Shown here: positions 1-64,000 of the stretch, one piece after another | How positions within the stretch are numbered: the stretch's first letter is position 1 | Layout of the letters: each line of letters opens with the position of its first letter | Source of the DNA: Sulfurovum sp. AR | GTDB taxonomy: Bacteria; Campylobacterota; Campylobacteria; Campylobacterales; Sulfurovaceae | DNA: 64,000 bases | Direction of reading: 5' to 3' | Assembly (NCBI RefSeq): GCF_000296775.1 | Contig: NZ_AJLE01000001.1 | Span: 62,001-126,000, forward strand | Position numbers and translations under genes: made by a program | The notes under the pieces: generated by a model | Database searches by the model: none | Told to the model about the DNA's origin: nothing | Seen by the model: only the letters and a program-made list of their open reading frames with translations

Positions 1-682
1 CTACCACACGTGTGGCTACAGTATCGATGAAATGCCTGTCGTGTGAGATAAAGAGTAGGGTGAAATTTCCCTTAAGAAGCATCTCCTCCAAGAATTCGAC
101 CATATAGACATCAAGGTGGTTGGTCGGCTCATCAAGAAGTAGTACATCGGGTTTTTTAAGTATGAGGGATGCCAAGGCTACACGACGCTGTTCACCTCCG
201 GAAAGCGAGACTACGGGGCGATCCTCATAGGCTTTGAGCTGAAACTCCTGCATGACACGTTCGATCTTGTCATCAAGGTTCCAGGCATTGTGATGGTCCA
301 GAAAAGAGGAGACTTTTTCCAGTTGTGTGAGCAGCTCTTCATTTTCAAAATCTTCAGCCACTTTGAGACTCAGTGTATCATATGCTTCTTTGGCTTCTTT
401 GAGTTCAGTCAGTTCATTGAATATCGCTTCTCTAACTGAAAGAGCTGGATCGAAGTGGGGCTGTTGTGCGAGCATCTCTACCTGTATCGAACTGTTCACT
501 ACCCTTTTCCCGTCAGTAGGTTCTTCTTCTCCCATGATGATCTTCATCAGTGTAGATTTTCCACAGCCGTTTTGACCCACGATAGTGACACGTTCTCCCT
601 CATCCAGGTGGAAATCAACCCCATTGAGAAGCAGCTTGATGTCATATTGTTTTTTGATGTCAAAGAGGTCGATGAGTGCCAA
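1..682 (-). CDS. ABC-F family ATPase, N-terminal part (cut by window edge)
   Basis: Cytoplasmic ABC-F protein; members have two tandem ATPase domains, no membrane segment, and act on ribosomes or as antibiotic-resistance or translation factors. The first nucleotide-binding domain is visible: Walker A GQNGCGKST near residue 37, signature LSGGEQRR, and Walker B LLLDEPTNHLD followed by SHD. The second domain lies beyond the left edge. No ATG fits the start. A TTG at 680-682 is preceded by AAGGAA at suitable spacing and gives an N-terminus (M-A-L-I-D-L-F) typical of the family. It is divergent from the M48 protease gene. The family is clear; the subfamily (Uup/EttA-like or other) is not. Confidence 0.9.
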   Translation of the reverse strand, partial: MALIDLFDIKKQYDIKLLLNGVDFHLDEGERVTIVGQNGCGKSTLMKIIMGEEEPTDGKRVVNSSIQVEMLAQQPHFDPALSVREAIFNELTELKEAKEAYDTLSLKVAEDFENEELLTQLEKVSSFLDHHNAWNLDDKIERVMQEFQLKAYEDRPVVSLSGGEQRRVALASLILKKPDVLLLDEPTNHLDVYMVEFLEEMLLKGNFTLLFISHDRHFIDTVATRVV

Positions 683-743
683 AATGGTTCCTTATGATAG
701 ATTGTTGCAATTATAGCAAATAGAGTGGCTTTTAAGGCTTGAT

Positions 744-770
744 TTGGTATATTTCACCATTATATACCAA
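744..770. promoter_or_regulatory. Inverted repeat upstream of M48 protease gene
   Basis: TTGGTATAT and ATATACCAA form a perfect 9-bp inverted repeat with a 9-base spacer, ending directly at the ribosome binding site (AAGGAA) of the M48 gene. It could be an operator or a leader hairpin that affects translation. No regulator can be assigned. Confidence 0.35.
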
Positions 771-778
771 GGAAATCT

Positions 779-2050
779 ATGCTGGAAACCATTATTATCT
801 TTTACTCTCTCTACACCTTTATGAAACTCTATATCTCTGCTATGCAGATAGGGTATATCAATGAAGAAAAAAGAAAAACGCCTGTACTGATGCCGGCAGA
901 CAAATACCTCACAGCAGGAAACTATGCAGTGGCGAACGGAAAACTTTCTCTTGTGAGTGATTTTATAGATTATCTGGTATTTATCTGGTGGGTATTTGGA
1001 GGTTTTGCCTGGCTCTCAGCACTGGTTCAAGTAGAAGGTAACATCATGCAGGCCGTTGTGTTCCTGTTCGGTTTTGTCATAGTCAATTATGTCATAGGAC
1101 TTCCTTTTGAACTCTACCAAAAGTTCAAGATAGATGAAGCGTTTGGATTTAACAAAATGACGGCGAAAATGTATATGATAGATATGATCAAAACAAGCCT
1201 GTTGTTTTTCATTCTAGGCGGTGCGGTTTTTGCGCTTTTATCTTGGATCATAGAGAGTTATGCCACATGGTGGATCTGGGGATTTGCAGCTATGTTCACT
1301 GTAGCAGTTCTAGCAAATCTCTTGGCTCCCACGTTCATGGCCCTGTTTAACAAGTTCTCTCCGCTCGAGGAGGGGGAACTCAAAGAAAAAATTACGGCAA
1401 TGATGGGTCAGGCCGGACTTAAAAGTGACGGTATCTTTGTGATGGATGCTTCTAAACGTGACAGTCGTTTGAATGCATTTTTCGGTGGATTGGGTAAGAG
1501 TAAACGTGTGGTTCTTTTTGATACATTGTTGGAAAAGCTTAACACTAAAGAACTCCTTGCCGTACTGGGGCATGAATTGGGTCATTTCTCTCATGGGGAT
1601 ATCTGGAAAAATATAGGGTTGATGGGTGTACTTCTTTTTATCGCATTTTATCTCTTTGGCCATTTACCGGATGCACTCTTTACACAGATGGGTGTGATTC
1701 CTGAGGCAGGTGTCCAAATAGCGATGTTGATGTTGTTGTTACCGCTTGTGAGTTTTGTCTTTACGCCATTTATGTCTTATGTAAGCCGCCATAATGAGTA
1801 TGCAGCAGATGAATATGGTTCGCAAATGGGCGGCAAAGAGAACCTGGTATCTGCACTGATGAAACTTGTGACAGAGAACAAAGCATTCCCAAAATCACAT
1901 CCTCTGGTGATCTTCTTTTACTATACGCATCCACCGGTGCTTGAGAGACTCAAAGAGTTAGGGTTTGACGCATCCAATACGATCGCAGGTGAAGCAACTA
2001 CACTGCCGAAAGAGGGTATTTTCGCACATATGGACAGAAATGACGATTAA
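779..2050 (+). CDS. M48 family metallopeptidase (Ste24/CAAX prenyl protease 1-like)
   Basis: Integral membrane zinc protease of 423 residues, of the Ste24 type. It has several hydrophobic segments in the N-terminal half, the zinc motif HELGH at about 265-269, and a third-ligand region NEYAADEYG near residue 340. Family length (about 410-430) is normal. In bacteria these proteases are linked to membrane protein quality control, since there are no prenylated CAAX substrates; the substrate here is unknown. The start is an ATG behind AAGGAA. The 3' end overlaps prmC by 11 bases, which suggests co-transcription with the downstream genes to apaH. Confidence 0.92.
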   Translation: MLETIIIFYSLYTFMKLYISAMQIGYINEEKRKTPVLMPADKYLTAGNYAVANGKLSLVSDFIDYLVFIWWVFGGFAWLSALVQVEGNIMQAVVFLFGFVIVNYVIGLPFELYQKFKIDEAFGFNKMTAKMYMIDMIKTSLLFFILGGAVFALLSWIIESYATWWIWGFAAMFTVAVLANLLAPTFMALFNKFSPLEEGELKEKITAMMGQAGLKSDGIFVMDASKRDSRLNAFFGGLGKSKRVVLFDTLLEKLNTKELLAVLGHELGHFSHGDIWKNIGLMGVLLFIAFYLFGHLPDALFTQMGVIPEAGVQIAMLMLLLPLVSFVFTPFMSYVSRHNEYAADEYGSQMGGKENLVSALMKLVTENKAFPKSHPLVIFFYYTHPPVLERLKELGFDASNTIAGEATTLPKEGIFAHMDRNDD

Positions 2051-2876
2051 AGAGGGACTTGTTTGGGCCAAAGAGGTACTCAAAGAGGCGTGCGAACGTC
2101 CTGCTTTTGAGGCAGAACTGCTCTTGGCCTATCATCTTGGACAGGACCGTACCTATTTACTGATACACGAGGGGGAGAGTTTCCCCGATGTGGATCAATT
2201 TCAAACGCTTATTCAAAGAAGAGCTGCACATGAGCCTTACGAATATATCGTCGGTTCAGCCAGTTTTTATGACATCCATTTGGAAGTGGAAGAGGGGGTA
2301 CTGATACCCCGTCCGGAAACGGAGATACTTATAGACCTGGTCGCAGAGATCATAGAAAAAGAGAAGATTACCCGTATTGCTGAAATAGGTGTGGGGTCGG
2401 GTGCGATCTCCATTGTGTTGGCCCGTAAGTTTCCCCAGCTTAGGATCATTGCGACAGATATTTGTGATACCCCGCTCAAAGTGGCAAAGAAGAACATTGA
2501 AAGATTCGGAGTGGGTGAACAGATAGAACTTCGCAAGTCCCACCTTATAGATGAGGTACCTGAAGATCTGGAATTGGTGGTTTCAAATCCTCCTTATATC
2601 GCAGAAGATTTTTTACTTGAGTCCAATGTCATTGACTATGAACCCAAAGAAGCACTGTTTGGCGGAAGGATAGGGGATGAATTGCTCAAAGAGATCATTT
2701 TGGATGTGAAGCATCGAGGTATACCCTATCTTGCTTGTGAAATGGGGTATGATCAAAAGGAACCCTTACAAGCGTTTGTTAATGAGATCGGTGTAGAATA
2801 TATAAAATTTTATAAGGACCTGGCACAGTTTGACCGGGGATTTGTAATTAAATTCAAAAAAAGTGAGTCAGTATGA
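2040..2876 (+). CDS. prmC: Peptide chain release factor N5-glutamine methyltransferase
   Basis: PrmC/HemK methylates the glutamine of the GGQ motif in release factors RF1/RF2 using SAM. The 278-residue product has the N-terminal helical domain, the SAM-binding motif EIGVGSGAIS near residue 117, and the catalytic NPPY motif near residue 183. An in-frame extension to 1965 exists, but it would lie inside the M48 gene. The ATG at 2040 overlaps the end of the protease gene and gives the usual family length. It overlaps the next gene by ATGA. Confidence 0.94.
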   Translation: MTIKEGLVWAKEVLKEACERPAFEAELLLAYHLGQDRTYLLIHEGESFPDVDQFQTLIQRRAAHEPYEYIVGSASFYDIHLEVEEGVLIPRPETEILIDLVAEIIEKEKITRIAEIGVGSGAISIVLARKFPQLRIIATDICDTPLKVAKKNIERFGVGEQIELRKSHLIDEVPEDLELVVSNPPYIAEDFLLESNVIDYEPKEALFGGRIGDELLKEIILDVKHRGIPYLACEMGYDQKEPLQAFVNEIGVEYIKFYKDLAQFDRGFVIKFKKSESV

Positions 2877-3352
2877 ACAGATATTTTCGGATGATAACCA
2901 TGACCTACCTTATATTTTTGAGTGCGGCTCTTGGCGCAGGACTTTTTGCCGGTATTGTCGTAGCACCTGTCACGTTTCACACAGAACAATGGCTGGGTAG
3001 TGAAGTGCTCACACAGTTTCAAGAGGGACAGATCATGACAGAGAACTTTTTGAGGCTCTCTTATCTGGTCAATGTACTGCTGGTGTCAGTGGTACTCTAT
3101 GAAGGGTATAAGTTCAAGAAGTTTGAGAGAGATACACTGACACAGGTTGCCACATTTTTAGTCTTGGCTACAGGGCTTCTTTTTTCTCAATACTATATTC
3201 CTGATATTATTGCTATGCAAGAACAAGGCGTGGAGGCAACGAATTCAGTCGCTTTTATCAATACGCACAAAGGAAGCGAGATCAATTATAAGATCTTCTC
3301 TTTGGCTCTGATTGTACTGATCGTACAGAATATGCGTAAGGCGTGCAAGTAG
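2873..3352 (+). CDS. DUF4149-like integral membrane protein
   Basis: A 159-residue protein with about four hydrophobic segments (roughly 8-30, 62-78, 88-106 and 140-155), resembling the DUF4149 family of small inner membrane proteins. No catalytic motif is visible and the function is unknown. Its ATG overlaps the prmC stop codon (ATGA), so it is translationally coupled to prmC. It precedes the glycosylase gene by 4 bases. Confidence 0.75.
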   Translation: MNRYFRMITMTYLIFLSAALGAGLFAGIVVAPVTFHTEQWLGSEVLTQFQEGQIMTENFLRLSYLVNVLLVSVVLYEGYKFKKFERDTLTQVATFLVLATGLLFSQYYIPDIIAMQEQGVEATNSVAFINTHKGSEINYKIFSLALIVLIVQNMRKACK

Positions 3353-3356
3353 CAGT

Positions 3357-3845
3357 ATGAGTGAAATTTTAGCACACCCTTTCAAGCCTATCGTATTTAA
3401 AGATACCCAAACACTTATTCTGGGTTCTTTCCCCAGTATCCAGTCTTTTGAAAAGAATTTTTACTATGCACATCCACGCAATCAATTCTGGAATATCCTT
3501 GAAAGTGTGACATCCTACCCTGCGAACACTCGTGATCAGAGACTCTGGTTGCTTAAAGAGTGTAAACTTGGGCTTTGGGACATGGTCAAAGGGTGTAGCA
3601 GAGAGAACTCTCTTGACAGTTCTTTGGAAAATGAAGAGGTTAATGACCTGGCTGCATTTTTGGAAGCGAATCCGAGTATTACCAGATTGGCTTTTACCGG
3701 GAGAAAAGCAGAGGCATTGTTTAAAACACACTTTTCACACCTGGATATAGAAACAGTCTATCTCCCTTCACCTTCTGCTGCCTATGCAAAGATGAGCTTT
3801 GAGCAGAAAGTAGCCGAATATAAAAAACAGTTGGGGTACAGTTAA
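3357..3845 (+). CDS. DNA-deoxyinosine glycosylase (UDG superfamily)
   Basis: A 162-residue uracil-DNA glycosylase superfamily protein of the hypoxanthine-DNA glycosylase type, which removes deaminated adenine from DNA. It has the superfamily motif GSFPS at 23-27, the family-typical YAHPRNQFW at 37-45, and a C-terminal LPSPSAA motif. Length is normal for this small family. The stop codon overlaps the apaH start (TAATG), so repair and nucleotide-clearance genes share a transcript. The family is confident; base specificity is inferred from homology. Confidence 0.88.
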   Translation: MSEILAHPFKPIVFKDTQTLILGSFPSIQSFEKNFYYAHPRNQFWNILESVTSYPANTRDQRLWLLKECKLGLWDMVKGCSRENSLDSSLENEEVNDLAAFLEANPSITRLAFTGRKAEALFKTHFSHLDIETVYLPSPSAAYAKMSFEQKVAEYKKQLGYS

Positions 3846-4696
3846 TGGCAGTATGGGCTATAGGTGATATACAGGGGTGCTACAACTCCTTGAAAGCACT
3901 ACTGGAAAAGATATCGTTTGATGTCACACAGGATAAACTCTGGATCGCTGGTGACCTGGTCAACAGAGGTGAAGGTTCACTGGAAACACTGGAATATCTT
4001 TACAGTATCAAAGAAAATGTTGACATCGTTCTTGGTAATCATGATATCACCCTTATAGCAGCTTATTATGGTATCAAAAAATCCAATCCGACCATTGATT
4101 CTATACTTGAGTCATCTGAAGCCAAAAAGCTCATAGATTGGCTTAGAGGACAAAAGTTGTTGCATGTGGATTATCAGCTTGGGTACTGTATGGCCCATGC
4201 GGGTATCTCTCCTGAATTTGATCTGGGTATGGCCATGAGATATGCAAAGCGTGTGGAAGAGAAACTACAAAGTGACCATGTTTCTGTTTGGTTGGAACAA
4301 ATGTTAAGACAAGGAAGTAACCGTTTTAACAGGAAGGCGAGCCTTATAGATATCGACCGTTATATTGTCAGTGCCTTCACACGTATGCGGTTTTGCTATG
4401 GTGACCATAGACTTGATTTTGACCAAAAAGGTCCGCCTACAGACGAACTGAGAGAACAAGAGTTAAAACCCTGGTTTGAATGTGATTATCGTAAAGATAT
4501 CCATCTGCGTATTATTATGGGGCACTGGTCGGCTTTGGGATTTTATGAAGATGAGCATGTATTGGCTCTGGATACCGGATGTGTATGGGGAGGAAAACTC
4601 ACGGCTGCACGTATTGACAGTGAAGACGTGGAGATAGTTTCTGTAGAGTGTAGTAAAGCAGATAAGGATGAAGAAGAACAACCTACGAGTGTTTAA
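3845..4696 (+). CDS. apaH: Symmetrical bis(5'-nucleosyl)-tetraphosphatase ApaH
   Basis: Cytoplasmic metallophosphatase that splits diadenosine tetraphosphate (Ap4A) into two ADP. The conserved phosphoesterase motifs are present: GDIQGC (7-12), GDLVNRG (36-42) and GNHD (64-67), plus later His-containing motifs MAHAG and MGHWS. The 283-residue length is close to other ApaH proteins. The start overlaps the preceding stop by one base. Last gene of the plus-strand run that begins with the M48 protease. Confidence 0.95.
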   Translation: MAVWAIGDIQGCYNSLKALLEKISFDVTQDKLWIAGDLVNRGEGSLETLEYLYSIKENVDIVLGNHDITLIAAYYGIKKSNPTIDSILESSEAKKLIDWLRGQKLLHVDYQLGYCMAHAGISPEFDLGMAMRYAKRVEEKLQSDHVSVWLEQMLRQGSNRFNRKASLIDIDRYIVSAFTRMRFCYGDHRLDFDQKGPPTDELREQELKPWFECDYRKDIHLRIIMGHWSALGFYEDEHVLALDTGCVWGGKLTAARIDSEDVEIVSVECSKADKDEEEQPTSV

Positions 4697-4725
4697 GTGT
4701 TGTTGTCAATGCAAAGATGACATGA

Positions 4726-4893
4726 TCATTTTTTATCTCTAGGCGGTATCAGTCTATTATCTTGACCGATGTGTTTTCTATATTCCAATTCTTTTGGATC
4801 TCTTCGCATAATGTGAAAGAACATAAATACATACCCACCTACGACTATAATCAGTACTACGAGACAGAATATAATGATTTTCCAAAGCTCCAT
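4726..4893 (-). CDS. Small single-span membrane protein (55 aa), unknown
   Basis: A short gene with a strong ribosome binding site (AAAGGAGT, 5 bases before the ATG). The product starts M-E-L-W-K, has one hydrophobic segment (about residues 5-27), then a charged tail ending P-P-R-D-K-K. It lies 24 bases downstream of the cytochrome-like gene on the same strand, so the two probably form an operon divergent from the YeeE/YedE genes. It resembles no family I recognise. The strong RBS, codon use and conserved-looking topology make it likely real. Confidence 0.68.
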   Translation of the reverse strand: MELWKIIIFCLVVLIIVVGGYVFMFFHIMRRDPKELEYRKHIGQDNRLIPPRDKK

Positions 4894-4917
4894 ACGTCAC
4901 TCCTTTGTGATTCACTT

Positions 4918-5247
4918 TTAATCATTACATCCATTAGGTGGTACACCATCTTTTGCATATTTCACTGCATAGGCATAAATCTCTTTCCACCACTCTTCTT
5001 TGATCGTTTCTATTGCAAGGTTTGGACAGATATTTTTTGCTTCCTGCGGAAACTTACCAGTTTCATAGATCTCTTCCCACTCTGCCTGTAAATGGTTTCT
5101 AGCAAACATCACACCTGAAAATTTACACTTTTTATAGAAGTGTTTCTTATAGAGTCGTTGTCCTTTTTTTACACCTGCCATAGAATTTGTTGGTATAGAC
5201 ATCGATATGAGCAGCGAAAGTGCTACAGCTCCGATTACTTTTTTCAT
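4918..5247 (-). CDS. Exported cytochrome c-like protein lacking the haem motif
   Basis: A 109-residue protein with a Sec signal peptide (about 1-24, ending S-M-A) and a mature part with cysteines at 41, 74 and 107. It aligns, with at most one gap, to the c-type cytochrome at 54920-55273: Cys41, Ala49, Trp57, Glu62, Thr63, Gly64 and Lys65 match. However, the haem-binding CTSCH of that protein corresponds to Y-K-K-C-K here. It therefore probably keeps the fold but not covalent haem. The three cysteines could carry disulfide or sulfur chemistry. Divergent from the YeeE/YedE pair across shared operator repeats. Confidence 0.8.
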   Translation of the reverse strand: MKKVIGAVALSLLISMSIPTNSMAGVKKGQRLYKKHFYKKCKFSGVMFARNHLQAEWEEIYETGKFPQEAKNICPNLAIETIKEEWWKEIYAYAVKYAKDGVPPNGCND

Positions 5248-5287
5248 ATATTTTCTCCTTGATTGGTTTTAACAAAAGTATATATTA

Positions 5288-5314
5288 AAAACGTTAAGTT
5301 AAGCTTAACGTTTT
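5288..5314. promoter_or_regulatory. Dyad operator 1 in divergent sulfur-locus promoter
   Basis: AACGTTAAG-N5-CTTAACGTT is a perfect inverted repeat at 5290-5312; it extends to 11-bp arms at 5288-5314. It sits beside a TATACT-like -10 box (5278-5283, minus strand) of the cytochrome-like gene. A second copy lies 58 bases away. This is typical of a dimeric winged-helix repressor such as ArsR or MarR type; the regulator is not encoded next to it. Confidence 0.65.
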
Positions 5315-5347
5315 AAATTCTATATAAGCAATCTCTGCTTATAATAA

Positions 5348-5370
5348 AACGTTAAGTAAGACTTAACATT
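5348..5370. promoter_or_regulatory. Dyad operator 2 in divergent sulfur-locus promoter
   Basis: AACGTTAAG-N5-CTTAACATT repeats operator 1 with a single mismatch and the same 5-base spacer. It lies directly before a TATATAG sequence that could be the -10 box of the YeeE/YedE operon. Each of the two divergent promoters therefore has its own operator copy. Confidence 0.62.
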
Positions 5371-5393
5371 ATATAGATCTAAATAAAGGATAA

Positions 5394-5909
5394 ATGATGC
5401 CTCGTTCAATACCTTGGTGGCTTGGTGGTCTTTTAATGGCTTTACTATTTTATTACACTTTCTCTACCTGGGGTGCTAATCGTCCCATTGGTGCATCAAC
5501 CGGTATGTCATATTTTGCCAATTTGATCTTTGATCTAGATACAGAGCAGTATGAATATGCTGCGATCATAGAGAAATCCGGTGCATGGGAAGCCGTCATG
5601 CTCATCGGTGTATTTTTTGGAGGACTTTTTATGTCTATAGTTGTTACCAAAACATTTCATCTAAGTTATATTCCTACACTTTGGAAAGAAAGAAAAAACA
5701 CTTCGATTCCTTCTCGTATGGTTTGGAGCTTTATTGCCGGATTTCTTTTGATATTTGGAGCGAGATTGGCCGGAGGTTGTAATGCAGGACATATCTTATC
5801 TGGCGGTAGTCAACTGGCTGTTAGTGGTATAATATTTGCTGTAGTCGCATTAGGTACTGGGATGATCACCGGTAGATTTTTTTATAAAAAAGGAAAAAGT
5901 GATGATTGA
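5394..5909 (+). CDS. YeeE/YedE family sulfur transporter, first half-protein
   Basis: A 171-residue membrane protein of the YeeE/YedE (DUF395) family, whose characterised members import thiosulfate. It has about four or five membrane segments and the conserved motif GGCNAGHILSG (about 129-139), containing the key cysteine. It is half the length of full YeeE proteins, and the following gene encodes the other half. AAGGA (5386-5390) serves either the ATG at 5394 or the one at 5397. The stop overlaps the start of the second half. Operator repeats lie just upstream. Confidence 0.88.
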   Translation: MMPRSIPWWLGGLLMALLFYYTFSTWGANRPIGASTGMSYFANLIFDLDTEQYEYAAIIEKSGAWEAVMLIGVFFGGLFMSIVVTKTFHLSYIPTLWKERKNTSIPSRMVWSFIAGFLLIFGARLAGGCNAGHILSGGSQLAVSGIIFAVVALGTGMITGRFFYKKGKSDD

Positions 5910-6504
5910 TGATATCATTAAAATGTTCGATGTGGTATCAGGTCAAGAACATGGATCTATTGTAAAGGTGCTGCTTATTGGGTTTGCTTTTGGGGCTATT
6001 ATCTTATATTCACGTCTCGACAAATTTGAAAAGATGGCCGGTTTTATGATATTTGAGGATACGCTTGTCCCTAGAATGGCTATGACCACAGTAGCACTAT
6101 CAAGTGTAGGGTTTTACTTTCTTGTCGAATCAGGTTATGCAACGTATAATATTAAACCGACGATGCTAGGTGGTCTTATCATCGGTGGAATCCTCTTTGG
6201 GATAGGTTTGGTTATTTTAGGTAAATGTCCATCAGCATTTCTTGTTTCAGTTTCTGAAGGGCGTCTTGATGCATTGGTAGGTGTGATCGGCGGGATGTTC
6301 GGTGGGTATGTTTTTACGATCGGGTATCCCTATATACAGCAAATCTTAGGGCCTGATCTGGGTAAAATCAGTGTACCGGATTTTTTTACAGAACATAGTC
6401 TGCTTATTGTATTCACGCTAAGTGGCATTTTACTGACCATTGCATTTTTGCTACCGACCATAGAGTACGAAGACCCCGCTGATATAAATGAAAAAAATAA
6501 ATAA
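5902..6504 (+). CDS. YeeE/YedE family sulfur transporter, second half-protein
   Basis: A 200-residue membrane protein of the same DUF395 family, with about five or six membrane segments and a cysteine motif GKCPSAF in place of the GGC motif of its partner. The ATG at 5902 lies 7 bases after AAGGA; a GTG at 5899 is an alternative. It overlaps the first half gene by 8 bases. Split YeeE pairs of this kind are expected to assemble into one transporter of thiosulfate or another sulfur species; the substrate is inferred. Confidence 0.88.
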   Translation: MIDDIIKMFDVVSGQEHGSIVKVLLIGFAFGAIILYSRLDKFEKMAGFMIFEDTLVPRMAMTTVALSSVGFYFLVESGYATYNIKPTMLGGLIIGGILFGIGLVILGKCPSAFLVSVSEGRLDALVGVIGGMFGGYVFTIGYPYIQQILGPDLGKISVPDFFTEHSLLIVFTLSGILLTIAFLLPTIEYEDPADINEKNK

Positions 6505-6514
6505 TAGGAGAAGT

Positions 6515-6967
6515 ATGATCATGAAAAAGTATATATTTTTAATCGTAGGTTTAGTGAGTTTGATGCAGGCACAAGAGTACAAGTCCGTTTTTGACTGTAG
6601 TTCAGATAATGCCCGCTTTGTGATGTCACGTATGAATTTAATAGAAAGAACCATGGGTATGATCGAACAAAATGGTGACAAGGCTGACTTTGCCATTACA
6701 CTGCATGGAGGATGTGTTCCCATGGTCTCAAATGTGTATGATGAAATAGTACCTGATGAGGATATGCCTTATATAAAAATGGCACAGGAGACCATTACAC
6801 GATTGGCTCAAAAGAAAAAGGTGAAGATCATCGTCTGTGCCATGTCCTTGAATGCAAATGCGATTGACGAGAAAGAGATTTTGCCGTTTATTCAAATATC
6901 TAAAAATAGTTTTATAGATACGATCGGTTTACAAAATAAGGGCTATGCACTGATGACATTTAAGTAA
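6515..6967 (+). CDS. Exported DsrE-like protein
   Basis: A 150-residue protein with a short Sec signal peptide (to about residue 17, L-M-Q-A-Q) followed by a DsrE/DsrF-like fold. Typical features are Asn/Arg-rich helix segments, the GGC motif in the middle and a C-x-M-S-L-N-A segment near the end. Cytoplasmic DsrE proteins pass sulfane sulfur on cysteines; exported versions are less understood. The start follows AGGAG; an ATG at 6521 is also possible. Third gene of the sulfur operon, 10 bases after the second YeeE half. Confidence 0.75.
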   Translation: MIMKKYIFLIVGLVSLMQAQEYKSVFDCSSDNARFVMSRMNLIERTMGMIEQNGDKADFAITLHGGCVPMVSNVYDEIVPDEDMPYIKMAQETITRLAQKKKVKIIVCAMSLNANAIDEKEILPFIQISKNSFIDTIGLQNKGYALMTFK

Positions 6968-6980
6968 ATCTATACATCAC

Positions 6981-7019
6981 TTTAAAACCTTATAAAATAG
7001 AATGTTATAAGGTTTTAAA
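6981..7019. terminator. Bidirectional hairpin terminator
   Basis: TTTAAAACCTTATAA and TTATAAGGTTTTAAA form a perfect 15-bp stem with a 9-base loop between the convergent DsrE-like and ATP-grasp genes. The A/T ends of the stem supply U-runs in both directions. Confidence 0.7.
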
Positions 7020-7063
7020 AAAAGATATATTGTTTCTAGCGGTGTATATTGTGTACACGCTTA

Positions 7064-8245
7064 TTACTGGACGATATGCCCTACGAATTTAGACATATTA
7101 TCCAGGATCTTTCCACCTTTTCTAAAACCAAGTCCACAGGCTTCGTACGCATAAAATACACCTGCCTGATAAGATTGTCCCTCAATATCTGACGCCAGTT
7201 CGGTATAGGCCTGGTAGACCATTTTGTGACTGTCGTAGTCTCCTTCAATACTCTCAGACTCCTGTCCGTTTTCATCCAAGATAGTGACACTGCCTCCTTC
7301 TCTTCCAAAGACAGGTTTTTTCACCTGTTTTTTCCCTTCTAACGGTTCAAAAGAACTCTCAAGTAGCAGAGGGTGGTTCGGATAGAGGTCCCAGAGGATC
7401 TTAAGCAGCCCTTTACTTTGAAAAAGCAGGGTATAGGCCGGGTTGAAGATAATCGCTTTCTGGCTTTTGATGATATTGGTCAGAAGCATCGCCAGATCTG
7501 ACTCTTCCAGTGCAATGTCTTCCCAAGGGATAAGCTTAAACCAGAGTTCATAGTTCTTATCTTCATAAAAGATACCCTCATCCGGGGAGAACTCTATCTC
7601 ATCGATGTAGGCAAACTCTGTGTTAAAACCTGCTTCAGTGGCGATATGCTGCAGGAGTCGAACGGTATTCTCCTCTTCTGAATTTCCTTTGACTGAGGTA
7701 AAGAGAAAGTTCCACCCGTCATAACGTTCTTCAAAGGTAGAAACATCTTCTTCCAAAGTCACCAGACGTTTAAAATTCTCTATAAGTGCTTCATAGAGTG
7801 CATTGAACTGATGTTCTTCTTCAAGAGCGTTTTTTTTGAGCATGGCCCACTGTACAATAGCAGTTTCAAACAGGGCAGTCGGTGTATCTGCATTGAATTC
7901 TAAAAGTTTTATGGGTTTCCCGTCCACACCGCCGGCTAGATCAAAACGTCCGTACAAATGCCAATGTACATCATTTTCCCATGATGCCTTGATCACTTCA
8001 ACAAGATTAAAAGGTATACCAATCTCATGAAAGAGATTATTTTCTATGACGTGTTCGGCTGCTTCTACAACCATGTCATAAAGTGTGTTGGTTGCTTCAT
8101 AATACGCTTCAGCTTCCTCTTCAGAGATGATGACCAGTTCATTAGAGATATAACTCGAGTCATCACGGTCTGTATGCCATACAAAACCGAGTGATTCTAA
8201 ATAGTCTATGTCCAATGGTGTGGTTTTTTGTAACTTTAACATCAT
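7064..8245 (-). CDS. Glutathionylspermidine synthase-like ATP-grasp ligase (YgiC type)
   Basis: A 393-residue protein of the glutathionylspermidine-synthase family, without the amidase domain. It has the typical internal motifs FDLAGG near residue 102, LEFNADTPT near 115, and a late FGREGG segment for nucleotide binding. The family makes amide bonds from a carboxylate with ATP. True glutathionylspermidine synthesis is not shown for the YgiC-type members, and the substrate is unknown. The start codon directly follows the stop of the UPF0323 lipoprotein gene, so the two are co-translated, as in the E. coli ygiB-ygiC pairing. Confidence 0.88.
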   Translation of the reverse strand: MMLKLQKTTPLDIDYLESLGFVWHTDRDDSSYISNELVIISEEEAEAYYEATNTLYDMVVEAAEHVIENNLFHEIGIPFNLVEVIKASWENDVHWHLYGRFDLAGGVDGKPIKLLEFNADTPTALFETAIVQWAMLKKNALEEEHQFNALYEALIENFKRLVTLEEDVSTFEERYDGWNFLFTSVKGNSEEENTVRLLQHIATEAGFNTEFAYIDEIEFSPDEGIFYEDKNYELWFKLIPWEDIALEESDLAMLLTNIIKSQKAIIFNPAYTLLFQSKGLLKILWDLYPNHPLLLESSFEPLEGKKQVKKPVFGREGGSVTILDENGQESESIEGDYDSHKMVYQAYTELASDIEGQSYQAGVFYAYEACGLGFRKGGKILDNMSKFVGHIVQ

Positions 8246-8836
8246 TTATCCACCAAAGAAACCGCCGGTACGGCTTGAAGTACTTTTACTACCGAAAAAA
8301 CCGCTTCTCTTAGCACTTCTGTTTTTAGCTGCGTCAAAACTCTTTTGACTTCTTGTATAGGTAGAGGGAGATTTGTATCCTGCTTTTCTGTTGTTTTGGT
8401 AGTTTTGGTTACCAAAAAGTTTGGAACCTATCCATGAACCGATGACTGCTCCAGCCATACTGGATAGAAGTATTTCTCCCAGACCCATACCACCTTGCTG
8501 GGACATCTGAGGATTTTGCTCTTTGGTCAGGTTGGAGGTTCCATTGTCGATCTTGGCTGACTCTTCTGCTACAAGTGCATCCATTTCGGGTTTGGTCAAT
8601 ACACGTTCGGTTCCATCTAGTTGTTTCAGTACGATACGTGTCTCTTCCGCGGGAAACTCATCTTTGATCTTGTATTTTCCCGGTGCAGTCTCTTCTATAA
8701 TGACGAATGCATTTTGTGCTTTAGCTTCCTCCTGCTGTTGCTGGTTATTGCTAAAGCAACCTGTTACACCAGTCGCTAAAAGCGTACCAAGACCAGTAGC
8801 AGTTGCTATGGTTGAAAGTTTTCTTAAATGTTTCAT
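8246..8836 (-). CDS. UPF0323-type lipoprotein with glycine-rich C-terminus
   Basis: A 196-residue lipoprotein: signal peptide with a lipobox-like sequence (G-V-T-G-C, Cys27), then a Gln-rich stretch, a small conserved domain, a Gly/Ala segment (about 118-140, GEILLSSMAGAVIGS) and a Ser/Arg/Gly-rich tail. The tail has two G-F-F-G units and ends in Gly-Gly. It resembles the UPF0323 lipoprotein of Campylobacter/Helicobacter, also found next to the same ligase. The function is unknown. The C-terminal glycine may be a substrate of the adjacent ligase; that is my inference. Confidence 0.85.
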   Translation of the reverse strand: MKHLRKLSTIATATGLGTLLATGVTGCFSNNQQQQEEAKAQNAFVIIEETAPGKYKIKDEFPAEETRIVLKQLDGTERVLTKPEMDALVAEESAKIDNGTSNLTKEQNPQMSQQGGMGLGEILLSSMAGAVIGSWIGSKLFGNQNYQNNRKAGYKSPSTYTRSQKSFDAAKNRSAKRSGFFGSKSTSSRTGGFFGG

Positions 8837-8915
8837 AGGGTATCCATAATTATGTTTTGGAGAATCATATCAAAATATGATTAATAGAAAGGAGGAAAAA
8901 ATGTTAGGAAAGGTT

Positions 8916-8941
8916 AAAACAGAGAAGGAAGAGTTTCTCTG
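8916..8941 (-). terminator. Terminator of the ftsA-ftsZ transcript
   Basis: On the minus strand, CAGAGAA and TTCTCTG form a 7-bp stem with an 8-base loop, followed by TTTT, about 30 bases past the ftsZ stop codon. This fits a Rho-independent terminator. Confidence 0.6.
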
Positions 8942-8970
8942 CTTTAAAGCATAAAAGAGGGTAGGACTAT

Positions 8971-10116
8971 TTAGTCCATCTGCTTTCTAAGAAATGTAGG
9001 TACATCCAAGATGTCTTCATTATCACCGTTGTATCCACCTACAACCATTTTACTTCTTACCGTATTGATATCACAAGTGTTGGCACTTAACAAAGTTTTT
9101 TGTTTTGTGACGGTTGGTTCAGGTACAGCATTTTTATCTTCAAATCCTGTAGCAACGATAGTGATCTTCACTTCATCAATAGCCATGTTCTCATTGGTTG
9201 TGGTACCAAAGATCACAGATGCATCTTCATCTGCACTCTCTTCAACAATACTCATCGCTTCACCGATCTCCATGATAGGATAATCAGGGTGGATGTCAAA
9301 GTGTACAAGTACACCCATCGCACCATCGATAGAGATATTATCAAGCAGCGGAGACTCGATCGCAGCTTTTGCTGCATCATAGGCTGCATTCGTTCCTGTG
9401 CTGTATCCTGCACCCATAAGAGCAAGACCTCTATGACTCATCACCGTTTTAACATCGGCAAAGTCAAGGTTGATATCATTTTCCCCATGCGAAAGAATCA
9501 CTTTAGAGATACCACCTACGGCTTGAGCAAGAATATCATCTACCATTCTAAAGCTCTCTTTGATACCAAGGTTCTTCTCAACGATGGAAAGAAGTTTTTC
9601 ATTCGGTACGACAATGATCGAATCACTCTCTCTTTTAAGCTCTTCCAAACCTTCTTTTGCAAGCTTTGTTCTTTTTCTACCTTCAAATTTAAAAGGGCTG
9701 GTTACAATAGAAACAGTCAGTGCACCTACTTCTTTTGCAGCCTGTGCAATGATCGGTGCAGCACCTGTACCTGTACCTCCGCCAAGACCAGCAGAGATAA
9801 AGACGATATCAGAACCCTCAAGCGTCTTTTTGATATCTTCAAAGCTTTCAAGTGCAGCTTCTCTACCTTTCTCCGGAAGCATCCCTGCACCTAGTCCTCT
9901 TGTTGCATTGATACCCAATTGCATTTTGTATGGTGCCAAAGAACTGTCCAGTGCCTGTGCATCTGTATTGGCAACGATCAGATCGATCGAGTTGATCCCC
10001 TCACTGATCATGTGATTGATCATGTTACCACCGCCTCCACCGACGCCGATAGCTTTGATTTTCGCTCCATTTGTATGACATTTTGTTTCCACTATGTCTA
10101 TTTCAAACTCTTCCAT
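8971..10116 (-). CDS. ftsZ: Cell division protein FtsZ
   Basis: Tubulin-like GTPase that forms the division ring. The 381-residue protein has the G-rich nucleotide-binding start (VGGGGGN near 25-31), the tubulin signature GGGTGTG at 112-118, and the T7-loop region. The C-terminal linker is short (about 40 residues) and ends in a conserved peptide, V-P-T-F-L-R-K-Q, the docking site for FtsA. It lies just downstream of ftsA on the same strand and a hairpin terminator follows. Confidence 0.98.
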   Translation of the reverse strand: MEEFEIDIVETKCHTNGAKIKAIGVGGGGGNMINHMISEGINSIDLIVANTDAQALDSSLAPYKMQLGINATRGLGAGMLPEKGREAALESFEDIKKTLEGSDIVFISAGLGGGTGTGAAPIIAQAAKEVGALTVSIVTSPFKFEGRKRTKLAKEGLEELKRESDSIIVVPNEKLLSIVEKNLGIKESFRMVDDILAQAVGGISKVILSHGENDINLDFADVKTVMSHRGLALMGAGYSTGTNAAYDAAKAAIESPLLDNISIDGAMGVLVHFDIHPDYPIMEIGEAMSIVEESADEDASVIFGTTTNENMAIDEVKITIVATGFEDKNAVPEPTVTKQKTLLSANTCDINTVRSKMVVGGYNGDNEDILDVPTFLRKQMD

Positions 10117-10138
10117 GTTTTCCCCCTTTATTTAATTT

Positions 10139-11527
10139 TTAAAAAAGCTGTCTTGCCCAACTCGCCAGTTTTTTAAATGGATTTTTATTCTCGTGACCTA
10201 GATCCGGCAGATCGTCAAATGATATATCTGATCCTTCCTGATCCTCTTTTTTGTGTTCGTTCTCTTCTTTATGACCTCTGGTTGTCTGTGCCTCTTCGGT
10301 ATTCGATGTATGACCTATCCTGATATCATTAAGGTTATCTTCAAACATTGCTTTTGAATGGAGCAATTCTTGTTGGAAATTGATCTCATATTGCGTATGG
10401 CCGCCTGCTTTATAGAGCAGTAAACCCACTACCGTTGAAAATGCTGGATCCTTGAGTTCATCAAAAAGACCATTGACATTATCTGGATAACCCACTCTTA
10501 CCGGCATTCCAGTAAAGATAGCTTGTGCCAATTCTCTCATACCTTTAAGTTTTGTCATACCACCGGTCAAGATAATACCTGCACCTATCTGCTCTTTTAA
10601 TGCAGATTTTTCCAATGACTTGGACAGGATCATCAGTGCTTCTTCTACACGTGAGAAAATCACAGAGTGAACCACCTCCAACGAGACACCATTACGACTC
10701 TCTTCATCACCGATGATCGGGAGTTCTATGACCTCATTGGAACTCTCTATAAGACTCCCGTGACGTACTTTGACATTTTCTGCTATTTGCAGCGGAGTAT
10801 GAAGTGCCATGGAAAGGTCATTGGTAATATGGTTTGAACCTACACCTAAGAAATCATTGTATCTGATAGAGTTACCCGTATGGATGACAAGATTACTTGT
10901 TTGACCACCCATATCGATCACAGCCACACCCAACTCTTTTTCATCCTCATCCATGGTAGCTATCGCAGAAGCGTAACCACTTAAAACAATGCCATCTATC
11001 TCAACCCCGGCAGAGCGAACGGCTTTTTTAAGATTGGAAAGATTTGATTTTTGTGTCATGATGATGTTAACATCTACTTCCATGCGACTCGCATTCATAC
11101 CGAACGGATCTTCGATGAAGTCTTGGTCATCGACTCTGAAGTTGTAAGGCAATACATGGATGACATCATACTCAGTAGGTACGTTAGCATTGTAGAGTGC
11201 TGTCTGCATCACACGATTGATCTCTTTAATGGAGATGTCTTTATGTGGGATGTTGACAATACCCGTAGAGTTCAGACTCTTAGCATAGGCATTGGAGATG
11301 GAAACCGTTGCAGAAGTGATGTTGCTTCCTGCAATACGTTTTGCATCATTAATGGCTTTTTTTATGGATTTAGAAGCGAGCTCTATATTGGTGATCGCAC
11401 CTTTCTTAACCCCTTGGGATTTAGAGATGCCATGTCCTTGTATGGTGACTTCGGAGTCTTGAATTTCAGCAATGATAGCACATATTTTAGTGGAACCGAT
11501 ATCAATAGCTAAAATTGTGTCACTCAA
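10139..11527 (-). CDS. ftsA: Cell division protein FtsA
   Basis: Actin-like membrane tether of FtsZ, 462 residues. The actin-family phosphate motifs are visible (AIDIGSTK near 6-13, VIDMGGQTSN, ILTGGMTK). The last 60 residues are a highly charged, probably disordered linker followed by an amphipathic helix (F-K-K-L-A-S-W-A-R-Q-L-F) that should bind the membrane. It is longer than E. coli FtsA because of this linker. The start overlaps the end of the PpiD-like gene by 4 bases and ftsZ follows after 22 bases: one operon. Confidence 0.97.
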   Translation of the reverse strand: MSDTILAIDIGSTKICAIIAEIQDSEVTIQGHGISKSQGVKKGAITNIELASKSIKKAINDAKRIAGSNITSATVSISNAYAKSLNSTGIVNIPHKDISIKEINRVMQTALYNANVPTEYDVIHVLPYNFRVDDQDFIEDPFGMNASRMEVDVNIIMTQKSNLSNLKKAVRSAGVEIDGIVLSGYASAIATMDEDEKELGVAVIDMGGQTSNLVIHTGNSIRYNDFLGVGSNHITNDLSMALHTPLQIAENVKVRHGSLIESSNEVIELPIIGDEESRNGVSLEVVHSVIFSRVEEALMILSKSLEKSALKEQIGAGIILTGGMTKLKGMRELAQAIFTGMPVRVGYPDNVNGLFDELKDPAFSTVVGLLLYKAGGHTQYEINFQQELLHSKAMFEDNLNDIRIGHTSNTEEAQTTRGHKEENEHKKEDQEGSDISFDDLPDLGHENKNPFKKLASWARQLF

Positions 11528-12999
11528 TTTGTCAGCCCTCCCATATAGACTTCTGTAGGATATTGTTCATCTAACATCTTAATCAGATTCGATTCAAATA
11601 TACTTTGTTTCAGTTTATCTGTGGTTTCTTTTACAAAAGCTGTCTGGTTGTCATCCATCGGCAGCAGTTTTTGCTCTAAGATATTATAAACTATAACCTT
11701 ATCGAATACGCTTATGATACCCTTTTCTTTTGATGATGTAAAGAGTTTTTGTAAAAATTGTAAACTTTCTTGTGTATTTAACGGATTTAGGTTGACATTT
11801 TCATCCAATTTGACAAAATCCGAGATGATCATATCGTTCTGATCAACATTTTTCAGTGTTGACTCTGCCAAGGCTAAAAGCGCTTCTTTTTTAGCCTGCT
11901 TTTCATAAAGCCCCGTCACTTCCTCTTTGGCCTCTTCATAGGTTTTTACCCTTGGTAGGACAATGTTCTCTATTTTTACAGTGGCATAGGCATCTGCAAT
12001 GACTTTAGGTTTCAGGATATCGCCTACAGATTTCTCTTTCAATTCACTCCATACCTCTTCTGTCAGCTTAGCATCACCCATTGAGAGCGTAATCTTTTCA
12101 CTGTTGTCAAGGGTACCTTTTTTAAATGCAATATATGCTTTTTGTGCTGTTTTTTTAGTTTTCTTGATCTTGAGATCTTTTGTCACCAGTACTTTAGCTT
12201 CTTCGAAAGGGAGTTGTTTCCCTGTTTCATCTGTATAGTTGAAGCTGTTTTTGTCATAGTGTGCTTTTAACTCATCTTCTGTGACAGCAGTATCTTTACT
12301 TTGTGTCCAGACGATAGAAAGTTCATACATTTGCGGAGTCAAAAAATTCTCTTTTTGCATCTCCCAGTAGGCTTTTACTTTTGATTCATCAGTGACGAAG
12401 TTGAGATCATCATTGGTTAATACTTTGTATGCCAGTTTGTCACTAACATTCATAGCCGCAGAGACAGCTTCTTCCTCCAATGGCAAAGGACCTACTGCAA
12501 GGAGTGAAAATGTCTTTTCCAAGATAAGTTCTTCTCTAAGTGTCTCTTCAAAGGCATTGGCTCTAAGTCTTTGACTTTTCAGGTAACCCTCATAGATCTC
12601 TTTGACAAAAACACCATCTTTTTGGAATGCTCTGATCTCTTGCAGTTTCTGTGCTACTTCTGCATCTGAAACAACAATACCCAGGTCTTTTGCAAAGTTC
12701 AAGATCTTCGCCTGAGTTGCCAATCTGGCAAATGCCTGTTTGATCAGTCCCATCTCCTGGGCAGTTTTATCATCCAGTTGTCCTTGCATGGCTTGATTGT
12801 ATTGATTGTATAGATTGCTGTATACCATGTTGAGTTTTGTTTGTTTGATCTCTATATCACCGACTTTGGCAACATTTCCTGCCTTTGAACCAAAACTGTA
12901 ACTTCCCCAACCTACAAAACCTGCACCAATAAATGCGATGGTTGCTATCCAGATCGTCCATACCAGATATTTATTGTGTTTCTGCATCCAACTAATCAT
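11524..12999 (-). CDS. PpiD-like periplasmic chaperone/peptidyl-prolyl isomerase
   Basis: A 491-residue protein with one N-terminal membrane anchor (about 12-33), a SurA-N-like helical region (about 40-180), a weak parvulin-type middle section, and a C-terminal helical part. This is the layout of PpiD/SurA folding factors for exported proteins. Parvulin active-site residues are not obvious, so isomerase activity is uncertain. It is the first gene of the ftsA-ftsZ operon, an order also known in Campylobacter jejuni. It is divergent from bioA. Confidence 0.85.
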   Translation of the reverse strand: MISWMQKHNKYLVWTIWIATIAFIGAGFVGWGSYSFGSKAGNVAKVGDIEIKQTKLNMVYSNLYNQYNQAMQGQLDDKTAQEMGLIKQAFARLATQAKILNFAKDLGIVVSDAEVAQKLQEIRAFQKDGVFVKEIYEGYLKSQRLRANAFEETLREELILEKTFSLLAVGPLPLEEEAVSAAMNVSDKLAYKVLTNDDLNFVTDESKVKAYWEMQKENFLTPQMYELSIVWTQSKDTAVTEDELKAHYDKNSFNYTDETGKQLPFEEAKVLVTKDLKIKKTKKTAQKAYIAFKKGTLDNSEKITLSMGDAKLTEEVWSELKEKSVGDILKPKVIADAYATVKIENIVLPRVKTYEEAKEEVTGLYEKQAKKEALLALAESTLKNVDQNDMIISDFVKLDENVNLNPLNTQESLQFLQKLFTSSKEKGIISVFDKVIVYNILEQKLLPMDDNQTAFVKETTDKLKQSIFESNLIKMLDEQYPTEVYMGGLTN

Positions 13000-13084
13000 A
13001 CTTCATCTACCTTCAATCGAAAAATTTGTACAATATTCTATCTAAACTAAGCTTATCGCTAATGAATCGGAGTGTGAAAAGAAT

Positions 13085-14392
13085 ATGTCTAATCAAAATA
13101 CAAAAATGATGCAACGGGACCTGGAAGTCATATGGCATCCATGTACTCAAATGAAAGATCATGAAACCTTACCGCTTGTGCCTGTTAAGTCAGGGAAAGG
13201 TGTCTATCTTTATGATTTTGACGGTAATGCCTATATCGATGCAGTCAGTTCCTGGTGGGTCAATATTTTTGGTCACGCCAATGAAACGATCAACAACAGA
13301 ATTAAAGCACAGCTTGACACACTCGAACATGTGCTTTTGGCAGGCTTTACGCATGAACCGGCTATAGAGCTTGCACATAAACTTGTCAACATGACTCCTA
13401 AAGGTCTGGAGAAGGTTTTTTATGTAGACAATGGTTCTTCTGCTGTGGAAGCTGCTTTAAAAATGAGTTATCATTATCATCTCAACAGAGGAAAGCGTAA
13501 AGCACTTTTTCTTTCATTGACAAATTCATATCATGGAGAGACCATCGGTGCATTGAGTGTAGGGGATGTCGAACTTTATAAAGATACTTATGAACCTCTG
13601 CTCATTGCCAATATGCAAGTACCTGTACCCAAAGACCAAAGTATCGAAGCTGCCAAAGAAGCATTGCAGGGATTAGAAGAAGTCTTAAAAGAGAAGGCGG
13701 ATGAGATAGCGGCCTTTATCGTGGAACCTCTTATACAGGGTGCAGGAGGGATGCATATGTACCATCCTGCCTATCTTTCAGGTGCAAGGGTATTGACACA
13801 ACAGTATGACGTGCATCTCATCGCCGATGAGATCATGACAGGGTTTGGACGTACAGGAAAGATGTTTGCCTGTGACCATGCAGAGATATCTCCTGATTTT
13901 ATGACCCTCTCTAAAGCTTTGACAGGGGGGTATCTGGCGCTTTCTGTAGTCATGACGACCAATGATGTCTATCAGGCTTTTTATTGTGACTATAATGAGT
14001 ATAAAGCTTTTTTACATTCACATAGCTATACAGGGAATCCTTTGGCATGTGCTGCTGCACTGGCAACTTTGGAAATATTTGAACAGAATGATATCATCGG
14101 TGAGAATGAGAAGAAAAGCAGATACATCATAGAACAGTTGGAGAAGTTTTCTGTTTTACCTAATGTCAAAGAGATACGACAGCAGGGTATGGTCACTGCT
14201 ATAGAATTAAAGGGGTACGAAAGCACTGAACGTATAGGCGTAAAGATCTACGAATATGCTTTAACACAAGGGGTCTTACTCAGACCATTGGGACATATTA
14301 TCTATTTCATGCCTCCGTATGTCATCTCTTATGAAGAGATAGACAAGATGATAGAGGTCGCCTATGAAGGGATAAAAAAGGTAGCTAAATAA
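13085..14392 (+). CDS. bioA: Adenosylmethionine-8-amino-7-oxononanoate aminotransferase
   Basis: PLP enzyme of biotin synthesis that makes 7,8-diaminopelargonate using SAM as amino donor. The 435-residue product has the BioA N-terminal motif W-H-P-C-T-Q-M, the class III aminotransferase motif DEIMTGFGRTG, and the PLP lysine K277 in L-S-K-A-L-T-G-G. Length is normal. No other biotin gene is in the window. It runs convergently with the Sel1-repeat protein gene, 2 bases from its stop codon. Confidence 0.96.
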   Translation: MSNQNTKMMQRDLEVIWHPCTQMKDHETLPLVPVKSGKGVYLYDFDGNAYIDAVSSWWVNIFGHANETINNRIKAQLDTLEHVLLAGFTHEPAIELAHKLVNMTPKGLEKVFYVDNGSSAVEAALKMSYHYHLNRGKRKALFLSLTNSYHGETIGALSVGDVELYKDTYEPLLIANMQVPVPKDQSIEAAKEALQGLEEVLKEKADEIAAFIVEPLIQGAGGMHMYHPAYLSGARVLTQQYDVHLIADEIMTGFGRTGKMFACDHAEISPDFMTLSKALTGGYLALSVVMTTNDVYQAFYCDYNEYKAFLHSHSYTGNPLACAAALATLEIFEQNDIIGENEKKSRYIIEQLEKFSVLPNVKEIRQQGMVTAIELKGYESTERIGVKIYEYALTQGVLLRPLGHIIYFMPPYVISYEEIDKMIEVAYEGIKKVAK

Positions 14393-14394
14393 GT

Positions 14395-15603
14395 CTACCT
14401 TTTAAAGAAACCACCGTTTTCTTTTTGTAAACGTTGATAATGTTTTTGGGCACGTTTAATACCAAAATCCATGGCTTCTTTGTAGAATTGTTCAGCCTTT
14501 TTTTTGTCTTGGTTCGTTTCTATACCGTGTTCATAAAACTGTGCCATATCACAGAGTGCCTCAGGGTAGTCTTCAAGGGCTAAACTATGCATCAGTGAAA
14601 AGGCTTCAGCTATGTCTTTTGTGAGTAAAATACCCTTAAAGAGTTCCCGGGCCAACATGAATTGTGCAAACTTTGATTCTGTTGCAGCACAGACAAGCAG
14701 GAGTTGTGCAGCTTCAGTCTCTTTACTCTCTTCACTCAACTTTTTGATAGTGGTGAGCGTTTCTTCTATCTCATCCTCAGTATAACCTTCTTGTGAGATC
14801 TTTCTTAAGAGATTTTCTACAGAATCAAACTTTTCATAGGTTCTCTCTTTAAGTGGGTACTGTTTTTTCATACTGTTCAGTTTCTGGGCAATGTAAGGAA
14901 TGGCTTTATAGTGGAGTGAACGTGTCTCTTCTTCTGTATGTATCGCAGGTTTTAACTCTTTGATGGGTTCATCTTTAGCGGGGAGATCTTTTTGTATGAA
15001 TGTCTCACTCTCTTCTTCTTGGGTCATTGACTCTTTTATAATCGTTTCTTCTTTTTCATCCTCTTCACTATCAAAAAAAGTGTCTTTATCTGTATGATTT
15101 GTCTCTTTGGGTGATTCAAAGAAAGTATTTGTTGAAGTTTGTGTCACATCTAATTCAATGTTGTCAGTCAATACATGATCAACGTCGATATTGAGAAGGG
15201 CATCAAAATCACTATGGTCTACTTTTTTTGTTTCCATTTTTGTCTCTTCAGAGTATTCATCAAGAAGAAAATCATTGATGTCGATCTCTTGAGGTTTTTC
15301 ATTTCTGTTTGATGTGATAAAAAGATCGAACTCATCTATAATGGCTTGCTCTTCTGCTGCCATAGCGGCTTGTGCTTTTTGTGATGCTCTTTGAATGATG
15401 TCCTCAGTAGGTGTTTCAATATATTGGTTAATAAGCCCTTGCGCTTTTGCATAATTCTCTGCCTGAATGGCTGTAACGATCTCCTGGATTTTCACATCTG
15501 TTTTAAGCAGTGCCAACTTTAAGACCTGAAGCTGTATGGTCTCAACATCAGTGATGGAAATGGCATGGTTAATGATGCTTAATCTTTTCTGTGTCTGATT
15601 CAT
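14395..15603 (-). CDS. Sel1-repeat protein with acidic disordered middle
   Basis: A 402-residue protein with no signal peptide. Residues 1-100 are helical, the middle (about 100-240) is very rich in Glu, Asp, Thr and Lys and probably disordered, and the last 90 residues hold Sel1/TPR-like repeats (A-x-x-M-L-A-R-E-L-F and A-L-C-D-M-A-Q-F-Y-E-H-G). Such repeats mediate protein binding. The role is unknown and the sequence is probably restricted to close relatives. Monocistronic between bioA and the aldolase-fold gene. Confidence 0.75.
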   Translation of the reverse strand: MNQTQKRLSIINHAISITDVETIQLQVLKLALLKTDVKIQEIVTAIQAENYAKAQGLINQYIETPTEDIIQRASQKAQAAMAAEEQAIIDEFDLFITSNRNEKPQEIDINDFLLDEYSEETKMETKKVDHSDFDALLNIDVDHVLTDNIELDVTQTSTNTFFESPKETNHTDKDTFFDSEEDEKEETIIKESMTQEEESETFIQKDLPAKDEPIKELKPAIHTEEETRSLHYKAIPYIAQKLNSMKKQYPLKERTYEKFDSVENLLRKISQEGYTEDEIEETLTTIKKLSEESKETEAAQLLLVCAATESKFAQFMLARELFKGILLTKDIAEAFSLMHSLALEDYPEALCDMAQFYEHGIETNQDKKKAEQFYKEAMDFGIKRAQKHYQRLQKENGGFFKR

Positions 15604-15756
15604 AGCAGGTATCCTATGTTTGATTGTATTTGGAAGAGTATAACAAAAGTATGCTTTACAGAAGTGTTGACATTTAAATGGTAGTTATTTGCAGTTACTT
15701 TCTATGAAGCGTGAAGATAGCCACACTATAGAGAAGTAGAAAGGGGAGGGAATACT

Positions 15757-16332
15757 TTACAGGTTTGCTGATAAAGCCAACAATCTGCAAGAGTTTTCTA
15801 AAATGGAAATCTTTTTTGCCATTTCTGTGATGTCCCTATCGTAGGAAATAAGTCCAAACCCTTTGATAAGGAGTAGGTGTGTATCATGTTTTTGGAAAAA
15901 CCGTGGGATTTCGTAGGGTGCACGTTCCATCCAATCATCTATATTTTTGGGATCATAGACGATGACTTCGCCCAGTACCTTTTGGCCAAAGTAGTCTTGT
16001 GGAGAGACTTTACCATGTTTGAGCGAGTAGGCTGTCGCATAAGGAGGCATTGTATAACAGACATATTTTGCATTGGGGATGGTCTCATAGATATGTTCAT
16101 GGATATGTACATCAGGATTTGCCATACTCCAACGATAATCTCTCTTTTTACAATCAAGTTTCACCAGTGAATCTTCGGTGAATTCATCTAGGATCGTATC
16201 TTTAGAGTTGATGATAAATCCACTGCTGCTCACTCTTGCTGAGATGGAGCCATGATAGACACCAAAGAAGTTTTTGTTAAACAGGGAGAGTGATACATGT
16301 TTAATGTCTTCGATGAGATGCTTATCTACCAT
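15757..16332 (-). CDS. Class II aldolase/adducin-fold protein without metal ligands
   Basis: A 191-residue protein of the class II aldolase/adducin family, with the usual N-terminal S-x-S-A-R-V, the H-x-x-I-Y segment and the downstream P-P-Y-A-T-A core. Active members bind zinc through an H-T-H pair and a later N-H-G histidine. Here these are Y-T-M and K-G-F-G, so all three ligands appear lost. It is therefore probably a binding or structural protein rather than an aldolase. The ATG follows AAAGGTT. Divergent from rsmH. Confidence 0.8.
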   Translation of the reverse strand: MVDKHLIEDIKHVSLSLFNKNFFGVYHGSISARVSSSGFIINSKDTILDEFTEDSLVKLDCKKRDYRWSMANPDVHIHEHIYETIPNAKYVCYTMPPYATAYSLKHGKVSPQDYFGQKVLGEVIVYDPKNIDDWMERAPYEIPRFFQKHDTHLLLIKGFGLISYDRDITEMAKKISILENSCRLLALSANL

Positions 16333-16381
16333 TTGGGTAACCTTTAGTTAGGAATATTTCGGTATTATATCATTAAAATAG

Positions 16382-16437
16382 TTGAACCCTCTGAATAACC
16401 TGGGTGCTCATCATGGGTTTTATATGAGAAGGTTCAA
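16382..16437 (+). promoter_or_regulatory. Structured leader before rsmH
   Basis: TTGAACCCTCT and AGAAGGTTCAA can pair over 10 of 11 positions. They enclose a second possible stem, CTCAT/ATGAG, that overlaps the outer right arm and so competes with it. The element ends 29 bases before the rsmH start. It may be a regulatory leader; no known riboswitch class is recognised. Confidence 0.35.
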
Positions 16438-16466
16438 ATCAAACGATGATAGAATGAAGGAAACAG

Positions 16467-17402
16467 ATGGAGACACCTCACATACCTGTACTTTTAGATG
16501 AAGTTTTGGAAAGTTTTAAGGGGGTGGGTGAAGGTTATTTTGTTGACTGTACGCTTGGGTATGCAGGGCATAGTTCTGAAATACTGGCCAAATATGAAAA
16601 CTTGAAACACATAGGGATAGATAGAGATGATGAAGCTTTGGCTTTTTCTAAAAAACGTCTAGAACCTTATGAAGCACGCAGTACACTTTATAAGGGTACG
16701 TTTGCAACAGTTTTTCCTACATTACAAGAGAGTCCGATAGTAGCGGTATTGGCAGATTTCGGTGTCTCCTCTTTACAACTGGATAAACAAGAGAGAGGTT
16801 TTTCTTTTACCTCGGAAACACTGGATATGCGGATGGATGCATTTTCACCACTTTCAGCGTATGAAGTGGTAAATGAGTACCCTCAAGAAAAACTCGAATA
16901 TATCTTTGATGTGTATGGTGAAATACGATCCTTTAAGAAATTGGCATCTGCGGTGGTGGAAGCAAGGGCACAAGCACCTATCAACTCAGCTAAGGAGTTA
17001 AGTGAGATCGCAAAAACCGTGATCCCTGCAGGAGGAAAGATACACCCCGCAACGTTGATGTTTCAGGCTATTCGTATAGAGGTCAACAATGAATTGGGTG
17101 AAATAGAAGGGTTACTGGATGCTTTGGAACACAAGCATGTGAAGGGGGAAGTGGTTTCTCTCATCTCTTTTCATTCTTTGGAAGACCGTCTGGTGAAGAA
17201 CCGTTTTAAGAAATGGGCGCAAAATTGTATCTGTGATCCTCAGGCAATGCGATGTACCTGCGGTAAAAACCATGCTTTGGGTAAAGCCTTCTCTTCCAAG
17301 CCTGTGACAGCAAGCAAAGAGGAACTCAAAGTGAATCCTCGAAGCAGGTCTGCAAAGCTGAGAAGTTTCAGGTTTAAAAAAGACAGTGATGATGGCAAGT
17401 AA
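16467..17402 (+). CDS. rsmH: 16S rRNA (cytosine1402-N4)-methyltransferase
   Basis: RsmH (MraW) methylates C1402 of 16S rRNA with SAM. The 311-residue protein shows the family start H-I-P-V-L-L-D-E-V, the SAM motif D-C-T-L-G-Y-A-G-H-S, the D-F-G-V-S-S motif and the C-terminal F-H-S-L-E-D-R segment. The start follows AAGGAAAC. It overlaps the ftsL start region by 14 bases, the common rsmH-ftsL arrangement of division clusters, although mraZ and the mur genes are absent. Confidence 0.96.
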   Translation: METPHIPVLLDEVLESFKGVGEGYFVDCTLGYAGHSSEILAKYENLKHIGIDRDDEALAFSKKRLEPYEARSTLYKGTFATVFPTLQESPIVAVLADFGVSSLQLDKQERGFSFTSETLDMRMDAFSPLSAYEVVNEYPQEKLEYIFDVYGEIRSFKKLASAVVEARAQAPINSAKELSEIAKTVIPAGGKIHPATLMFQAIRIEVNNELGEIEGLLDALEHKHVKGEVVSLISFHSLEDRLVKNRFKKWAQNCICDPQAMRCTCGKNHALGKAFSSKPVTASKEELKVNPRSRSAKLRSFRFKKDSDDGK

Positions 17403-17661
17403 AAAGAAAAAACTGAAGCCGAACGGTATTACTTTTGGTATGGCAACGGTCATATTGATGTCAATAGCCATTGTACTGATCTTGACAAGCATTAAGATCT
17501 ACTTGAGTAATCAGATCTATTATGAGAGTAAGGTTGTGAACAAAATGACACGTGAAGTTTCAGTACTTAAAGCAGAAAATGTGATGCTTCAACAGAGTGT
17601 AGAGGCATTGAAGTTTAAGAACAGGGTAACAGATACCATTTTTGTCATACAGGACAATTGA
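17389..17661 (+). CDS. ftsL: FtsL-like division protein
   Basis: A 90-residue bitopic membrane protein: basic N-terminus, one membrane span (about 15-37), then a leucine-zipper-like coiled coil outside. Size, topology and position right after rsmH match FtsL, which bridges the divisome with FtsB and FtsQ. Sequence conservation in this family is too low for proof. Start choice is open between ATGs at 17389 and 17392; both lie inside the rsmH end. Confidence 0.75.
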   Translation: MMASKKKKLKPNGITFGMATVILMSIAIVLILTSIKIYLSNQIYYESKVVNKMTREVSVLKAENVMLQQSVEALKFKNRVTDTIFVIQDN

Positions 17662-17679
17662 CGATGAGAAGCAAACAGT

Positions 17680-20600
17680 ATGATAAGTAGTTTTATTCGT
17701 TTCGCAGTAGATAAGCCCATTATCAACCATATTTTGATGGCTTTCATGTTGGTGCTCTCAGGTTTTGCCTATCAGAACATTGCAAAAGAGATATTCCCTC
17801 CTTCTACCCTTGATCAGATATCGGTCCAGGGGGGATATGTCGGTACAAGTGCTGATGTGTTGGACAAAATGGTTGTCACAAGCATAGAGGATGAACTCAA
17901 AAGTCTTCCAGAAATAGATACCCTTTACACCAGTATACAAAATGGCAGTTTCAGTATCAATGCCGATATTAAACCCGGCAGTGATACCCAGTTAGTCCTT
18001 TCGGATGTGAAAGATATCATCTCAAAAACAAGACGTGATCTTCCTGCCGATATGGACGAACCTATTGCACGTATCGTGGTCCATGAATATCCGCTTCTGC
18101 TTGTAGCAGTTTCAGGCAATGTGGAGAAAAAAGCCCTCATTGATGCAGCAGATGCATTGAAAAGTAAACTTGCACTGATCCATGACCTTAGCAGTATAGA
18201 GATACGGGGAGATACAGATGAAGAAGTGATCATTACCTTGGATCAAAAAAAGCTGGATGCGTATGGTCTGGATAAATCCGGAGTCTATCAAGCTATTTCA
18301 AGTCTATCGAGTATTTTCCCTGCAGGAACACTCGACGGTCAGGGTGACCATCTTTATATCTCTACGATCAACGGTGAAAAAAGTGCAAAGGCGTTGGGAG
18401 AAACACTCCTGAGCGTAGGCGGAAAAAGTTTTCGTCTGAAAGATGTGGCCGAAGTCTATTATGGATTGGGTGACCCTACACAGATATCTCACTATAACGG
18501 TAAACAGAATATCTCTTTAAATATCAATAAAAGTAAAGAGGGGAATGCCATTGCCTTGAGTAAAGAGATACGTAAAATACTTGTAGAATTCAATGAAAAG
18601 TATGAGGATGTGAGATTTGAAGCCTATACGGATACCTCGATTTGGATCAAGAACCGTTTGAATCTTGTCTCTTCCAATATTTTGTTTGGACTCATCCTTG
18701 TATTTATGGCCCTCTTTTTGTCTGTCAACATACGTATCGCTTGGGTAGTGGGCATCGGGATACCGGCCAGTTTTTTCATTACACTTATTATCATGGATAT
18801 GATAGGTTACAGTTTAAATATGCTGACGCTGCTTGGAGCTCTTATCGCACTTGGGATGTTGGTAGATGAAGCTATTGTTGTGGCGGAGAATATCTATAGG
18901 CATATGGAGATGGGAAAGAGCCCTAGAGATGCTGCCATAGAAGGTGCTATTGAGATGTTTCCAGCAGTACTTACGGCAACATTGACAACTGTCTTTGCCT
19001 TTCTGCCTTTACTGATCATGAGTGGTAAAATGGGGATGTTCATGCAGGTGCTTCCTGTCATGATTTCTGTACTGCTCATCTCTTCTTTGTTTGAGGCATT
19101 TTACTTTTTGCCACTGCATTCCAAAGAATTCTTTGCAATGGGTACTTTTAAAAAAGAGAAACATGACAGTAGTTTTTGGAAAAGCTGGGTGAAATGGTAT
19201 CAAGGTTTTTTGGAGAAACTGTTAGAACATAAGAAGTGGTCTCTTTCCCTTATATTGATCTTTATTGTTTTGGGAACTATGGGTATGGCAAAGATCACCA
19301 AGTTTCAGCTTTTTCCAGAGTTTGATGCCCAGCAGGTCTACTTGAACGGAAAAGTAAATATCAACAACGATCTGCAAGACACAGAAGTCTATGTCACACA
19401 GATAGAAGAAGCACTGCTTGAGATACTGGATGAAAAAGAGATGGATTCAGTCACTTCGGTGATAGGGTTTAAGTTTAACAAAGATCAAAGTTTTGAGTTA
19501 GGTGAGAACCTTTTCCAGATCTTTATCAATCTACATGAAAAAGCACCTGAAAACTTTTTTGACAAATATATCAATCCTATATTTTCTTTGGAGTATGACG
19601 GCAGTGATATGATCAGAGAAAGACTCTCTCAAGAGATCGCCAAGGAGATACAAGAACGTATTGTTCCCAAATTTAAAGCACAAGAACTCCATGAGGAAAA
19701 ACTCTATGAAGAGTTCAATGTCTATGTACAACAGGCAGGTATCGTGAGTAATGATATAGAGATCGGTTTTGAACATCCTGATAGAAACAAAATGTTAACT
19801 GCCATGAAAAGAGTAGAAGCGAAGCTTGAGAGTATCAACGGGGTGGAAGATATCGCTGACAATGCCAATGAAGGAGAACGTGAACTCAAGCTGCGTGTCA
19901 ATGAATACGGACAACAGTTAGGTTTTAGTGAGGGGTATGTGATCTCTGTATTGAAGGGTGCTTTTCTCAAGGCAGAGTATGCAAAAATGTTCAACAAAGA
20001 GGGCTTGGTCAGAGTAAAGATAGAAGATGTTTATAAGGAGGATGCATCAGCGATAAGAAACTTTAAACTGACAACCCCGGATGGACAGCAAGTGGTACGA
20101 CTAGCAAATATCTGCGATTTTACCTATCAAAAAAGCTTTGTCAAAATTTTTAAAGAGGATGGTGAAAAAGTACGTTCCCTCTATGCAAGAGTGGAAAAGA
20201 AGATCATTACTCCGGTTGAGGTCATGCAACAGTTAAAACCACTTTTGGAGGAAATACAAAAAGAGGGGGTCAAAATTATTATCAAAGGGGAAGAAAAGGA
20301 GAATGCAAAGTTGAAAAAAGAACTTGGGCAGGCATTGATGATCGCCCTGTTCCTGATCTTTATCACTTTGGTTTGGATGTTTAACTCTTTGGTCTTGCCA
20401 TTGATCATACTGACAACGATTCCGCTTTCTCTTTTTGGTGCCTTGGTCGGAACAAAACTTATGGGTATCAATATGACGATGCCCGGTATGATGGGAGTCA
20501 TAGGTTTAGCAGGTGTCGTGGTCAATGATGGACTGATCATGCTTGACTTCATCAAAGGAAGTAAAAATTTTACCCAGATACAAGAAAAAGCAGGGATGAG

Positions 20601-20790
20601 GCTTCGTCCTATTCTATTGACCTCTGTGACCACAGTACTGGGCTTATCCTCTTTGATGTTCTTTGCTTCGGGACAGGCGCTGATACTTCAGCCTATGGCT
20701 ATCTCACTAGGCTTTGGTATCGCGTGGGCAACGGTATTGAACCTTTACTATGTGCCTTTGATGTATGCAGTGATCTATCGGGTAAAATAG
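17680..20790 (+). CDS. RND superfamily transporter permease
   Basis: A 1036-residue inner membrane transporter of the AcrB/MexB type: twelve membrane segments and two large periplasmic loops. TM4 carries G-M-L-V-D-E-A-I-V-V-A-E-N, where most drug exporters have D-D, and a TM10 motif V-V-V-N-D-G-L is present. No periplasmic adaptor or outer-membrane channel gene is adjacent, so the substrate cannot be assigned. It starts 18 bases after ftsL, so it may be expressed with the division genes. An upstream ATG is closed by a stop codon. Confidence 0.92.
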   Translation: MISSFIRFAVDKPIINHILMAFMLVLSGFAYQNIAKEIFPPSTLDQISVQGGYVGTSADVLDKMVVTSIEDELKSLPEIDTLYTSIQNGSFSINADIKPGSDTQLVLSDVKDIISKTRRDLPADMDEPIARIVVHEYPLLLVAVSGNVEKKALIDAADALKSKLALIHDLSSIEIRGDTDEEVIITLDQKKLDAYGLDKSGVYQAISSLSSIFPAGTLDGQGDHLYISTINGEKSAKALGETLLSVGGKSFRLKDVAEVYYGLGDPTQISHYNGKQNISLNINKSKEGNAIALSKEIRKILVEFNEKYEDVRFEAYTDTSIWIKNRLNLVSSNILFGLILVFMALFLSVNIRIAWVVGIGIPASFFITLIIMDMIGYSLNMLTLLGALIALGMLVDEAIVVAENIYRHMEMGKSPRDAAIEGAIEMFPAVLTATLTTVFAFLPLLIMSGKMGMFMQVLPVMISVLLISSLFEAFYFLPLHSKEFFAMGTFKKEKHDSSFWKSWVKWYQGFLEKLLEHKKWSLSLILIFIVLGTMGMAKITKFQLFPEFDAQQVYLNGKVNINNDLQDTEVYVTQIEEALLEILDEKEMDSVTSVIGFKFNKDQSFELGENLFQIFINLHEKAPENFFDKYINPIFSLEYDGSDMIRERLSQEIAKEIQERIVPKFKAQELHEEKLYEEFNVYVQQAGIVSNDIEIGFEHPDRNKMLTAMKRVEAKLESINGVEDIADNANEGERELKLRVNEYGQQLGFSEGYVISVLKGAFLKAEYAKMFNKEGLVRVKIEDVYKEDASAIRNFKLTTPDGQQVVRLANICDFTYQKSFVKIFKEDGEKVRSLYARVEKKIITPVEVMQQLKPLLEEIQKEGVKIIIKGEEKENAKLKKELGQALMIALFLIFITLVWMFNSLVLPLIILTTIPLSLFGALVGTKLMGINMTMPGMMGVIGLAGVVVNDGLIMLDFIKGSKNFTQIQEKAGMRLRPILLTSVTTVLGLSSLMFFASGQALILQPMAISLGFGIAWATVLNLYYVPLMYAVIYRVK

Positions 20791-20901
20791 GTAGTTAAAA
20801 AAGATTAACATTATTTGGCTATAATTATTGACTTTTATATAAATTAGGATACATCCGTGGGTAGCATCATTGAGAGCCATGGTAAATAAGGACCGGTATA
20901 C

Positions 20902-21798
20902 GTGCTAAGTGCTGTTGAGAGAAAAATAGAACAATTTATAGCTGATCTGAATGATAAAGAGGTAAGTGGACTTTATGCCCAATTACCTCATGGGAAAAGA
21001 CTGCGTGCAAAGCTCATTTTGAAAATAGCAGGAGGTAGTATCTCTGTTATAAAAACTGCTGCTATCGTTGAGATGATACATGCTGCAAGTTTGTTACATG
21101 ATGATGTGATAGATGATGCCTATACCAGACGTTCCAAACCCTCTCTCAATGCACTTTACGGCAATAAAACAGCCATCATGCTGGGTGATGTTCTATACTC
21201 AAAAGGTTTTTTAGAGTTAAATAATATCAGTACGGATGTGGCAAAGATGATCTCCAATGCCGTTGTCCAGCTCAGTCTTGGAGAGCTCAAAGATGTTTCA
21301 CTTTCCAAAACATTTAATCTGGACAAAGATCTCTATATTGAAATGATCTACCAAAAAACGGCTTCTCTAATGGAAGCAAGTGCCGGTGCTGCAGCCCTGT
21401 TGGCAGGTAAGTCCAAAGAGGCCTATATGAGATACGGGAGAAACCTGGGTATAGCATTTCAAATGATCGATGACCTGCTTGATATTACCTCCGATAGTGC
21501 TACATTGGGTAAACCTGCTTTGCATGATTTTGAAGAGGGTAAAACCACTCTGCCGTATATCTATCTCTATGAAGTGTTGGAGAGTGAGGAAAAAGAGAAA
21601 TTAAAGTCACTACATGCAAAAAAGCTCTCCATAGAAGAACAATTTTGGATCAAGACGAAAATGCAGGAATACCAGGTAATACAAAAAAGTTATCAGGAAG
21701 CCAAGCTACTGATAGAAGAGGCGATCACTTTGATGAATGAAAAAGGTGAAGATGCACTCTCGAATATCGCTATGCAGATGATAGAAAGGGATTTTTAA
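20902..21798 (+). CDS. Polyprenyl diphosphate synthase
   Basis: Trans-prenyltransferase that extends farnesyl or geranylgeranyl diphosphate for quinone side chains. The 298-residue product has the first Asp-rich motif D-D-V-I-D-D (about residues 67-72), the K-T-A motif and the second Asp-rich motif D-D-L-L-D. The start is a GTG 9 bases after AAGGA. The stop overlaps hemA by one base. This head position before hemA-proS matches the Campylobacter gene order I know, and a menaquinone decarboxylase lies downstream. Chain length is not predictable. Confidence 0.92.
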   Translation: MLSAVERKIEQFIADLNDKEVSGLYAQLPHGKRLRAKLILKIAGGSISVIKTAAIVEMIHAASLLHDDVIDDAYTRRSKPSLNALYGNKTAIMLGDVLYSKGFLELNNISTDVAKMISNAVVQLSLGELKDVSLSKTFNLDKDLYIEMIYQKTASLMEASAGAAALLAGKSKEAYMRYGRNLGIAFQMIDDLLDITSDSATLGKPALHDFEEGKTTLPYIYLYEVLESEEKEKLKSLHAKKLSIEEQFWIKTKMQEYQVIQKSYQEAKLLIEEAITLMNEKGEDALSNIAMQMIERDF

Positions 21799-23105
21799 TG
21801 TATTACCAAGTGATGAGTTTTTCACACAAAAACTGTGATCAGGGTATGAGAGAAAAGTTGGCATTTGCCAATGATGAAGAAAAAATTCAAATGCTCAATC
21901 AGCTGGTCGAATTTGAATTTATCCATGAAGCATTTATCGTTTCTACTTGCAACCGTGTTGAGATCGTATTGGCAACACGTGACAACTTTTCAAGTTATCA
22001 CACGATTCTGGGACTGATGAGTCAAAAGAGCGAATTGAATTTTTATGAGATCAAATCCTCAGGGGTACGTTATGATGATGAAGAGGCTGTACAGCATATT
22101 TTTTCTGTGGTCTCTTCACTGGACTCTCTGGTCATCGGCGAATCTCAGATCACAGGGCAGGTAAAAGAGGCATTTATGCTCTCTCATCAAAACGGTACGG
22201 CTGGACGCAAACTCAACCGTATCATCTCTTATGCGGTGAAGTGTGCAGCAGAAGTACGCAATGCAACGAATATCTCTCAAAATCCTATTTCGATCGCTTC
22301 TGTGGCCGTGGCACAGGCACATAAACTTTTGGGTGACAGTATGGCCGGGACGACAGCCGTAGTAGTAGGAGCTGGTGAGATGGGTGTCTTGGCCACAAAA
22401 CATCTTCTTAGAGCAGGTTGTGATGTGGTGATGCTGGGAAGAGACCAAGAGAAGGTTGAAACAGTGGCAGAGACCTTGGGTGAAAATGTAAAAGCAGCGA
22501 CAATGGAGAAACTTCCAAAGTATCTGAACCGTTATCGTCTGCTTTTTACAGCGACTTCAGCTAAAGAGCCGATCATTACACAAGATCTTATAGAGAATGA
22601 AGCTTTGCCAAGACTCTGGTTTGATATGGCAATCCCTAGAGATATCGAAGATATGGAGTTGGAGAAACTACAACTTTTCCGTATTGATGACCTTCGTACC
22701 ATCTCTCAAGACAATCATGCACTGCGTGAAGAACAGGCAGTAAGAGCGGCAGAGATCGTTGAGAGATATAAAGAAGAATTCTATGCATGGCTTAGAGCAC
22801 TCTCTATAGAACCAGTCATTAAAGAGATGAGAGAACAGGTCAATGAAGCCATAGACGCTGAAATGAAAAGGGCCCTTAAAAAAGGTTTTGTACCTGCAGA
22901 TGCCGAAGCAAATATGCGCAAAATGGCAGAGCAGATGTTCAAACGTTTTTTACATGCACCGACACAGAACCTGAGACACTCTTCTACTGAGAAGAAAAAT
23001 GCGAACTGCATAGAATCGATCAAAAAAATGTTCAATATAGACACAGAAAATATTGACCTGAAACAGTATAAAAATGACCATCATACAAAAGGATACAACG
23101 CGTGA
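21798..23105 (+). CDS. hemA: Glutamyl-tRNA reductase
   Basis: First committed enzyme of C5-pathway haem synthesis; it reduces glutamyl-tRNA to glutamate semialdehyde with NADPH. The 435-residue protein has the catalytic Cys51 in S-T-C-N-R-V-E, the [10 protein letters not shown] motif, a Rossmann segment (V-V-V-G-A-G-E-M-G) and the C-terminal dimerisation helices. Length is normal. It overlaps the preceding gene by 1 base and proS by 4 bases, so haem and translation genes are coupled. Confidence 0.97.
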
Positions 23106-24622
23106 GATTTTCAAGATTATTAATCCCTACAACTAAAGAGACACCTAATGATGCAACATTGGCAAGTCATATCTATCTTATCCGAGGTGGATTCATACAA
23201 TCGGTAGGGGGAAGCGGACTTTATAATTTTCTGCCTTTAGGCAAAAAGATACTTGATAAAGTACATGCAGTAGTCAAAGAGGAATTGGATAAAGCAGGGT
23301 GTCAAGAGGTAAGTCTTGCTTTTGTGACACCTGCAGCACTATGGGAAGAGAGTGGCCGTTTAGAGAAGTACGGTAAGGAGCTCCTACGTTTCAAAGATCG
23401 TAAGGAGAATGACTTTATTTTAGGACCGACCCATGAAGAGATGATGGTGAACCTGGTGAGACAGACAGTAAAAAGCTATAAACAGCTTCCTTTAAATGTC
23501 TACCAGATCAACCTTAAGTTCCGTGATGAGATCAGACCACGCTTCGGTCTGATGCGCGGACGTGAATTCTTGATGAAAGATGCTTATAGCTTCCACACTT
23601 CTACAGAAGATATGCAAAGAGAATTTGCCTTGATGGAAGAGACGTACAAAAAGATATTCACACGCCTTGGACTGGAGTTCAGGGTCGTAGATGCAGACTC
23701 TGGGGCGATCGGGGGGTCTGGAAGCAAAGAGTTCATGGTATTGGCTGACTCTGGTGAGGATACGATCGTGGTATGTAACGAATGTGACTATGGTGCTAAT
23801 ATAGAAGCTGCTGTCGCAAAACCGAAAGCCTATGACGCTTCTACAGAGATCAAAGTGATTGCGATGAAAGCACTGTATGATGAAGGTGTCAGCAAAGTGG
23901 TACATTTTGCTTTACCTGCATCTGTAGAACTTCAGGATGTGAAAGCCTGTAATGCGGTCAATGCCAATGACCTTGTAGAATATGAAGAGGAAGCCGCGAT
24001 AGTGACACTCGTGGTTGACACTGCATTGGAAGGTATAGATGACCTTACAGCTGAGGAGAAAATCTATGCAGATATCTCGGCGGTTCAAGAGGGTGATGCT
24101 TGTGCCTCTTGCAGTGGTTCATTACGTTATACCAAGGGTATCGAAGCCGGACATATTTTCCAACTGGGAACTCGATACTCTGAGCCGTTAGCTGCAAACT
24201 TCCTGGATGAGAATGGGAAATCTCAGCCTATGGTCATGGGAACCTATGGTATCGGTGTGAGTCGTCTGCTTGCGGCCATCATCGAACAGAACCATGATGA
24301 TAAGGGGTGTATCTGGACAAAAGAGTCTGCTCCGTTCGATCTTCAGATCATCGTCTCCAACATCAAAGATGATGCACAAGTCACTTTAGGTGAACAACTC
24401 TATGAAGCGATGTTAGCCAAAGGTGTGGATGTGTTGCTTGATGACAGAAAAGACAGATTTGGTGCGAAGATAAAAGACTATGAGCTTATCGGTGTACCGC
24501 ATGCAGTGGTCATAGGAAAGAAACTGGCAGAGGGTACCGTAGAGTTTATGACCAGAGACGGTATGCTTAAAGAAGAAGTCTCTGTAGATACCATCGTTGA
24601 TCTTCTGTCTAAAAGATTTTAA
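23102..24622 (+). CDS. proS: Prolyl-tRNA synthetase with a shortened editing insertion
   Basis: Class II synthetase that charges tRNA-Pro. Motif 2 (F-R-D-E-I-R-P-R), motif 3 (Y-G-I-G-V-S-R) and the anticodon-binding C-terminal domain are intact. The protein is 506 residues, against about 570 for bacterial-type ProRS. The missing part is in the insertion between D-Y-G-A-N-I-E and G-I-E-A-G-H-I-F, which is about 105 residues instead of about 175. That insertion normally edits alanyl-tRNA-Pro. Starts with GTG overlapping hemA (GTGA). Confidence 0.95.
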
Positions 24623-24623
24623 T

Positions 24624-25046
24624 ATGATATTTTTGATCATTCCTTTTGCTCTTATTGAACTTTACCTTTCGCTCAAGACAGGGGAGACCATAGGTTTCTT
24701 TTGGTCAGTGGTATGGATCGTACTGAGTTTTGCTCTGGGCATGATGCTTTTACAGAAGTCATCACAAACGATGATGGGCAATATGCAGTCAATGAGACAG
24801 GGAAAACTTGACCTTAGAAGATTTCAAAATGCAAGTATGTCTTATTTTATGGCTGCGATAATGCTTATTATTCCGGGAGTATTCAGTGACCTTTTGGGAG
24901 TCATTGCATTTTTTTACTCACTTTATTTACAATTTATTGCTAAAATAACTCCCGAAGGAACAACACACTTTACAAAACAAGGAGATGATAATGTCATTGA
25001 TGTCGAAATTATTGATGAGCACAGTTCTAGCAAGCGTGACTCTTAG
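24624..25046 (+). CDS. fxsA: FxsA family membrane protein
   Basis: A 140-residue inner membrane protein with three or four hydrophobic segments and the family pattern of an I-P-G-V-x-S-D turn (I-I-P-G-V-F-S-D) before the last segment, followed by a polar tail. FxsA in E. coli alleviates F-plasmid exclusion of phage T7 when overproduced; its normal role is unknown. The ATG lies one base after the proS stop, so a longer upstream reading is unlikely. The 3' end overlaps the DsbC-like gene. Confidence 0.85.
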   Translation: MIFLIIPFALIELYLSLKTGETIGFFWSVVWIVLSFALGMMLLQKSSQTMMGNMQSMRQGKLDLRRFQNASMSYFMAAIMLIIPGVFSDLLGVIAFFYSLYLQFIAKITPEGTTHFTKQGDDNVIDVEIIDEHSSSKRDS

Positions 25047-25824
25047 TGCAAATGCACAGCCGGATAATAAACAATTAGTTAAATATGTGAAGAGAGCTGT
25101 GGTTAAAAACCCGCAGGTAAAAGTCAAAGGTGTCACCGTGCTTGAGTCTAAAACGGATGAAAGATTACCGGGATGGACTATTCTTTTGACGACCATGGAT
25201 CTGGAGTATCAGAAAAAAGAGATCCATGCACCGGAAATGATGTTTGTAAAAGATGGACTTGTCACAGGACATTTAGTGAATCTAAAAACCGGAAATGATT
25301 ATAGAGATGAGATCAAACCTAGTGTCCCCCAGAGCTATTATGATGATGCGCATCTGCTGTTTGGTAACAAGGATGCAAAGCATAAGATACTTATCTTCTC
25401 TGACCCGCAGTGTCCATTCTGTCAAGAAGTAGTACCGGCTATCTTCAAAGTATCTAAAGAGAACCCTGCAAAGATTGCAGTCTATTATTATCACCTACCG
25501 TTACTTCGTATACATCCTGTTTCAGATGTACTGACACGTGTGATGCATGTGGCACAACATGAAGGTAAAACAGATGTGGTTGAAAAGATCTATTCATTGA
25601 AGATCGACCCAAGAGAGACAGACATGACGAAGATACTTGCGGCAGTGAAAAGCCATACCGGTTATAGTGTAACAGCAGCACAGGTAGATGCAAAAGAGGT
25701 GAAAGCAGCTATGCAGGCAGATGAAATGGCTTCGAGTAAACTGATGGTCACAGGTACACCTACGATCTATATAGATGGTGAGTGGGACAAAATGCGTGAT
25801 GGGTATAAAAAACTCATAAAGTAA
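24991..25824 (+). CDS. Periplasmic thiol:disulfide isomerase/oxidoreductase (thioredoxin fold)
   Basis: A 277-residue exported protein with a Sec signal peptide (ending A-N-A-Q), an N-terminal domain that resembles the DsbC/DsbG dimerisation part, and a thioredoxin-fold domain with the active site C-P-F-C (about residues 138-141) and the cis-Pro T-G-T-P. It should reduce, oxidise or isomerise disulfides in the periplasm, possibly for cytochrome maturation. The ATG at 24991 is 6 bases after AAGGAG; ATG 24985 is an alternative. It lies within the conserved fxsA-hemC region. Confidence 0.85.
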   Translation: MSLMSKLLMSTVLASVTLSANAQPDNKQLVKYVKRAVVKNPQVKVKGVTVLESKTDERLPGWTILLTTMDLEYQKKEIHAPEMMFVKDGLVTGHLVNLKTGNDYRDEIKPSVPQSYYDDAHLLFGNKDAKHKILIFSDPQCPFCQEVVPAIFKVSKENPAKIAVYYYHLPLLRIHPVSDVLTRVMHVAQHEGKTDVVEKIYSLKIDPRETDMTKILAAVKSHTGYSVTAAQVDAKEVKAAMQADEMASSKLMVTGTPTIYIDGEWDKMRDGYKKLIK

Positions 25825-25879
25825 TAGAGTGGGAATATGCATAAGGCATTACCTAATGCAGAAATAGACAAGGGTAACA

Positions 25880-26833
25880 GTGGAAAAATTAATTATCGCG
25901 ACAAGAGCAAGTGATCTTGCCCTTTGGCAGGCATATCATGTTAAAGAGAGAATCGAAACATCTTTTCCTGAGATCACAGTAGAACTGAATAAGATCACCT
26001 CTAAAGGTGACAAGATATTGGACAAACCTCTTGCACTCATAGGGGGGAAAGGGCACTTTACCAAAGAGCTGGAAGATGAGATGATTGAGGGAAATGCGCA
26101 TCTTGCAGTGCACTCGCTCAAAGATGTCCCTACCTATATTCCTGAAGGGTTGGAACTGTGTGCGATTACAACACGTCAAGATCAGAGTGATGTTCTGCTC
26201 TCGCATACGTATGAAAGTCTGGATGAACTTCCTCAGGGTGCTGTAGTAGGAACCACAAGTCTAAGAAGACGAATGCAACTGCTTGAAAAACGTCCGGATC
26301 TAGTGGTCAAAGAACTTAGAGGAAATGTTAATACAAGACTCAGAAAGCTTAAAGAGGGGCAGTATGATGCAATCATACTTGCTTATATTGGACTGCATAG
26401 GCTTGATCTGTTGAAGGATATTCCTTTTGTTGAAAAACTGGATTTCTTTATACCACCGATGGGACAGGCTGCGTTGGGTATTGAAATTGTGAGTGATAAT
26501 GACAGGGTTCGTGAAATTGCCATGACTTTAAATGATGAGAATTCTTATCTCTGCACAAAGTTAGAACGTGACTTTGTCTCAAAGATAGGAGCAGGTTGTT
26601 CTGCTCCTGTGGCTGTGAATGCGATCATCACAGGTGATGATATTACGGTTAAAGCGATGCTTGGATATCCAGACGGTACAAACATTATGCATAAAGCATT
26701 GATCTCAAAGGTAAGTACGTGCGATACGTTAGGCCAAGAGTTGGCTGAAGCGATGATCGCTGATGGTGCTTTGGAGGTACTCGAAAAAGCAGAAGTAATA
26801 GCATTTAAAGATGAAATGCCAGAAAGACTATAA
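25880..26833 (+). CDS. hemC: Hydroxymethylbilane synthase (porphobilinogen deaminase)
   Basis: Cytoplasmic enzyme that joins four porphobilinogens into hydroxymethylbilane in haem synthesis. The 317-residue product has S-L-K-D-V-P, the substrate-binding L-R-R and R-G-N-V-N-T-R motifs, and the dipyrromethane-cofactor Cys240 in G-A-G-C-S-A-P-V-A. The start is GTG behind AAGGGTAACA. Same strand and cluster as hemA. Confidence 0.97.
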   Translation: MEKLIIATRASDLALWQAYHVKERIETSFPEITVELNKITSKGDKILDKPLALIGGKGHFTKELEDEMIEGNAHLAVHSLKDVPTYIPEGLELCAITTRQDQSDVLLSHTYESLDELPQGAVVGTTSLRRRMQLLEKRPDLVVKELRGNVNTRLRKLKEGQYDAIILAYIGLHRLDLLKDIPFVEKLDFFIPPMGQAALGIEIVSDNDRVREIAMTLNDENSYLCTKLERDFVSKIGAGCSAPVAVNAIITGDDITVKAMLGYPDGTNIMHKALISKVSTCDTLGQELAEAMIADGALEVLEKAEVIAFKDEMPERL

Positions 26834-26882
26834 GTAGGACATACTTATAGATCGAATGTTTTAGAAAAAAAGAGAATACTAA

Positions 26883-28703
26883 ATGCAAGACGTAGTACAA
26901 TGGCTTAAAGATAACGGCAACTTAAAGATCATAGACGAACCGCTTGATGTGGAGCTTGAGATCCCTCATGTTGCCTATGTCGAGGTAAAAACAGACAACT
27001 CTCGTCCTATCCTTTTTACCAATCCTGTGAACAAGGCCAAAGGCATAACGTATGAGATGCCTGTACTGATGAATATCTTTGCCAACAAAGATCTGACCGA
27101 AAGGATCTTCGGCAAACATCCTGATACTGTTGCAGAGGGGATCGATGAACTGCTTAAGCTCAAACCACCCAAAGGATTGAAAGCAAAGCTGGCAATGCTG
27201 CCTAAACTCTTTTCACTTAAAAATGTATTTCCTAAACGTTTAAAGTTCAAAGGAGAGTGTCAAGAGATCATCATTCCTAAAGAGGAGGTGGATCTGGACA
27301 GGTTACCTATACTGAAGACTTGGGAAGAGGACGGTGGACCCTTTATCACGATGGGACAGGTCTATACAAAAAGTCTTGACGGCGAGATGCAGAATCTGGG
27401 GATGTACAGACTGCAGCAGTATGATAAAAAGAGACTGGGGATGCACTGGCAGATACACAAAGATGCCTCTCACTTCTTTGACCAGTATCAAAAGGCCGGT
27501 AAAAAAATGCCTGTAACCGTGGCTATAGGCGGTGACCCTCTTTATATCTGGTGCGGACAGGCACCCATGCCTCATGGTATGTTTGAATTGCTTCTCTATG
27601 GTTTTGTACGCAATAAAAATGCCCAGCTGGTGAAGTCGATCACCAATGATATTTATATCCCTCGTGATGTGGATGTGGTCATAGAAGGTTTCGTGGATCC
27701 TGAAGTGATGGAGATTGAAGGACCTTTTGGTGACCATACAGGTTATTATACACTGAAAGAGCCTTTCCCTGTGATGGAGGTTGAGACCATTACAATGAAA
27801 AAGAACCCTGTATTTCAGGCAACAGTGGTAGGAAAACCGCCGTTGGAAGATAAGTATATGGGATGGGCTACTGAACGCATTTTTTTACCGATGCTTAAAC
27901 CTATGGCACCGGATCTTATAGATTATAATATGCCTGAAAACGGCGTGTTTCACAACCTCATACTGGCAAAGATAAAAACACTTTATAAAGGGCATGCACA
28001 ACAGATCATGCATGCTTTCTGGGGTGTGGGCCAGATGAGTTTTGTAAAACATGCTATTTTTGTAGGAGAAGATGCGCCTGAACTTGAGGAGAGTAAAGCA
28101 TTGGCTACATATATACTCAATCGACTCGATCAGAGTAAAGTGCTCATCACACAAGGTATCGTGGACCATCTTGACCATTCCTCCTCTGAACAGTTCGTCG
28201 GTGGCAAACTGGGTGTGGATGCAACAGGGGATGAAGTAGAAAACGGTGTAGAAGCCTTACTTTCAGATGAAGCGCTACTTGAGAAGATACAAGAGATCAG
28301 CAGCAGTGTAGTAGGGCTGAAACAATACATGACAGAGACCAAAACACCGATCTGTGTGATCAGTGTGGATAAACAAAACTCTCAACTTGAGCTGATTCAA
28401 AAACTTAAAGGTCTTGAGAAGCATATCAAACTCCTTGTCATTGTTGACCATGCGAATAATGATCTCGATGATGCTTATATGCTCATCTGGCGTGTAGTGA
28501 ACAATATAGACGCAGGTCGTGATATCATACTTAAACCATTCATAGCGATCGATGGAACGAATAAAAGTGAAGTAGACGGCTATGAAAGAGAATGGCCCGG
28601 AGATACTTTCTGTACAAAAGAGGTACTTGATAGGCTTCAGGAAAAAGGGCTTATTGATATAGATGAGGCGTTTATTAAAAAATTTGGATTGCTTCCTTTT
28701 TAA
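26883..28703 (+). CDS. UbiD family decarboxylase (menaquinone biosynthesis type)
   Basis: A 606-residue UbiD-like enzyme, which uses prenylated FMN to decarboxylate aromatic acids. The family core motifs around I-E-G-P-F-G-D-H-T-G-Y-Y (about residue 278) and the preceding D-V-D-V-V-I-E-G-F are visible. Campylobacterota make menaquinone by the futalosine pathway, and a UbiD homologue catalyses its late decarboxylation, so this role is most likely. The longer-than-E. coli-UbiD length fits this subgroup. Gene order after hemC matches Campylobacter. Confidence 0.92.
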   Translation: MQDVVQWLKDNGNLKIIDEPLDVELEIPHVAYVEVKTDNSRPILFTNPVNKAKGITYEMPVLMNIFANKDLTERIFGKHPDTVAEGIDELLKLKPPKGLKAKLAMLPKLFSLKNVFPKRLKFKGECQEIIIPKEEVDLDRLPILKTWEEDGGPFITMGQVYTKSLDGEMQNLGMYRLQQYDKKRLGMHWQIHKDASHFFDQYQKAGKKMPVTVAIGGDPLYIWCGQAPMPHGMFELLLYGFVRNKNAQLVKSITNDIYIPRDVDVVIEGFVDPEVMEIEGPFGDHTGYYTLKEPFPVMEVETITMKKNPVFQATVVGKPPLEDKYMGWATERIFLPMLKPMAPDLIDYNMPENGVFHNLILAKIKTLYKGHAQQIMHAFWGVGQMSFVKHAIFVGEDAPELEESKALATYILNRLDQSKVLITQGIVDHLDHSSSEQFVGGKLGVDATGDEVENGVEALLSDEALLEKIQEISSSVVGLKQYMTETKTPICVISVDKQNSQLELIQKLKGLEKHIKLLVIVDHANNDLDDAYMLIWRVVNNIDAGRDIILKPFIAIDGTNKSEVDGYEREWPGDTFCTKEVLDRLQEKGLIDIDEAFIKKFGLLPF

Positions 28704-28740
28704 TTTAATTTCCTTTTAAAGATATTGTGATAATATTTCC

Positions 28741-28760
28741 TTGTTAATAAAAATTATCAA
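28741..28760. promoter_or_regulatory. Candidate PerR/Fur-type operator before peroxiredoxin
   Basis: TTGTTAAT-AAAA-ATTATCAA is an inverted repeat (7 of 8 positions) between a GATAAT-like -10 box and the peroxiredoxin ribosome binding site. A Fur-family regulator gene lies directly downstream of the peroxiredoxin gene, which makes a PerR-type site plausible. Confidence 0.45.
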
Positions 28761-28771
28761 TAAGGAAAAAC

Positions 28772-29368
28772 ATGTTAGTAACAAAAAAAGCTCCAGACTT
28801 TACAGCAACAGCCGTACTTGCAGACGGTTCAATCGTAGACAACTTCAATCTTATGGAAAACCTAGGTGAAAAAGGTGCAGTACTTTTCTTCTATCCACTA
28901 GACTTTACTTTTGTATGTCCATCAGAGATCATCGCATTTTCTCACAGAGCTAAAGAGTTCAGAGAAAGAGGTATCAATGTAATCGGATGTTCTATAGATT
29001 CACAATTTTCACACTTCGCTTGGAGAGAAACTCCAGTAGCTGAAGGTGGTATCGGTAGAGTTGATATGCCACTGGTTGCAGACCTTAATAAGCAAATTGC
29101 TAGAGATTATGATGTACTTCTTGATGATGCAGTAGCACTTAGAGGTTCTTTCCTTATTGATGCTGATGGTACTGTTAGACATGCCGTCATCAATGACCTT
29201 CCACTTGGAAGAAACATCGATGAAATGATCAGAATGGTAGATACAATGCTCTTTACTAATGAGCATGGTGAAGTTTGTCCTGCTGGTTGGCAAAAAGGTG
29301 ACGAAGGTATGAAAGCAGACACTGCAGGTGTTGCTGAATATCTTGCAAAACACGAAAACGACCTATAA
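28772..29368 (+). CDS. Typical 2-Cys peroxiredoxin (AhpC/TsaA)
   Basis: Thiol peroxidase of 198 residues that reduces hydrogen peroxide and organic peroxides. It has the peroxidatic cysteine in D-F-T-F-V-C-P-S-E and the resolving cysteine in E-V-C-P-A-G-W, the two-cysteine Prx1/AhpC pattern. Length is normal. No AhpF gene is near, so the electron donor is probably thioredoxin. The gene has its own promoter with a possible PerR-type operator and is followed by two hairpins and a Fur-family gene. Confidence 0.96.
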   Translation: MLVTKKAPDFTATAVLADGSIVDNFNLMENLGEKGAVLFFYPLDFTFVCPSEIIAFSHRAKEFRERGINVIGCSIDSQFSHFAWRETPVAEGGIGRVDMPLVADLNKQIARDYDVLLDDAVALRGSFLIDADGTVRHAVINDLPLGRNIDEMIRMVDTMLFTNEHGEVCPAGWQKGDEGMKADTAGVAEYLAKHENDL

Positions 29369-29373
29369 TCGTG

Positions 29374-29407
29374 TATATGTTCCCATCATTAAAGATGGGA
29401 ATGTATA
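29374..29407 (+). terminator. Hairpin after the peroxiredoxin gene
   Basis: TTCCCATC-ATTAAA-GATGGGAA forms a perfect 8-bp core stem that extends with G-U and A-T pairs on both sides. It lies 11 bases after the stop codon and would end or attenuate the transcript. Confidence 0.55.
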
Positions 29408-29436
29408 TATCAGTGTATAGCGGTACATTGATATAT
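29405..29436 (+). promoter_or_regulatory. Second hairpin, next to the Fur-family gene RBS
   Basis: ATATATCAGTGTA and TACATTGATATAT pair over 13 positions (one G-U) with a 6-base loop. It ends 4 bases before the AAAGGAAA ribosome binding site of the regulator gene. It may act as an operator, or as a leader structure controlling how much regulator is made from readthrough. Confidence 0.4.
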
Positions 29437-29453
29437 GCATTGAAAGGAAAATT

Positions 29454-29873
29454 ATGACAGATTATGCAATGCTACTTAAAAGCAGCGGATTAAAAGCTAC
29501 ATTTCAACGTATGAATATATTGGAAAAGATAGAAGCATATGGCCATATGTCTATTGATACTATCTATGCAGAAGTCATTAAAACACATCCATCTCTTTCA
29601 CTTGCAACTGTGTATAAAAATATTATTTTAATGGTCGAGAAGGGTGTACTTGTAGAAGTGCCTATCACAGGTAAAAAGTCAAAATATGAACTTTTAAAGG
29701 AAGATCATATCCATCTGGTCTGTACAGAATGCGGAGAGGTGGAAGATAAACCGCAACACACGGTTGCAGATGAACTCTTTACTTCTATCACAAAGCAAGA
29801 GAACTTTACAATAAGTAAACAACAGATCAATCTTTACGGCGTATGTAGTCACTGTATAGATGCAGTTGCCTAA
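29454..29873 (+). CDS. Fur family transcriptional regulator (PerR-like)
   Basis: A 139-residue metal-dependent repressor: N-terminal winged helix (about 1-80, with the recognition segment S-L-A-T-V-Y-K-N), then a dimer/metal domain with H-I-H-L-V-C-T-E-C-G and C-S-H-C. The two C-x-x-C pairs bind structural zinc. Position after a peroxiredoxin suggests peroxide sensing (PerR), but iron-sensing Fur cannot be excluded from sequence alone. Preceded by two hairpins. Confidence 0.9.
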   Translation: MTDYAMLLKSSGLKATFQRMNILEKIEAYGHMSIDTIYAEVIKTHPSLSLATVYKNIILMVEKGVLVEVPITGKKSKYELLKEDHIHLVCTECGEVEDKPQHTVADELFTSITKQENFTISKQQINLYGVCSHCIDAVA

Positions 29874-29877
29874 AATA

Positions 29878-29904
29878 GTTATAGGTTTCATTAAAACCTA
29901 TAAC
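29878..29904. terminator. Bidirectional hairpin between convergent fur-family and yggS genes
   Basis: GTTATAGGTTT and AAACCTATAAC form a perfect 11-bp stem with loop CATTA, directly between the two convergent stop codons. Confidence 0.7.
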
Positions 29905-29907
29905 AAC

Positions 29908-30591
29908 TTATTTAAACAGTGCTGATCCAACCCTCACCAAATTTGATCCACATTTTATAGCCAATTCATAATCACCACTCATACCCATAGAGCAGACAGT
30001 CGCACCCTCTTTTTTTAGTTTCTCATAGATACTGTATGTGCTTTCAAAACTTTGTTGTATCAGTTTTGTATCATCACTGTGTGCACCGATTGTCATCACG
30101 CCTTTGAGATTGATCTGAGGACAGGTCTCTTTGATCGTTTGGTAGATATCCACAGCCTTTTCAGGAGTTACACCTGATTTCGTTGTTTCATTGGCTGCAT
30201 TGATCTGAAGTAGGCAGTGCATTTTTGTCTCTTTTGCCAAGAGCTTTTTGTTCAGTTCTGTTGCCAATTCTATACTGTCAAGTGATTGCATAAGGGTAGG
30301 ACGTAGATCTATGAGGTTATTGATCTTGTTTTTTTGGAGAGAACCGATCATATGCCACTCAAGCGGAAGCTCTTCGAGAGCATGCATACGCTCTTTGAGC
30401 TGTTGTACCTGATTTTCACCAAAGGCCCTCTGTCCCAGTTCATAGAGTGTAGCAATATTCTCCAGTTCAGTGTATTTGGCCACGGTGACAAGTTTTACAA
30501 TGTGGTGTTCACTTACTGCGATACGTGCTTGTTCTATGTTCCATATCACTTCATCAAGATTTGCTCTTAAATGCTCTTTATCAAGTATCAT
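29908..30591 (-). CDS. YggS family pyridoxal phosphate-binding protein
   Basis: A 227-residue PLP-binding TIM-barrel protein (YggS/PROSC), which keeps free PLP and amino-acid pools balanced and has no known enzyme activity. The PLP lysine lies in V-T-V-A-K-Y-T-E near residue 38. Further family motifs are G-E-N-Q-V-Q (here F-G-E-N-Q-V-Q-Q-L) and the C-terminal S-M-G-M-S-G-D-Y. It is downstream of rseP on the same strand. Confidence 0.93.
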   Translation of the reverse strand: MILDKEHLRANLDEVIWNIEQARIAVSEHHIVKLVTVAKYTELENIATLYELGQRAFGENQVQQLKERMHALEELPLEWHMIGSLQKNKINNLIDLRPTLMQSLDSIELATELNKKLLAKETKMHCLLQINAANETTKSGVTPEKAVDIYQTIKETCPQINLKGVMTIGAHSDDTKLIQQSFESTYSIYEKLKKEGATVCSMGMSGDYELAIKCGSNLVRVGSALFK

Positions 30592-30654
30592 ATTTCTTAT
30601 CCTTTCTAATGAATTACCTGCACGGCTATGCTTCCACTTAGACCATTTTGGTTT

Positions 30655-31707
30655 TTAGCCCCAAAGTCTATTGATATCATTATACAATCCTAACATCATA
30701 AGAGAGATGAGTATAGCCCAACCTACCAATGTGATGATATACATCACTTGTTCACTGGCAGTTCTACCCGTTAACATCTCGTAGAGGTTAAACATAATAT
30801 GCCCACCGTCCAGTGCAGGTATAGGAAGCAGGTTCAGTACTCCAAGATTGACCGAAATGAGCGCGGTAAAGAAGAAAAGAGCCAGTATACCTGCATTACT
30901 CGCTTGGGCAGTGACATCCACGATAGTGATGATACCTCCGAGTTTATCTGTACCGACCACTCCGGTGATCAGTTTTTCTACACTCTCTACGATGAGCAAA
31001 GAGGCTTTTTTTGTTTCATCCCATGCATACACCAATCCATCTATCAATCCGAAGTAGACCGTCGTTTGTTGTCCCGATGGACTGATTCCGATGATACGTC
31101 TGGTGATCTTTTCTCCAAAGATGTTTCTGTCCTCTATGACCTTTGGTATGAGTTGCAGTGTAATGAGCTGTTCTTCACGTTCTACGACGAGGGTAATGTC
31201 ACCTTTATCTCCGTTAATGTTCTCCCCGATCTCTTCCCAGTACTGGATATTGTGAGCATTGACTTGAATGATCTTGTCATCCTTGGTTAACCCCGCCTTG
31301 AATGCAGGAGTATCTTTTCCTATTTCACCGACATATGGCAAGAGTTTCGGGACACCAATGTTCGCTATCGCAAAGTAAAGCAGAAAAGCCAGCAGGAAAT
31401 TGGCAAAAGGTCCAGCCAATAATATGATGATACGCTGCCATGGTTTTTTTACATTGTACGAATCTTCATCATAAGAGACCGCATTAGGATCAGTGTCATC
31501 CTGTCCTTTCATTTTGACATATCCGCCTAGAGGTATAGCAGAGAGACTCCACTCCGTTTTTCCTATCATCTTGGAGTAGAGTTTTTTACCAAAACCTATG
31601 CTAAAGACATCCACCTGTACACCAAAAAAACGTGCGGCTGTAAAGTGCCCAAGTTCATGAAAAAAGATCAGTACCGACAAGACCAAAAGTGCAATTATAA
31701 TGCCCAT
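30655..31707 (-). CDS. rseP: RseP-like site-2 intramembrane metalloprotease
   Basis: M50-family zinc protease of the inner membrane that cuts anti-sigma factors or signal peptide remnants inside the bilayer. The 350-residue protein has H-E-L-G-H near residue 17-21, one PDZ domain in the middle (about 120-190), and N-L-L-P-I-P-A-L-D-G-G-H near residue 285. E. coli RseP has two PDZ domains and about 450 residues; one-PDZ forms are usual in Campylobacterota. No sigma or anti-sigma gene is near. Confidence 0.93.
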   Translation of the reverse strand: MGIIIALLVLSVLIFFHELGHFTAARFFGVQVDVFSIGFGKKLYSKMIGKTEWSLSAIPLGGYVKMKGQDDTDPNAVSYDEDSYNVKKPWQRIIILLAGPFANFLLAFLLYFAIANIGVPKLLPYVGEIGKDTPAFKAGLTKDDKIIQVNAHNIQYWEEIGENINGDKGDITLVVEREEQLITLQLIPKVIEDRNIFGEKITRRIIGISPSGQQTTVYFGLIDGLVYAWDETKKASLLIVESVEKLITGVVGTDKLGGIITIVDVTAQASNAGILALFFFTALISVNLGVLNLLPIPALDGGHIMFNLYEMLTGRTASEQVMYIITLVGWAILISLMMLGLYNDINRLWG

Positions 31708-31818
31708 AAAATTCCTCTGTTCAAATATTATGAATTATATCCAAGTGTTGTAAAAAGTTGATATAGATTAAAACTATAATGAAAAATTTTTGTTAAAATA
31801 AATGAGAAGGATAAAAAG

Positions 31819-32874
31819 ATGAGCGAACAGAAAAATGTAGAAGAAAATATGATACCAAACGATGAAGATGAAGTCTTAGAAGTCAGGGAGGGAATTATAG
31901 TAGAAAAAGAGTCTGTAGAAGCACCTATTGAGCCTAGTCCCATCTCGGGAAAAACAACAAAGTACAGTAAGGCAAAAAGTCTTATCAAGAAAGCAAAAAA
32001 TATAGTGGATAATACATCCAAACGTATAGATGCCTGCAGACATATGTATGAATCTAACCTGAAAGCATATGAGGAGGCTAGATCAACACTGCAGCAAGGT
32101 GGTTTTGACGCGAGTGTGTCTTTGCTAAAGCAATTAAAGTATCAGGTCCTATGTGAGGAAGCAGAAAAGCCGGTAGTTGTATTTAGTACTCAAGAAGAAT
32201 GGAAGCCTTTTAGACTTAAAGATATTTCAAGTGGCAGGATCACAGGACTTTTTTATGCATTACTCGGAGGCATAACTACGGCTGTAGGAATGTTTTATAT
32301 AGCCACTGAAAAGTTAGAGATGATACTTGATGTCAGGAAAGTACCTTCAGAAAATGAGATAGAAAGTATCTTAGCATGGTTTAGTACTATTATCGGGGTG
32401 CAGGAAGATGTTGCCATTGGTACAGGTGTATTGGGATTTATAGTACTATCGGTCATGATTTTTATCTATAAAATACGGATGAGTTTGAAAGCCAGAAGTA
32501 ATCTTCATTTGGCTGTTAAACAATTTGTTGAAGCAGAACTTTATGCTGTGCAAAAAGATGATTGTAAAGAGAAGATGGAGAAGATAGATACACATGTACA
32601 AGATATCATAGGTACCTTGAAAGCCTATCAGATTCTTTTGAACGAACAAAAAGGAAAACTGCAACGTATTCTTTATTTTGAAGGGGAGAAAGAAAAAGGT
32701 GCAATGTATCATGAGAGGTCATTGGCAGAGATAGAGGATACAAAAGGGCTTATAGAATCTATAAGTGGTGTATTAAACGTTCCTATAGTAGTAGATGAAA
32801 AAATTACTGATGAAAGTATACTTGCTTTACAGAATGCAAAAGATAAACTATATATATTTATTAAAAGGTTTTAG
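31819..32874 (+). CDS. Two-span membrane protein with coiled coil, unknown
   Basis: A 351-residue protein of no family I recognise. It has an acidic N-terminus (1-40), a Lys-rich helical section (50-115), a membrane span at about 142-163, a short outside loop, a second span at about 198-218, and a long charged helical, probably coiled-coil C-terminus. Both ends should be in the cytoplasm. The ATG follows AAGGA. It stands alone, divergent from rseP, and is followed by a structured terminator. Confidence 0.7.
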   Translation: MSEQKNVEENMIPNDEDEVLEVREGIIVEKESVEAPIEPSPISGKTTKYSKAKSLIKKAKNIVDNTSKRIDACRHMYESNLKAYEEARSTLQQGGFDASVSLLKQLKYQVLCEEAEKPVVVFSTQEEWKPFRLKDISSGRITGLFYALLGGITTAVGMFYIATEKLEMILDVRKVPSENEIESILAWFSTIIGVQEDVAIGTGVLGFIVLSVMIFIYKIRMSLKARSNLHLAVKQFVEAELYAVQKDDCKEKMEKIDTHVQDIIGTLKAYQILLNEQKGKLQRILYFEGEKEKGAMYHERSLAEIEDTKGLIESISGVLNVPIVVDEKITDESILALQNAKDKLYIFIKRF

Positions 32875-32920
32875 TGATAGGTGTGTACTGTTATTTGTGA
32901 GAAGATCATTTGGGATAAAG

Positions 32921-32964
32921 CCCGAACACTCTCCGAAGAGAGTGGCGTATTCAAACGGGTTTTT
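32921..32964 (+). terminator. Two-stem terminator or small RNA element
   Basis: CCCG and CGGG enclose an inner perfect stem CACTCTC-CGAA-GAGAGTG, followed by TTTTT at 32960-32964. A GGG just upstream (32912-32914) could pair with CCC instead, so two folds are possible. It lies between convergent genes and ends transcription from the plus strand; an independent small RNA is not excluded. Confidence 0.6.
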
Positions 32965-32983
32965 AGGAGACTACAATGTTGGA

Positions 32984-34180
32984 TTAAAACTTGTAGTTTA
33001 CGTATAGTTCAAGCTGATTTACATCAATAGGATTATCGTTGATATCCGTCCAAACAGTACTTTCAGTATTTGTATAAACAATACCAGCATCAATCGCATC
33101 TGTGATGTCATACCCAAGCACTACATCAAATTCATAACTGTCATTGTCATAATCTGCATAAGAAACTTCAGTAGCGATATCCATGATCGTTGTTGCAGCA
33201 GCCACTTTAAATGCATCAATATCTTCACCTGATGCTAATTGATTAGCTACTGTAGAGTTCCATTGGTTAGTGTAAAGTGAGTTCCATCCAACAAATCCTG
33301 TTGCATTATCATTTAAACTGTTGTATGCTGCACTTAAGTCAAACCCTGCTACTGATGTAGATACCATCACACCATATGCTGTTGCATCCGTAACTCCAGC
33401 TGTATCATAGCTAGTATCTACGTATTGACCTTCAAGTTTGAATGAACCAAAATCGTAACCAAGATCAGCATAAACTTGAGTATATTTGTCAGGATTGCCT
33501 GCTTCTGCACCTGCATCGATATTATAGTACCAAACGCTACCACTGATCGTTTTGTCATCATAGGCTGCACCAATTGTCCAGTTGTCTCCATCAAGTGAAC
33601 CACCGAATTCACCAGAGTTGTTAGCTCTATGTTTAGTTACATATGATCCAACAAGAGTTACATTTTCTATAGAACTGTTCATTACAGTATACGCTTCAAA
33701 TGCACCCGGTGCAAGCAACCAATCATAGCCTTGTAGCATTGGTGTACCAAGTAATTGACGACCTGCTACCAAAGTAGTGTCTTCATAGGTTGCTGTTAAG
33801 TTCGCGATTTGGAAGAATGCACCTCTTTTATCACCATCTTCGAAGTATCCCCATGTATCTGCGTTCATCGTATTGATGTACCCAACAGCTGAGAAGTTTG
33901 CTGTCAACCAATCAGTAAATTTATGTGATACATCCAGTGTTGCGCCAAAAGCTAATTGTGCATGGTCTCCGAACATATCATCAGGGTAACCAGAGCCAGT
34001 AGGATCATACTCACTATCATCAGTAATGTAGTATCCTGTTAATTTACCGCCGAAAGTTGTAGCTGACGCCGCTTCAACAACTGGAGCCTCAACAACCGGT
34101 TCTACAGGAGCGATGTCTCCGCCTGCAACTGCCGAGCTAACAGCTAAAGCTGCTACTAAACTTAATTTTGTCCATTTCAT
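32984..34180 (-). CDS. Major outer-membrane porin
   Basis: A 398-residue beta-barrel protein: signal peptide (to about residue 19, S-A-V-A-G), a linker rich in Pro, Val and Glu (about 23-38), then alternating amphipathic strands and a C-terminal phenylalanine (N-Y-K-F), the usual outer-membrane insertion signal. It resembles the large Campylobacterota porins. The ATG at 34180 follows AAGGAAA; an in-frame extension to 34222 is not supported. Monocistronic, probably highly expressed. Confidence 0.9.
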   Translation of the reverse strand: MKWTKLSLVAALAVSSAVAGGDIAPVEPVVEAPVVEAASATTFGGKLTGYYITDDSEYDPTGSGYPDDMFGDHAQLAFGATLDVSHKFTDWLTANFSAVGYINTMNADTWGYFEDGDKRGAFFQIANLTATYEDTTLVAGRQLLGTPMLQGYDWLLAPGAFEAYTVMNSSIENVTLVGSYVTKHRANNSGEFGGSLDGDNWTIGAAYDDKTISGSVWYYNIDAGAEAGNPDKYTQVYADLGYDFGSFKLEGQYVDTSYDTAGVTDATAYGVMVSTSVAGFDLSAAYNSLNDNATGFVGWNSLYTNQWNSTVANQLASGEDIDAFKVAAATTIMDIATEVSYADYDNDSYEFDVVLGYDITDAIDAGIVYTNTESTVWTDINDNPIDVNQLELYVNYKF

Positions 34181-34269
34181 GTTTTTTCCTTGTTTTTTAA
34201 TTTGGATAAGTAAGTGTAACATGAACGTTAACGGAAAATAAACGGGAATGTGATTAATTTTTAATCAAT

Positions 34270-34830
34270 TTAATGTGTAGAAGTATGTTTGAAGAAATCT
34301 CTGACATATTCATAGCCAGAGTAGAGAGTTAATGCTACAGCAGTCCATAAAAGAAGTTCAGCACCCGGCCACTGCATCAGTAAAAAACCTATAGCGACCA
34401 TCTGTGCTACTGTTTTTACTTTACCCATCCATGATGCGGCAATGTCAAGGCCTTGACTTACTGCAGATACTCTAAGGCCTGTAATGAAGAGTTCTCGTGT
34501 GAGTATAAGAAAGATTGCCCAAGGCGAAGCAGACCCAAGCATCATGAGTCCTAAAAAGCCTGCCAATGTTAACATCTTGTCTGCCAAAGGGTCAAGTATC
34601 TTACCCATAGTGGTGATCTGGTTGAAAGTACGTGCGATGTAACCATCAAAAAAGTCTGTAGCAGAGGCTACCACGAAAATAAAGGCTGCAAAGTAGTTGA
34701 GCCAAGAAGGGTGTATACCTTGAAAGAGTGATGCATCCTGGTTGACCAGAAAAAGGAACATCACGGGAGCAAGAAGAAGACGGATAAATGCTAAGATATT
34801 TGGGATATTAAAGATCTGGGCTTTACTCAT
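34270..34830 (-). CDS. pgsA: CDP-diacylglycerol-glycerol-3-phosphate 3-phosphatidyltransferase
   Basis: Inner membrane enzyme that makes phosphatidylglycerol phosphate. The 186-residue protein has the CDP-alcohol phosphotransferase motif D-G-Y-I-A-R...G...L-D-P-L-A-D-K (about residues 63-85) and four to six membrane segments. Length is normal. It lies after the fabL-type gene on the same strand but is separated from it by 179 bases with hairpins. Confidence 0.95.
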   Translation of the reverse strand: MSKAQIFNIPNILAFIRLLLAPVMFLFLVNQDASLFQGIHPSWLNYFAAFIFVVASATDFFDGYIARTFNQITTMGKILDPLADKMLTLAGFLGLMMLGSASPWAIFLILTRELFITGLRVSAVSQGLDIAASWMGKVKTVAQMVAIGFLLMQWPGAELLLWTAVALTLYSGYEYVRDFFKHTSTH

Positions 34831-35009
34831 CGTCTAACTCCTTATACTTCCTCATATTTGAAGTGAGGTGTTGTTTATCTCTTCATTTTTTTTAGAAAAA
34901 AACGAAGCAAAAAAAAGCGTCACTACTCTCAAGTCACTACGCTTTCAAGGGTGTTCATAGTGACAAACACGCATTCGCGTGATTTATAGAAATGGAGAAG
35001 GATATCTCC
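34831..35009. other. Intergenic region with several hairpins
   Basis: No gene seen. On the minus strand, CACGC-GAAT-GCGTG (34970-34983) is followed by GTCACTA...TAGTGAC and AGCGT...ACGCT with a run of eight T (A8 at 34909-34916). GTCACTAC occurs twice directly (34919-34926 and 34933-34940). The last stem plus T-run would end transcription from the fabL-type gene. The number of stems suggests a terminator with an attached regulatory or small RNA segment. Confidence 0.45.
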
Positions 35010-35789
35010 TTAACGGAATGTAGTTCCACCGTCAACAACTAAAGTTTGGCCTGTGATCCATGATGCTTCATCCGTACAAAGAAAATAAACAGCACCGGCA
35101 AGGTCTTCAGGGCTTCCCATTCTGTTTACGGCTGATCGTTTAATGGTTTCGGCTTTGACCTCTTCATAGTTGGTGAAGGCTTTTAGTGCATCTGTATCGA
35201 TAGGCCCACCGGATACTGCATTGACCCTGATACCCATCTCTCCCAGTTCAACAGCAGCATAACGAGCCATAGCTTCAACCGCTGCTTTATTGGTACCATG
35301 ACCTGCATAGTTTTCGATGTAGATAAGGTTACCTGTTGAACTCAGTGTTACGATGGCACCGCCACCTACTTTTTCCATACGTACGGCAGCTTCTTGTGAA
35401 CCACGTACAAATGCACCTACCGTGGCAGTATAGATGTTGGTTAAACCTTTTGAAGGTCTGAGTTTCATGAATTTACCATAACCACCTACGACCGGACGGC
35501 CGTAGATCATAGCATTAGATACAAAGAAATCGACTCTGTCAAAGTCTTTATCGATCGCTTCAAACAGAGGTTTGAATTCATCAAGTTCTAATATGTTCAG
35601 TGGGTATGCTCTTGCCTTCACACCGTATTTGCTCTCAAGGTCTGCAGCGATCTTATCGGCAGCTTCTTTGTTAGAGTTATATGTAAATGCGATATTTACA
35701 CCATTCTGAGCAAATTTTTCGGCTACGGCTTTACCGATACCCTTGGTTGCTCCTGTGATGACAAGTGTTTTACCTTTCATTTCTGACAT
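35010..35789 (-). CDS. fabL: Enoyl-ACP reductase, FabL type (SDR)
   Basis: Short-chain dehydrogenase that reduces enoyl-ACP in fatty acid synthesis. The 259-residue protein has the cofactor motif T-G-A-T-K-G-I-G, the catalytic Tyr and Lys spaced as Y-x6-K (Y-A-G-H-G-T-N-K), and the FabL-like segment N-A-V-S-G-G-x-I-D-T-D-A-L-K. Ordinary SDRs have Y-x3-K. It differs from the FabI usual in many bacteria. The start is 2 bases after dapA, so lysine and lipid genes share a transcript. Confidence 0.85.
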   Translation of the reverse strand: MSEMKGKTLVITGATKGIGKAVAEKFAQNGVNIAFTYNSNKEAADKIAADLESKYGVKARAYPLNILELDEFKPLFEAIDKDFDRVDFFVSNAMIYGRPVVGGYGKFMKLRPSKGLTNIYTATVGAFVRGSQEAAVRMEKVGGGAIVTLSSTGNLIYIENYAGHGTNKAAVEAMARYAAVELGEMGIRVNAVSGGPIDTDALKAFTNYEEVKAETIKRSAVNRMGSPEDLAGAVYFLCTDEASWITGQTLVVDGGTTFR

Positions 35790-35790
35790 A

Positions 35791-36684
35791 TTATGCTCCT
35801 ACTATATTGTATTTTTTCATGACTTCTTCGATCTTTTTCATATTTTTACTGCTTGGAGGTACAAGAGGTAATCTATATTCGAGTGTATCGATCAGTCCTG
35901 CGATATACATCGCGGCTTTGATCGGAATAGGATTGCTTTCACAGAAAAGCACTTTGTTGATCTCAAAAAGTTTATCATTAATGGCTTTAGATTTTACAAA
36001 GTCACCTTCAAGCGCTGCATGAGTAAGTTCTGCTTTCATATCTGGTAAAAGGTTGGAAGTGACAGAAGTGATCCCCTTTCCTCCACTGGCTAAAATAGGA
36101 AAATCGATAACATCATCACCAGAGAATACATAGAGGTCAGGTATTTTTGCCAAAAGTTCAACTGTTCTTTCTATAGACCCTGTTGCTTCTTTGATACCCA
36201 TAATGTTCTCTACATCATCATAGAGTCTTTTCACTGTATCGGGTAAGATATCTACACCTGTACGTCCCGGTACATTATAGAGCATAAAAGGTACTTTTAC
36301 GGCAGAAGCAATCGCTTTATAATGTTGGTAAAGTCCTTCCTGACTTGGTTTATTGTAATAAGGACTCACAGAGAAGATTGCATCTACACCACATGCTTCA
36401 GCATGTTTGGCGATGTCAATGGCTTCATGCGTCGCATTGCTTCCTGCTCCAGCAAGGACTTTTGTCTCTGTGCCTTTACAGACTTCAACAGCTATCTCAA
36501 TACATCTTTTGTGCTCATCATGACTTAGCGTCGCACTCTCACCTGTCGTTCCTACAGGACATACCGCATCGATCCCATGCGCTATTTGTCTTTTGATCAG
36601 TGTTGCATAGGTTGCTTCATCCAATGTACCATTTTTAAATGGAGTGATCAGTGCAGTGGTCGCACCTGTAATATAGTTACTCAT
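35791..36684 (-). CDS. dapA: 4-hydroxy-tetrahydrodipicolinate synthase
   Basis: First enzyme of the diaminopimelate branch to lysine and peptidoglycan; it condenses pyruvate with aspartate semialdehyde. The 297-residue TIM barrel shows P-V-G-T-T-G-E-S, the Y-Y-N-K-P segment, and the Schiff-base lysine in M-G-I-K-E-A-T-G near residue 163. It lies 10 bases after the M16 protease gene, in a pyrD-M16-dapA-fabL run. Confidence 0.96.
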
Positions 36685-36694
36685 CTCTACTATC

Positions 36695-38023
36695 CTAGTT
36701 TTTTTTCAAGATCACAGTTGTTGAAAAATTGTGATCAAAATACTTTTTAGCGGCATCGCTAATATCTTTGAGCGTAATTTTATCCAATTTCTCTTCATAT
36801 TCAAGTAAAGGCTGGATATTTCCCTTGACATAGTAATCTCCATAGAGCCCTGCAACGGAACTTGAACTCTCTAAAGAGTAGATAAATTCTGCTTTTGTAT
36901 TGATCTTGACCTTATCTAGTTCGGCTTGTGTGACATCACCGTTTTTGATCTTTTCAAGTTCAGCAAGGATCTCTTTTTCCAAAGTATCCAAAGATGCTTG
37001 AGGTGAACACATCGCCATTATGAGAAAAACACCAGGGTCTGCAAGTTCCATATTGTAGCCATAAACCTGGTTTGCCAGTTGCTTTTCATTCACCAGTGTT
37101 TTTTCGAAACGTGAACTTTTCCCGGCACTGAGTATATGGCTGATCGCAGAAAGCACTACCTGGTCATCATCTTCATAGTTGGGAATGGAATAGGTGATCG
37201 CAAGGGTATCGACCTGATTACTCTCTTTATGAAGTACAGCTCTCTTTGCACCATCTATTTTAGGTTCAACAGCAGTGACCTTTGGGATCTCATGTTTATT
37301 TTGTATGTGTCCAAAATATTTTTCTGATTCTTTAAAGACCTCTTCAGGTGTGATATCACCAGCTACAACTAAAATGGCATTACTTGGTTGATAATAACGT
37401 TGATAGAAGTCTCTTATATCTTCTATCTTCCATGAGAGAATGTCTTCCATAAAACCGATCGGTAGCCAATGGTAAGGGTGGTAGGTAAAATGTGTATTGA
37501 AGACCCTGAAGTAAAGATAGCCCATAGGGTTGTTATCTGTTCTAAGACGTCTCTCTTCAGCAACCACATCACGCTCTTTTTGAAACTCTTCATCGGTGAG
37601 TTTCAGGTTATGCATCAGTTCAGAGAAGAGGTCAAGACTGAGTGCCAGGTTCTTACTGGCAGTTTTAATATAGTAGTGTGTTTTGTCAAAACCGGTGGCT
37701 GCGTTATTGACACCCCCGCGACTTTTGACGATCGTGTCAAATTCACCCTCTTTGAGTTTATCTGTAGATTTGAAAGAGAGATGCTCCAGCATATGAGCCA
37801 TACCGCTTTTACCCATCACTTCATTTCTACTTCCTACTTTGTAGTAGATATCTGTCGTGATAACACCTGAATCGTTATCCATAGGGATGACAACGATCTG
37901 CATGCCGTTATCCAATGTTTTTGTAAAATGTTCTGGCAATGAATTGGCCATTGATACTCCTGTTGTGATCATACATCCGATGATAAATGTATATGTAAAG
38001 TGCCTGAGGCTTTTTAGGCTCAT
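36695..38023 (-). CDS. M16 family zinc peptidase, exported
   Basis: A 442-residue pitrilysin-type peptidase with an N-terminal signal peptide (to about residue 26, S-M-A-N-S), the inverted zinc motif H-M-L-E-H near residue 82, a downstream ligand Glu in E-E-R-R-L-R, and the second, inactive-like M16 domain. Such proteins in the periplasm degrade peptides; the partner subunit often encoded alongside is not seen here. The start overlaps the end of pyrD by 4 bases. Confidence 0.93.
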
Positions 38024-39096
38024 TTGTAATCTGCTCCGATGGCTTCGCTGATATGTTTATAACCATCTTTTTGTAAGAGTTTAATTAAACCTTCATTGAT
38101 CTCTTTGATCAGTGCCGGACCCCTGTAGACAAGCATACTGTAAACCTGTACCAAAGAGGCACCGGCTTTGATACGTCTGTAGGCTTCTTCTGCAGAGTCT
38201 ATACCCCCTACAGAGATAAGTAGGGTCTTACCATACAGCTCTTTACCTATGGCTTTGAAGAGCTGGTATGATTTTTCTGTCAGCAGTGCCCCTGAGATAC
38301 CACCGAAGTCTTTGGCATGCGGTGTCAAAGAGTAATCGATCGTTGTGTTGGTAGCGATGATACCTGCAGCACCTGCTTCGACCGCTGTTTTACAAAGAGC
38401 AATGGCATCTTCTGCTTCCATATCCGGAGCAATTTTAAGCAGCACAGGCTGTGTGGTGATCTCTTTTGCCATTTTAAAGATAGCCTTGATAAATGCCTCA
38501 TTTTGAAGATCTCTCAGACCCGGTGTGTTTGGAGATGAAATGTTGATCACAATGTAGTCACCATAATTTTTAAATGCTTTAAAGAGTGTTTCATAGTCAT
38601 TGAGTGCTTCATCTTCGGGAGTCAGTTTGTTTTTTCCTATATTGATACCCATAGGGTAATCAAAGAAGTAGAGTTCTTTAAGACGCTGCAGCATGTAGTG
38701 GCTGCCTTTGTTGTTAAATCCCATAGCATTTTGTATGGAGTTGTCTTCAATGAGTCTAAAGAGTCTCGGTTTGACATTACCATCTTGCGGTTTGGGTGTC
38801 ACGGTACCTATCTCTGTAAATCCAAACCCCATGGTCGGCATGGCGGTAATGTACTGACCGTTTTTGTCAAATCCTGCTCCCAATCCTACAGGATTTTGAA
38901 AGGTACGTCCAAAGATCTCCTGTTGGAGGATAGGATGTGTAACAAAGTTCTTGTTCTTCACATAACGCAGTAGTACAGGACAGTGAGCAATAGCTCTAAG
39001 TCCAAGTCCGGCAACAGTGTGTGCTGTCTCAGGATCAAGTTTAAAAAGGATTTTTTTGAGATTTTGGTAAGAAAAAAGTGACAAAGAAGACTCCAT
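38020..39096 (-). CDS. pyrD: Dihydroorotate dehydrogenase (quinone), class 2
   Basis: Membrane-associated FMN enzyme of pyrimidine synthesis that passes electrons to the quinone pool. The 358-residue protein has the N-terminal helical membrane-association segment of class 2, the catalytic Ser motif N-I-S-S-P-N-T-P-G, and the FMN phosphate loops V-G-G-I and S-M-L-V. Length fits class 2. First gene of the pyrD-M16-dapA-fabL run. Confidence 0.96.
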   Translation of the reverse strand: MESSLSLFSYQNLKKILFKLDPETAHTVAGLGLRAIAHCPVLLRYVKNKNFVTHPILQQEIFGRTFQNPVGLGAGFDKNGQYITAMPTMGFGFTEIGTVTPKPQDGNVKPRLFRLIEDNSIQNAMGFNNKGSHYMLQRLKELYFFDYPMGINIGKNKLTPEDEALNDYETLFKAFKNYGDYIVINISSPNTPGLRDLQNEAFIKAIFKMAKEITTQPVLLKIAPDMEAEDAIALCKTAVEAGAAGIIATNTTIDYSLTPHAKDFGGISGALLTEKSYQLFKAIGKELYGKTLLISVGGIDSAEEAYRRIKAGASLVQVYSMLVYRGPALIKEINEGLIKLLQKDGYKHISEAIGADYK

Positions 39097-39126
39097 AGTT
39101 ATAGTGTGCTTATTATAGCAAAATAA

Positions 39127-39630
39127 TCAAAAAAAGTAATGTAAAGAGAGGCTTACACCCTGCATAGTATCGAGTGGATCGAGAGCTGATACTTTATAGT
39201 AATGATAGGAAAGATCTACATCCATCGTTGCCGTGGCATAGATCAGGAATCCGAAATTGCCTCCATAGTAAATCCCGTCATTGTCTGAAGAAGTGTCCTT
39301 CTCATAGTGAAGATATCCGACAGTGGCACCCAAATAAGGTCTTACTTTTGGTGTGCCAAAGAGCTCATCAAGGAGTATTTTATCTATTTCTATTGCAAAA
39401 GTTTGAAGATCATTATTACCAGAGAGTGTAAATACGGTACGCCAATCCAGGGATTGCTTACCATAGCGAAATCCCAGAAGCGTTTCATTCTGGCTGGATG
39501 TCTGGTCTAGAGATTTCATATCTATGGAGTGTGTGGCCAGGGTTGCCCCTATGAAAGGAAATTGTTCACTCTCCTGCTGTGCAGAAAGCAACGTACATAA
39601 AAAAGTAAAGAGGAGGGTGAATCGTAACAT
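39127..39630 (-). CDS. Small outer-membrane beta-barrel protein
   Basis: A 167-residue exported protein with signal peptide (about 1-17, ending L-S-A-Q) and alternating amphipathic strands rich in Tyr, Gly and Leu, ending L-H-Y-F-F. This suggests an eight-stranded OmpA/OmpX-like barrel. The ATG at 39630 follows AGGGAG and lies one base past the stop of the exporter gene; a longer reading to 39741 would overlap the exporter's Walker B region. The function is unknown. Confidence 0.78.
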   Translation of the reverse strand: MLRFTLLFTFLCTLLSAQQESEQFPFIGATLATHSIDMKSLDQTSSQNETLLGFRYGKQSLDWRTVFTLSGNNDLQTFAIEIDKILLDELFGTPKVRPYLGATVGYLHYEKDTSSDNDGIYYGGNFGFLIYATATMDVDLSYHYYKVSALDPLDTMQGVSLSLHYFF

Positions 39631-39631
39631 A

Positions 39632-41335
39632 TTATAAACTCCCTGATAATTTTTGATAGGTTGGACACTCTTGTAACAAGGTTTGATGTGAACCCCTGCA
39701 GATGATCTCTCCTTTTTGGAAGACCAGGATGGTATCGGCATCTTCTATGGTGCTTAATCTGTGTGCGACAGTGAAAGTGATCATTTCTGATTTTAGCTCA
39801 TGCAATGCTTGTTGTATCAGGGCTTCACTTTTGTTATCTAGTGCAGAGGTCGCTTCATCCAGTATGAGAATATCCGGGTTCTTATAGAGTGCACGAGCCA
39901 GAGCGATACGCTGTCTTTGTCCTCCGGAAAGGTTGTCACCGCTTTCAGATAAAAGTGTGTGTATGCCGTCATCTAATTTACTGATGAACTCCATAGCATA
40001 GGCTTTCTCCAGTGCCTCGACCACACGTTCCTCATCTATCTCTTCACCGTAAGCGACATTGGCTGCGATGGAGTCGTTAAAGATGTAGATACGCTGTGTC
40101 ACATAGGCTATCTTTTTATGTAACGAAGTGAGTGTGAAATCCTTGTTCTCCTTACCGTTGATGAAGATCTTTCCATCACTAGGGTCATAGAAACGTACCA
40201 GCAGATTGACCAGTGAACTTTTACCCGCACCACTGTCACCTATCAATGCAATGGATTCACCTTTTTGGGCTTGAAGCGTGATATGCTTTAATGCCGGAAT
40301 CTCATCGTAATGGAGTGAAACATTTTCTAACGTGATCGTTTCAATAGGGGCTAAAAGTTCGTTCCCTCCTGATGTGATGTCGGGTTTAGTATCAAGCAGT
40401 TCCTGCATACGTGTATTCGCAGTGATGGCATCTTGTGCTTGATTGTAAAGGGTTGAAATACGTTTTATGGGATTGTAAAGCATGAAGAGTGCGGTAGCAA
40501 AGGCAAAGAATGCACCTACGGTCATATGCCCATCAATGACTTCTTTCCCTCCAATATAAATAACAGCACCGATGGCAACAGAACCGAGAATTTCCATAAC
40601 CGGTGAAGTGAGTGCATTGGTTCTTATCTGCTTCATGATAAATCTAAAAACATTCTGGTTTTCAGTAGAAAAACGTTCATGTTCATAAACTTGAGAGGAG
40701 TGAGATTTAATGACTTCAATATTAGATAAGATCTCACCAAGTCTCGAGGTCATATCTGCTGTACTTTCTTGGGAAAGCTTGGAATATTTACGCATTTTTT
40801 TAGCAAGTTTTGACAGTGGAAAGACAGCTATTGGCATGATGATCAGAAAATAAAAGGCAAGTTTAGGACTTTGATAAATAACATATCCTGTTAATGCAAC
40901 AATGGTTAACCCTTCTCTTATAAGGTCGGGGATAATTTGAGCCACTACGGATTGTATACGTGATATATCATTGGTTACGCGTGAGAGTATCTCTCCAGTA
41001 TGCATCTTTTTAAAAAATGTCATATCAAGATAGGTGAGATGCAATACCAGTGTATCCCGTAGTTTTCTCACTACATCTTGACCAATATACGAAGTATAAT
41101 ATGTTTGTACATATTTTCCTATACCCTGAAGCATAAAAACACCAACCAACAGAAAAGGCATGAGGGTAAGCATAAATACATCTTTATTAATGAATACATC
41201 ATCAAGCACAGGTTTAATGAGATGTGCACTACCTGCTGTTCCCACTGCAACAGCGATCATCCCAAGAATGGCAAAGAAAAACTCTCTTTTGTAGCCTGCT
41301 AAATAGGGGAGATACTGTCTGAGAAGGTCTTTCAT
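39632..41335 (-). CDS. MsbA-like ABC exporter
   Basis: A 567-residue half-size ABC exporter with six membrane segments and an ATPase domain carrying Walker A G-D-S-G-A-G-K-S-S (about 367-375), signature L-S-G-G-Q-R-Q-R, and Walker B I-L-I-L-D-E-A-T-S. MsbA flips lipid A-core across the inner membrane; multidrug or other lipid substrates are possible alternatives. The ATG overlaps the cysS stop (TAATG); an upstream ATG at 41350 would be inside cysS. Confidence 0.88.
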   Translation of the reverse strand: MKDLLRQYLPYLAGYKREFFFAILGMIAVAVGTAGSAHLIKPVLDDVFINKDVFMLTLMPFLLVGVFMLQGIGKYVQTYYTSYIGQDVVRKLRDTLVLHLTYLDMTFFKKMHTGEILSRVTNDISRIQSVVAQIIPDLIREGLTIVALTGYVIYQSPKLAFYFLIIMPIAVFPLSKLAKKMRKYSKLSQESTADMTSRLGEILSNIEVIKSHSSQVYEHERFSTENQNVFRFIMKQIRTNALTSPVMEILGSVAIGAVIYIGGKEVIDGHMTVGAFFAFATALFMLYNPIKRISTLYNQAQDAITANTRMQELLDTKPDITSGGNELLAPIETITLENVSLHYDEIPALKHITLQAQKGESIALIGDSGAGKSSLVNLLVRFYDPSDGKIFINGKENKDFTLTSLHKKIAYVTQRIYIFNDSIAANVAYGEEIDEERVVEALEKAYAMEFISKLDDGIHTLLSESGDNLSGGQRQRIALARALYKNPDILILDEATSALDNKSEALIQQALHELKSEMITFTVAHRLSTIEDADTILVFQKGEIICRGSHQTLLQECPTYQKLSGSL

Positions 41336-42744
41336 TACGCTTTTTCCCAAAGTGTGCCATCAGGAGTATCCATGATAGATATCCCCAGAGCTATCAGTTC
41401 ATCTCGTATGGCATCTGAGCGTGAAAAGTTTTTTTCTTTTTTTGCTTCACTGCGTTCGGAGAGCAGTGTTTCTATCTGTTGCTTTAATGCTTCATCTACG
41501 CCAATTTGGAAATAAGAGAAAGGCTCTTTCCCTCCAAAGCCAAGCAGAGTATCGATAAATTCGATGTTTGCCAAAGTCTCTTTTTTAAGGGCTTTGTCTT
41601 TTGGATTGTTATCTAAGGCATCATTCGTTGCAGCTACCATTTCATCTATGACCGCAAGGGCTATGGAGATGTTGAGGTCATCGCTCATCGCATCAAGCAG
41701 TGCTTTTTTGAAAGTTTTATTGACTGCAGAAGCTTTCCCCGGACTAACACGTTTTTTCAGTCTGTAGAGCTTGTCGAGTCTTTTTTTAGCGGTCAGTAGA
41801 TCTTCTTCGTTAAAATTAAAATCATTCCTGTAGTGTACCGAGTTGAGGTAGTAACGAAGGATCTCTCCATCATAGACCTTGAGAGCATCTTTGAGAAAGA
41901 AGCTGTTGCCCAGAGATTTACTCATCTTTTCACCGTTTATTTGAACAAAACCGTTATGCATCCAGTACTTTGCCAGTTCATGTCCTGTGGCACAGCGGCT
42001 CTGTGCTGCTTCGTTTTCATGGTGAGGGAAGAGCAGGTCGGCACCGCCTGCATGGATGTCTATACTGTAATCCTGTGTGCCATGGTCATGCGAAAAGTGC
42101 TTTTCTATCATCGCAGAACACTCTATGTGCCATCCCGGACGTCCTGAAGAGAAAGGTGTGTCAAAACAGATATCTTCATTTCCTTTACACGCTTTCCAGA
42201 GTGCGAAGTCCTTGGGATTTCTTTTTTCCGAAGTGTGCGCCACGCGGCTCTGGTTGTCCTCATCTTCACCTACCTGGTGTGATATCTCTCCATAATGTGG
42301 ATCCTTACTTGTATCAAAGTAGACATCACCTGTGGAGATGACATAGGCGATATCTTTATCGATCAGTGTCTGTATCATGGCTTCTATCGCATGCAGGGAT
42401 TCTGTGGCCTTTGGCTCGATATCGGGACGCTGTATACCAAGTGCTGCCATCTCTTCAAGGTAGCGGTCGATGTAAAATGAGGTGAGCGCTTCCATGCTTT
42501 TACCCGTTTCTTCCACTTTTTTGATGATCTTGTCATCAATGTCGGTAAAGTTCTTCCCCAGTGTGACTTTGTATCCAAGGGCTTTGAGCGTACGGGAAAG
42601 GAGGTCAAAAGAGAGGCTGCTGCGTGCATGGCCCAAATGTGCATCATCATAGACAGTAGGCCCGCAAACATAAATGCTTGCTTCCCCTTTACGGATGGGT
42701 TTAAAAGGAAGTTTTGTTTTTTGTACGCTGTCATAGATGTGCAT
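41335..42744 (-). CDS. cysS: Cysteinyl-tRNA synthetase
   Basis: Class I synthetase that charges tRNA-Cys. The 469-residue protein has the HIGH-type motif A-H-L-G-H-A-R, zinc ligands (Cys in Y-V-C-G-P-T, W-H-I-E-C, H-H-E-N-E) and K-M-S-K-S-L-G-N. Length is normal. It is upstream of, and overlaps by one base, the MsbA-like exporter gene. Confidence 0.97.
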   Translation of the reverse strand: MHIYDSVQKTKLPFKPIRKGEASIYVCGPTVYDDAHLGHARSSLSFDLLSRTLKALGYKVTLGKNFTDIDDKIIKKVEETGKSMEALTSFYIDRYLEEMAALGIQRPDIEPKATESLHAIEAMIQTLIDKDIAYVISTGDVYFDTSKDPHYGEISHQVGEDEDNQSRVAHTSEKRNPKDFALWKACKGNEDICFDTPFSSGRPGWHIECSAMIEKHFSHDHGTQDYSIDIHAGGADLLFPHHENEAAQSRCATGHELAKYWMHNGFVQINGEKMSKSLGNSFFLKDALKVYDGEILRYYLNSVHYRNDFNFNEEDLLTAKKRLDKLYRLKKRVSPGKASAVNKTFKKALLDAMSDDLNISIALAVIDEMVAATNDALDNNPKDKALKKETLANIEFIDTLLGFGGKEPFSYFQIGVDEALKQQIETLLSERSEAKKEKNFSRSDAIRDELIALGISIMDTPDGTLWEKA

Positions 42745-42896
42745 AGTAATTGCTGGACCTTTAATAGATGTAGTGCTGTGATTATAGCTAAAAGTTGATT
42801 AGAAGAGATTACGTACAGGTTTTGTCTGAAGCTTTATGAAACACATAGACGAAAAAAAGAATGAATTTATACAAGATTTTAGTTTGAAGAAAATGA

Positions 42897-42914
42897 TTAA
42901 CACAAAATTAACAC
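42897..42914 (+). promoter_or_regulatory. Direct repeat TTAACAC-N4-TTAACAC before TonB receptor
   Basis: Two copies of TTAACAC with an 11-base period (spacer AAAA) end 16 bases before TATTAT, a likely -10 box. This is the arrangement bound by OmpR/PhoB-type response regulators. The same element with spacer AAAT lies upstream of the L,D-transpeptidase gene at 56571-56588, together with a similar downstream A/T box. Confidence 0.6.
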
Positions 42915-42955
42915 AACCATCATAGAGTTTTATTATTCAATTTAAAAGGGAAGAC

Positions 42956-45148
42956 ATGAAAATAAAATATTCGATGATAGTAGCTTTAGCGATTGCTTCA
43001 AGTATACATGCAGCAGAAGATCTAGAAATGATCACTGTTGAATCATCAACGATAGCTGACAGATTTGAGTCAAAGAAAACAGAAGTTTCAAATATTTCAG
43101 AAATAAGTGGGGAAGAAGTGGATGCAGAACATGCTGTAAATATTCAACAAGTTCTACAATCTATTCCCGGTATCACTACTGAGGTTACTACAGGAGACTC
43201 TTTAAAGATTCATTTAAGAGGTGTAGAAAACCAAATGTATATGGGGGAAAAACCCGGAGTTGCAGTTGTCATTGATGGGGTACCTGTATTTGAAAGAACT
43301 GGGAGAGTAAATATTGACCTTGACAATATAGAAAGTATTAAGGTGCTCAAAGGTGGGGCTTCATATTTGTTCGGTGATGATGCATTATCTGGTGCCGTGA
43401 TTATTACAACAAAAAGAGGTGCAAAATATAATAATAATTTTGCATCTGTTGAAAAAGGAAGTTTTGGGTTTCAAAAGTTATTGGCAAGAACTGGATATTC
43501 AAACGATGATTTAAGTTTTCATATTCAAGCCAGTGAAAGAAAAGCTGATGGATATCATGAGGATTCTGATTATAAGAGTAGGTATCTTAACGGTAAGTTT
43601 GAATATTATTTGGATGATACATCAGATATCACATTCGGTGCAGAACTATCTGATAGACAAAAAGATTCTCATGGTACTGTCGGAGGTGAAACAGAAGCAA
43701 GGACAAACCCAAAATCCATATATACTGGAGTTCAGGAAAGTAGAGACTATACAAGACAATATGATGTGCAGCTTTCAAAGTTCTTTGCAACCTATTCTAA
43801 AGATTTTGAGGATAATTCAAATTTTATGCTAAATGGGTATATCTATACAGACGATACTAAGTATATATCATCTCCTCAAACGAAAGATGACAACAATACA
43901 GCACAAGACTATTATGATGATAATGACTATGTTTATAACAATGATTATTCACAGATACAAAGAGGTATCAAAAGTGAATATAGAACATCAACTGAATCAT
44001 ATGCAACACTTTTAGGCTTGGATCTAAGAGCAAATGAATATAAAAATAAATCAACATACAGAGCGGCTCAGGCACTTGTAACATATGGACCATTTGGTGG
44101 TGTTGATCAAGGATATTTTCAACCTGGTGACTTTAAAAGTGATGACAGTACAGATGAAAATGTTTATGCAATATATGGTGAGTATAAGCGAGCTGTCAGT
44201 GAGAATTTCAGTGTGACTACGAATCTTAGGTATGATTGGATCAAATTGGATTATCATGATTATAAAGATAATAATTTTAAAGAAGATTTTAAAGTTTGGT
44301 CATACAGAATCGGAGCAAATTATCAACTAGATAAAGATTCTACCATCTATACCAATTTTTCTACAGGATTCAGAGCCCCAACTGTAGAACAACTCTATGC
44401 AGGAGACGTAAGTGCATGGGGTAGTACGATCAACAACCCTGATTTGGATCCAGAACAATCATTTAATTATGAGATAGGTTATAGAACTAGTCGAAACGGC
44501 ATAAACTATGATATTTCCATTTTCCAACTTGATAGAAAAGATTTTATTATGAAAACCTCAGGTAATTATGGAGATACAGATACTGATGATATGTGGGATA
44601 ATATCGGTGGTGCAAGACATAGAGGTTTAGAACTTGCAGTAAACGGTAATCTCAGAAAAGATCTCTATTTTAATTTGGCCTATACCTATTTAGATGCTAC
44701 CTATACTGATTACGATAATTATGGTATGACACTTGGAGCAGATACATGGAATGCTCCAGCACCTGTTTATTATTATGACGTCACTGGAAACACTATTCCA
44801 AGAACTTCTAAACATCAATTGAATGTAATAACCAACTATCAAGCGACAGATGACTTAAAACTTACGGCAGAAGTGAATGCAAGATCCCATTACTATGCCG
44901 ATGATTTAAACGCACTTGAGATCGAGGGACATGCGACCCTAAATTTAGGTGTTGACTATAAAGCCACCATAAACAAGTATGATCTGAATATGTTTGTAAG
45001 AGTAGATAATGTGTTCGATAAACAGTATTACAATTCAGCAAGATCAAGTAGTGACAGAAACGAAGATGGTGTATTTGATCATGAAGATCTATCTATTACA
45101 GTAAACCCAGGAAGGGTTATTAATGCTGGTTTAAGTATGAAGTTTTAA
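42956..45148 (+). CDS. TonB-dependent outer-membrane receptor
   Basis: A 730-residue TonB-dependent receptor: signal peptide (to about residue 19, I-H-A-A-E), TonB-box-like E-M-I-T-V-E-S, plug domain (about 40-150, with the I-D-G-V-P-V and L-F-G-D-D-A-L-S-G-A-V segments), then a 22-strand barrel ending G-L-S-M-K-F. The substrate is not evident; iron chelates, copper or another metal complex are all possible. It lies 14 bases before a polyferredoxin gene. The upstream TTAACAC repeats suggest response-regulator control. Confidence 0.93.
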   Translation: MKIKYSMIVALAIASSIHAAEDLEMITVESSTIADRFESKKTEVSNISEISGEEVDAEHAVNIQQVLQSIPGITTEVTTGDSLKIHLRGVENQMYMGEKPGVAVVIDGVPVFERTGRVNIDLDNIESIKVLKGGASYLFGDDALSGAVIITTKRGAKYNNNFASVEKGSFGFQKLLARTGYSNDDLSFHIQASERKADGYHEDSDYKSRYLNGKFEYYLDDTSDITFGAELSDRQKDSHGTVGGETEARTNPKSIYTGVQESRDYTRQYDVQLSKFFATYSKDFEDNSNFMLNGYIYTDDTKYISSPQTKDDNNTAQDYYDDNDYVYNNDYSQIQRGIKSEYRTSTESYATLLGLDLRANEYKNKSTYRAAQALVTYGPFGGVDQGYFQPGDFKSDDSTDENVYAIYGEYKRAVSENFSVTTNLRYDWIKLDYHDYKDNNFKEDFKVWSYRIGANYQLDKDSTIYTNFSTGFRAPTVEQLYAGDVSAWGSTINNPDLDPEQSFNYEIGYRTSRNGINYDISIFQLDRKDFIMKTSGNYGDTDTDDMWDNIGGARHRGLELAVNGNLRKDLYFNLAYTYLDATYTDYDNYGMTLGADTWNAPAPVYYYDVTGNTIPRTSKHQLNVITNYQATDDLKLTAEVNARSHYYADDLNALEIEGHATLNLGVDYKATINKYDLNMFVRVDNVFDKQYYNSARSSSDRNEDGVFDHEDLSITVNPGRVINAGLSMKF

Positions 45149-45162
45149 AGGAGAAGAGATAG

Positions 45163-46656
45163 ATGGTAGAGTTCAAAGAAAACAGAGATAGAAATGATAT
45201 ATACGGCATGCCCGTATTAGGATTCTTGTTTAAAAATCAAGCATTCTTGATGGTGTTGAAGCTAGCAGTTCTTGCACTCTTTATCTATGGTGTCTATATG
45301 GGTTTTGCTGATCCTGGTAAGGAAAACATCTTTACCAGGCATCTCTTTTGGGGACTCTTCTGGTCCCTTTTTATAGTGGTGACGCTTACCACCTTTGGTA
45401 GAATTTTTTGTGGTATCTGTCCTCATGGATTCTTAGGGAAATATATCACGAAGTTCGGTCTTAAAAAAGATATGCCAAATTTTTTGAAAAATAGATTTAT
45501 TGGTATTTTCATTCTCTTTTTTGGATGGTGGGGTGTCTATTATCTCGCACCTGGATTTTGGAAAGTACCACTTGCTACAGCTTGGCTTTTCACTGGTATT
45601 ACATTGGTTGCTTTTGTGATGTATTATCTCTATAAAGATATGAGCTATTGTAAATATATCTGTCCCATCGGTACTTTGACAAAAGCCTATGCAAAAGTAT
45701 CATTTACGGAGTTGGGTACGTATAAAGAGGATTGCAGCAGCTGTAAAACTTTGGATTGTGCAGTGGCTTGTCCTTACAACTTAAATCCATTCTCATTTGA
45801 CAATAAAAATTCTATGGATGACTGTACACTTTGTATGGATTGTAGTAGTGCCTGTGATGCTGTGGCATTCAGGTTCATTAAACCTTCAAGAACATTGTTT
45901 GAAAAATTTAAATTCAACAAGGCAGAAGTATGGTCATTTATACTTATTACCGCTGCTATTTCACTTACGATGAGTTTTCACCATGGACTTAATCGTTCAG
46001 CTATTGCAGATGAATTTATCTGGTCAAAAACTGCAGTATTTTCTCAACAGTATATAGATTTTGGTACATGGGATGCCATCGGTCTATTTGCATTTATCTA
46101 TGCGACCATATTGTCAATCAGTGTCGTATATATCGGTATGTTTGTTGCATCCAAGGTTTTGAAAGCATCTTTTGAAAAGACGTTCTATACTTTAGGTTAT
46201 GCATTTGCTCCACTGTTCATTATTGGCGGATTGGCACACTTGATACATAGTTTTTTTACACATAATTATGCAGAGATAGCCAATGGTTTCATTTATGGAT
46301 TTGGTTTGGAAGCCGGTCCGGTTGAAAACCTGGCTTCAAGAAGAGATGCCTGGTTACATATCTTTGATGTGATTCCTTATATCGCTGTACTATGGGGTTA
46401 TCTGATCCTTGCAAAAAGAATGAAGTCTTTTAAAGCAACAAAGATGAAGAAGATCATAGCGTTTGTGTTTGCTTCTTCTCTTATCACGCTCTATCTGTCA
46501 ACAAATCTATATAGTGCTTATGTGTTTAAAACATATGGTGCGGCAAAAAGTAGTCATCATGGAAGTCATGGGAATCATGGTGCAACAACACCTGCAAAAT
46601 CAAAAACACCTGCAATGAAGTGTCAATCTGGTAAATGTGGCGCATCTATGAAGTAA
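45163..46656 (+). CDS. Membrane polyferredoxin (CcoG/NapH-like) with His/Cys/Met-rich tail
   Basis: A 497-residue inner membrane iron-sulfur protein. It has N-terminal spans, C-G-I-C-P (about 83-87) and C-K-Y-I-C-P motifs, two [4Fe-4S] clusters of ferredoxin type (C-S-S-C...C-A-V-A-C-P and C-T-L-C-M-D-C), then further spans. The tail (about 465-497) is rich in His, Met and Cys (H-H-G-S-H-G-N-H-G and C-x-S-G-K-C-G), like a metal-binding peptide. CcoG-type proteins reduce Cu(II); metal reduction after receptor uptake is plausible but unproven. Confidence 0.88.
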   Translation: MVEFKENRDRNDIYGMPVLGFLFKNQAFLMVLKLAVLALFIYGVYMGFADPGKENIFTRHLFWGLFWSLFIVVTLTTFGRIFCGICPHGFLGKYITKFGLKKDMPNFLKNRFIGIFILFFGWWGVYYLAPGFWKVPLATAWLFTGITLVAFVMYYLYKDMSYCKYICPIGTLTKAYAKVSFTELGTYKEDCSSCKTLDCAVACPYNLNPFSFDNKNSMDDCTLCMDCSSACDAVAFRFIKPSRTLFEKFKFNKAEVWSFILITAAISLTMSFHHGLNRSAIADEFIWSKTAVFSQQYIDFGTWDAIGLFAFIYATILSISVVYIGMFVASKVLKASFEKTFYTLGYAFAPLFIIGGLAHLIHSFFTHNYAEIANGFIYGFGLEAGPVENLASRRDAWLHIFDVIPYIAVLWGYLILAKRMKSFKATKMKKIIAFVFASSLITLYLSTNLYSAYVFKTYGAAKSSHHGSHGNHGATTPAKSKTPAMKCQSGKCGASMK

Positions 46657-46664
46657 TGCCATTA

Positions 46665-46689
46665 GTATGATGTCCGTTGGACATCATAC
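46665..46689. terminator. Hairpin after the polyferredoxin gene
   Basis: GTATGATGTCC-GTT-GGACATCATAC is a perfect 11-bp stem with a 3-base loop, 8 bases after the stop codon and between convergent genes. No T-run follows, but its position fits a terminator. Confidence 0.6.
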
Positions 46690-46765
46690 CTAAGGTGTTC
46701 ACAAAAACTTTTATTATTCTACTCATTCAGAGCAAATCATCCTGTCAAAGTATGCAAAAAGAGTA

Positions 46766-48178
46766 TTATAATTCTCGTATCATATCAAGTAGTAAAAGAT
46801 TGACTTCATATAATAGGATAGAGAATAGTAGCACAGCTAAAAGCCAATAAAGAGACCTTTTTGATCTAACGATCTTCCAAAACCTCTTTGTCCCAACCTC
46901 TCTGACTGTAAATATAAAAAGTACCCATCCTCCTATACTTCCGGCCAATGCTAGTCCTGAAGCTCCAAGAGGATACATGAGGATCAGTGAAAATGTTACA
47001 GAAGTGATCAGAGAGTAGACAGCAATTTTGGCTGCCTTACGGTGTCTATGTGATGCATATAGAAAGAGAGAAAAAAGTTTTGCCAGTCCGAAAGGAAGCA
47101 GACCTACCATGTACATTTGAAGTACATTGACCGTTTCGAATGTTTGTACATTGGTAAATTTCCCTCTCTCAAAAAGCAGCCATACTATGGGTTCTGCAAG
47201 CAGTATACCACCGACCATCGCTCCACCCAATAAAAATGCAAGTAACCAAAAGGCCTGGTTGAGGTTTTTATATGCTTCTGTTTCATTGTTATTTTTAAGT
47301 GCTTTAGAGACAGAAGGAAAAAGTACCGTTGCTGTGGCGATGGCAATGATGGCAAGCGGAAGCTGGAAGACACGGTTGGCATAAAAGAGGTAGGAGACAG
47401 AGCCAGTCATGAGGAATGTTGCCAAAAGTGTATCTATGAAAGCAGAGATCTGGGGTGTGGAGTTCCCTAGAATACCAGGTAAAAAGAGAGATTGAAAATG
47501 CTTTTTCTCATCATCAACATCTTTGTTTTTTCTGTATTTCCACCCACCTATAAGGATTTTATGCAAGCTAAGCTTATGGAGTGTGACAAGGTGCGCCAGT
47601 ATCTGAAGTCCTCCGCCGATGAGTACGGCAAAACTGAGTGCATACGCAACTGTTTTTGGATCTTCTTTCATATAGATGTAGAGTGCTGCAATCATCGAGA
47701 TATTGAGCAGGGCTGTTGACATGGCTGTGGTGGCAAAATGGTCTTTGTATTGGAGCATAGTGGCTAAAAATGTCACGATGAAGATGAGGTCCAAATACCA
47801 AAAGTTGATGGCGGTCAAAGGTGCGGTTTTTGCTATCAGTTCTTTCTCCCATCCCAATGCCAAGAGTTTAGTGATAGGTTCGGGAAAGAACGTAATGAGT
47901 AGAGAAAAGGCCATTAAAAAGAGTAGAAAGCGTAAAAATATAGCAGTGGCAAAGACCCCTTTGTGCCTGCTCGCTACAAAAGAGGGCATAAACGCTTGTG
48001 TGAATGCCCCTTCAGCAAAGATACGGCGAAAAAGGTTGGGAAGTTTAAAGGCGACAAAAAACATATCACTCCACATGGAAGCACCGAGAGCTGAAGCCAT
48101 CAGAACATCACGTCCTAGTCCAGTGATACGTGAAACTAGAATACCGAAGCTGTTGGTGAAGATGGATTTAAGTCGCAT
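46766..48178 (-). CDS. murJ: Lipid II flippase MurJ
   Basis: A 470-residue membrane protein of the MATE/MviN family with about 13-14 spans, which flips the peptidoglycan precursor lipid II across the inner membrane. The family start (N-S-x-G-I-L-x-S-R-x-x-G-L-x-R-D) and the segment F-R-R-I-F-A-E-G-A-F-T-Q-A-F are clear. Length is slightly below the usual 510, typical of Campylobacterota. It lies alone on the minus strand. Confidence 0.95.
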   Translation of the reverse strand: MRLKSIFTNSFGILVSRITGLGRDVLMASALGASMWSDMFFVAFKLPNLFRRIFAEGAFTQAFMPSFVASRHKGVFATAIFLRFLLFLMAFSLLITFFPEPITKLLALGWEKELIAKTAPLTAINFWYLDLIFIVTFLATMLQYKDHFATTAMSTALLNISMIAALYIYMKEDPKTVAYALSFAVLIGGGLQILAHLVTLHKLSLHKILIGGWKYRKNKDVDDEKKHFQSLFLPGILGNSTPQISAFIDTLLATFLMTGSVSYLFYANRVFQLPLAIIAIATATVLFPSVSKALKNNNETEAYKNLNQAFWLLAFLLGGAMVGGILLAEPIVWLLFERGKFTNVQTFETVNVLQMYMVGLLPFGLAKLFSLFLYASHRHRKAAKIAVYSLITSVTFSLILMYPLGASGLALAGSIGGWVLFIFTVREVGTKRFWKIVRSKRSLYWLLAVLLFSILLYEVNLLLLDMIREL

Positions 48179-48260
48179 AAGTCTCTTTAATATTAAGTTG
48201 CAGGTATTTTAGCGTAATGTAGATTTGAATAAAAATATGTATCAAAATACATTTGCAGTG

Positions 48261-48292
48261 ATACCTTATAAAGTGATCACTTTATAAGGTAT
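48261..48292. repeat. Perfect 32-bp palindrome
   Basis: ATACCTTATAAAGTGA followed directly by its exact reverse complement, with no loop. It lies between murJ and the YdhR-like gene. It could be a terminator for the YdhR-like gene (minus strand), an operator or a cruciform site. The C-C-T-T-A-T-A-A core also occurs in the terminator at 6981-7019. Confidence 0.7.
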
Positions 48293-48363
48293 GCATGGCA
48301 GATATTTTAGGAAGTGGTGGATAGATTGAGAGAGTGATGCTAGAAAATACTTTAGAACTTGAA

Positions 48364-48666
48364 TTATAACGGTGCTCTGTCAATTCGGCTTAAAGTATCG
48401 TTCACTTGAAGAATTTTCGATCGTATACTCTCAACACCAAACGATGTGAGTCTGGCTTCATGCTTCTCAATATAACGTTTAGCATCGGCTTCATTATCGA
48501 AAAGATAAATCCCTCCGGCAATCTTTTGCTCTTTGGATTCTGTCCATATTTTCCAGACCAAACCAGGTTCATTGGCGATATCTTCAGCAAGTCCTTGCAT
48601 CGCATTACTCATTTCTTCTTCAAAAGGCCCGTGATAGGGAAAATCTACTTGGACAAGAAAATTCAT
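48364..48666 (-). CDS. YdhR family putative monooxygenase
   Basis: A 100-residue dimeric alpha/beta-barrel protein of the YdhR family, with the N-terminal strand V-Q-V-D-F-P and the W-K-I-W-T-E-S core. Members are proposed monooxygenases for aromatic compounds but lack a firm reaction. The product is cytoplasmic with no signal peptide. It is divergent from a MarR-family gene across 83 bases, so it is a likely target of that regulator. Confidence 0.85.
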   Translation of the reverse strand: MNFLVQVDFPYHGPFEEEMSNAMQGLAEDIANEPGLVWKIWTESKEQKIAGGIYLFDNEADAKRYIEKHEARLTSFGVESIRSKILQVNDTLSRIDRAPL

Positions 48667-48730
48667 GTTATACTCTCCTTATAATGTGTATGTATATAAT
48701 GTCAGATGAAGTATACACAATATTATAATT

Positions 48731-48751
48731 ATTGTCAACTAGGTTTACAAT
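48731..48751. promoter_or_regulatory. MarR-type dyad overlapping the regulator start codon
   Basis: ATTGTCAAC-TAG-GTTTACAAT is a 9-bp inverted repeat with one mismatch, ending in the regulator's ATG. The form resembles MarR-family operators (T-T-G-x-C-A-A-C). It suggests autorepression and control of the divergent YdhR-like gene. Confidence 0.5.
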
Positions 48752-49187
48752 GTCATTCTGTTTTAATGCTTTAAAATCAAGCACTCTTTTTAATCAAATC
48801 ATTCTTGAAAGCCTTGAAAAAGAGGGTTTTTCGAACTTGAGTCCATCACTGCTTAGTATCTTTGCCCACTTGGCTGAAAGCGAGCCTACAAGTGTAAGCG
48901 CGTTAGCTAATCTTCTTAGTGTGAGCCGCCAGGCGATGCATAAAAGTATAAAGATATTAGAAGGTTCTAACTACATCACGCTTGAAAAACGCCCTACGAA
49001 CCGTAAAGAAAAAATGGTTGTTCTGACGGATCGAGGAGAAGAACTCGTGCAGTGCGCATTAATGACTATTGCCAAGACTGAAGAGAAAATGGCAGACTTT
49101 CTTGGGACAGAAGCCTTCAAACTATTTATAGAGAATCAGGAAAGATTGACCCTTTTTTTAGAAAGTATTTCACATAGTGAACCATGA
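48750..49187 (+). CDS. MarR family transcriptional regulator 1
   Basis: A 145-residue winged-helix regulator of the MarR family: dimerisation helices at both ends and a recognition region S-V-S-A-L-A-N-L-L-S-V-S-R-Q-A-M-H-K followed by the wing with R-K-E-K. The ATG at 48750 is preferred over an upstream TTG (48732), which lies inside the operator. Divergent from the YdhR-like monooxygenase gene, a common regulator/target layout. The ligand is unknown. Confidence 0.85.
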   Translation: MSFCFNALKSSTLFNQIILESLEKEGFSNLSPSLLSIFAHLAESEPTSVSALANLLSVSRQAMHKSIKILEGSNYITLEKRPTNRKEKMVVLTDRGEELVQCALMTIAKTEEKMADFLGTEAFKLFIENQERLTLFLESISHSEP

Positions 49188-49280
49188 TAAAGAAAAAAAC
49201 TTCATTAGGTACATACCTCAGTGATCAAGTTTTTTACGCAGGTACTTTTAAGATAAATATTTAAAATGACTTGATATTTG

Positions 49281-49294
49281 TTACTAATTAGTAA
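49281..49294. promoter_or_regulatory. Palindromic operator copy 1 (before MarR 2)
   Basis: TTACTAATTAGTAA is a perfect 14-bp palindrome that starts 38 bases upstream of the second MarR gene. The identical sequence occurs again upstream of the YceI gene at 49790-49803. This is strong evidence for a common operator and autoregulation. Confidence 0.7.
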
Positions 49295-49318
49295 TATAAT
49301 GCTGGTAGAGGTGTTAAG

Positions 49319-49771
49319 ATGAAGATAAAAAATACAACCAGTTACGGAAAGAATGCTGATAGATCCATGCAAACTTGGATACAGTTATTCAGAGTATATA
49401 ATAAAATAAGAGCAAAAGAAATTGCCTATATTACATCATTTGGTATAACCATGAACCAATTTGAAGTACTAGAAGTGCTTTACCATAGAGGTGATCTTAA
49501 TGTTGGTACAATTACAAAACTAATTATGAGTACACCTGGAAACGTAACCGTTGTAGTCCGAAACTTAAAAAGAGATGGTTATATAACTTCTTTACCGGAT
49601 CCAAGTGATAAAAGGGCCTCTATTTTATCAATAACGGAAAAGGGAAAAGAGCTTATAGAAAAGTTGTTTCCAACACATGCAAAGAATTTTGAAGGCTACT
49701 TTGAAGCTTTAAGTGAAGAGGAGACCAACACACTATTTACACTTTTAAGAAAATTACACAAGTCAGTGTAG
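49319..49771 (+). CDS. MarR family transcriptional regulator 2
   Basis: A 150-residue MarR-type repressor with winged helix: V-G-T-I-T-K-L-I-M-S-T-P-G-N-V-T recognition segment, then D-P-S-D-K-R-A-S wing and C-terminal dimer helix. It is not closely similar to the MarR gene at 48750. Identical 14-bp palindromes flank it, one in its own promoter and one before yceI. It therefore likely controls itself and the YceI/dioxygenase operon. Confidence 0.9.
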   Translation: MKIKNTTSYGKNADRSMQTWIQLFRVYNKIRAKEIAYITSFGITMNQFEVLEVLYHRGDLNVGTITKLIMSTPGNVTVVVRNLKRDGYITSLPDPSDKRASILSITEKGKELIEKLFPTHAKNFEGYFEALSEEETNTLFTLLRKLHKSV

Positions 49772-49789
49772 CTTTTTTTTGTGCAAATA

Positions 49790-49803
49790 TTACTAATTAG
49801 TAA
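49790..49803. promoter_or_regulatory. Palindromic operator copy 2 (before YceI)
   Basis: Second exact copy of TTACTAATTAGTAA, 14 bases before the yceI start codon and partly overlapping its leader. Placement so close to the RBS would block transcription from a promoter in the preceding A/T-rich stretch. Confidence 0.7.
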
Positions 49804-49817
49804 CAAAAGGGACAAAA

Positions 49818-50387
49818 ATGAAATTATTCAAACTAGGACTTACATCGATTTTAGCAGGAGGTGCATTAGTTGCAGGAACCTATAATGTTGATACAGCACA
49901 TTCACATATTGGGTTTAAGGTCAGACATATGATGATCTCCAATGTCAATGGAAAATTTAATACATTTAACGGGACATTTGAATATGACGAAGAGACAAAA
50001 ACATTAAGAAGTTTAAACGGAACTGTAGAGGTGAAGTCTATCAATACAGAGAATGCAAAAAGAGATGAGCATTTGAGAACATCAGACTTTTTTGCAGCAG
50101 CAGAATATCCTCAGATGACATTCATACTTGAGAAAGTTAAAGGTGAGACGGCTTACGGTAAACTCACGATGAGAGGTGTAACAAAAGATGTGGCATTTGA
50201 ATTTGAAAATAATGGTCTAGTTAAAGACCCGTGGGGCAACATAAGAGTTGGACTAGCGCTTAGTGGAAAAATCAACAGGTTTGACTATGGAATTAAATAT
50301 AATGAGATACTTGAGGCAGGAGGTGTTGCAGTAGGTGAAACTGTGAAGATCAATGTGGAATTAGAAGGGATTTTAATTCGACCGTAA
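49818..50387 (+). CDS. YceI family periplasmic lipid/quinone-binding protein
   Basis: A 189-residue exported lipocalin-like protein: signal peptide (to about residue 20, ending V-A-G), then the family start Y-N-V-D-T-A-H-S-H-I-G-F-K-V-R-H and the K-R-D-E-H-L-R-x-x-D-F-F motif. Members bind polyisoprenoids or related amphiphiles and are often linked to stress. It is the first gene after the second operator copy and is followed 11 bases later by a dioxygenase gene. Confidence 0.93.
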   Translation: MKLFKLGLTSILAGGALVAGTYNVDTAHSHIGFKVRHMMISNVNGKFNTFNGTFEYDEETKTLRSLNGTVEVKSINTENAKRDEHLRTSDFFAAAEYPQMTFILEKVKGETAYGKLTMRGVTKDVAFEFENNGLVKDPWGNIRVGLALSGKINRFDYGIKYNEILEAGGVAVGETVKINVELEGILIRP

Positions 50388-50398
50388 AGAAGAAGAAA

Positions 50399-51238
50399 AT
50401 GACAAGAAAAGATTTTTTAAAGCTACTCGCTTTAACATTAGGAGGTTTAACCATGCCACTTGCTGCAAAAGAAACAAAAAGAGCTCCTGCTTTTTTTGTG
50501 GGTCATGGTAACCCCATGAATGCTCTAGGCAATAATGCTTTTACAAAATCACTGAGAACTTTAGGTGAATCGATCGAAAAACCCAAAGCTATTTTAGTTA
50601 TCTCAGCACACTGGAGTACACCGTATAATGCCATTAATATCCATCAGAGTGATGAACTTATGTATGACATGTATGGATTTCCCGATGCCCTGTATAAAGT
50701 AGCATATCCTGCGCCAAATGCTGATTTTTTGGTCTCTGACTTGCAAAAACTATTTCCACATCTACAAGTGAAAAATAGAAATCTCGACCATGGGGTATGG
50801 AGTGTTTTAGTGCACCTGTTCCCAGATGCAGATATTCCCGTGATGCAATTATCGATCAACCATACATTGTCCATGCAAGCACATTTTGAAATGGGTCGAA
50901 GGATTAGAACATTGCGTGAGCACGGTGTGATGATAATCGGCAGCGGAAATGTTACACACAATCTGCTGGATATCCAAGCACAACAAGATGCGCCAGCCGT
51001 TCCTTGGGCAAAAGAGTTTGATGATTTTGTAAAAAATGCCATAGAGAAACAAGACTATAATGCATTGATACACTTTAAAGATAGGCAACGTTATGCAGAG
51101 CATGCACATCCGACAACAGAGCATTATATCCCCTTACTTTATATCGCAGGTAGTGCTTATAAGGATGACAAAAGTATATTTGTTTATGAAGATATGGAAC
51201 ATGGAACACTAAGTATGCGGAGCTGGCTGCTTACATAA
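50399..51238 (+). CDS. Exported extradiol ring-cleavage dioxygenase (DODA/YgiD type)
   Basis: A 279-residue protein of the LigB/4,5-DOPA extradiol dioxygenase type, with four likely metal histidines: V-G-H-G-N-P (about 36), I-S-A-H-W-S (about 70), N-V-T-H-N-L (about 184) and T-E-H-Y-I-P (about 241). Uncommonly, the N-terminus T-R-K-D-F-L-K-L-L-A-L plus a hydrophobic stretch looks like a Tat signal peptide with R-K, so the enzyme is probably exported. Co-transcribed with YceI under the palindrome operator. The substrate is unknown. Confidence 0.86.
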   Translation: MTRKDFLKLLALTLGGLTMPLAAKETKRAPAFFVGHGNPMNALGNNAFTKSLRTLGESIEKPKAILVISAHWSTPYNAINIHQSDELMYDMYGFPDALYKVAYPAPNADFLVSDLQKLFPHLQVKNRNLDHGVWSVLVHLFPDADIPVMQLSINHTLSMQAHFEMGRRIRTLREHGVMIIGSGNVTHNLLDIQAQQDAPAVPWAKEFDDFVKNAIEKQDYNALIHFKDRQRYAEHAHPTTEHYIPLLYIAGSAYKDDKSIFVYEDMEHGTLSMRSWLLT

Positions 51239-51341
51239 GCTCTTGAGGAACAGGACAGTGAAAACATGTCAATTTGACATTTTTTTGCCGCTGACATAAA
51301 ACTCTTGATATACTTTGACAATTAAATCAAAAAGGGCAGAT

Positions 51342-51899
51342 ATGATAGTAGGCATAGAAGGTACCATAGAACGAAAAGATCCCACTTTTGTACACCTGAA
51401 TGTAAACGGATTGATCTATGAAGTGTTGGTTTCTATCAACACTTCAAACAGTATACAAGAGAAGAAAGTCAAACTTTTTGTCACACAGGTCATACGAGAG
51501 GATGCCAATCTTCTTTTTGGCTTTATGGATACGAATGAAAAGAAAATGTTTGACACCGTACTGAAAATAAACGGTGTAGGACCCAAAGTAGGACTTGCGA
51601 TCTGTTCTACCTTCACTCCTGAAACCTTTGCCAAAGTCGTAGCCTCTAAAGATGTCAGTATGCTCAAGCGGGTGCCCGGTATAGGACCTAAGGCTGCAAG
51701 CCGCATCTTGGTCGAACTGGCTGATTTCATTGTTGATGGAAATGAAGAGAGTGCCAACTCAGGTGCCATTGGCGAAGCAACGATGGCCCTTGAGAGTCTA
51801 GGATTTAAAAAAGATGTGATTCAAAAAGCACTTTTAGGGGCTACAGGGGATACAAGTACCCTGGTTAAAGAGGGATTGAAAAAGTTACAGAGATTATAA
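51342..51899 (+). CDS. ruvA: Holliday junction branch migration protein RuvA
   Basis: DNA-binding subunit that targets RuvB to Holliday junctions. The 185-residue product has the N-terminal OB domain (I-V-G-I-E-G-T-I), the helix-hairpin-helix motifs ([11 protein letters not shown] and [12 protein letters not shown]), and the C-terminal RuvB-binding domain. The ATG at 51342 follows AAAGGGCAG; the longer reading from 51315 adds unrelated residues. ruvB and ruvC are not near. Confidence 0.96.
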
Positions 51900-51907
51900 A
51901 CATGTCT

Positions 51908-52735
51908 TTATGCTTTTTTAAAGATCAACTCTTTGACATTTTGTCCTATTTCTTCTGCGACGACAGAACATTTGACGACAAAAAGATAATAGATGGGACG
52001 TGTGGCCACATGATAGAGACTTTCAAAGTTACCCATACCTTTTGCCAACACTATATCTGCACGATCAAAGATCTCTCTTGAAGCACTGTTTGCTTCTTCA
52101 AGATCATAGCCCGGTGTTTTCACACCTGCATCGACGATGTGGGCACAATCTTTGAGCAATTGTCCCTCTTTAATCGTGACATCATTGATGATGGGGGTGC
52201 CTCTGACAAAATAGTGGACAGTGATATCATACTCTTTTTTAATGGTCTCTATCAGTAGCTTATCAAAAATATGTTCTCCGACATTATCGCCGATGAGCAC
52301 CATCTCTTTGGCATGCTGTAACTCTTCCATGAATTCTAAAGTATGATCGATAGCAAATGTTCTATGTAAATGATATTGGATCATTTGGTTCAGATCAAAC
52401 TGTTTCTGTGATCCAAAATCAATCACATTCCCTATGACAGCCATTTTAAGTACATCGGGAATCGTGTGTATGCGAGAGGTATCTATTTTTAATGCTTCTT
52501 TTGTAGCCTGTTCTTTTGCAAGGGCTACAGGATCTTTTTCTCCTGTGACATCAGAGATAGCCTGATAAATATCCTTTGCGATCTGTGGAGGGGTACTTGA
52601 CATAGTATGCTCGATTAAAACCTGTGCAGTTTTGTCGAACACTTCTTTACTGGTGGCATCATCAAGCTTCAAAAGTTTGGTCACTCTGAGAGCTTGATCA
52701 AACAAACAGGATAGGCAATCAGGTTTGATATTCAC
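51908..52735 (-). CDS. DUF89 (ARMT1-like) damage-control phosphatase
   Basis: A 275-residue protein of the DUF89 family, metal-dependent phosphatases that clear damaged sugar phosphates or nucleotides. Visible motifs are C-L-S-C near the N-terminus, the acidic G-D-N-V-G-E-H-I-F-D (about 144-153), K-G-M-G-N-F-E-S (about 232-239) and V-V-K-C-S-V-V-A. It is convergent with ruvA, 8 bases from its stop. The substrate is unknown. Confidence 0.9.
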   Translation of the reverse strand: MNIKPDCLSCLFDQALRVTKLLKLDDATSKEVFDKTAQVLIEHTMSSTPPQIAKDIYQAISDVTGEKDPVALAKEQATKEALKIDTSRIHTIPDVLKMAVIGNVIDFGSQKQFDLNQMIQYHLHRTFAIDHTLEFMEELQHAKEMVLIGDNVGEHIFDKLLIETIKKEYDITVHYFVRGTPIINDVTIKEGQLLKDCAHIVDAGVKTPGYDLEEANSASREIFDRADIVLAKGMGNFESLYHVATRPIYYLFVVKCSVVAEEIGQNVKELIFKKA

Positions 52736-52819
52736 TTTTGATGTCCCTTCATACTATATTTTGCTATTGTAACATGAAATATGTTTTGCTTTATCCTATG
52801 AGTCACAGTTCATCTAGAA

Positions 52820-54748
52820 CTAGTGGAGATTTTCATGCCATCGGTTAAGATGATGTGCATATAAATAACTTGCACTCTGATAATAGGTGATCGTATCCAA
52901 TTCATCTTTTGATGAAATAGTATCAATCTTTTGGTATTTTACATCTCTAAGACCCTGATCAAGAATATGGTATTGATGAATGCTCTTATCTGGTTCGAGA
53001 ACAAAAAGATCTTTATTCTTCACAAGACCCAATCTTTGATAATTACCGATAAATGCTCTTTCCTGAAACTTTGGATCCAAGATATTATTACCATAGAATT
53101 CACTCTCGTAGTTCCAGTTCATCATTGCAAAAAGTGTAGGCATCGTATCGATCTGTGAGGAGAGTTTACTTATGACCCTTGGTTGGATGATATCTGGGGC
53201 ATAAACGATCAGAGGGATTTTGTATCTCCAAAGCGGAAGTGCATTTTTCCCTGCACTTCCGCCATTATGGTCCGCAACGATGACAAAGATCGTATTTTTG
53301 AACCATGGTTTGGATTTTGCTTTTTTCAAGAAATTATGAATGGCATAATCCGTATATTTGACACCACCCGCTCTTCCAGTATGTGAAGGTATATCTATCT
53401 TTCCGTTCGGATAGGTATAAGGCCTATGGTTTGAAGTGGTCATGATAAAGTTAAAGAATGGTTTATTTGCTTGATAGGATTTATCGGACTCTTTCATGGC
53501 TTTAGCAAAGAGATCCTCATCACACACGCCCCAAACATTGGCAAAACTGATCTCATCTTCTTTAAAATCCATCCTATCGATCACATTAAATCCGTTATGG
53601 GAGAAGAAGTCGTTCATATTGTCAAAATACCCATGCCCTGCATAGATAAATTTATTGTCATATCCTTTTTCTTTAAAGACAAATCCTGTTGAGAACATAT
53701 CATGATTGTCAGGTCGTTTTACAATACTCCTCCCCGGCGTAGGTGGGATAGAAAGGGTAACAGCTTCCATACCTCTTACGGTTCGTGTTCCTGTGGCATA
53801 GAGATTATTGAAAAAGAGTGATTTTTGCGCTAATTTGTCTAGATGAGGTGTGAGATTTCGGTCGTCACCAAAAGCACCCATATATTCAGCACTGAGACTC
53901 TCTACCATCACTAACATCACATTATATTTGAGTTCAGTATTATCTCTACCATGTACCATTTTGAGATGTTTGTCATTAAAGTGTTCCAAAGTGTCCAGAT
54001 CTTTCATGACGACATCGGTATCTTTGGTTTTGTAAAACGCTTCATAGTTCAAAGTATTGTTTCTAAAAGCAGAAAAGAGTGAGTAAAATCCATTTTTTGC
54101 CAGTTCATTGTTGTATTGGTTGTTGGATATATTTGAGAGATTTTGTGCTTCCAAAATAATAAAGAAGAGTATAGGAAGGATTAGAAACAGTGTACCTATC
54201 TTGAATCGCTGAAGTAAGGTCTGATGCCCGCCAAAGGTTTTCGTGATAAACGTACTTTTTTTAAGGATAAAGAAAAATACGACAGTGTTGATCACCAAAA
54301 TAACCGTTACCAGGAGCGGTATAGGGTATGATTCTAGGATATTGTGTATCACTTCATGGGTATAGACCAGATAATCAACAGCGATAAAGTTAAATCTCTT
54401 CCCAAACTCTTCCCAGAAAAACCACTCCGAGACAGCATTGAAGATCAACAGATACATCGCTGCAAAAAAGAATGTCAGGAAAAGAAGTTTATGTATTTTC
54501 ATGTTGAAGAGCTTATTTGGGATGACCATAAGATAGATCACCAACGGGATACTATAATAAAAGGAGGCCACAAGGTCATAAAATAATCCCACTCCATAGA
54601 GTTTAAGCAGAGAGATGAATCCTATATCGACTTCAGGGAAGTCTGTCAAAAGTAAAATAGTTCTGGTAATAAAACTGATTGTAACAAATATTCCGATCAT
54701 TAACAGCAGGAATGAAAAGCGATTTTGCTTTGTATTGGAAATGGACAT
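52820..54748 (-). CDS. LtaS-like sulfatase-fold phospho-transferase
   Basis: A 642-residue membrane protein with five N-terminal spans and a large extracytoplasmic sulfatase/alkaline-phosphatase-fold domain. It has the metal-binding V-E-S-L-S-A-E-Y segment, the nucleophilic Thr in T-G-T-R-T-V-R-G (about 320) and the D-H-N-G-G-S metal motif. The family moves phosphoglycerol or phosphoethanolamine from phospholipids onto glycans or lipids, for example OpgB. A lipid A or periplasmic glucan target is likely but not shown. Monocistronic. Confidence 0.9.
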   Translation of the reverse strand: MSISNTKQNRFSFLLLMIGIFVTISFITRTILLLTDFPEVDIGFISLLKLYGVGLFYDLVASFYYSIPLVIYLMVIPNKLFNMKIHKLLFLTFFFAAMYLLIFNAVSEWFFWEEFGKRFNFIAVDYLVYTHEVIHNILESYPIPLLVTVILVINTVVFFFILKKSTFITKTFGGHQTLLQRFKIGTLFLILPILFFIILEAQNLSNISNNQYNNELAKNGFYSLFSAFRNNTLNYEAFYKTKDTDVVMKDLDTLEHFNDKHLKMVHGRDNTELKYNVMLVMVESLSAEYMGAFGDDRNLTPHLDKLAQKSLFFNNLYATGTRTVRGMEAVTLSIPPTPGRSIVKRPDNHDMFSTGFVFKEKGYDNKFIYAGHGYFDNMNDFFSHNGFNVIDRMDFKEDEISFANVWGVCDEDLFAKAMKESDKSYQANKPFFNFIMTTSNHRPYTYPNGKIDIPSHTGRAGGVKYTDYAIHNFLKKAKSKPWFKNTIFVIVADHNGGSAGKNALPLWRYKIPLIVYAPDIIQPRVISKLSSQIDTMPTLFAMMNWNYESEFYGNNILDPKFQERAFIGNYQRLGLVKNKDLFVLEPDKSIHQYHILDQGLRDVKYQKIDTISSKDELDTITYYQSASYLYAHHLNRWHENLH

Positions 54749-54869
54749 CTATAACCTTTAGATATTTAGATGAAATATCGTAACTTGGAATGGTTAACAA
54801 ATGACGAATAAGAAACAATGTGAGATGATTTTTTGCTTTTACAGTAAATTTTTATCGATTCCCGGAAGT

Positions 54870-54913
54870 TTCATTCATATTTTTTGATACTGCAGTACAA
54901 AAATATGAATGAA
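54870..54913. repeat. Long inverted repeat between cytochrome and sulfatase genes
   Basis: TTCATTCATATTTTT and AAAAATATGAATGAA form a perfect 15-bp stem; inside it lies TACTGCAGTA, itself a perfect palindrome. It sits just downstream of the cytochrome gene (minus strand) and could end its transcript. A cruciform or operator role is also possible. Confidence 0.6.
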
Positions 54914-54919
54914 TGTTTT

Positions 54920-55273
54920 CTAATGCACTGTTCCGCAAAAGTTTGCATCACAGCCATTGACAGCACCGGAAAATTTGGAGTTGTCGATAAAGAATTTCAG
55001 AAGACGTTTTTTACGCTTCTGGAAAAGTGAATTTTTTAGATTGGTGAGTGCTTCTGGTTTGTTTTTATGTATTTTTTCAAGTTTACCAGGTGTCTCAAAA
55101 TAGAAATCCCAATCATCTTCATCTATCTGTTTTGCCATATAAAATGGTGTACCATGACAGGAGGTACAGAGTTTTTGTACAGTTCGGAATGCCTTTGTAT
55201 CATACTTTTCTGCAGCAAAAGAGAGAGATGCAATAGAAGCAATGAGAAGTGGTAGAACAATGATTTTTTTCAT
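54920..55273 (-). CDS. Small c-type cytochrome
   Basis: A 117-residue periplasmic cytochrome with signal peptide (about 1-20) and one haem site C-T-S-C-H (36-40). No conserved methionine ligand is obvious, though Met46 and others exist. Two more cysteines lie near the C-terminus (C-D-A-N-F-C). It shares a fold pattern with the cytochrome-like protein at 4918-5247, which lacks the haem motif. The role is probably electron transfer. It stands alone, divergent from the flavoprotein gene. Confidence 0.85.
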   Translation of the reverse strand: MKKIIVLPLLIASIASLSFAAEKYDTKAFRTVQKLCTSCHGTPFYMAKQIDEDDWDFYFETPGKLEKIHKNKPEALTNLKNSLFQKRKKRLLKFFIDNSKFSGAVNGCDANFCGTVH

Positions 55274-55368
55274 AAAAAGACCTTTTTATGCGTATTGTAA
55301 TATCTGTCTGTGTACTGTCTGTGTAGTCGTGAGTATATATATGGTACGAATAGGATATAATACGCTCC

Positions 55369-56514
55369 ATGGATCATCATATAATCATTATAGGGGGAGG
55401 CGCAAGTGCACTGATGCTTGCATCTCTACTGCCTAAAAATACGGCTACTATCATAGAGTCTAACCCAAAGCCTGGTGCAAAGATACTCGTTTCCGGGGGA
55501 GGTAAATGTAATATTACCAATAGTCGTATGGGAACAGAGTATTTTCTTGGTGATACAAACTTTGTACAAGAACCCTTAAAAAAATTTAATGAAAAAGCAC
55601 TTTTACGATGGCTTGAGAGACAAAATCTCCATCCTGTACTGAGAAAAGAGACACAGTACTTTTGTAAAGACTCAGCGAAAGAGTTGCTGGACATTTTTCT
55701 AAAAGAGAGTAAAAAACAGACACTCTGTACCTCTGAAGAGGTTTTGGAAGTCACAAAGCGTGATGAGATCTTCTATGTCAAGACAAACAAAAGAACACAT
55801 ACCGCCAAAGCTGTAGTCGTCGCTTCGGGCGGATTGAGTTACCCTAAGATCGGTGCGAGCAGTATAGGGTACAAGATAGCAAAATCATTCGGACATACTG
55901 TTGTAAAAACAGCACCTGCTTTGGTAGGATTTACTGTACAAAAAGAGCAGTTCTTTTTTAAAGAACTGTCAGGCGTTTCGACAGATGTGAAGATACTCGT
56001 AGGAGATCATGTGTGTGAAGGTGCTTTACTTTTTGCACACAAGGGGGTGAGCGGTCCTGCTGTTCTGGATGCCTCTTTGTACTGGGAGAAAGGGAAGATC
56101 GAGATCGATTTTTTACCTCACTTTTCCTGGAAAAATGTACAGGGAAGTAAAAAACAGATCTCTTCACTTTTGCCTATGCCAAAGCGTGTTACCAAGGCCT
56201 TTTTGCTACAATTCCAGCTCGAAGACAAACCTTTCCATCAATGTACAAAAGAAGAACAGGAAACACTTCAGACGTTGAGTCATTACAGTTTTGCGCCTGC
56301 AGGAACTTTTGGTTATGCAAAAGCGGAGGTTACGAAGGGCGGTGTGGAGACATCTGAAGTAGACAGTAGTACCATGATGAGTAAAAAAGAGGAGGGGCTT
56401 TACTTCATAGGTGAAGTCCTGGATGTGACAGGCAGACTTGGAGGGTACAATTTTCAGTGGGCATTTTCAAGTGCTTATAGTTGTGCCAAACATTTATCAA
56501 GAACATTTTCGTAA
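55369..56514 (+). CDS. HI0933/BaiN-type FAD-dependent oxidoreductase
   Basis: A 381-residue flavoprotein of the HI0933 family (also annotated as NAD(P)/FAD-dependent or aminoacetone-oxidase-like). It has the FAD motif I-I-I-G-G-G-A-S-A (about 5-13), the family-specific S-G-G-G-K-C-N-I-T-N (about 44-53), the K-G-V-S-G-P-A-V-L segment, and the end motif G-E-V-L-D-V-x-G-x-x-G-G-Y-N-F-Q-W. The physiological substrate is unknown. Monocistronic. Confidence 0.93.
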   Translation: MDHHIIIIGGGASALMLASLLPKNTATIIESNPKPGAKILVSGGGKCNITNSRMGTEYFLGDTNFVQEPLKKFNEKALLRWLERQNLHPVLRKETQYFCKDSAKELLDIFLKESKKQTLCTSEEVLEVTKRDEIFYVKTNKRTHTAKAVVVASGGLSYPKIGASSIGYKIAKSFGHTVVKTAPALVGFTVQKEQFFFKELSGVSTDVKILVGDHVCEGALLFAHKGVSGPAVLDASLYWEKGKIEIDFLPHFSWKNVQGSKKQISSLLPMPKRVTKAFLLQFQLEDKPFHQCTKEEQETLQTLSHYSFAPAGTFGYAKAEVTKGGVETSEVDSSTMMSKKEEGLYFIGEVLDVTGRLGGYNFQWAFSSAYSCAKHLSRTFS

Positions 56515-56570
56515 ACGACAATGTTGTGAAGCAAGGAATCCATAAGAGAAGTTTTAGAGTGATAATAGGA

Positions 56571-56588
56571 TTAACACAAATTTAACAC
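56571..56588 (+). promoter_or_regulatory. Direct repeat TTAACAC-N4-TTAACAC before L,D-transpeptidase
   Basis: Second occurrence of the repeat found at 42897-42914 (spacer AAAT here), followed after 10 bases by TATTAT. Sequence similarity to the TonB receptor promoter continues into the A/T box before each start codon. Probable site of one OmpR/PhoB-type regulator. Confidence 0.6.
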
Positions 56589-56634
56589 GATTATTGCATA
56601 TTATTTTTTGAATTTAAATGTTAGGGGATTTAGA

Positions 56635-57894
56635 ATGAAAAAAATGTTGATGTTGATACTTTCGGGAGTATCAGCGCTTGTATTGAGTGGATGTGGTGTG
56701 GAAACACCTGATGCAGAGGGGTGGAAGCCTTCTCAAAAAGAAGAGTTTTTAACGATATTGGAAACCGATAAATATGCTTCCATATGTAATCAGCAAGCAC
56801 TCTATGAGAAAGTGAAAGAGAGTGAAAACTCCAAACTGATGTCAAAGTTACTTGTATCGTATGCTAAGAATCTTGCCAATGGTTGTATAGACTTGGAAAG
56901 TTTCAATGCATCTCAGGAGAAAAGGGTAGAGCAGGAGATCGCAACCTACTATGAAACATATTTGCAGGAAGTCAAAGCATCGGACATCATGAGAAAGCTT
57001 AAAGCTGGACAGAGCACAGAAGAGATATTAAAACCTTATGTACCTGAGTATGCGCAATTTTTTGATCTTCAAAAAAGATATAAGCTTTTAGGGGGTGACA
57101 AAAACACTTCAAAAAAGACACTTCGTAAAATTCGTCTCAATATAGAAAGATTGAAACTGATGAAGCCAGGTCTTGGAGACAATTATGCTTTGGTCAATAT
57201 CCCTGAATATACAGTTCGTGTGATCGATGCCAACGGTACAGCTGTGTCAATGGCGGTTGTAGTAGGTCAAAGAAAAATGCAAACACCTGTCTTTTCTGCA
57301 GATCTCTCTTATGTAACGCTTAATCCTCAGTGGGGTGTCCCAGACAGTATCGCCAGAAACGAAGTGATCCCAAAACTTTTAAAAGATCCAAACTATTTGG
57401 CAAACCACAATATGGTCATACGTAAATCTTATGATCTGAATACACCGGAAATAAGTCAGGATTCTGTAGATTGGGAAGCCTATCTGATCGAGGAAGAAGA
57501 TAAAAAAGAGATGACCTATAAGTTTATAGAAGTCCCCTCAAAGAAAAACGGTTTAGGACGTGTCAAGTTCATCTTTCCGAACAAGCATTCTGTCTATATG
57601 CATGATACACAGGCAAAAAGCCTCTTTAAGCGTAAAGTACGTACCTACAGTCATGGATGTGTAAGACTCGAGAAACCTATAGCGATGTTGGAACATATCT
57701 CAAAAAATTATACCAACAAGAGTAATGAAGAGGTAAAAGAGTGGTATGACTCTTTGGAAACGCACCATATGGGACTTAGTAAGAAATTACCTGTACATAC
57801 AGCTTATTTGACGACATATGTGGATGAATGTGGAGAGCTGTTGGTATTTAACGATATTTATGGTTTTGACAAGACACAAAGACTTAACTTCTAA
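56635..57894 (+). CDS. Lipoprotein L,D-transpeptidase (YkuD domain)
   Basis: A 419-residue lipoprotein (lipobox L-V-L-S-G-C, Cys20) with a helical N-terminal half and a C-terminal YkuD domain holding the catalytic motif S-H-G-C-V-R-L (His340, Cys342). Such enzymes cross-link peptidoglycan 3-3, attach proteins to it, or trim stem peptides; in Helicobacter and Campylobacter related enzymes shape the cell. The ATG at 56635 is the likely start; upstream in-frame residues are not a signal peptide. A shared TTAACAC repeat lies upstream. Confidence 0.93.
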   Translation: MKKMLMLILSGVSALVLSGCGVETPDAEGWKPSQKEEFLTILETDKYASICNQQALYEKVKESENSKLMSKLLVSYAKNLANGCIDLESFNASQEKRVEQEIATYYETYLQEVKASDIMRKLKAGQSTEEILKPYVPEYAQFFDLQKRYKLLGGDKNTSKKTLRKIRLNIERLKLMKPGLGDNYALVNIPEYTVRVIDANGTAVSMAVVVGQRKMQTPVFSADLSYVTLNPQWGVPDSIARNEVIPKLLKDPNYLANHNMVIRKSYDLNTPEISQDSVDWEAYLIEEEDKKEMTYKFIEVPSKKNGLGRVKFIFPNKHSVYMHDTQAKSLFKRKVRTYSHGCVRLEKPIAMLEHISKNYTNKSNEEVKEWYDSLETHHMGLSKKLPVHTAYLTTYVDECGELLVFNDIYGFDKTQRLNF

Positions 57895-58275
57895 AAATAA
57901 GATGATGAGAAGATATGGCTGATTTTAGCTGATATCCCATTTCATCTCTTTTCTCTTTTTTATACTTTACCTCTTTCAACGTAACATATTTTGACAGAGG
58001 AAGTACGACTGCTTGACAATACAAAACTTCCATCCCATATAAAAATAGAAGAAAACATAGATCATAGATGAACGGAATGAAGAACATTTTGATGGATTAA
58101 AATTTATCATACTTTATTTGTATTTTTTATTTTAATAATTTAAGTTTTTGTGATACAATCTAGAAATGGGCTAGAGGTGTGATGAGATATGACTCTAGAT
58201 TCGTATCTTGATCATAGTAATACTGTATGCTGATCATTGACAATGGTGAGCTATATAATTCTAGGAGAAGTAGTA
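57895..58275. other. Gene-poor gap of 381 bases
   Basis: No convincing gene on either strand. A short minus-strand open frame (57884-58087) lacks a ribosome binding site. TACAAT at 58152-58157 after a TTTTTG stretch is a fair -10 box for the following gene, which would leave a leader of about 110 bases. No clear terminator for the transpeptidase gene was seen. Confidence 0.5.
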
Positions 58276-58725
58276 ATGGAAAAAGTATATAAAGATAAAC
58301 TGGAAGACATTGTAGCACTTCTGAATGATCCGGATGAAACTGTACTGATAAAAGAAGTGAAAGAGAAACTAGAAAACCTTCTGTCACTTGTGAATAATCC
58401 AGAAAAAACTGAAATAGAAAAACAAGAAAATAACAAGAAACTGGAAAAAGTTATAGAACTCGTGCATAATGCAATGGCCAATCCAGACATTGAGCTTGAA
58501 TATTGTATACCTGAAGTAGCAACAACATCAGAGACGTGTGATGTTTCTGGAGATCCTTATATAGAGATGAAATATGCGGCTGGTGGGACACATGTAATGA
58601 AACAAAAACTACCTCTTAAACAGCACTATTTAAATAAGACACCAGAAGATATATCAAATCTTGTTACTTTCTATATCGAGCAGTTTATTGAAGAGATTGA
58701 TTCTGTTGAGAACGGTGCACAGTAG
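58276..58725 (+). CDS. Acidic hypothetical protein, 149 aa
   Basis: A 149-residue soluble, acidic protein without signal peptide or membrane span. The first 80 residues look helical with repeated N-D-P/N-N-P/A-N-P turns (D-P-D-E, N-P-E-K, N-P-D-I); two cysteines follow (C-I-P and C-D-V), then a mixed region. No family recognised. The ATG follows AGGAGAAG, so an upstream in-frame ATG at 58237 is not needed. Followed by a 22-bp palindrome. Confidence 0.7.
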   Translation: MEKVYKDKLEDIVALLNDPDETVLIKEVKEKLENLLSLVNNPEKTEIEKQENNKKLEKVIELVHNAMANPDIELEYCIPEVATTSETCDVSGDPYIEMKYAAGGTHVMKQKLPLKQHYLNKTPEDISNLVTFYIEQFIEEIDSVENGAQ

Positions 58726-58744
58726 AAAGTGCGCTACAGAGTAC

Positions 58745-58766
58745 AGACTATAGATATCTATAGTCT
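58745..58766. terminator. 22-bp palindrome after acidic hypothetical gene
   Basis: AGACTATAGAT followed directly by its reverse complement, 20 bases after the stop codon and followed by ATCTCTTT. Probable terminator. Confidence 0.55.
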
Positions 58767-58997
58767 ATCTCTTTAATAAGTACAGGTTTAATAATAAGAC
58801 TTCTAAAGATACTCCCCCCCGCTTTAGATTAAAATCATTCAATTCAAAATGTACAATGAAACATGGTATTTCAAAGAGATACACTATAAAGAACTGACAC
58901 TTATCTATCCTTTTCAGTATGAAAATATTAAGGTGCATTTAACATGAATAAAATTAGAATCTACAAAATATCAAAATTCATACTAAAGAGGATTATT

Positions 58998-59387
58998 ATG
59001 CGTATTTCAAAACTTTTCTTGTCTGTTATCTTAAGCATCTTACTGCTGACTCAAACATCATGGGCACAGATGGCTTCCACAGAAGCACTTTTTGAGCACC
59101 CGGTAACACTGTCTCCAAAAGAGAAGGTCATGCAGTTTACTGCACGTGACGATGTAGCCAAAATATTGGAACAGATGGATGTTGATCCGAAAATGATCGA
59201 AACAAGAGTTGCATCTATGACGGATGAAGAGGCATCACAGATCGCTCAAAAGATCGACACAATGCCGGCTGGAAGTAGTGCGGTGGGCTCTTTGATCGGT
59301 GCGGTTGTTTTTGTTTTTGTACTTTTGGTGATCACTGATATTCTAGGATTGACAAAAGTGTTTGACTTTACCCGTTCTGTCCGTTAA
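58998..59387 (+). CDS. PA2779 family small membrane protein
   Basis: A 129-residue protein with signal peptide (to about residue 23, S-W-A-Q), a helical middle that includes the family-typical short A-R-D-D-V and M-T-D-E-E segments, and a C-terminal membrane span (about 96-118). This matches the PA2779 family, which is found beside PA2778-type cysteine peptidases, as here. The function is unknown. The ATG at 58998 follows AGAGGAT; longer in-frame reading to 58944 is not supported. Confidence 0.82.
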   Translation: MRISKLFLSVILSILLLTQTSWAQMASTEALFEHPVTLSPKEKVMQFTARDDVAKILEQMDVDPKMIETRVASMTDEEASQIAQKIDTMPAGSSAVGSLIGAVVFVFVLLVITDILGLTKVFDFTRSVR

Positions 59388-59388
59388 A

Positions 59389-60339
59389 GTGGGATTGAAC
59401 AACTCTCTCTTCTTACTCTTTGTATGCTCCGCTTGGATACTACTGAGCGGTTGTACACCCAAAGAGCCTTCGTCTTTTGGGAAGTACTATAGATCTTCAA
59501 TGATAAAAGTTCCTTTTGTCCCTCCTCGTTCTGATCTATGCGGTGCTACATCCATTGAGATGGTCTCCTCGTATTGGCAGAGAACAACATCTTTTGTCCC
59601 ACGTTTATCACGGAGTGAACTGGATAAACGGACATTCATCCCCGAAAAAGGCGGTACACTGCAGGTAGAACTTGTATCCACCGCACGGGCCAATGGTCTT
59701 CTCGTCTATCCTTTGGAACCGACGTTTGATGCACTTCTTAGAGAACTGGAGCGAGAACATCCTGTTATCGTATTGGTGAATCGTGGTTACTCATGGTATC
59801 CACTCTGGCATTATGCACCTGTGACTGGATATGATAAAAAGAATCAAACTGTTTTGATGCATTATTCGGATAGTCCGAATGAAGCAATGTCTATCTCTAC
59901 ATTTACGGCACTCTGGAAACGGAGCGGTAACTGGGGAGTTGTACTTCTGCCGCCTGGAAAACTCCCGGCATCAGCTTCACCGAAAGAGTTCTTGCGTGCT
60001 GCTTATGATCTTGAAAAAACAGGTATGAGGGATGAGGCCATCATCGCTTACAGGTCCGCATTGCTGCGTTGGCCAAAAAATATTGATACCTATTTTGCAC
60101 TGGCTAATGCCTATTATCATACACATCAGTTCACTAAAGCGGAACAAGGCTACCGTAAGCTCTTGTCTCTTGAACCGACACACACTATGGCACTGAACAA
60201 TTTAGCCGACCTTCTATGCAGCATAGGCCGACCTGAAGAGGCTATGAGCGTGATCGAAAAGGCAAAGACAGATGATGCCCGGATGCAAGCCATTTTAAAA
60301 TCCACACGACACGAGATCACTCAAGGGTGTGTTCCGTAA
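59389..60339 (+). CDS. PA2778 family lipoprotein cysteine peptidase with TPR repeats
   Basis: A 316-residue lipoprotein (lipobox L-L-S-G-C, Cys22) with a C39-like papain-fold peptidase domain, catalytic Cys51 in S-D-L-C-G-A-T-S and His141 in W-H-Y-A-P-V, then two TPR repeats (about 195-290). The GTG at 59389 gives a clean lipoprotein signal one base after the PA2779 gene; a TTG at 59362 is an alternative. The pair is expected to act together at the outer membrane or periplasm; the substrate is unknown. Confidence 0.85.
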   Translation: MGLNNSLFLLFVCSAWILLSGCTPKEPSSFGKYYRSSMIKVPFVPPRSDLCGATSIEMVSSYWQRTTSFVPRLSRSELDKRTFIPEKGGTLQVELVSTARANGLLVYPLEPTFDALLRELEREHPVIVLVNRGYSWYPLWHYAPVTGYDKKNQTVLMHYSDSPNEAMSISTFTALWKRSGNWGVVLLPPGKLPASASPKEFLRAAYDLEKTGMRDEAIIAYRSALLRWPKNIDTYFALANAYYHTHQFTKAEQGYRKLLSLEPTHTMALNNLADLLCSIGRPEEAMSVIEKAKTDDARMQAILKSTRHEITQGCVP

Positions 60340-60415
60340 TATGATCTGATTGATCTGAAGCCAATGAATAGTAGCTTTATGTTAGAATAAATCAATTTTT
60401 TAAGAATGGTGAAAC

Positions 60416-61147
60416 ATGGCATCTAAAGAGATACGCTACAAGGAACAGACTTTCAAACTCGCTTATGAACTAGTGAATCCTGTACAGGATAAGGTACTGC
60501 TCGTACTTCACGGATGGGGAAGCAAAAAAGAGATCATGAAACAGGCCTTTGCTACTACGTTACCCGATTACAAACATATCTATCTGGATATGCCGGGCTT
60601 TGGGAAAAGTAGCAATGAAATGATATTGACTACTGCTGACTATGCAAATATCGTAAAGCTTTTTTTAGATACGCTAGGCGTCAGAGCTACCATAGCCATG
60701 GGACACTCTTTTGGCGGGAAAGTTGCTACACTCTTGAAGACACCTTGTTTGGTTCTTCTCTCCTCTGCAGGTATTGTGACGGTCAAGCCTTGGTCTGTCA
60801 AAGTGAAGATCGCTACCTTTAAACTTCTCAAGCCTTTGGGTATGAAGAAGATACGTGAACTTTTTGTGGCTCCCGATGCACAGGGTATGAGCCATGAGAT
60901 GTATGAGACCTTTAAAAATGTAGTGGATGAGGACTTTGAAGCCGAGTTTGCCAAAAGTCAAAGCAAAGCACTCTGTTTTTGGGGGAAAGAAGATACGGCA
61001 ACACCGCTTTATACAGGTGAGAAGATAGCAGGACTCATAAAGAACAGTGTGTTTTATCCGCTGGATGGAGACCATTATTTTTTCTTGACACACAAAGATT
61101 TTATCGCTAAAGCGATCACTGAACACTGTAAGGACATGACAAAATGA
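60416..61147 (+). CDS. Alpha/beta hydrolase
   Basis: A 243-residue cytoplasmic alpha/beta-hydrolase: oxyanion region H-G-W-G-S, nucleophile Ser98 in G-H-S-F-G-G, Asp in W-G-K-E-D-T-A-T-P and His in D-G-D-H-Y-F. Substrate unknown. It overlaps murF by 4 bases; the same pair is known from Campylobacter, suggesting a link to cell-wall precursors or simply co-expression. Confidence 0.92.
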   Translation: MASKEIRYKEQTFKLAYELVNPVQDKVLLVLHGWGSKKEIMKQAFATTLPDYKHIYLDMPGFGKSSNEMILTTADYANIVKLFLDTLGVRATIAMGHSFGGKVATLLKTPCLVLLSSAGIVTVKPWSVKVKIATFKLLKPLGMKKIRELFVAPDAQGMSHEMYETFKNVVDEDFEAEFAKSQSKALCFWGKEDTATPLYTGEKIAGLIKNSVFYPLDGDHYFFLTHKDFIAKAITEHCKDMTK

Positions 61148-62598
61148 TACTACTGAACTCTATTTTTTACGCACTTTTCATTGTAGCGATAGGCTATTAT
61201 TTTATTACCAACCTGCAGTGGTACAGCTATAAACTAAACCGTGTACTTTTCCATCATACAAAAACCTGGTGGCACTTTGTCTATTTCCTTGTACCGTTCG
61301 CACTCTATGCTTTTGTGGATGGTATGGGAAATTATGGTTTTGTTGTGGTTATTGCCTATCTGGCACTATTGTTCCAGTGGTATAGAGGATTGGATAAACC
61401 TTTGGTATTTACTGGAAGAGTGAAACGTTTCTATGCGGCACTACTTCTCTTTGCACTTTTCATCGCTGTCGTATTCAAGCATTTCGCTGTAGTCTTACCG
61501 CTCTTTTTAGCCTACTTTGTCTCTATGTTCATCGAAAAGATGCTTTTTAACGGATTTAAAGTGAAAGCACAAAAGAAGATAGAAGCAATGGAAGATCTTA
61601 TCGTAGTGGGTATCACAGCGAGTTACGGAAAGACAAGTATCAAAAACTATATAGAGCATTTGCTCAAAGCCAAGTACAAAACCTATGCCACGCCGCGCTC
61701 AGTCAACACACTTGGCGGTGTGATGAAAGATGTCAATGATGATCTGCCTGCTGATACTGAAGTCTATGTGGTTGAGATGGGTGCAAGAGGTGAAGGTGAT
61801 ATCGGCGAGATCAGTACTTTTGTAAACCCTCATTATGTGGTAGTGGGTAAGATAGGCCCTGCGCATATAGAGTACTTTAAAACGATGGAAAATATCCGTA
61901 ACACAAAGATGGAGATACTCAAAACAGAGAGGCTCAAAGAGGCGTGGGTACATGAAAGTGCCAGAGTCAAACCCGAGTCAAATGTACATACTTTCGGTAC
62001 GAAAGAGAATTTGGACATACGAACCAAAGAAGCTGCTCCTGAGTATATCGTAGAAGATGTCCAGGCAACACTGGACAGTACAAGTTTTACACTGAATGGG
62101 GTAAAGTACTCTGCAAGTATCCTTGGGGCATTTAACGCGATGAATTTAGCAGCGGCAGTACTTGTAGCCAAAGAACTGGGCCTCAGTGATGAGCAGATAC
62201 AAGAAGGCCTTTCTACACTCAAAGCGGTTGATCATAGACTACAGCGTATCGATGCCGGCGGAAAGGTGATCCTTGATGACAGTTTCAACGGAAATATCGA
62301 TGGTATGATGGCCTCTTTTGATCTGGCAACTACCTACGAAGGACGTAAAGTGGTGATCACTCCAGGACTTGTGGAAGTGGATGATGATCTGAATGTTCAA
62401 GTGGCACAAAGAGCCAATGAAGTGTTTGATGTCGTCGTGGTGACAGGAGATTTGAACTATGCGATATTTAAAGAGTATGTAGATCCTGACAAATTAGTAA
62501 AACTTGTTAGTAAAAGCGAGATGGAAGCGATGCTTGTAGAACAAACACGCCCAGGAGACCTGATACTCTTTGCGAATGATGCGCCGAGTTTCGTCTAA
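61144..62598 (+). CDS. murF: UDP-N-acetylmuramoyl-tripeptide-D-alanyl-D-alanine ligase with membrane extension
   Basis: Mur ligase that adds D-Ala-D-Ala to the peptidoglycan precursor. The 484-residue protein starts with about four membrane spans (1-135), an extension seen in Campylobacterota MurF, then the ATP motif G-I-T-A-S-Y-G-K-T-S (156-165), the E-M-G-A-R-G-E-G-D-I segment, and the end motif D-D-S-F-N-G-N. The membrane anchor would bring the enzyme near MraY. Confidence 0.93.
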   Translation: MILLNSIFYALFIVAIGYYFITNLQWYSYKLNRVLFHHTKTWWHFVYFLVPFALYAFVDGMGNYGFVVVIAYLALLFQWYRGLDKPLVFTGRVKRFYAALLLFALFIAVVFKHFAVVLPLFLAYFVSMFIEKMLFNGFKVKAQKKIEAMEDLIVVGITASYGKTSIKNYIEHLLKAKYKTYATPRSVNTLGGVMKDVNDDLPADTEVYVVEMGARGEGDIGEISTFVNPHYVVVGKIGPAHIEYFKTMENIRNTKMEILKTERLKEAWVHESARVKPESNVHTFGTKENLDIRTKEAAPEYIVEDVQATLDSTSFTLNGVKYSASILGAFNAMNLAAAVLVAKELGLSDEQIQEGLSTLKAVDHRLQRIDAGGKVILDDSFNGNIDGMMASFDLATTYEGRKVVITPGLVEVDDDLNVQVAQRANEVFDVVVVTGDLNYAIFKEYVDPDKLVKLVSKSEMEAMLVEQTRPGDLILFANDAPSFV

Positions 62599-62602
62599 CC
62601 GC

Positions 62603-63034
62603 TTAGGAGCTCATCCATTTTAAAAAGAGCTCATGGCTTGCACTCTTTATAAGGATGCCTTCGACACCGTTTTGCTTCGCTTTGGTAACCGTAAAACCTT
62701 CTTTTACGGTTTTATGCAATCGTTTACGCACGTATCGGTGTATAGACTGTCTGCATTCACTTGGTGTTGTAGAAAGTTTTGAAAAGATGCGTGTGTCAGC
62801 ACTTTTTTTTAATTCACCTGAGATAGGGTTACATCCATCAAATCCGCTCAATCTCATGTGCTTTGCATCAAAATCCAAAATAGCTCTTGCCTTTCGTACC
62901 TCTTTACCATCCATAGTACGTAAGTGCCAGTTTCCATCTATCTCATCAAGATCAACACTCTTCGTTTGAGCTGTGAGATAACTGGTACATAATGATACCA
63001 ATAGTGTAGTAATAAGTGTTTTACTAGTAAGCAT
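62603..63034 (-). CDS. META domain protein, exported
   Basis: A 143-residue protein with signal peptide (to about residue 22, L-T-A-Q) and a META/HslJ-like domain: G-N-W-H-L then the hallmark G-F-D-G-C-N-P-I-S-G (about 66-75). Family members are periplasmic or lipoprotein stress-related proteins of unclear function. Convergent with murF, 4 bases from its stop codon. Confidence 0.85.
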   Translation of the reverse strand: MLTSKTLITTLLVSLCTSYLTAQTKSVDLDEIDGNWHLRTMDGKEVRKARAILDFDAKHMRLSGFDGCNPISGELKKSADTRIFSKLSTTPSECRQSIHRYVRKRLHKTVKEGFTVTKAKQNGVEGILIKSASHELFLKWMSS

Positions 63035-63097
63035 TGATAACTCCCCATATTATATAGTATAATGGAATTTTACATTGAAATGATTAACGGAGTATGT

Positions 63098-63904
63098 ATG
63101 AGAACGATTTTATATTTTATTTTACTGTTATCGCTATTACAGTCGACACTTTTTGCCGCAGATATCAAGCTCACAGAGAAACAAGCCAATTACATTGCCC
63201 AGAAAGTATGGCAAAATGAAGGTGCAGGGCTTGACAAGTATCTGGTACATTGGAATGAAGGTGAAGCTTTTGCCTCTGTAGGGATAGGACACTTTATCTG
63301 GTTTTCTAAAGGGCATACAGAACGTTTCAGAGAGGTGTTCCCGATGGTACTAGCCTTTATGGAAGAAGGGGGTGTCATGATGCCAGAGTGGCTTAACTCC
63401 AAAACACCCCTGCCGTGGGATACCAAAGAAGCATTTTACGAGGCAAAGAGGACACAGAGTAAAAAGTATGTAGAGTTGTTTACATTTCTTAAAACTACAA
63501 TGCCAGAACAGGCAGCGTTTATGGCTCAACGTTTAAGTGAAGCCTTGCCTCAAATGCTAGAAGCGATTGAGAACCCTGAAAAGCAGGAATATATCAAAGA
63601 ACGGTTTTATGAAGTGATGTACAACAAAGATGGCTCAGTCAACGAAAGAGGGCTCTATGTCCTTTTGGACTATACCAACTTTAAAGGTGAAGGGACACTC
63701 AAGAGTGAACGTTACAAAGGTCAGGGATGGGGACTTCTCCAGGTGCTTGAACATATGGACCCTGAAGAACCGAACAGATTGAAAGCATTTGCCGAATCTG
63801 CCAAATCGATGTTAAGCAGACGTATCAAAAATTCTCCCCCTGAACGTGGCGAAGAACGTTGGAGAAAAGGGTGGAATGTTCGGCTGGATACTTACTGGAA
63901 ATAG
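63098..63904 (+). CDS. Exported lysozyme-like protein, unknown
   Basis: A 268-residue protein with signal peptide (about 1-21, ending F-A-A). Near the mature start is Q-N-E-G-A-G-L-D-K-Y, followed after about 10 residues by N-E-G-E-A-F-A-S-V-G-I-G-H. This parallels the phage lysozyme pattern in which a catalytic Glu is followed by E-G-x-x-T-I-G-I-G-H. The rest is helical and charged. A peptidoglycan-cleaving role is therefore possible but unproven. The ATG follows CGGAG; an in-frame extension to 63062 is not supported. Confidence 0.72.
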   Translation: MRTILYFILLLSLLQSTLFAADIKLTEKQANYIAQKVWQNEGAGLDKYLVHWNEGEAFASVGIGHFIWFSKGHTERFREVFPMVLAFMEEGGVMMPEWLNSKTPLPWDTKEAFYEAKRTQSKKYVELFTFLKTTMPEQAAFMAQRLSEALPQMLEAIENPEKQEYIKERFYEVMYNKDGSVNERGLYVLLDYTNFKGEGTLKSERYKGQGWGLLQVLEHMDPEEPNRLKAFAESAKSMLSRRIKNSPPERGEERWRKGWNVRLDTYWK

Positions 63905-63905
63905 C

Positions 63906-64000
63906 TTAGAGTTCGATCGTATGTTTTTTAAACTTATGCAGCTTTTTTTGAGCTTTATGCAGTAATTTCTTTTGCTTCTTGGATGTTTTACCTAGAAGTC
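63906..64000 (-). CDS. C-terminal end of a lysine-rich protein (cut by window edge)
   Basis: Only the last 30 codons are inside the window, read on the minus strand to a TAA at 63906-63908. They encode a very Lys-rich helical tail (K-K-Q-K-K-L-L-H-K and K-K-H-T-I-E-L). No family can be named from this part. It is convergent with the lysozyme-like gene. Confidence 0.5.
   Translation of the reverse strand, partial: LLGKTSKKQKKLLHKAQKKLHKFKKHTIEL

Follow-up and report, generated by a model that had tools for sequence, protein, structure and literature searches.

Thiol-switched repressors of operons encoding a split YeeE transporter are known (PMC7315123, PMC12423496, PMC11582611), with PmpB representing the N-terminal half and PmpA the C-terminal half of YeeE (PMC11582611). 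The systems of Serratia sp. ATCC 39006 (PigS with pmp and blhA) and Acinetobacter (BigR with yeeE-yedE-pdo2) resemble the locus analysed here in placing a split YeeE under a cysteine-based repressor, and the Serratia PigS system also shares its divergent transcripts. However, PigS and BigR belong to the ArsR family, BigR having two sensing cysteines, whereas the regulator identified here is a member of the MerR superfamily with a single one, and the persulfide dioxygenase of those systems is replaced here by AhpD, an exported DsrE, a thioredoxin-like protein and the small protein CYTL. The SoxR/SoxT1A-SoxT1B system of Hyphomicrobium denitrificans combines YeeE-family sulfur import with a sulfane-sulfur-responsive repressor and periplasmic thioredoxins, a combination that the present system would match; it differs in its full-length YeeE, ArsR repressor and sox/shdr linkage, none of which was recognised in the recurring operon described below. 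Among MerR proteins, NmlR and AdhR share with our regulator, encoded on contig C9, the MerR fold, a conserved cysteine (essential in AdhR) and a CMD-family gene in the AdhR regulon, but AdhR up-regulates an alcohol dehydrogenase, the position of its cysteine differs and the promoter geometry found here is not that of canonical MerR regulators. SCO5550 (2dg6) and FtsR are, like the C9 regulator, long MerR proteins with a C-terminal domain, but differ from it in lineage and targets. The best reading of these comparisons is that the C9 regulator system would be functionally parallel to the ArsR-type PigS, BigR and SoxR systems.

The window, a stretch of 64,000 nucleotides from the genome of Sulfurovum sp. 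AR, contains a divergent locus; its features are given below, and the regulator gene, located elsewhere in the genome, is listed with them.

4726-4893, minus strand: SMP55, 55-residue single-helix membrane protein (open reading frame), gene 2 of the leftward transcript
4918-5247, minus strand: CYTL, 109-residue exported haem-less cytochrome-like protein (open reading frame)
5290-5312, no strand: operator 1, exact dyad at the CYTL promoter, kept in relatives
5317-5322, minus strand: predicted -10 box TAGAAT of the CYTL transcript, 4 nt upstream of operator 1
5340-5345, plus strand: predicted -10 box TATAAT of the YeeE transcript, 2 nt upstream of operator 2
5348-5370, no strand: operator 2, dyad with one mismatch at the YeeE promoter (dyad search)
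5394-5909, plus strand: YeeA, C-terminal half of a YeeE/YedE transporter, PmpA-like (PF04143, profile positions 175-309)
5899-6504, plus strand: YeeB, N-terminal half of a YeeE/YedE transporter, PmpB-like (PF04143, profile positions 11-149)
6515-6967, plus strand: exported DsrE-family protein (PF02635, E = 5.6e-13)
contig C9, 46567-47241, outside the window: MerR-family regulator, 225 residues (PF13411 profile)

Open reading frames and profile searches bore out the gene content that an earlier note had read from this DNA, namely a split YeeE, an exported DsrE, a haem-less protein and a 55-residue protein. YeeA and YeeB match complementary halves of the Sulf_transp profile (PF04143; E = 6e-16 and 2e-19, respectively), with possible alternative starts at 5397 instead of 5394 and at 5902 instead of 5899. 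Their scores against the TsuA equivalog were 36.8 and 44.7 bits versus a cut-off of 400, and import of thiosulfate or sulfane sulfur by YeeAB would be a candidate function only. The DsrE-family reading frame opens at 6488 and encodes 159 residues, the start at 6515 being preferred on account of a ribosome site and a signal peptide; its product scored 49.5 bits against PF02635 (gathering threshold, 22.7 bits) and had no sequence relative in the PDB at E 0.01. Profile searches returned no family match for SMP55 or for S65, a 65-residue protein encoded after the AhpD-like gene described below.

The dyads, 23 bp each, occupy one divergent promoter apiece, and none such appeared in 100 dinucleotide shuffles of the window, upholding the twin operators proposed earlier. 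The dyad itself stands, but its gap, formerly written as N5, is not free: sites upstream of the MerR gene across orthologs follow the consensus AAYGTWAAGT-N3-ACTTWACRTT. At the CYTL promoter, TATATA at 5321-5326 is an alternative -10 box. The whole genome (2.13 Mb) contains just three dyads at up to 3 mismatches, and a degenerate pattern returned the same three. The third (C9:47296-47318) lies outside the window, between the MerR gene and a divergent AhpD/CMD-like gene, which is followed downstream by the genes for S65 and for an exported 277-residue thioredoxin-domain protein. The regulator carries an N-terminal MerR winged helix-turn-helix domain (PF13411, 59.5 versus 21.6 bits); of the NCBIfam profiles, FtsR matched it partially and NmlR weakly. 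The earlier prediction of a regulator encoded elsewhere with the dyad in its own promoter was thus correct in location and wrong in type: the one gene whose own promoter region bears the dyad belongs to the MerR family, ruling out an ArsR/MarR regulator, and the protein has a MerR fold with one invariant cysteine rather than an ArsR fold with two conserved cysteines. No published description of this MerR regulator or gene set was found in the literature covered, to which most subscription journals do not belong.

Among the 175 genomes of the family, a MerR ortholog (at least 58% identity) is present in 25 and the dyad (up to 2 mismatches) in 20; 19 of these 20 also encode the ortholog (p = 3e-19), and the twentieth contributes one weak match. 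In nearly all ortholog loci of the family, a site within 4 mismatches adjoins the MerR gene. Of the tested ortholog promoters, drawn from Sulfurovum, Sulfurimonas and Sulfuricurvum, 51/60 carry the dyad at up to 4 mismatches, compared with 0/2,400 shuffles, and the distance from the dyad to the MerR start codon is 47-49 nt in 47/62 cases. A scan of GTDB genomes yielded 80 loci, and 64 of them (L129-L192) proved to be orthologs; these bear the labels Sulfurovum, Sulfurimonas, Sulfuricurvum or unclassified Campylobacterota. One of the orthologous loci, L178, is that of the cultured Sulfurimonas indica NW8N. Of the 25 family genomes that have the MerR gene, 22 encode a DsrE ortholog (at least 50% identity), versus 4 of the 150 others (Fisher test, p = 6e-21), although the four genomes in which a DsrE ortholog (56-60%) occurs without the regulator count against our main reading. 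The check on relatives suggested earlier thereby recovered both the gene set and the operator across the three genera, and we regard the link between regulator, operator and regulon as very likely.

Two sets of homologs were rejected as parts of this system. A paralogous MerR group (~30% identity, L193-L208) lacks both Cys180 and the dyad, the best sites in its promoters having 5-10 mismatches, and other YeeAB pairs in the family (~55% identity) have no dyad. Genes of this paralogous group, which also occurs in Haemophilus and Actinobacillus, in most cases stand before one that encodes a ~1,150-residue membrane protein, a putative MFS/acyltransferase fusion. The Sulfurimonas contig JALSLQ010000013.1 (L147 and L182) harbours two copies of the MerR-YeeA module.

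Comparison of relatives also clarifies the history of the locus. Two relatives, G137 and G068, have the MerR gene within the sulfur locus itself, where yeeA and CYTL flank it and a dyad separates it from either neighbour (YeeA-YeeB-AhpD leftward, dyad, MerR rightward, dyad, CYTL); DsrE follows AhpD in G137, and the G068 contig ends at that point. This arrangement is the probable ancestral layout. Most other Sulfurovum carriers have the same gene set without YeeAB, and in the subclade of the window (G000, G138, G098, G090 and G091) this set is split between two locations, both of which carry a dyad. What the window holds is a displaced half of a regulon; the MerR gene of that regulon sits elsewhere in the same genome. 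An independent divergent locus is ruled out by this comparison: what had been taken for a locus with operators of its own is a fragment of a wider regulon, while the proposed co-regulation of its genes through the common dyad is strongly supported. The close relatives G090 and G091 have kept the dyad and are missing YeeAB; in G091, the sequence ahead of dsrE (L094:8692-8800) still includes half of operator 2 and an apparent 3' end of yeeB, so that the transporter has probably been lost there and the CYTL operator retained. Among the relatives compared, SMP55 adjoins CYTL only in the subclade of the window (G138, G098, G090 and G091). Separately, an ArsM-like two-domain methyltransferase gene adjoins SMP55 in G098 and G091 (L089:6636-8006 and L094:6674-8047), the L094 protein scoring 205 bits against NF041537, below the cut-off, and dsrE is split into two reading-frame fragments in G137:C22 (L131:5801-6249).

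Across the 64 ortholog loci, the most common member of the divergent operons is AhpD (38 loci), followed by the exported DsrE (28), the thioredoxin-like protein or its companion (18), a 268-residue peptide-deformylase-like protein (17) and S65 (11). YeeAB, present in 9-10 loci, is an optional part; the earlier idea of an uptake system is too narrow for a regulon in which AhpD, DsrE and the thioredoxin-like protein recur. The gene set agrees with sulfur handling through periplasmic carriers, and its main recurring products keep invariant cysteines; as to the substrate, the presence together of YeeE, DsrE, thioredoxin and AhpD suggests chemistry on sulfane sulfur or thiols. In AhpD, E67, C79, C82 and H86 are invariant among 49 sequences and form the pattern E-x11-C-x2-C-x3-H, which we take to be the AhpD/CMD active-site motif (TIGR00778, 45.5 versus 27.8 bits). 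Likewise invariant are C37, C76 and C117 of DsrE (numbering of the 159-residue reading frame), C129 of YeeA (15/15) and C110 of YeeB (13/13); the thioredoxin CXXC is conserved at 75% in an alignment that also takes in the companion family. No persulfide dioxygenase, rhodanese, TusA or sqr was recognised among the recurring operon genes, which counts against the sulfane-sulfur reading, as does the lack of YeeAB in most of the regulons. The peptide-deformylase-like protein (family F3 in L135-L192, for example L183:6481-7287, minus strand; PF01327, E = 6e-28), encoded mostly in loci of the Sulfurimonas/Sulfuricurvum type, has a hydrophobic C-terminal region and, because the HExxH metal motif is found in 0/17 members (one of them a short fragment), looks like a repurposed pseudoenzyme.

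CYTL retains C41, C74 and C107 in 19/19 aligned sequences, and CXXCH, the c-type haem signature, is found neither in the window protein nor in the listed orthologs. The label 'cytochrome-like' finds weak backing: CYTL has no match among Pfam or PDB sequences, but the solved folds nearest to its model are mostly cytochromes c, at low significance (Foldseek E of at least 2.4, Z of at most 5.5). A former cytochrome c is a plausible identity for the modelled protein. The same genome encodes two tandem CYTL paralogs (48% and 39%; L209:8337-8660 and 8778-9095, corresponding to G000:C10:19336-20076), flanked by a two-component system on one side and by small CXXCH proteins on the other, and having no dyad.

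The feature of the regulator that bears on its signal is Cys180, which is kept in 62/62 regulon MerRs, is the sole cysteine in 40 and is missing in 5/5 aligned paralogs. In the predicted structure (mean pLDDT 85), this residue lies at the end of a long C-terminal helix (156-181). The model matched MerR structures, the best full-length PDB match being SCO5550 (2dg6; E = 2.5e-4 over 214 columns), with a low TM-score to such long MerR proteins (0.43-0.45). ArsR-type sulfur sensors use a two-cysteine bridge, and the one conserved cysteine here is a point against a sulfane-sulfur reading; even so, gene content and conservation incline us slightly towards reactive sulfur as the signal. The main rival retains the regulator and regulon but assumes an electrophile (formaldehyde or methylglyoxal) or a peroxide as the signal, as for NmlR/AdhR, with DsrE and YeeE serving general thiol repair. 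It draws on Bacillus subtilis AdhR, a MerR protein that needs cysteine 52 and controls the carboxymuconolactone decarboxylase gene yraC (PMC4776306). The commonest operon member here is AhpD, the regulator matches the NmlR profile, if weakly, and AhpD-like and MerR genes are also paired in aldehyde responses. However, the invariant cysteine of NmlR/AdhR is at 52-54, near the DNA-binding domain, whereas the sole invariant cysteine here is in the C-terminal region; moreover, no alcohol dehydrogenase or esterase was recognised among the recurring genes, and YeeE and DsrE are sulfur families. We consider an electrophile or peroxide signal unlikely.

The promoters bear on the sign of regulation. 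A TATAAT-like box (5/6 matching positions or better; 56 perfect) ends 0-6 nt upstream of the dyad in 69/75 of the target promoters, compared with 16/75 in a control window, so that the dyad would cover the predicted start site. Just downstream of the dyad, a 5/6 match is found in 22/75 and a perfect one in none; in 5/75, the start codon lies within 12 nt of the dyad, leaving no room for a downstream -10 box. In the MerR gene's own promoter, ~13 nt separate the dyad from the conserved TGnTATAAT-like box that lies beyond it, and the dyad hence covers the -35 region. Canonical MerR activators bind a dyad in the 19-20 bp spacer between the -35 and -10 boxes (PMC9909328), an arrangement different from the one seen here. 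The target promoters, as judged from predicted -10 boxes, show repressor geometry, and the MerR protein probably represses its targets. Activation through start-site binding or unusual DNA bending would accord with DNA distortion as the activation route of most studied MerR proteins (PMC9909328), but the upstream position of the -10 boxes and the start codons close to the dyad make it quite unlikely.

A metal(loid) response, in which a metal-sensing MerR protein would control cysteine proteins that bind or detoxify a thiophilic metal(loid), could be read from the superfamily of the regulator and from the ArsM-like methyltransferase beside the locus in G098 and G091, the former also having an apparent ArsR gene and a MerT-like gene. 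Yet the regulator mostly has a single cysteine, and the methyltransferase lies outside the dyad-bearing transcripts and occurs only in two close relatives; we find this explanation improbable. That the dyads belong to another regulator, with the MerR gene merely a target, is very improbable given that the dyad tracks the MerR gene over 175 genomes and three genera and lies directly upstream of it in most ortholog loci.

We consider it reasonably likely, judging from the sequences, that a thiol-sensing MerR-superfamily repressor controls sulfane-sulfur/thiol handling and that the window holds the displaced half of its regulon. The shared operator, its unique pairing with the regulator, the promoter geometry, the conserved gene set and the conserved cysteines can be read from the sequences. 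That the regulator represses, that sulfur is its signal, which way the transporter works and what reaction each protein carries out we infer, and the scheme would run as follows. A dimeric regulator would bind the consensus AAYGTWAAGT-N3-ACTTWACRTT. At the CYTL-SMP55, YeeAB-DsrE and AhpD-S65-Trx transcripts it would sit on the start sites and hold transcription down; in the ancestral layout it would also sit on the -35 region of its own promoter. Reactive (sulfane) sulfur or a related thiol-active sulfur compound would modify Cys180, upon which the regulator would leave the DNA. The induced proteins would then process the sulfur compound by cysteine chemistry: CYTL, DsrE and the thioredoxin-like protein may carry or reduce sulfur in the periplasm, YeeAB may move it through the inner membrane and AhpD may work on thiols in the cytoplasm.

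The activation and uptake of zero-valent or other reduced sulfur by Sulfurovum, Sulfurimonas and Sulfuricurvum are poorly understood (PMC10045233). We tentatively propose that the C9 protein could be the first sensor of reactive sulfane sulfur from the MerR superfamily. It would be a repressor with one cysteine, common among Campylobacterota that oxidise sulfur, and would control a sulfur relay from periplasm to cytoplasm made up of the haem-less cytochrome-like protein, DsrE, the thioredoxin-like protein, the split YeeE and AhpD. The analysis yields a candidate sensor, its DNA site, a defined list of targets and a single cysteine to mutate. If the proposal is true, a regulator superfamily would be added to those known in sulfur sensing, and several uncharacterised exported proteins would fall into one pathway.
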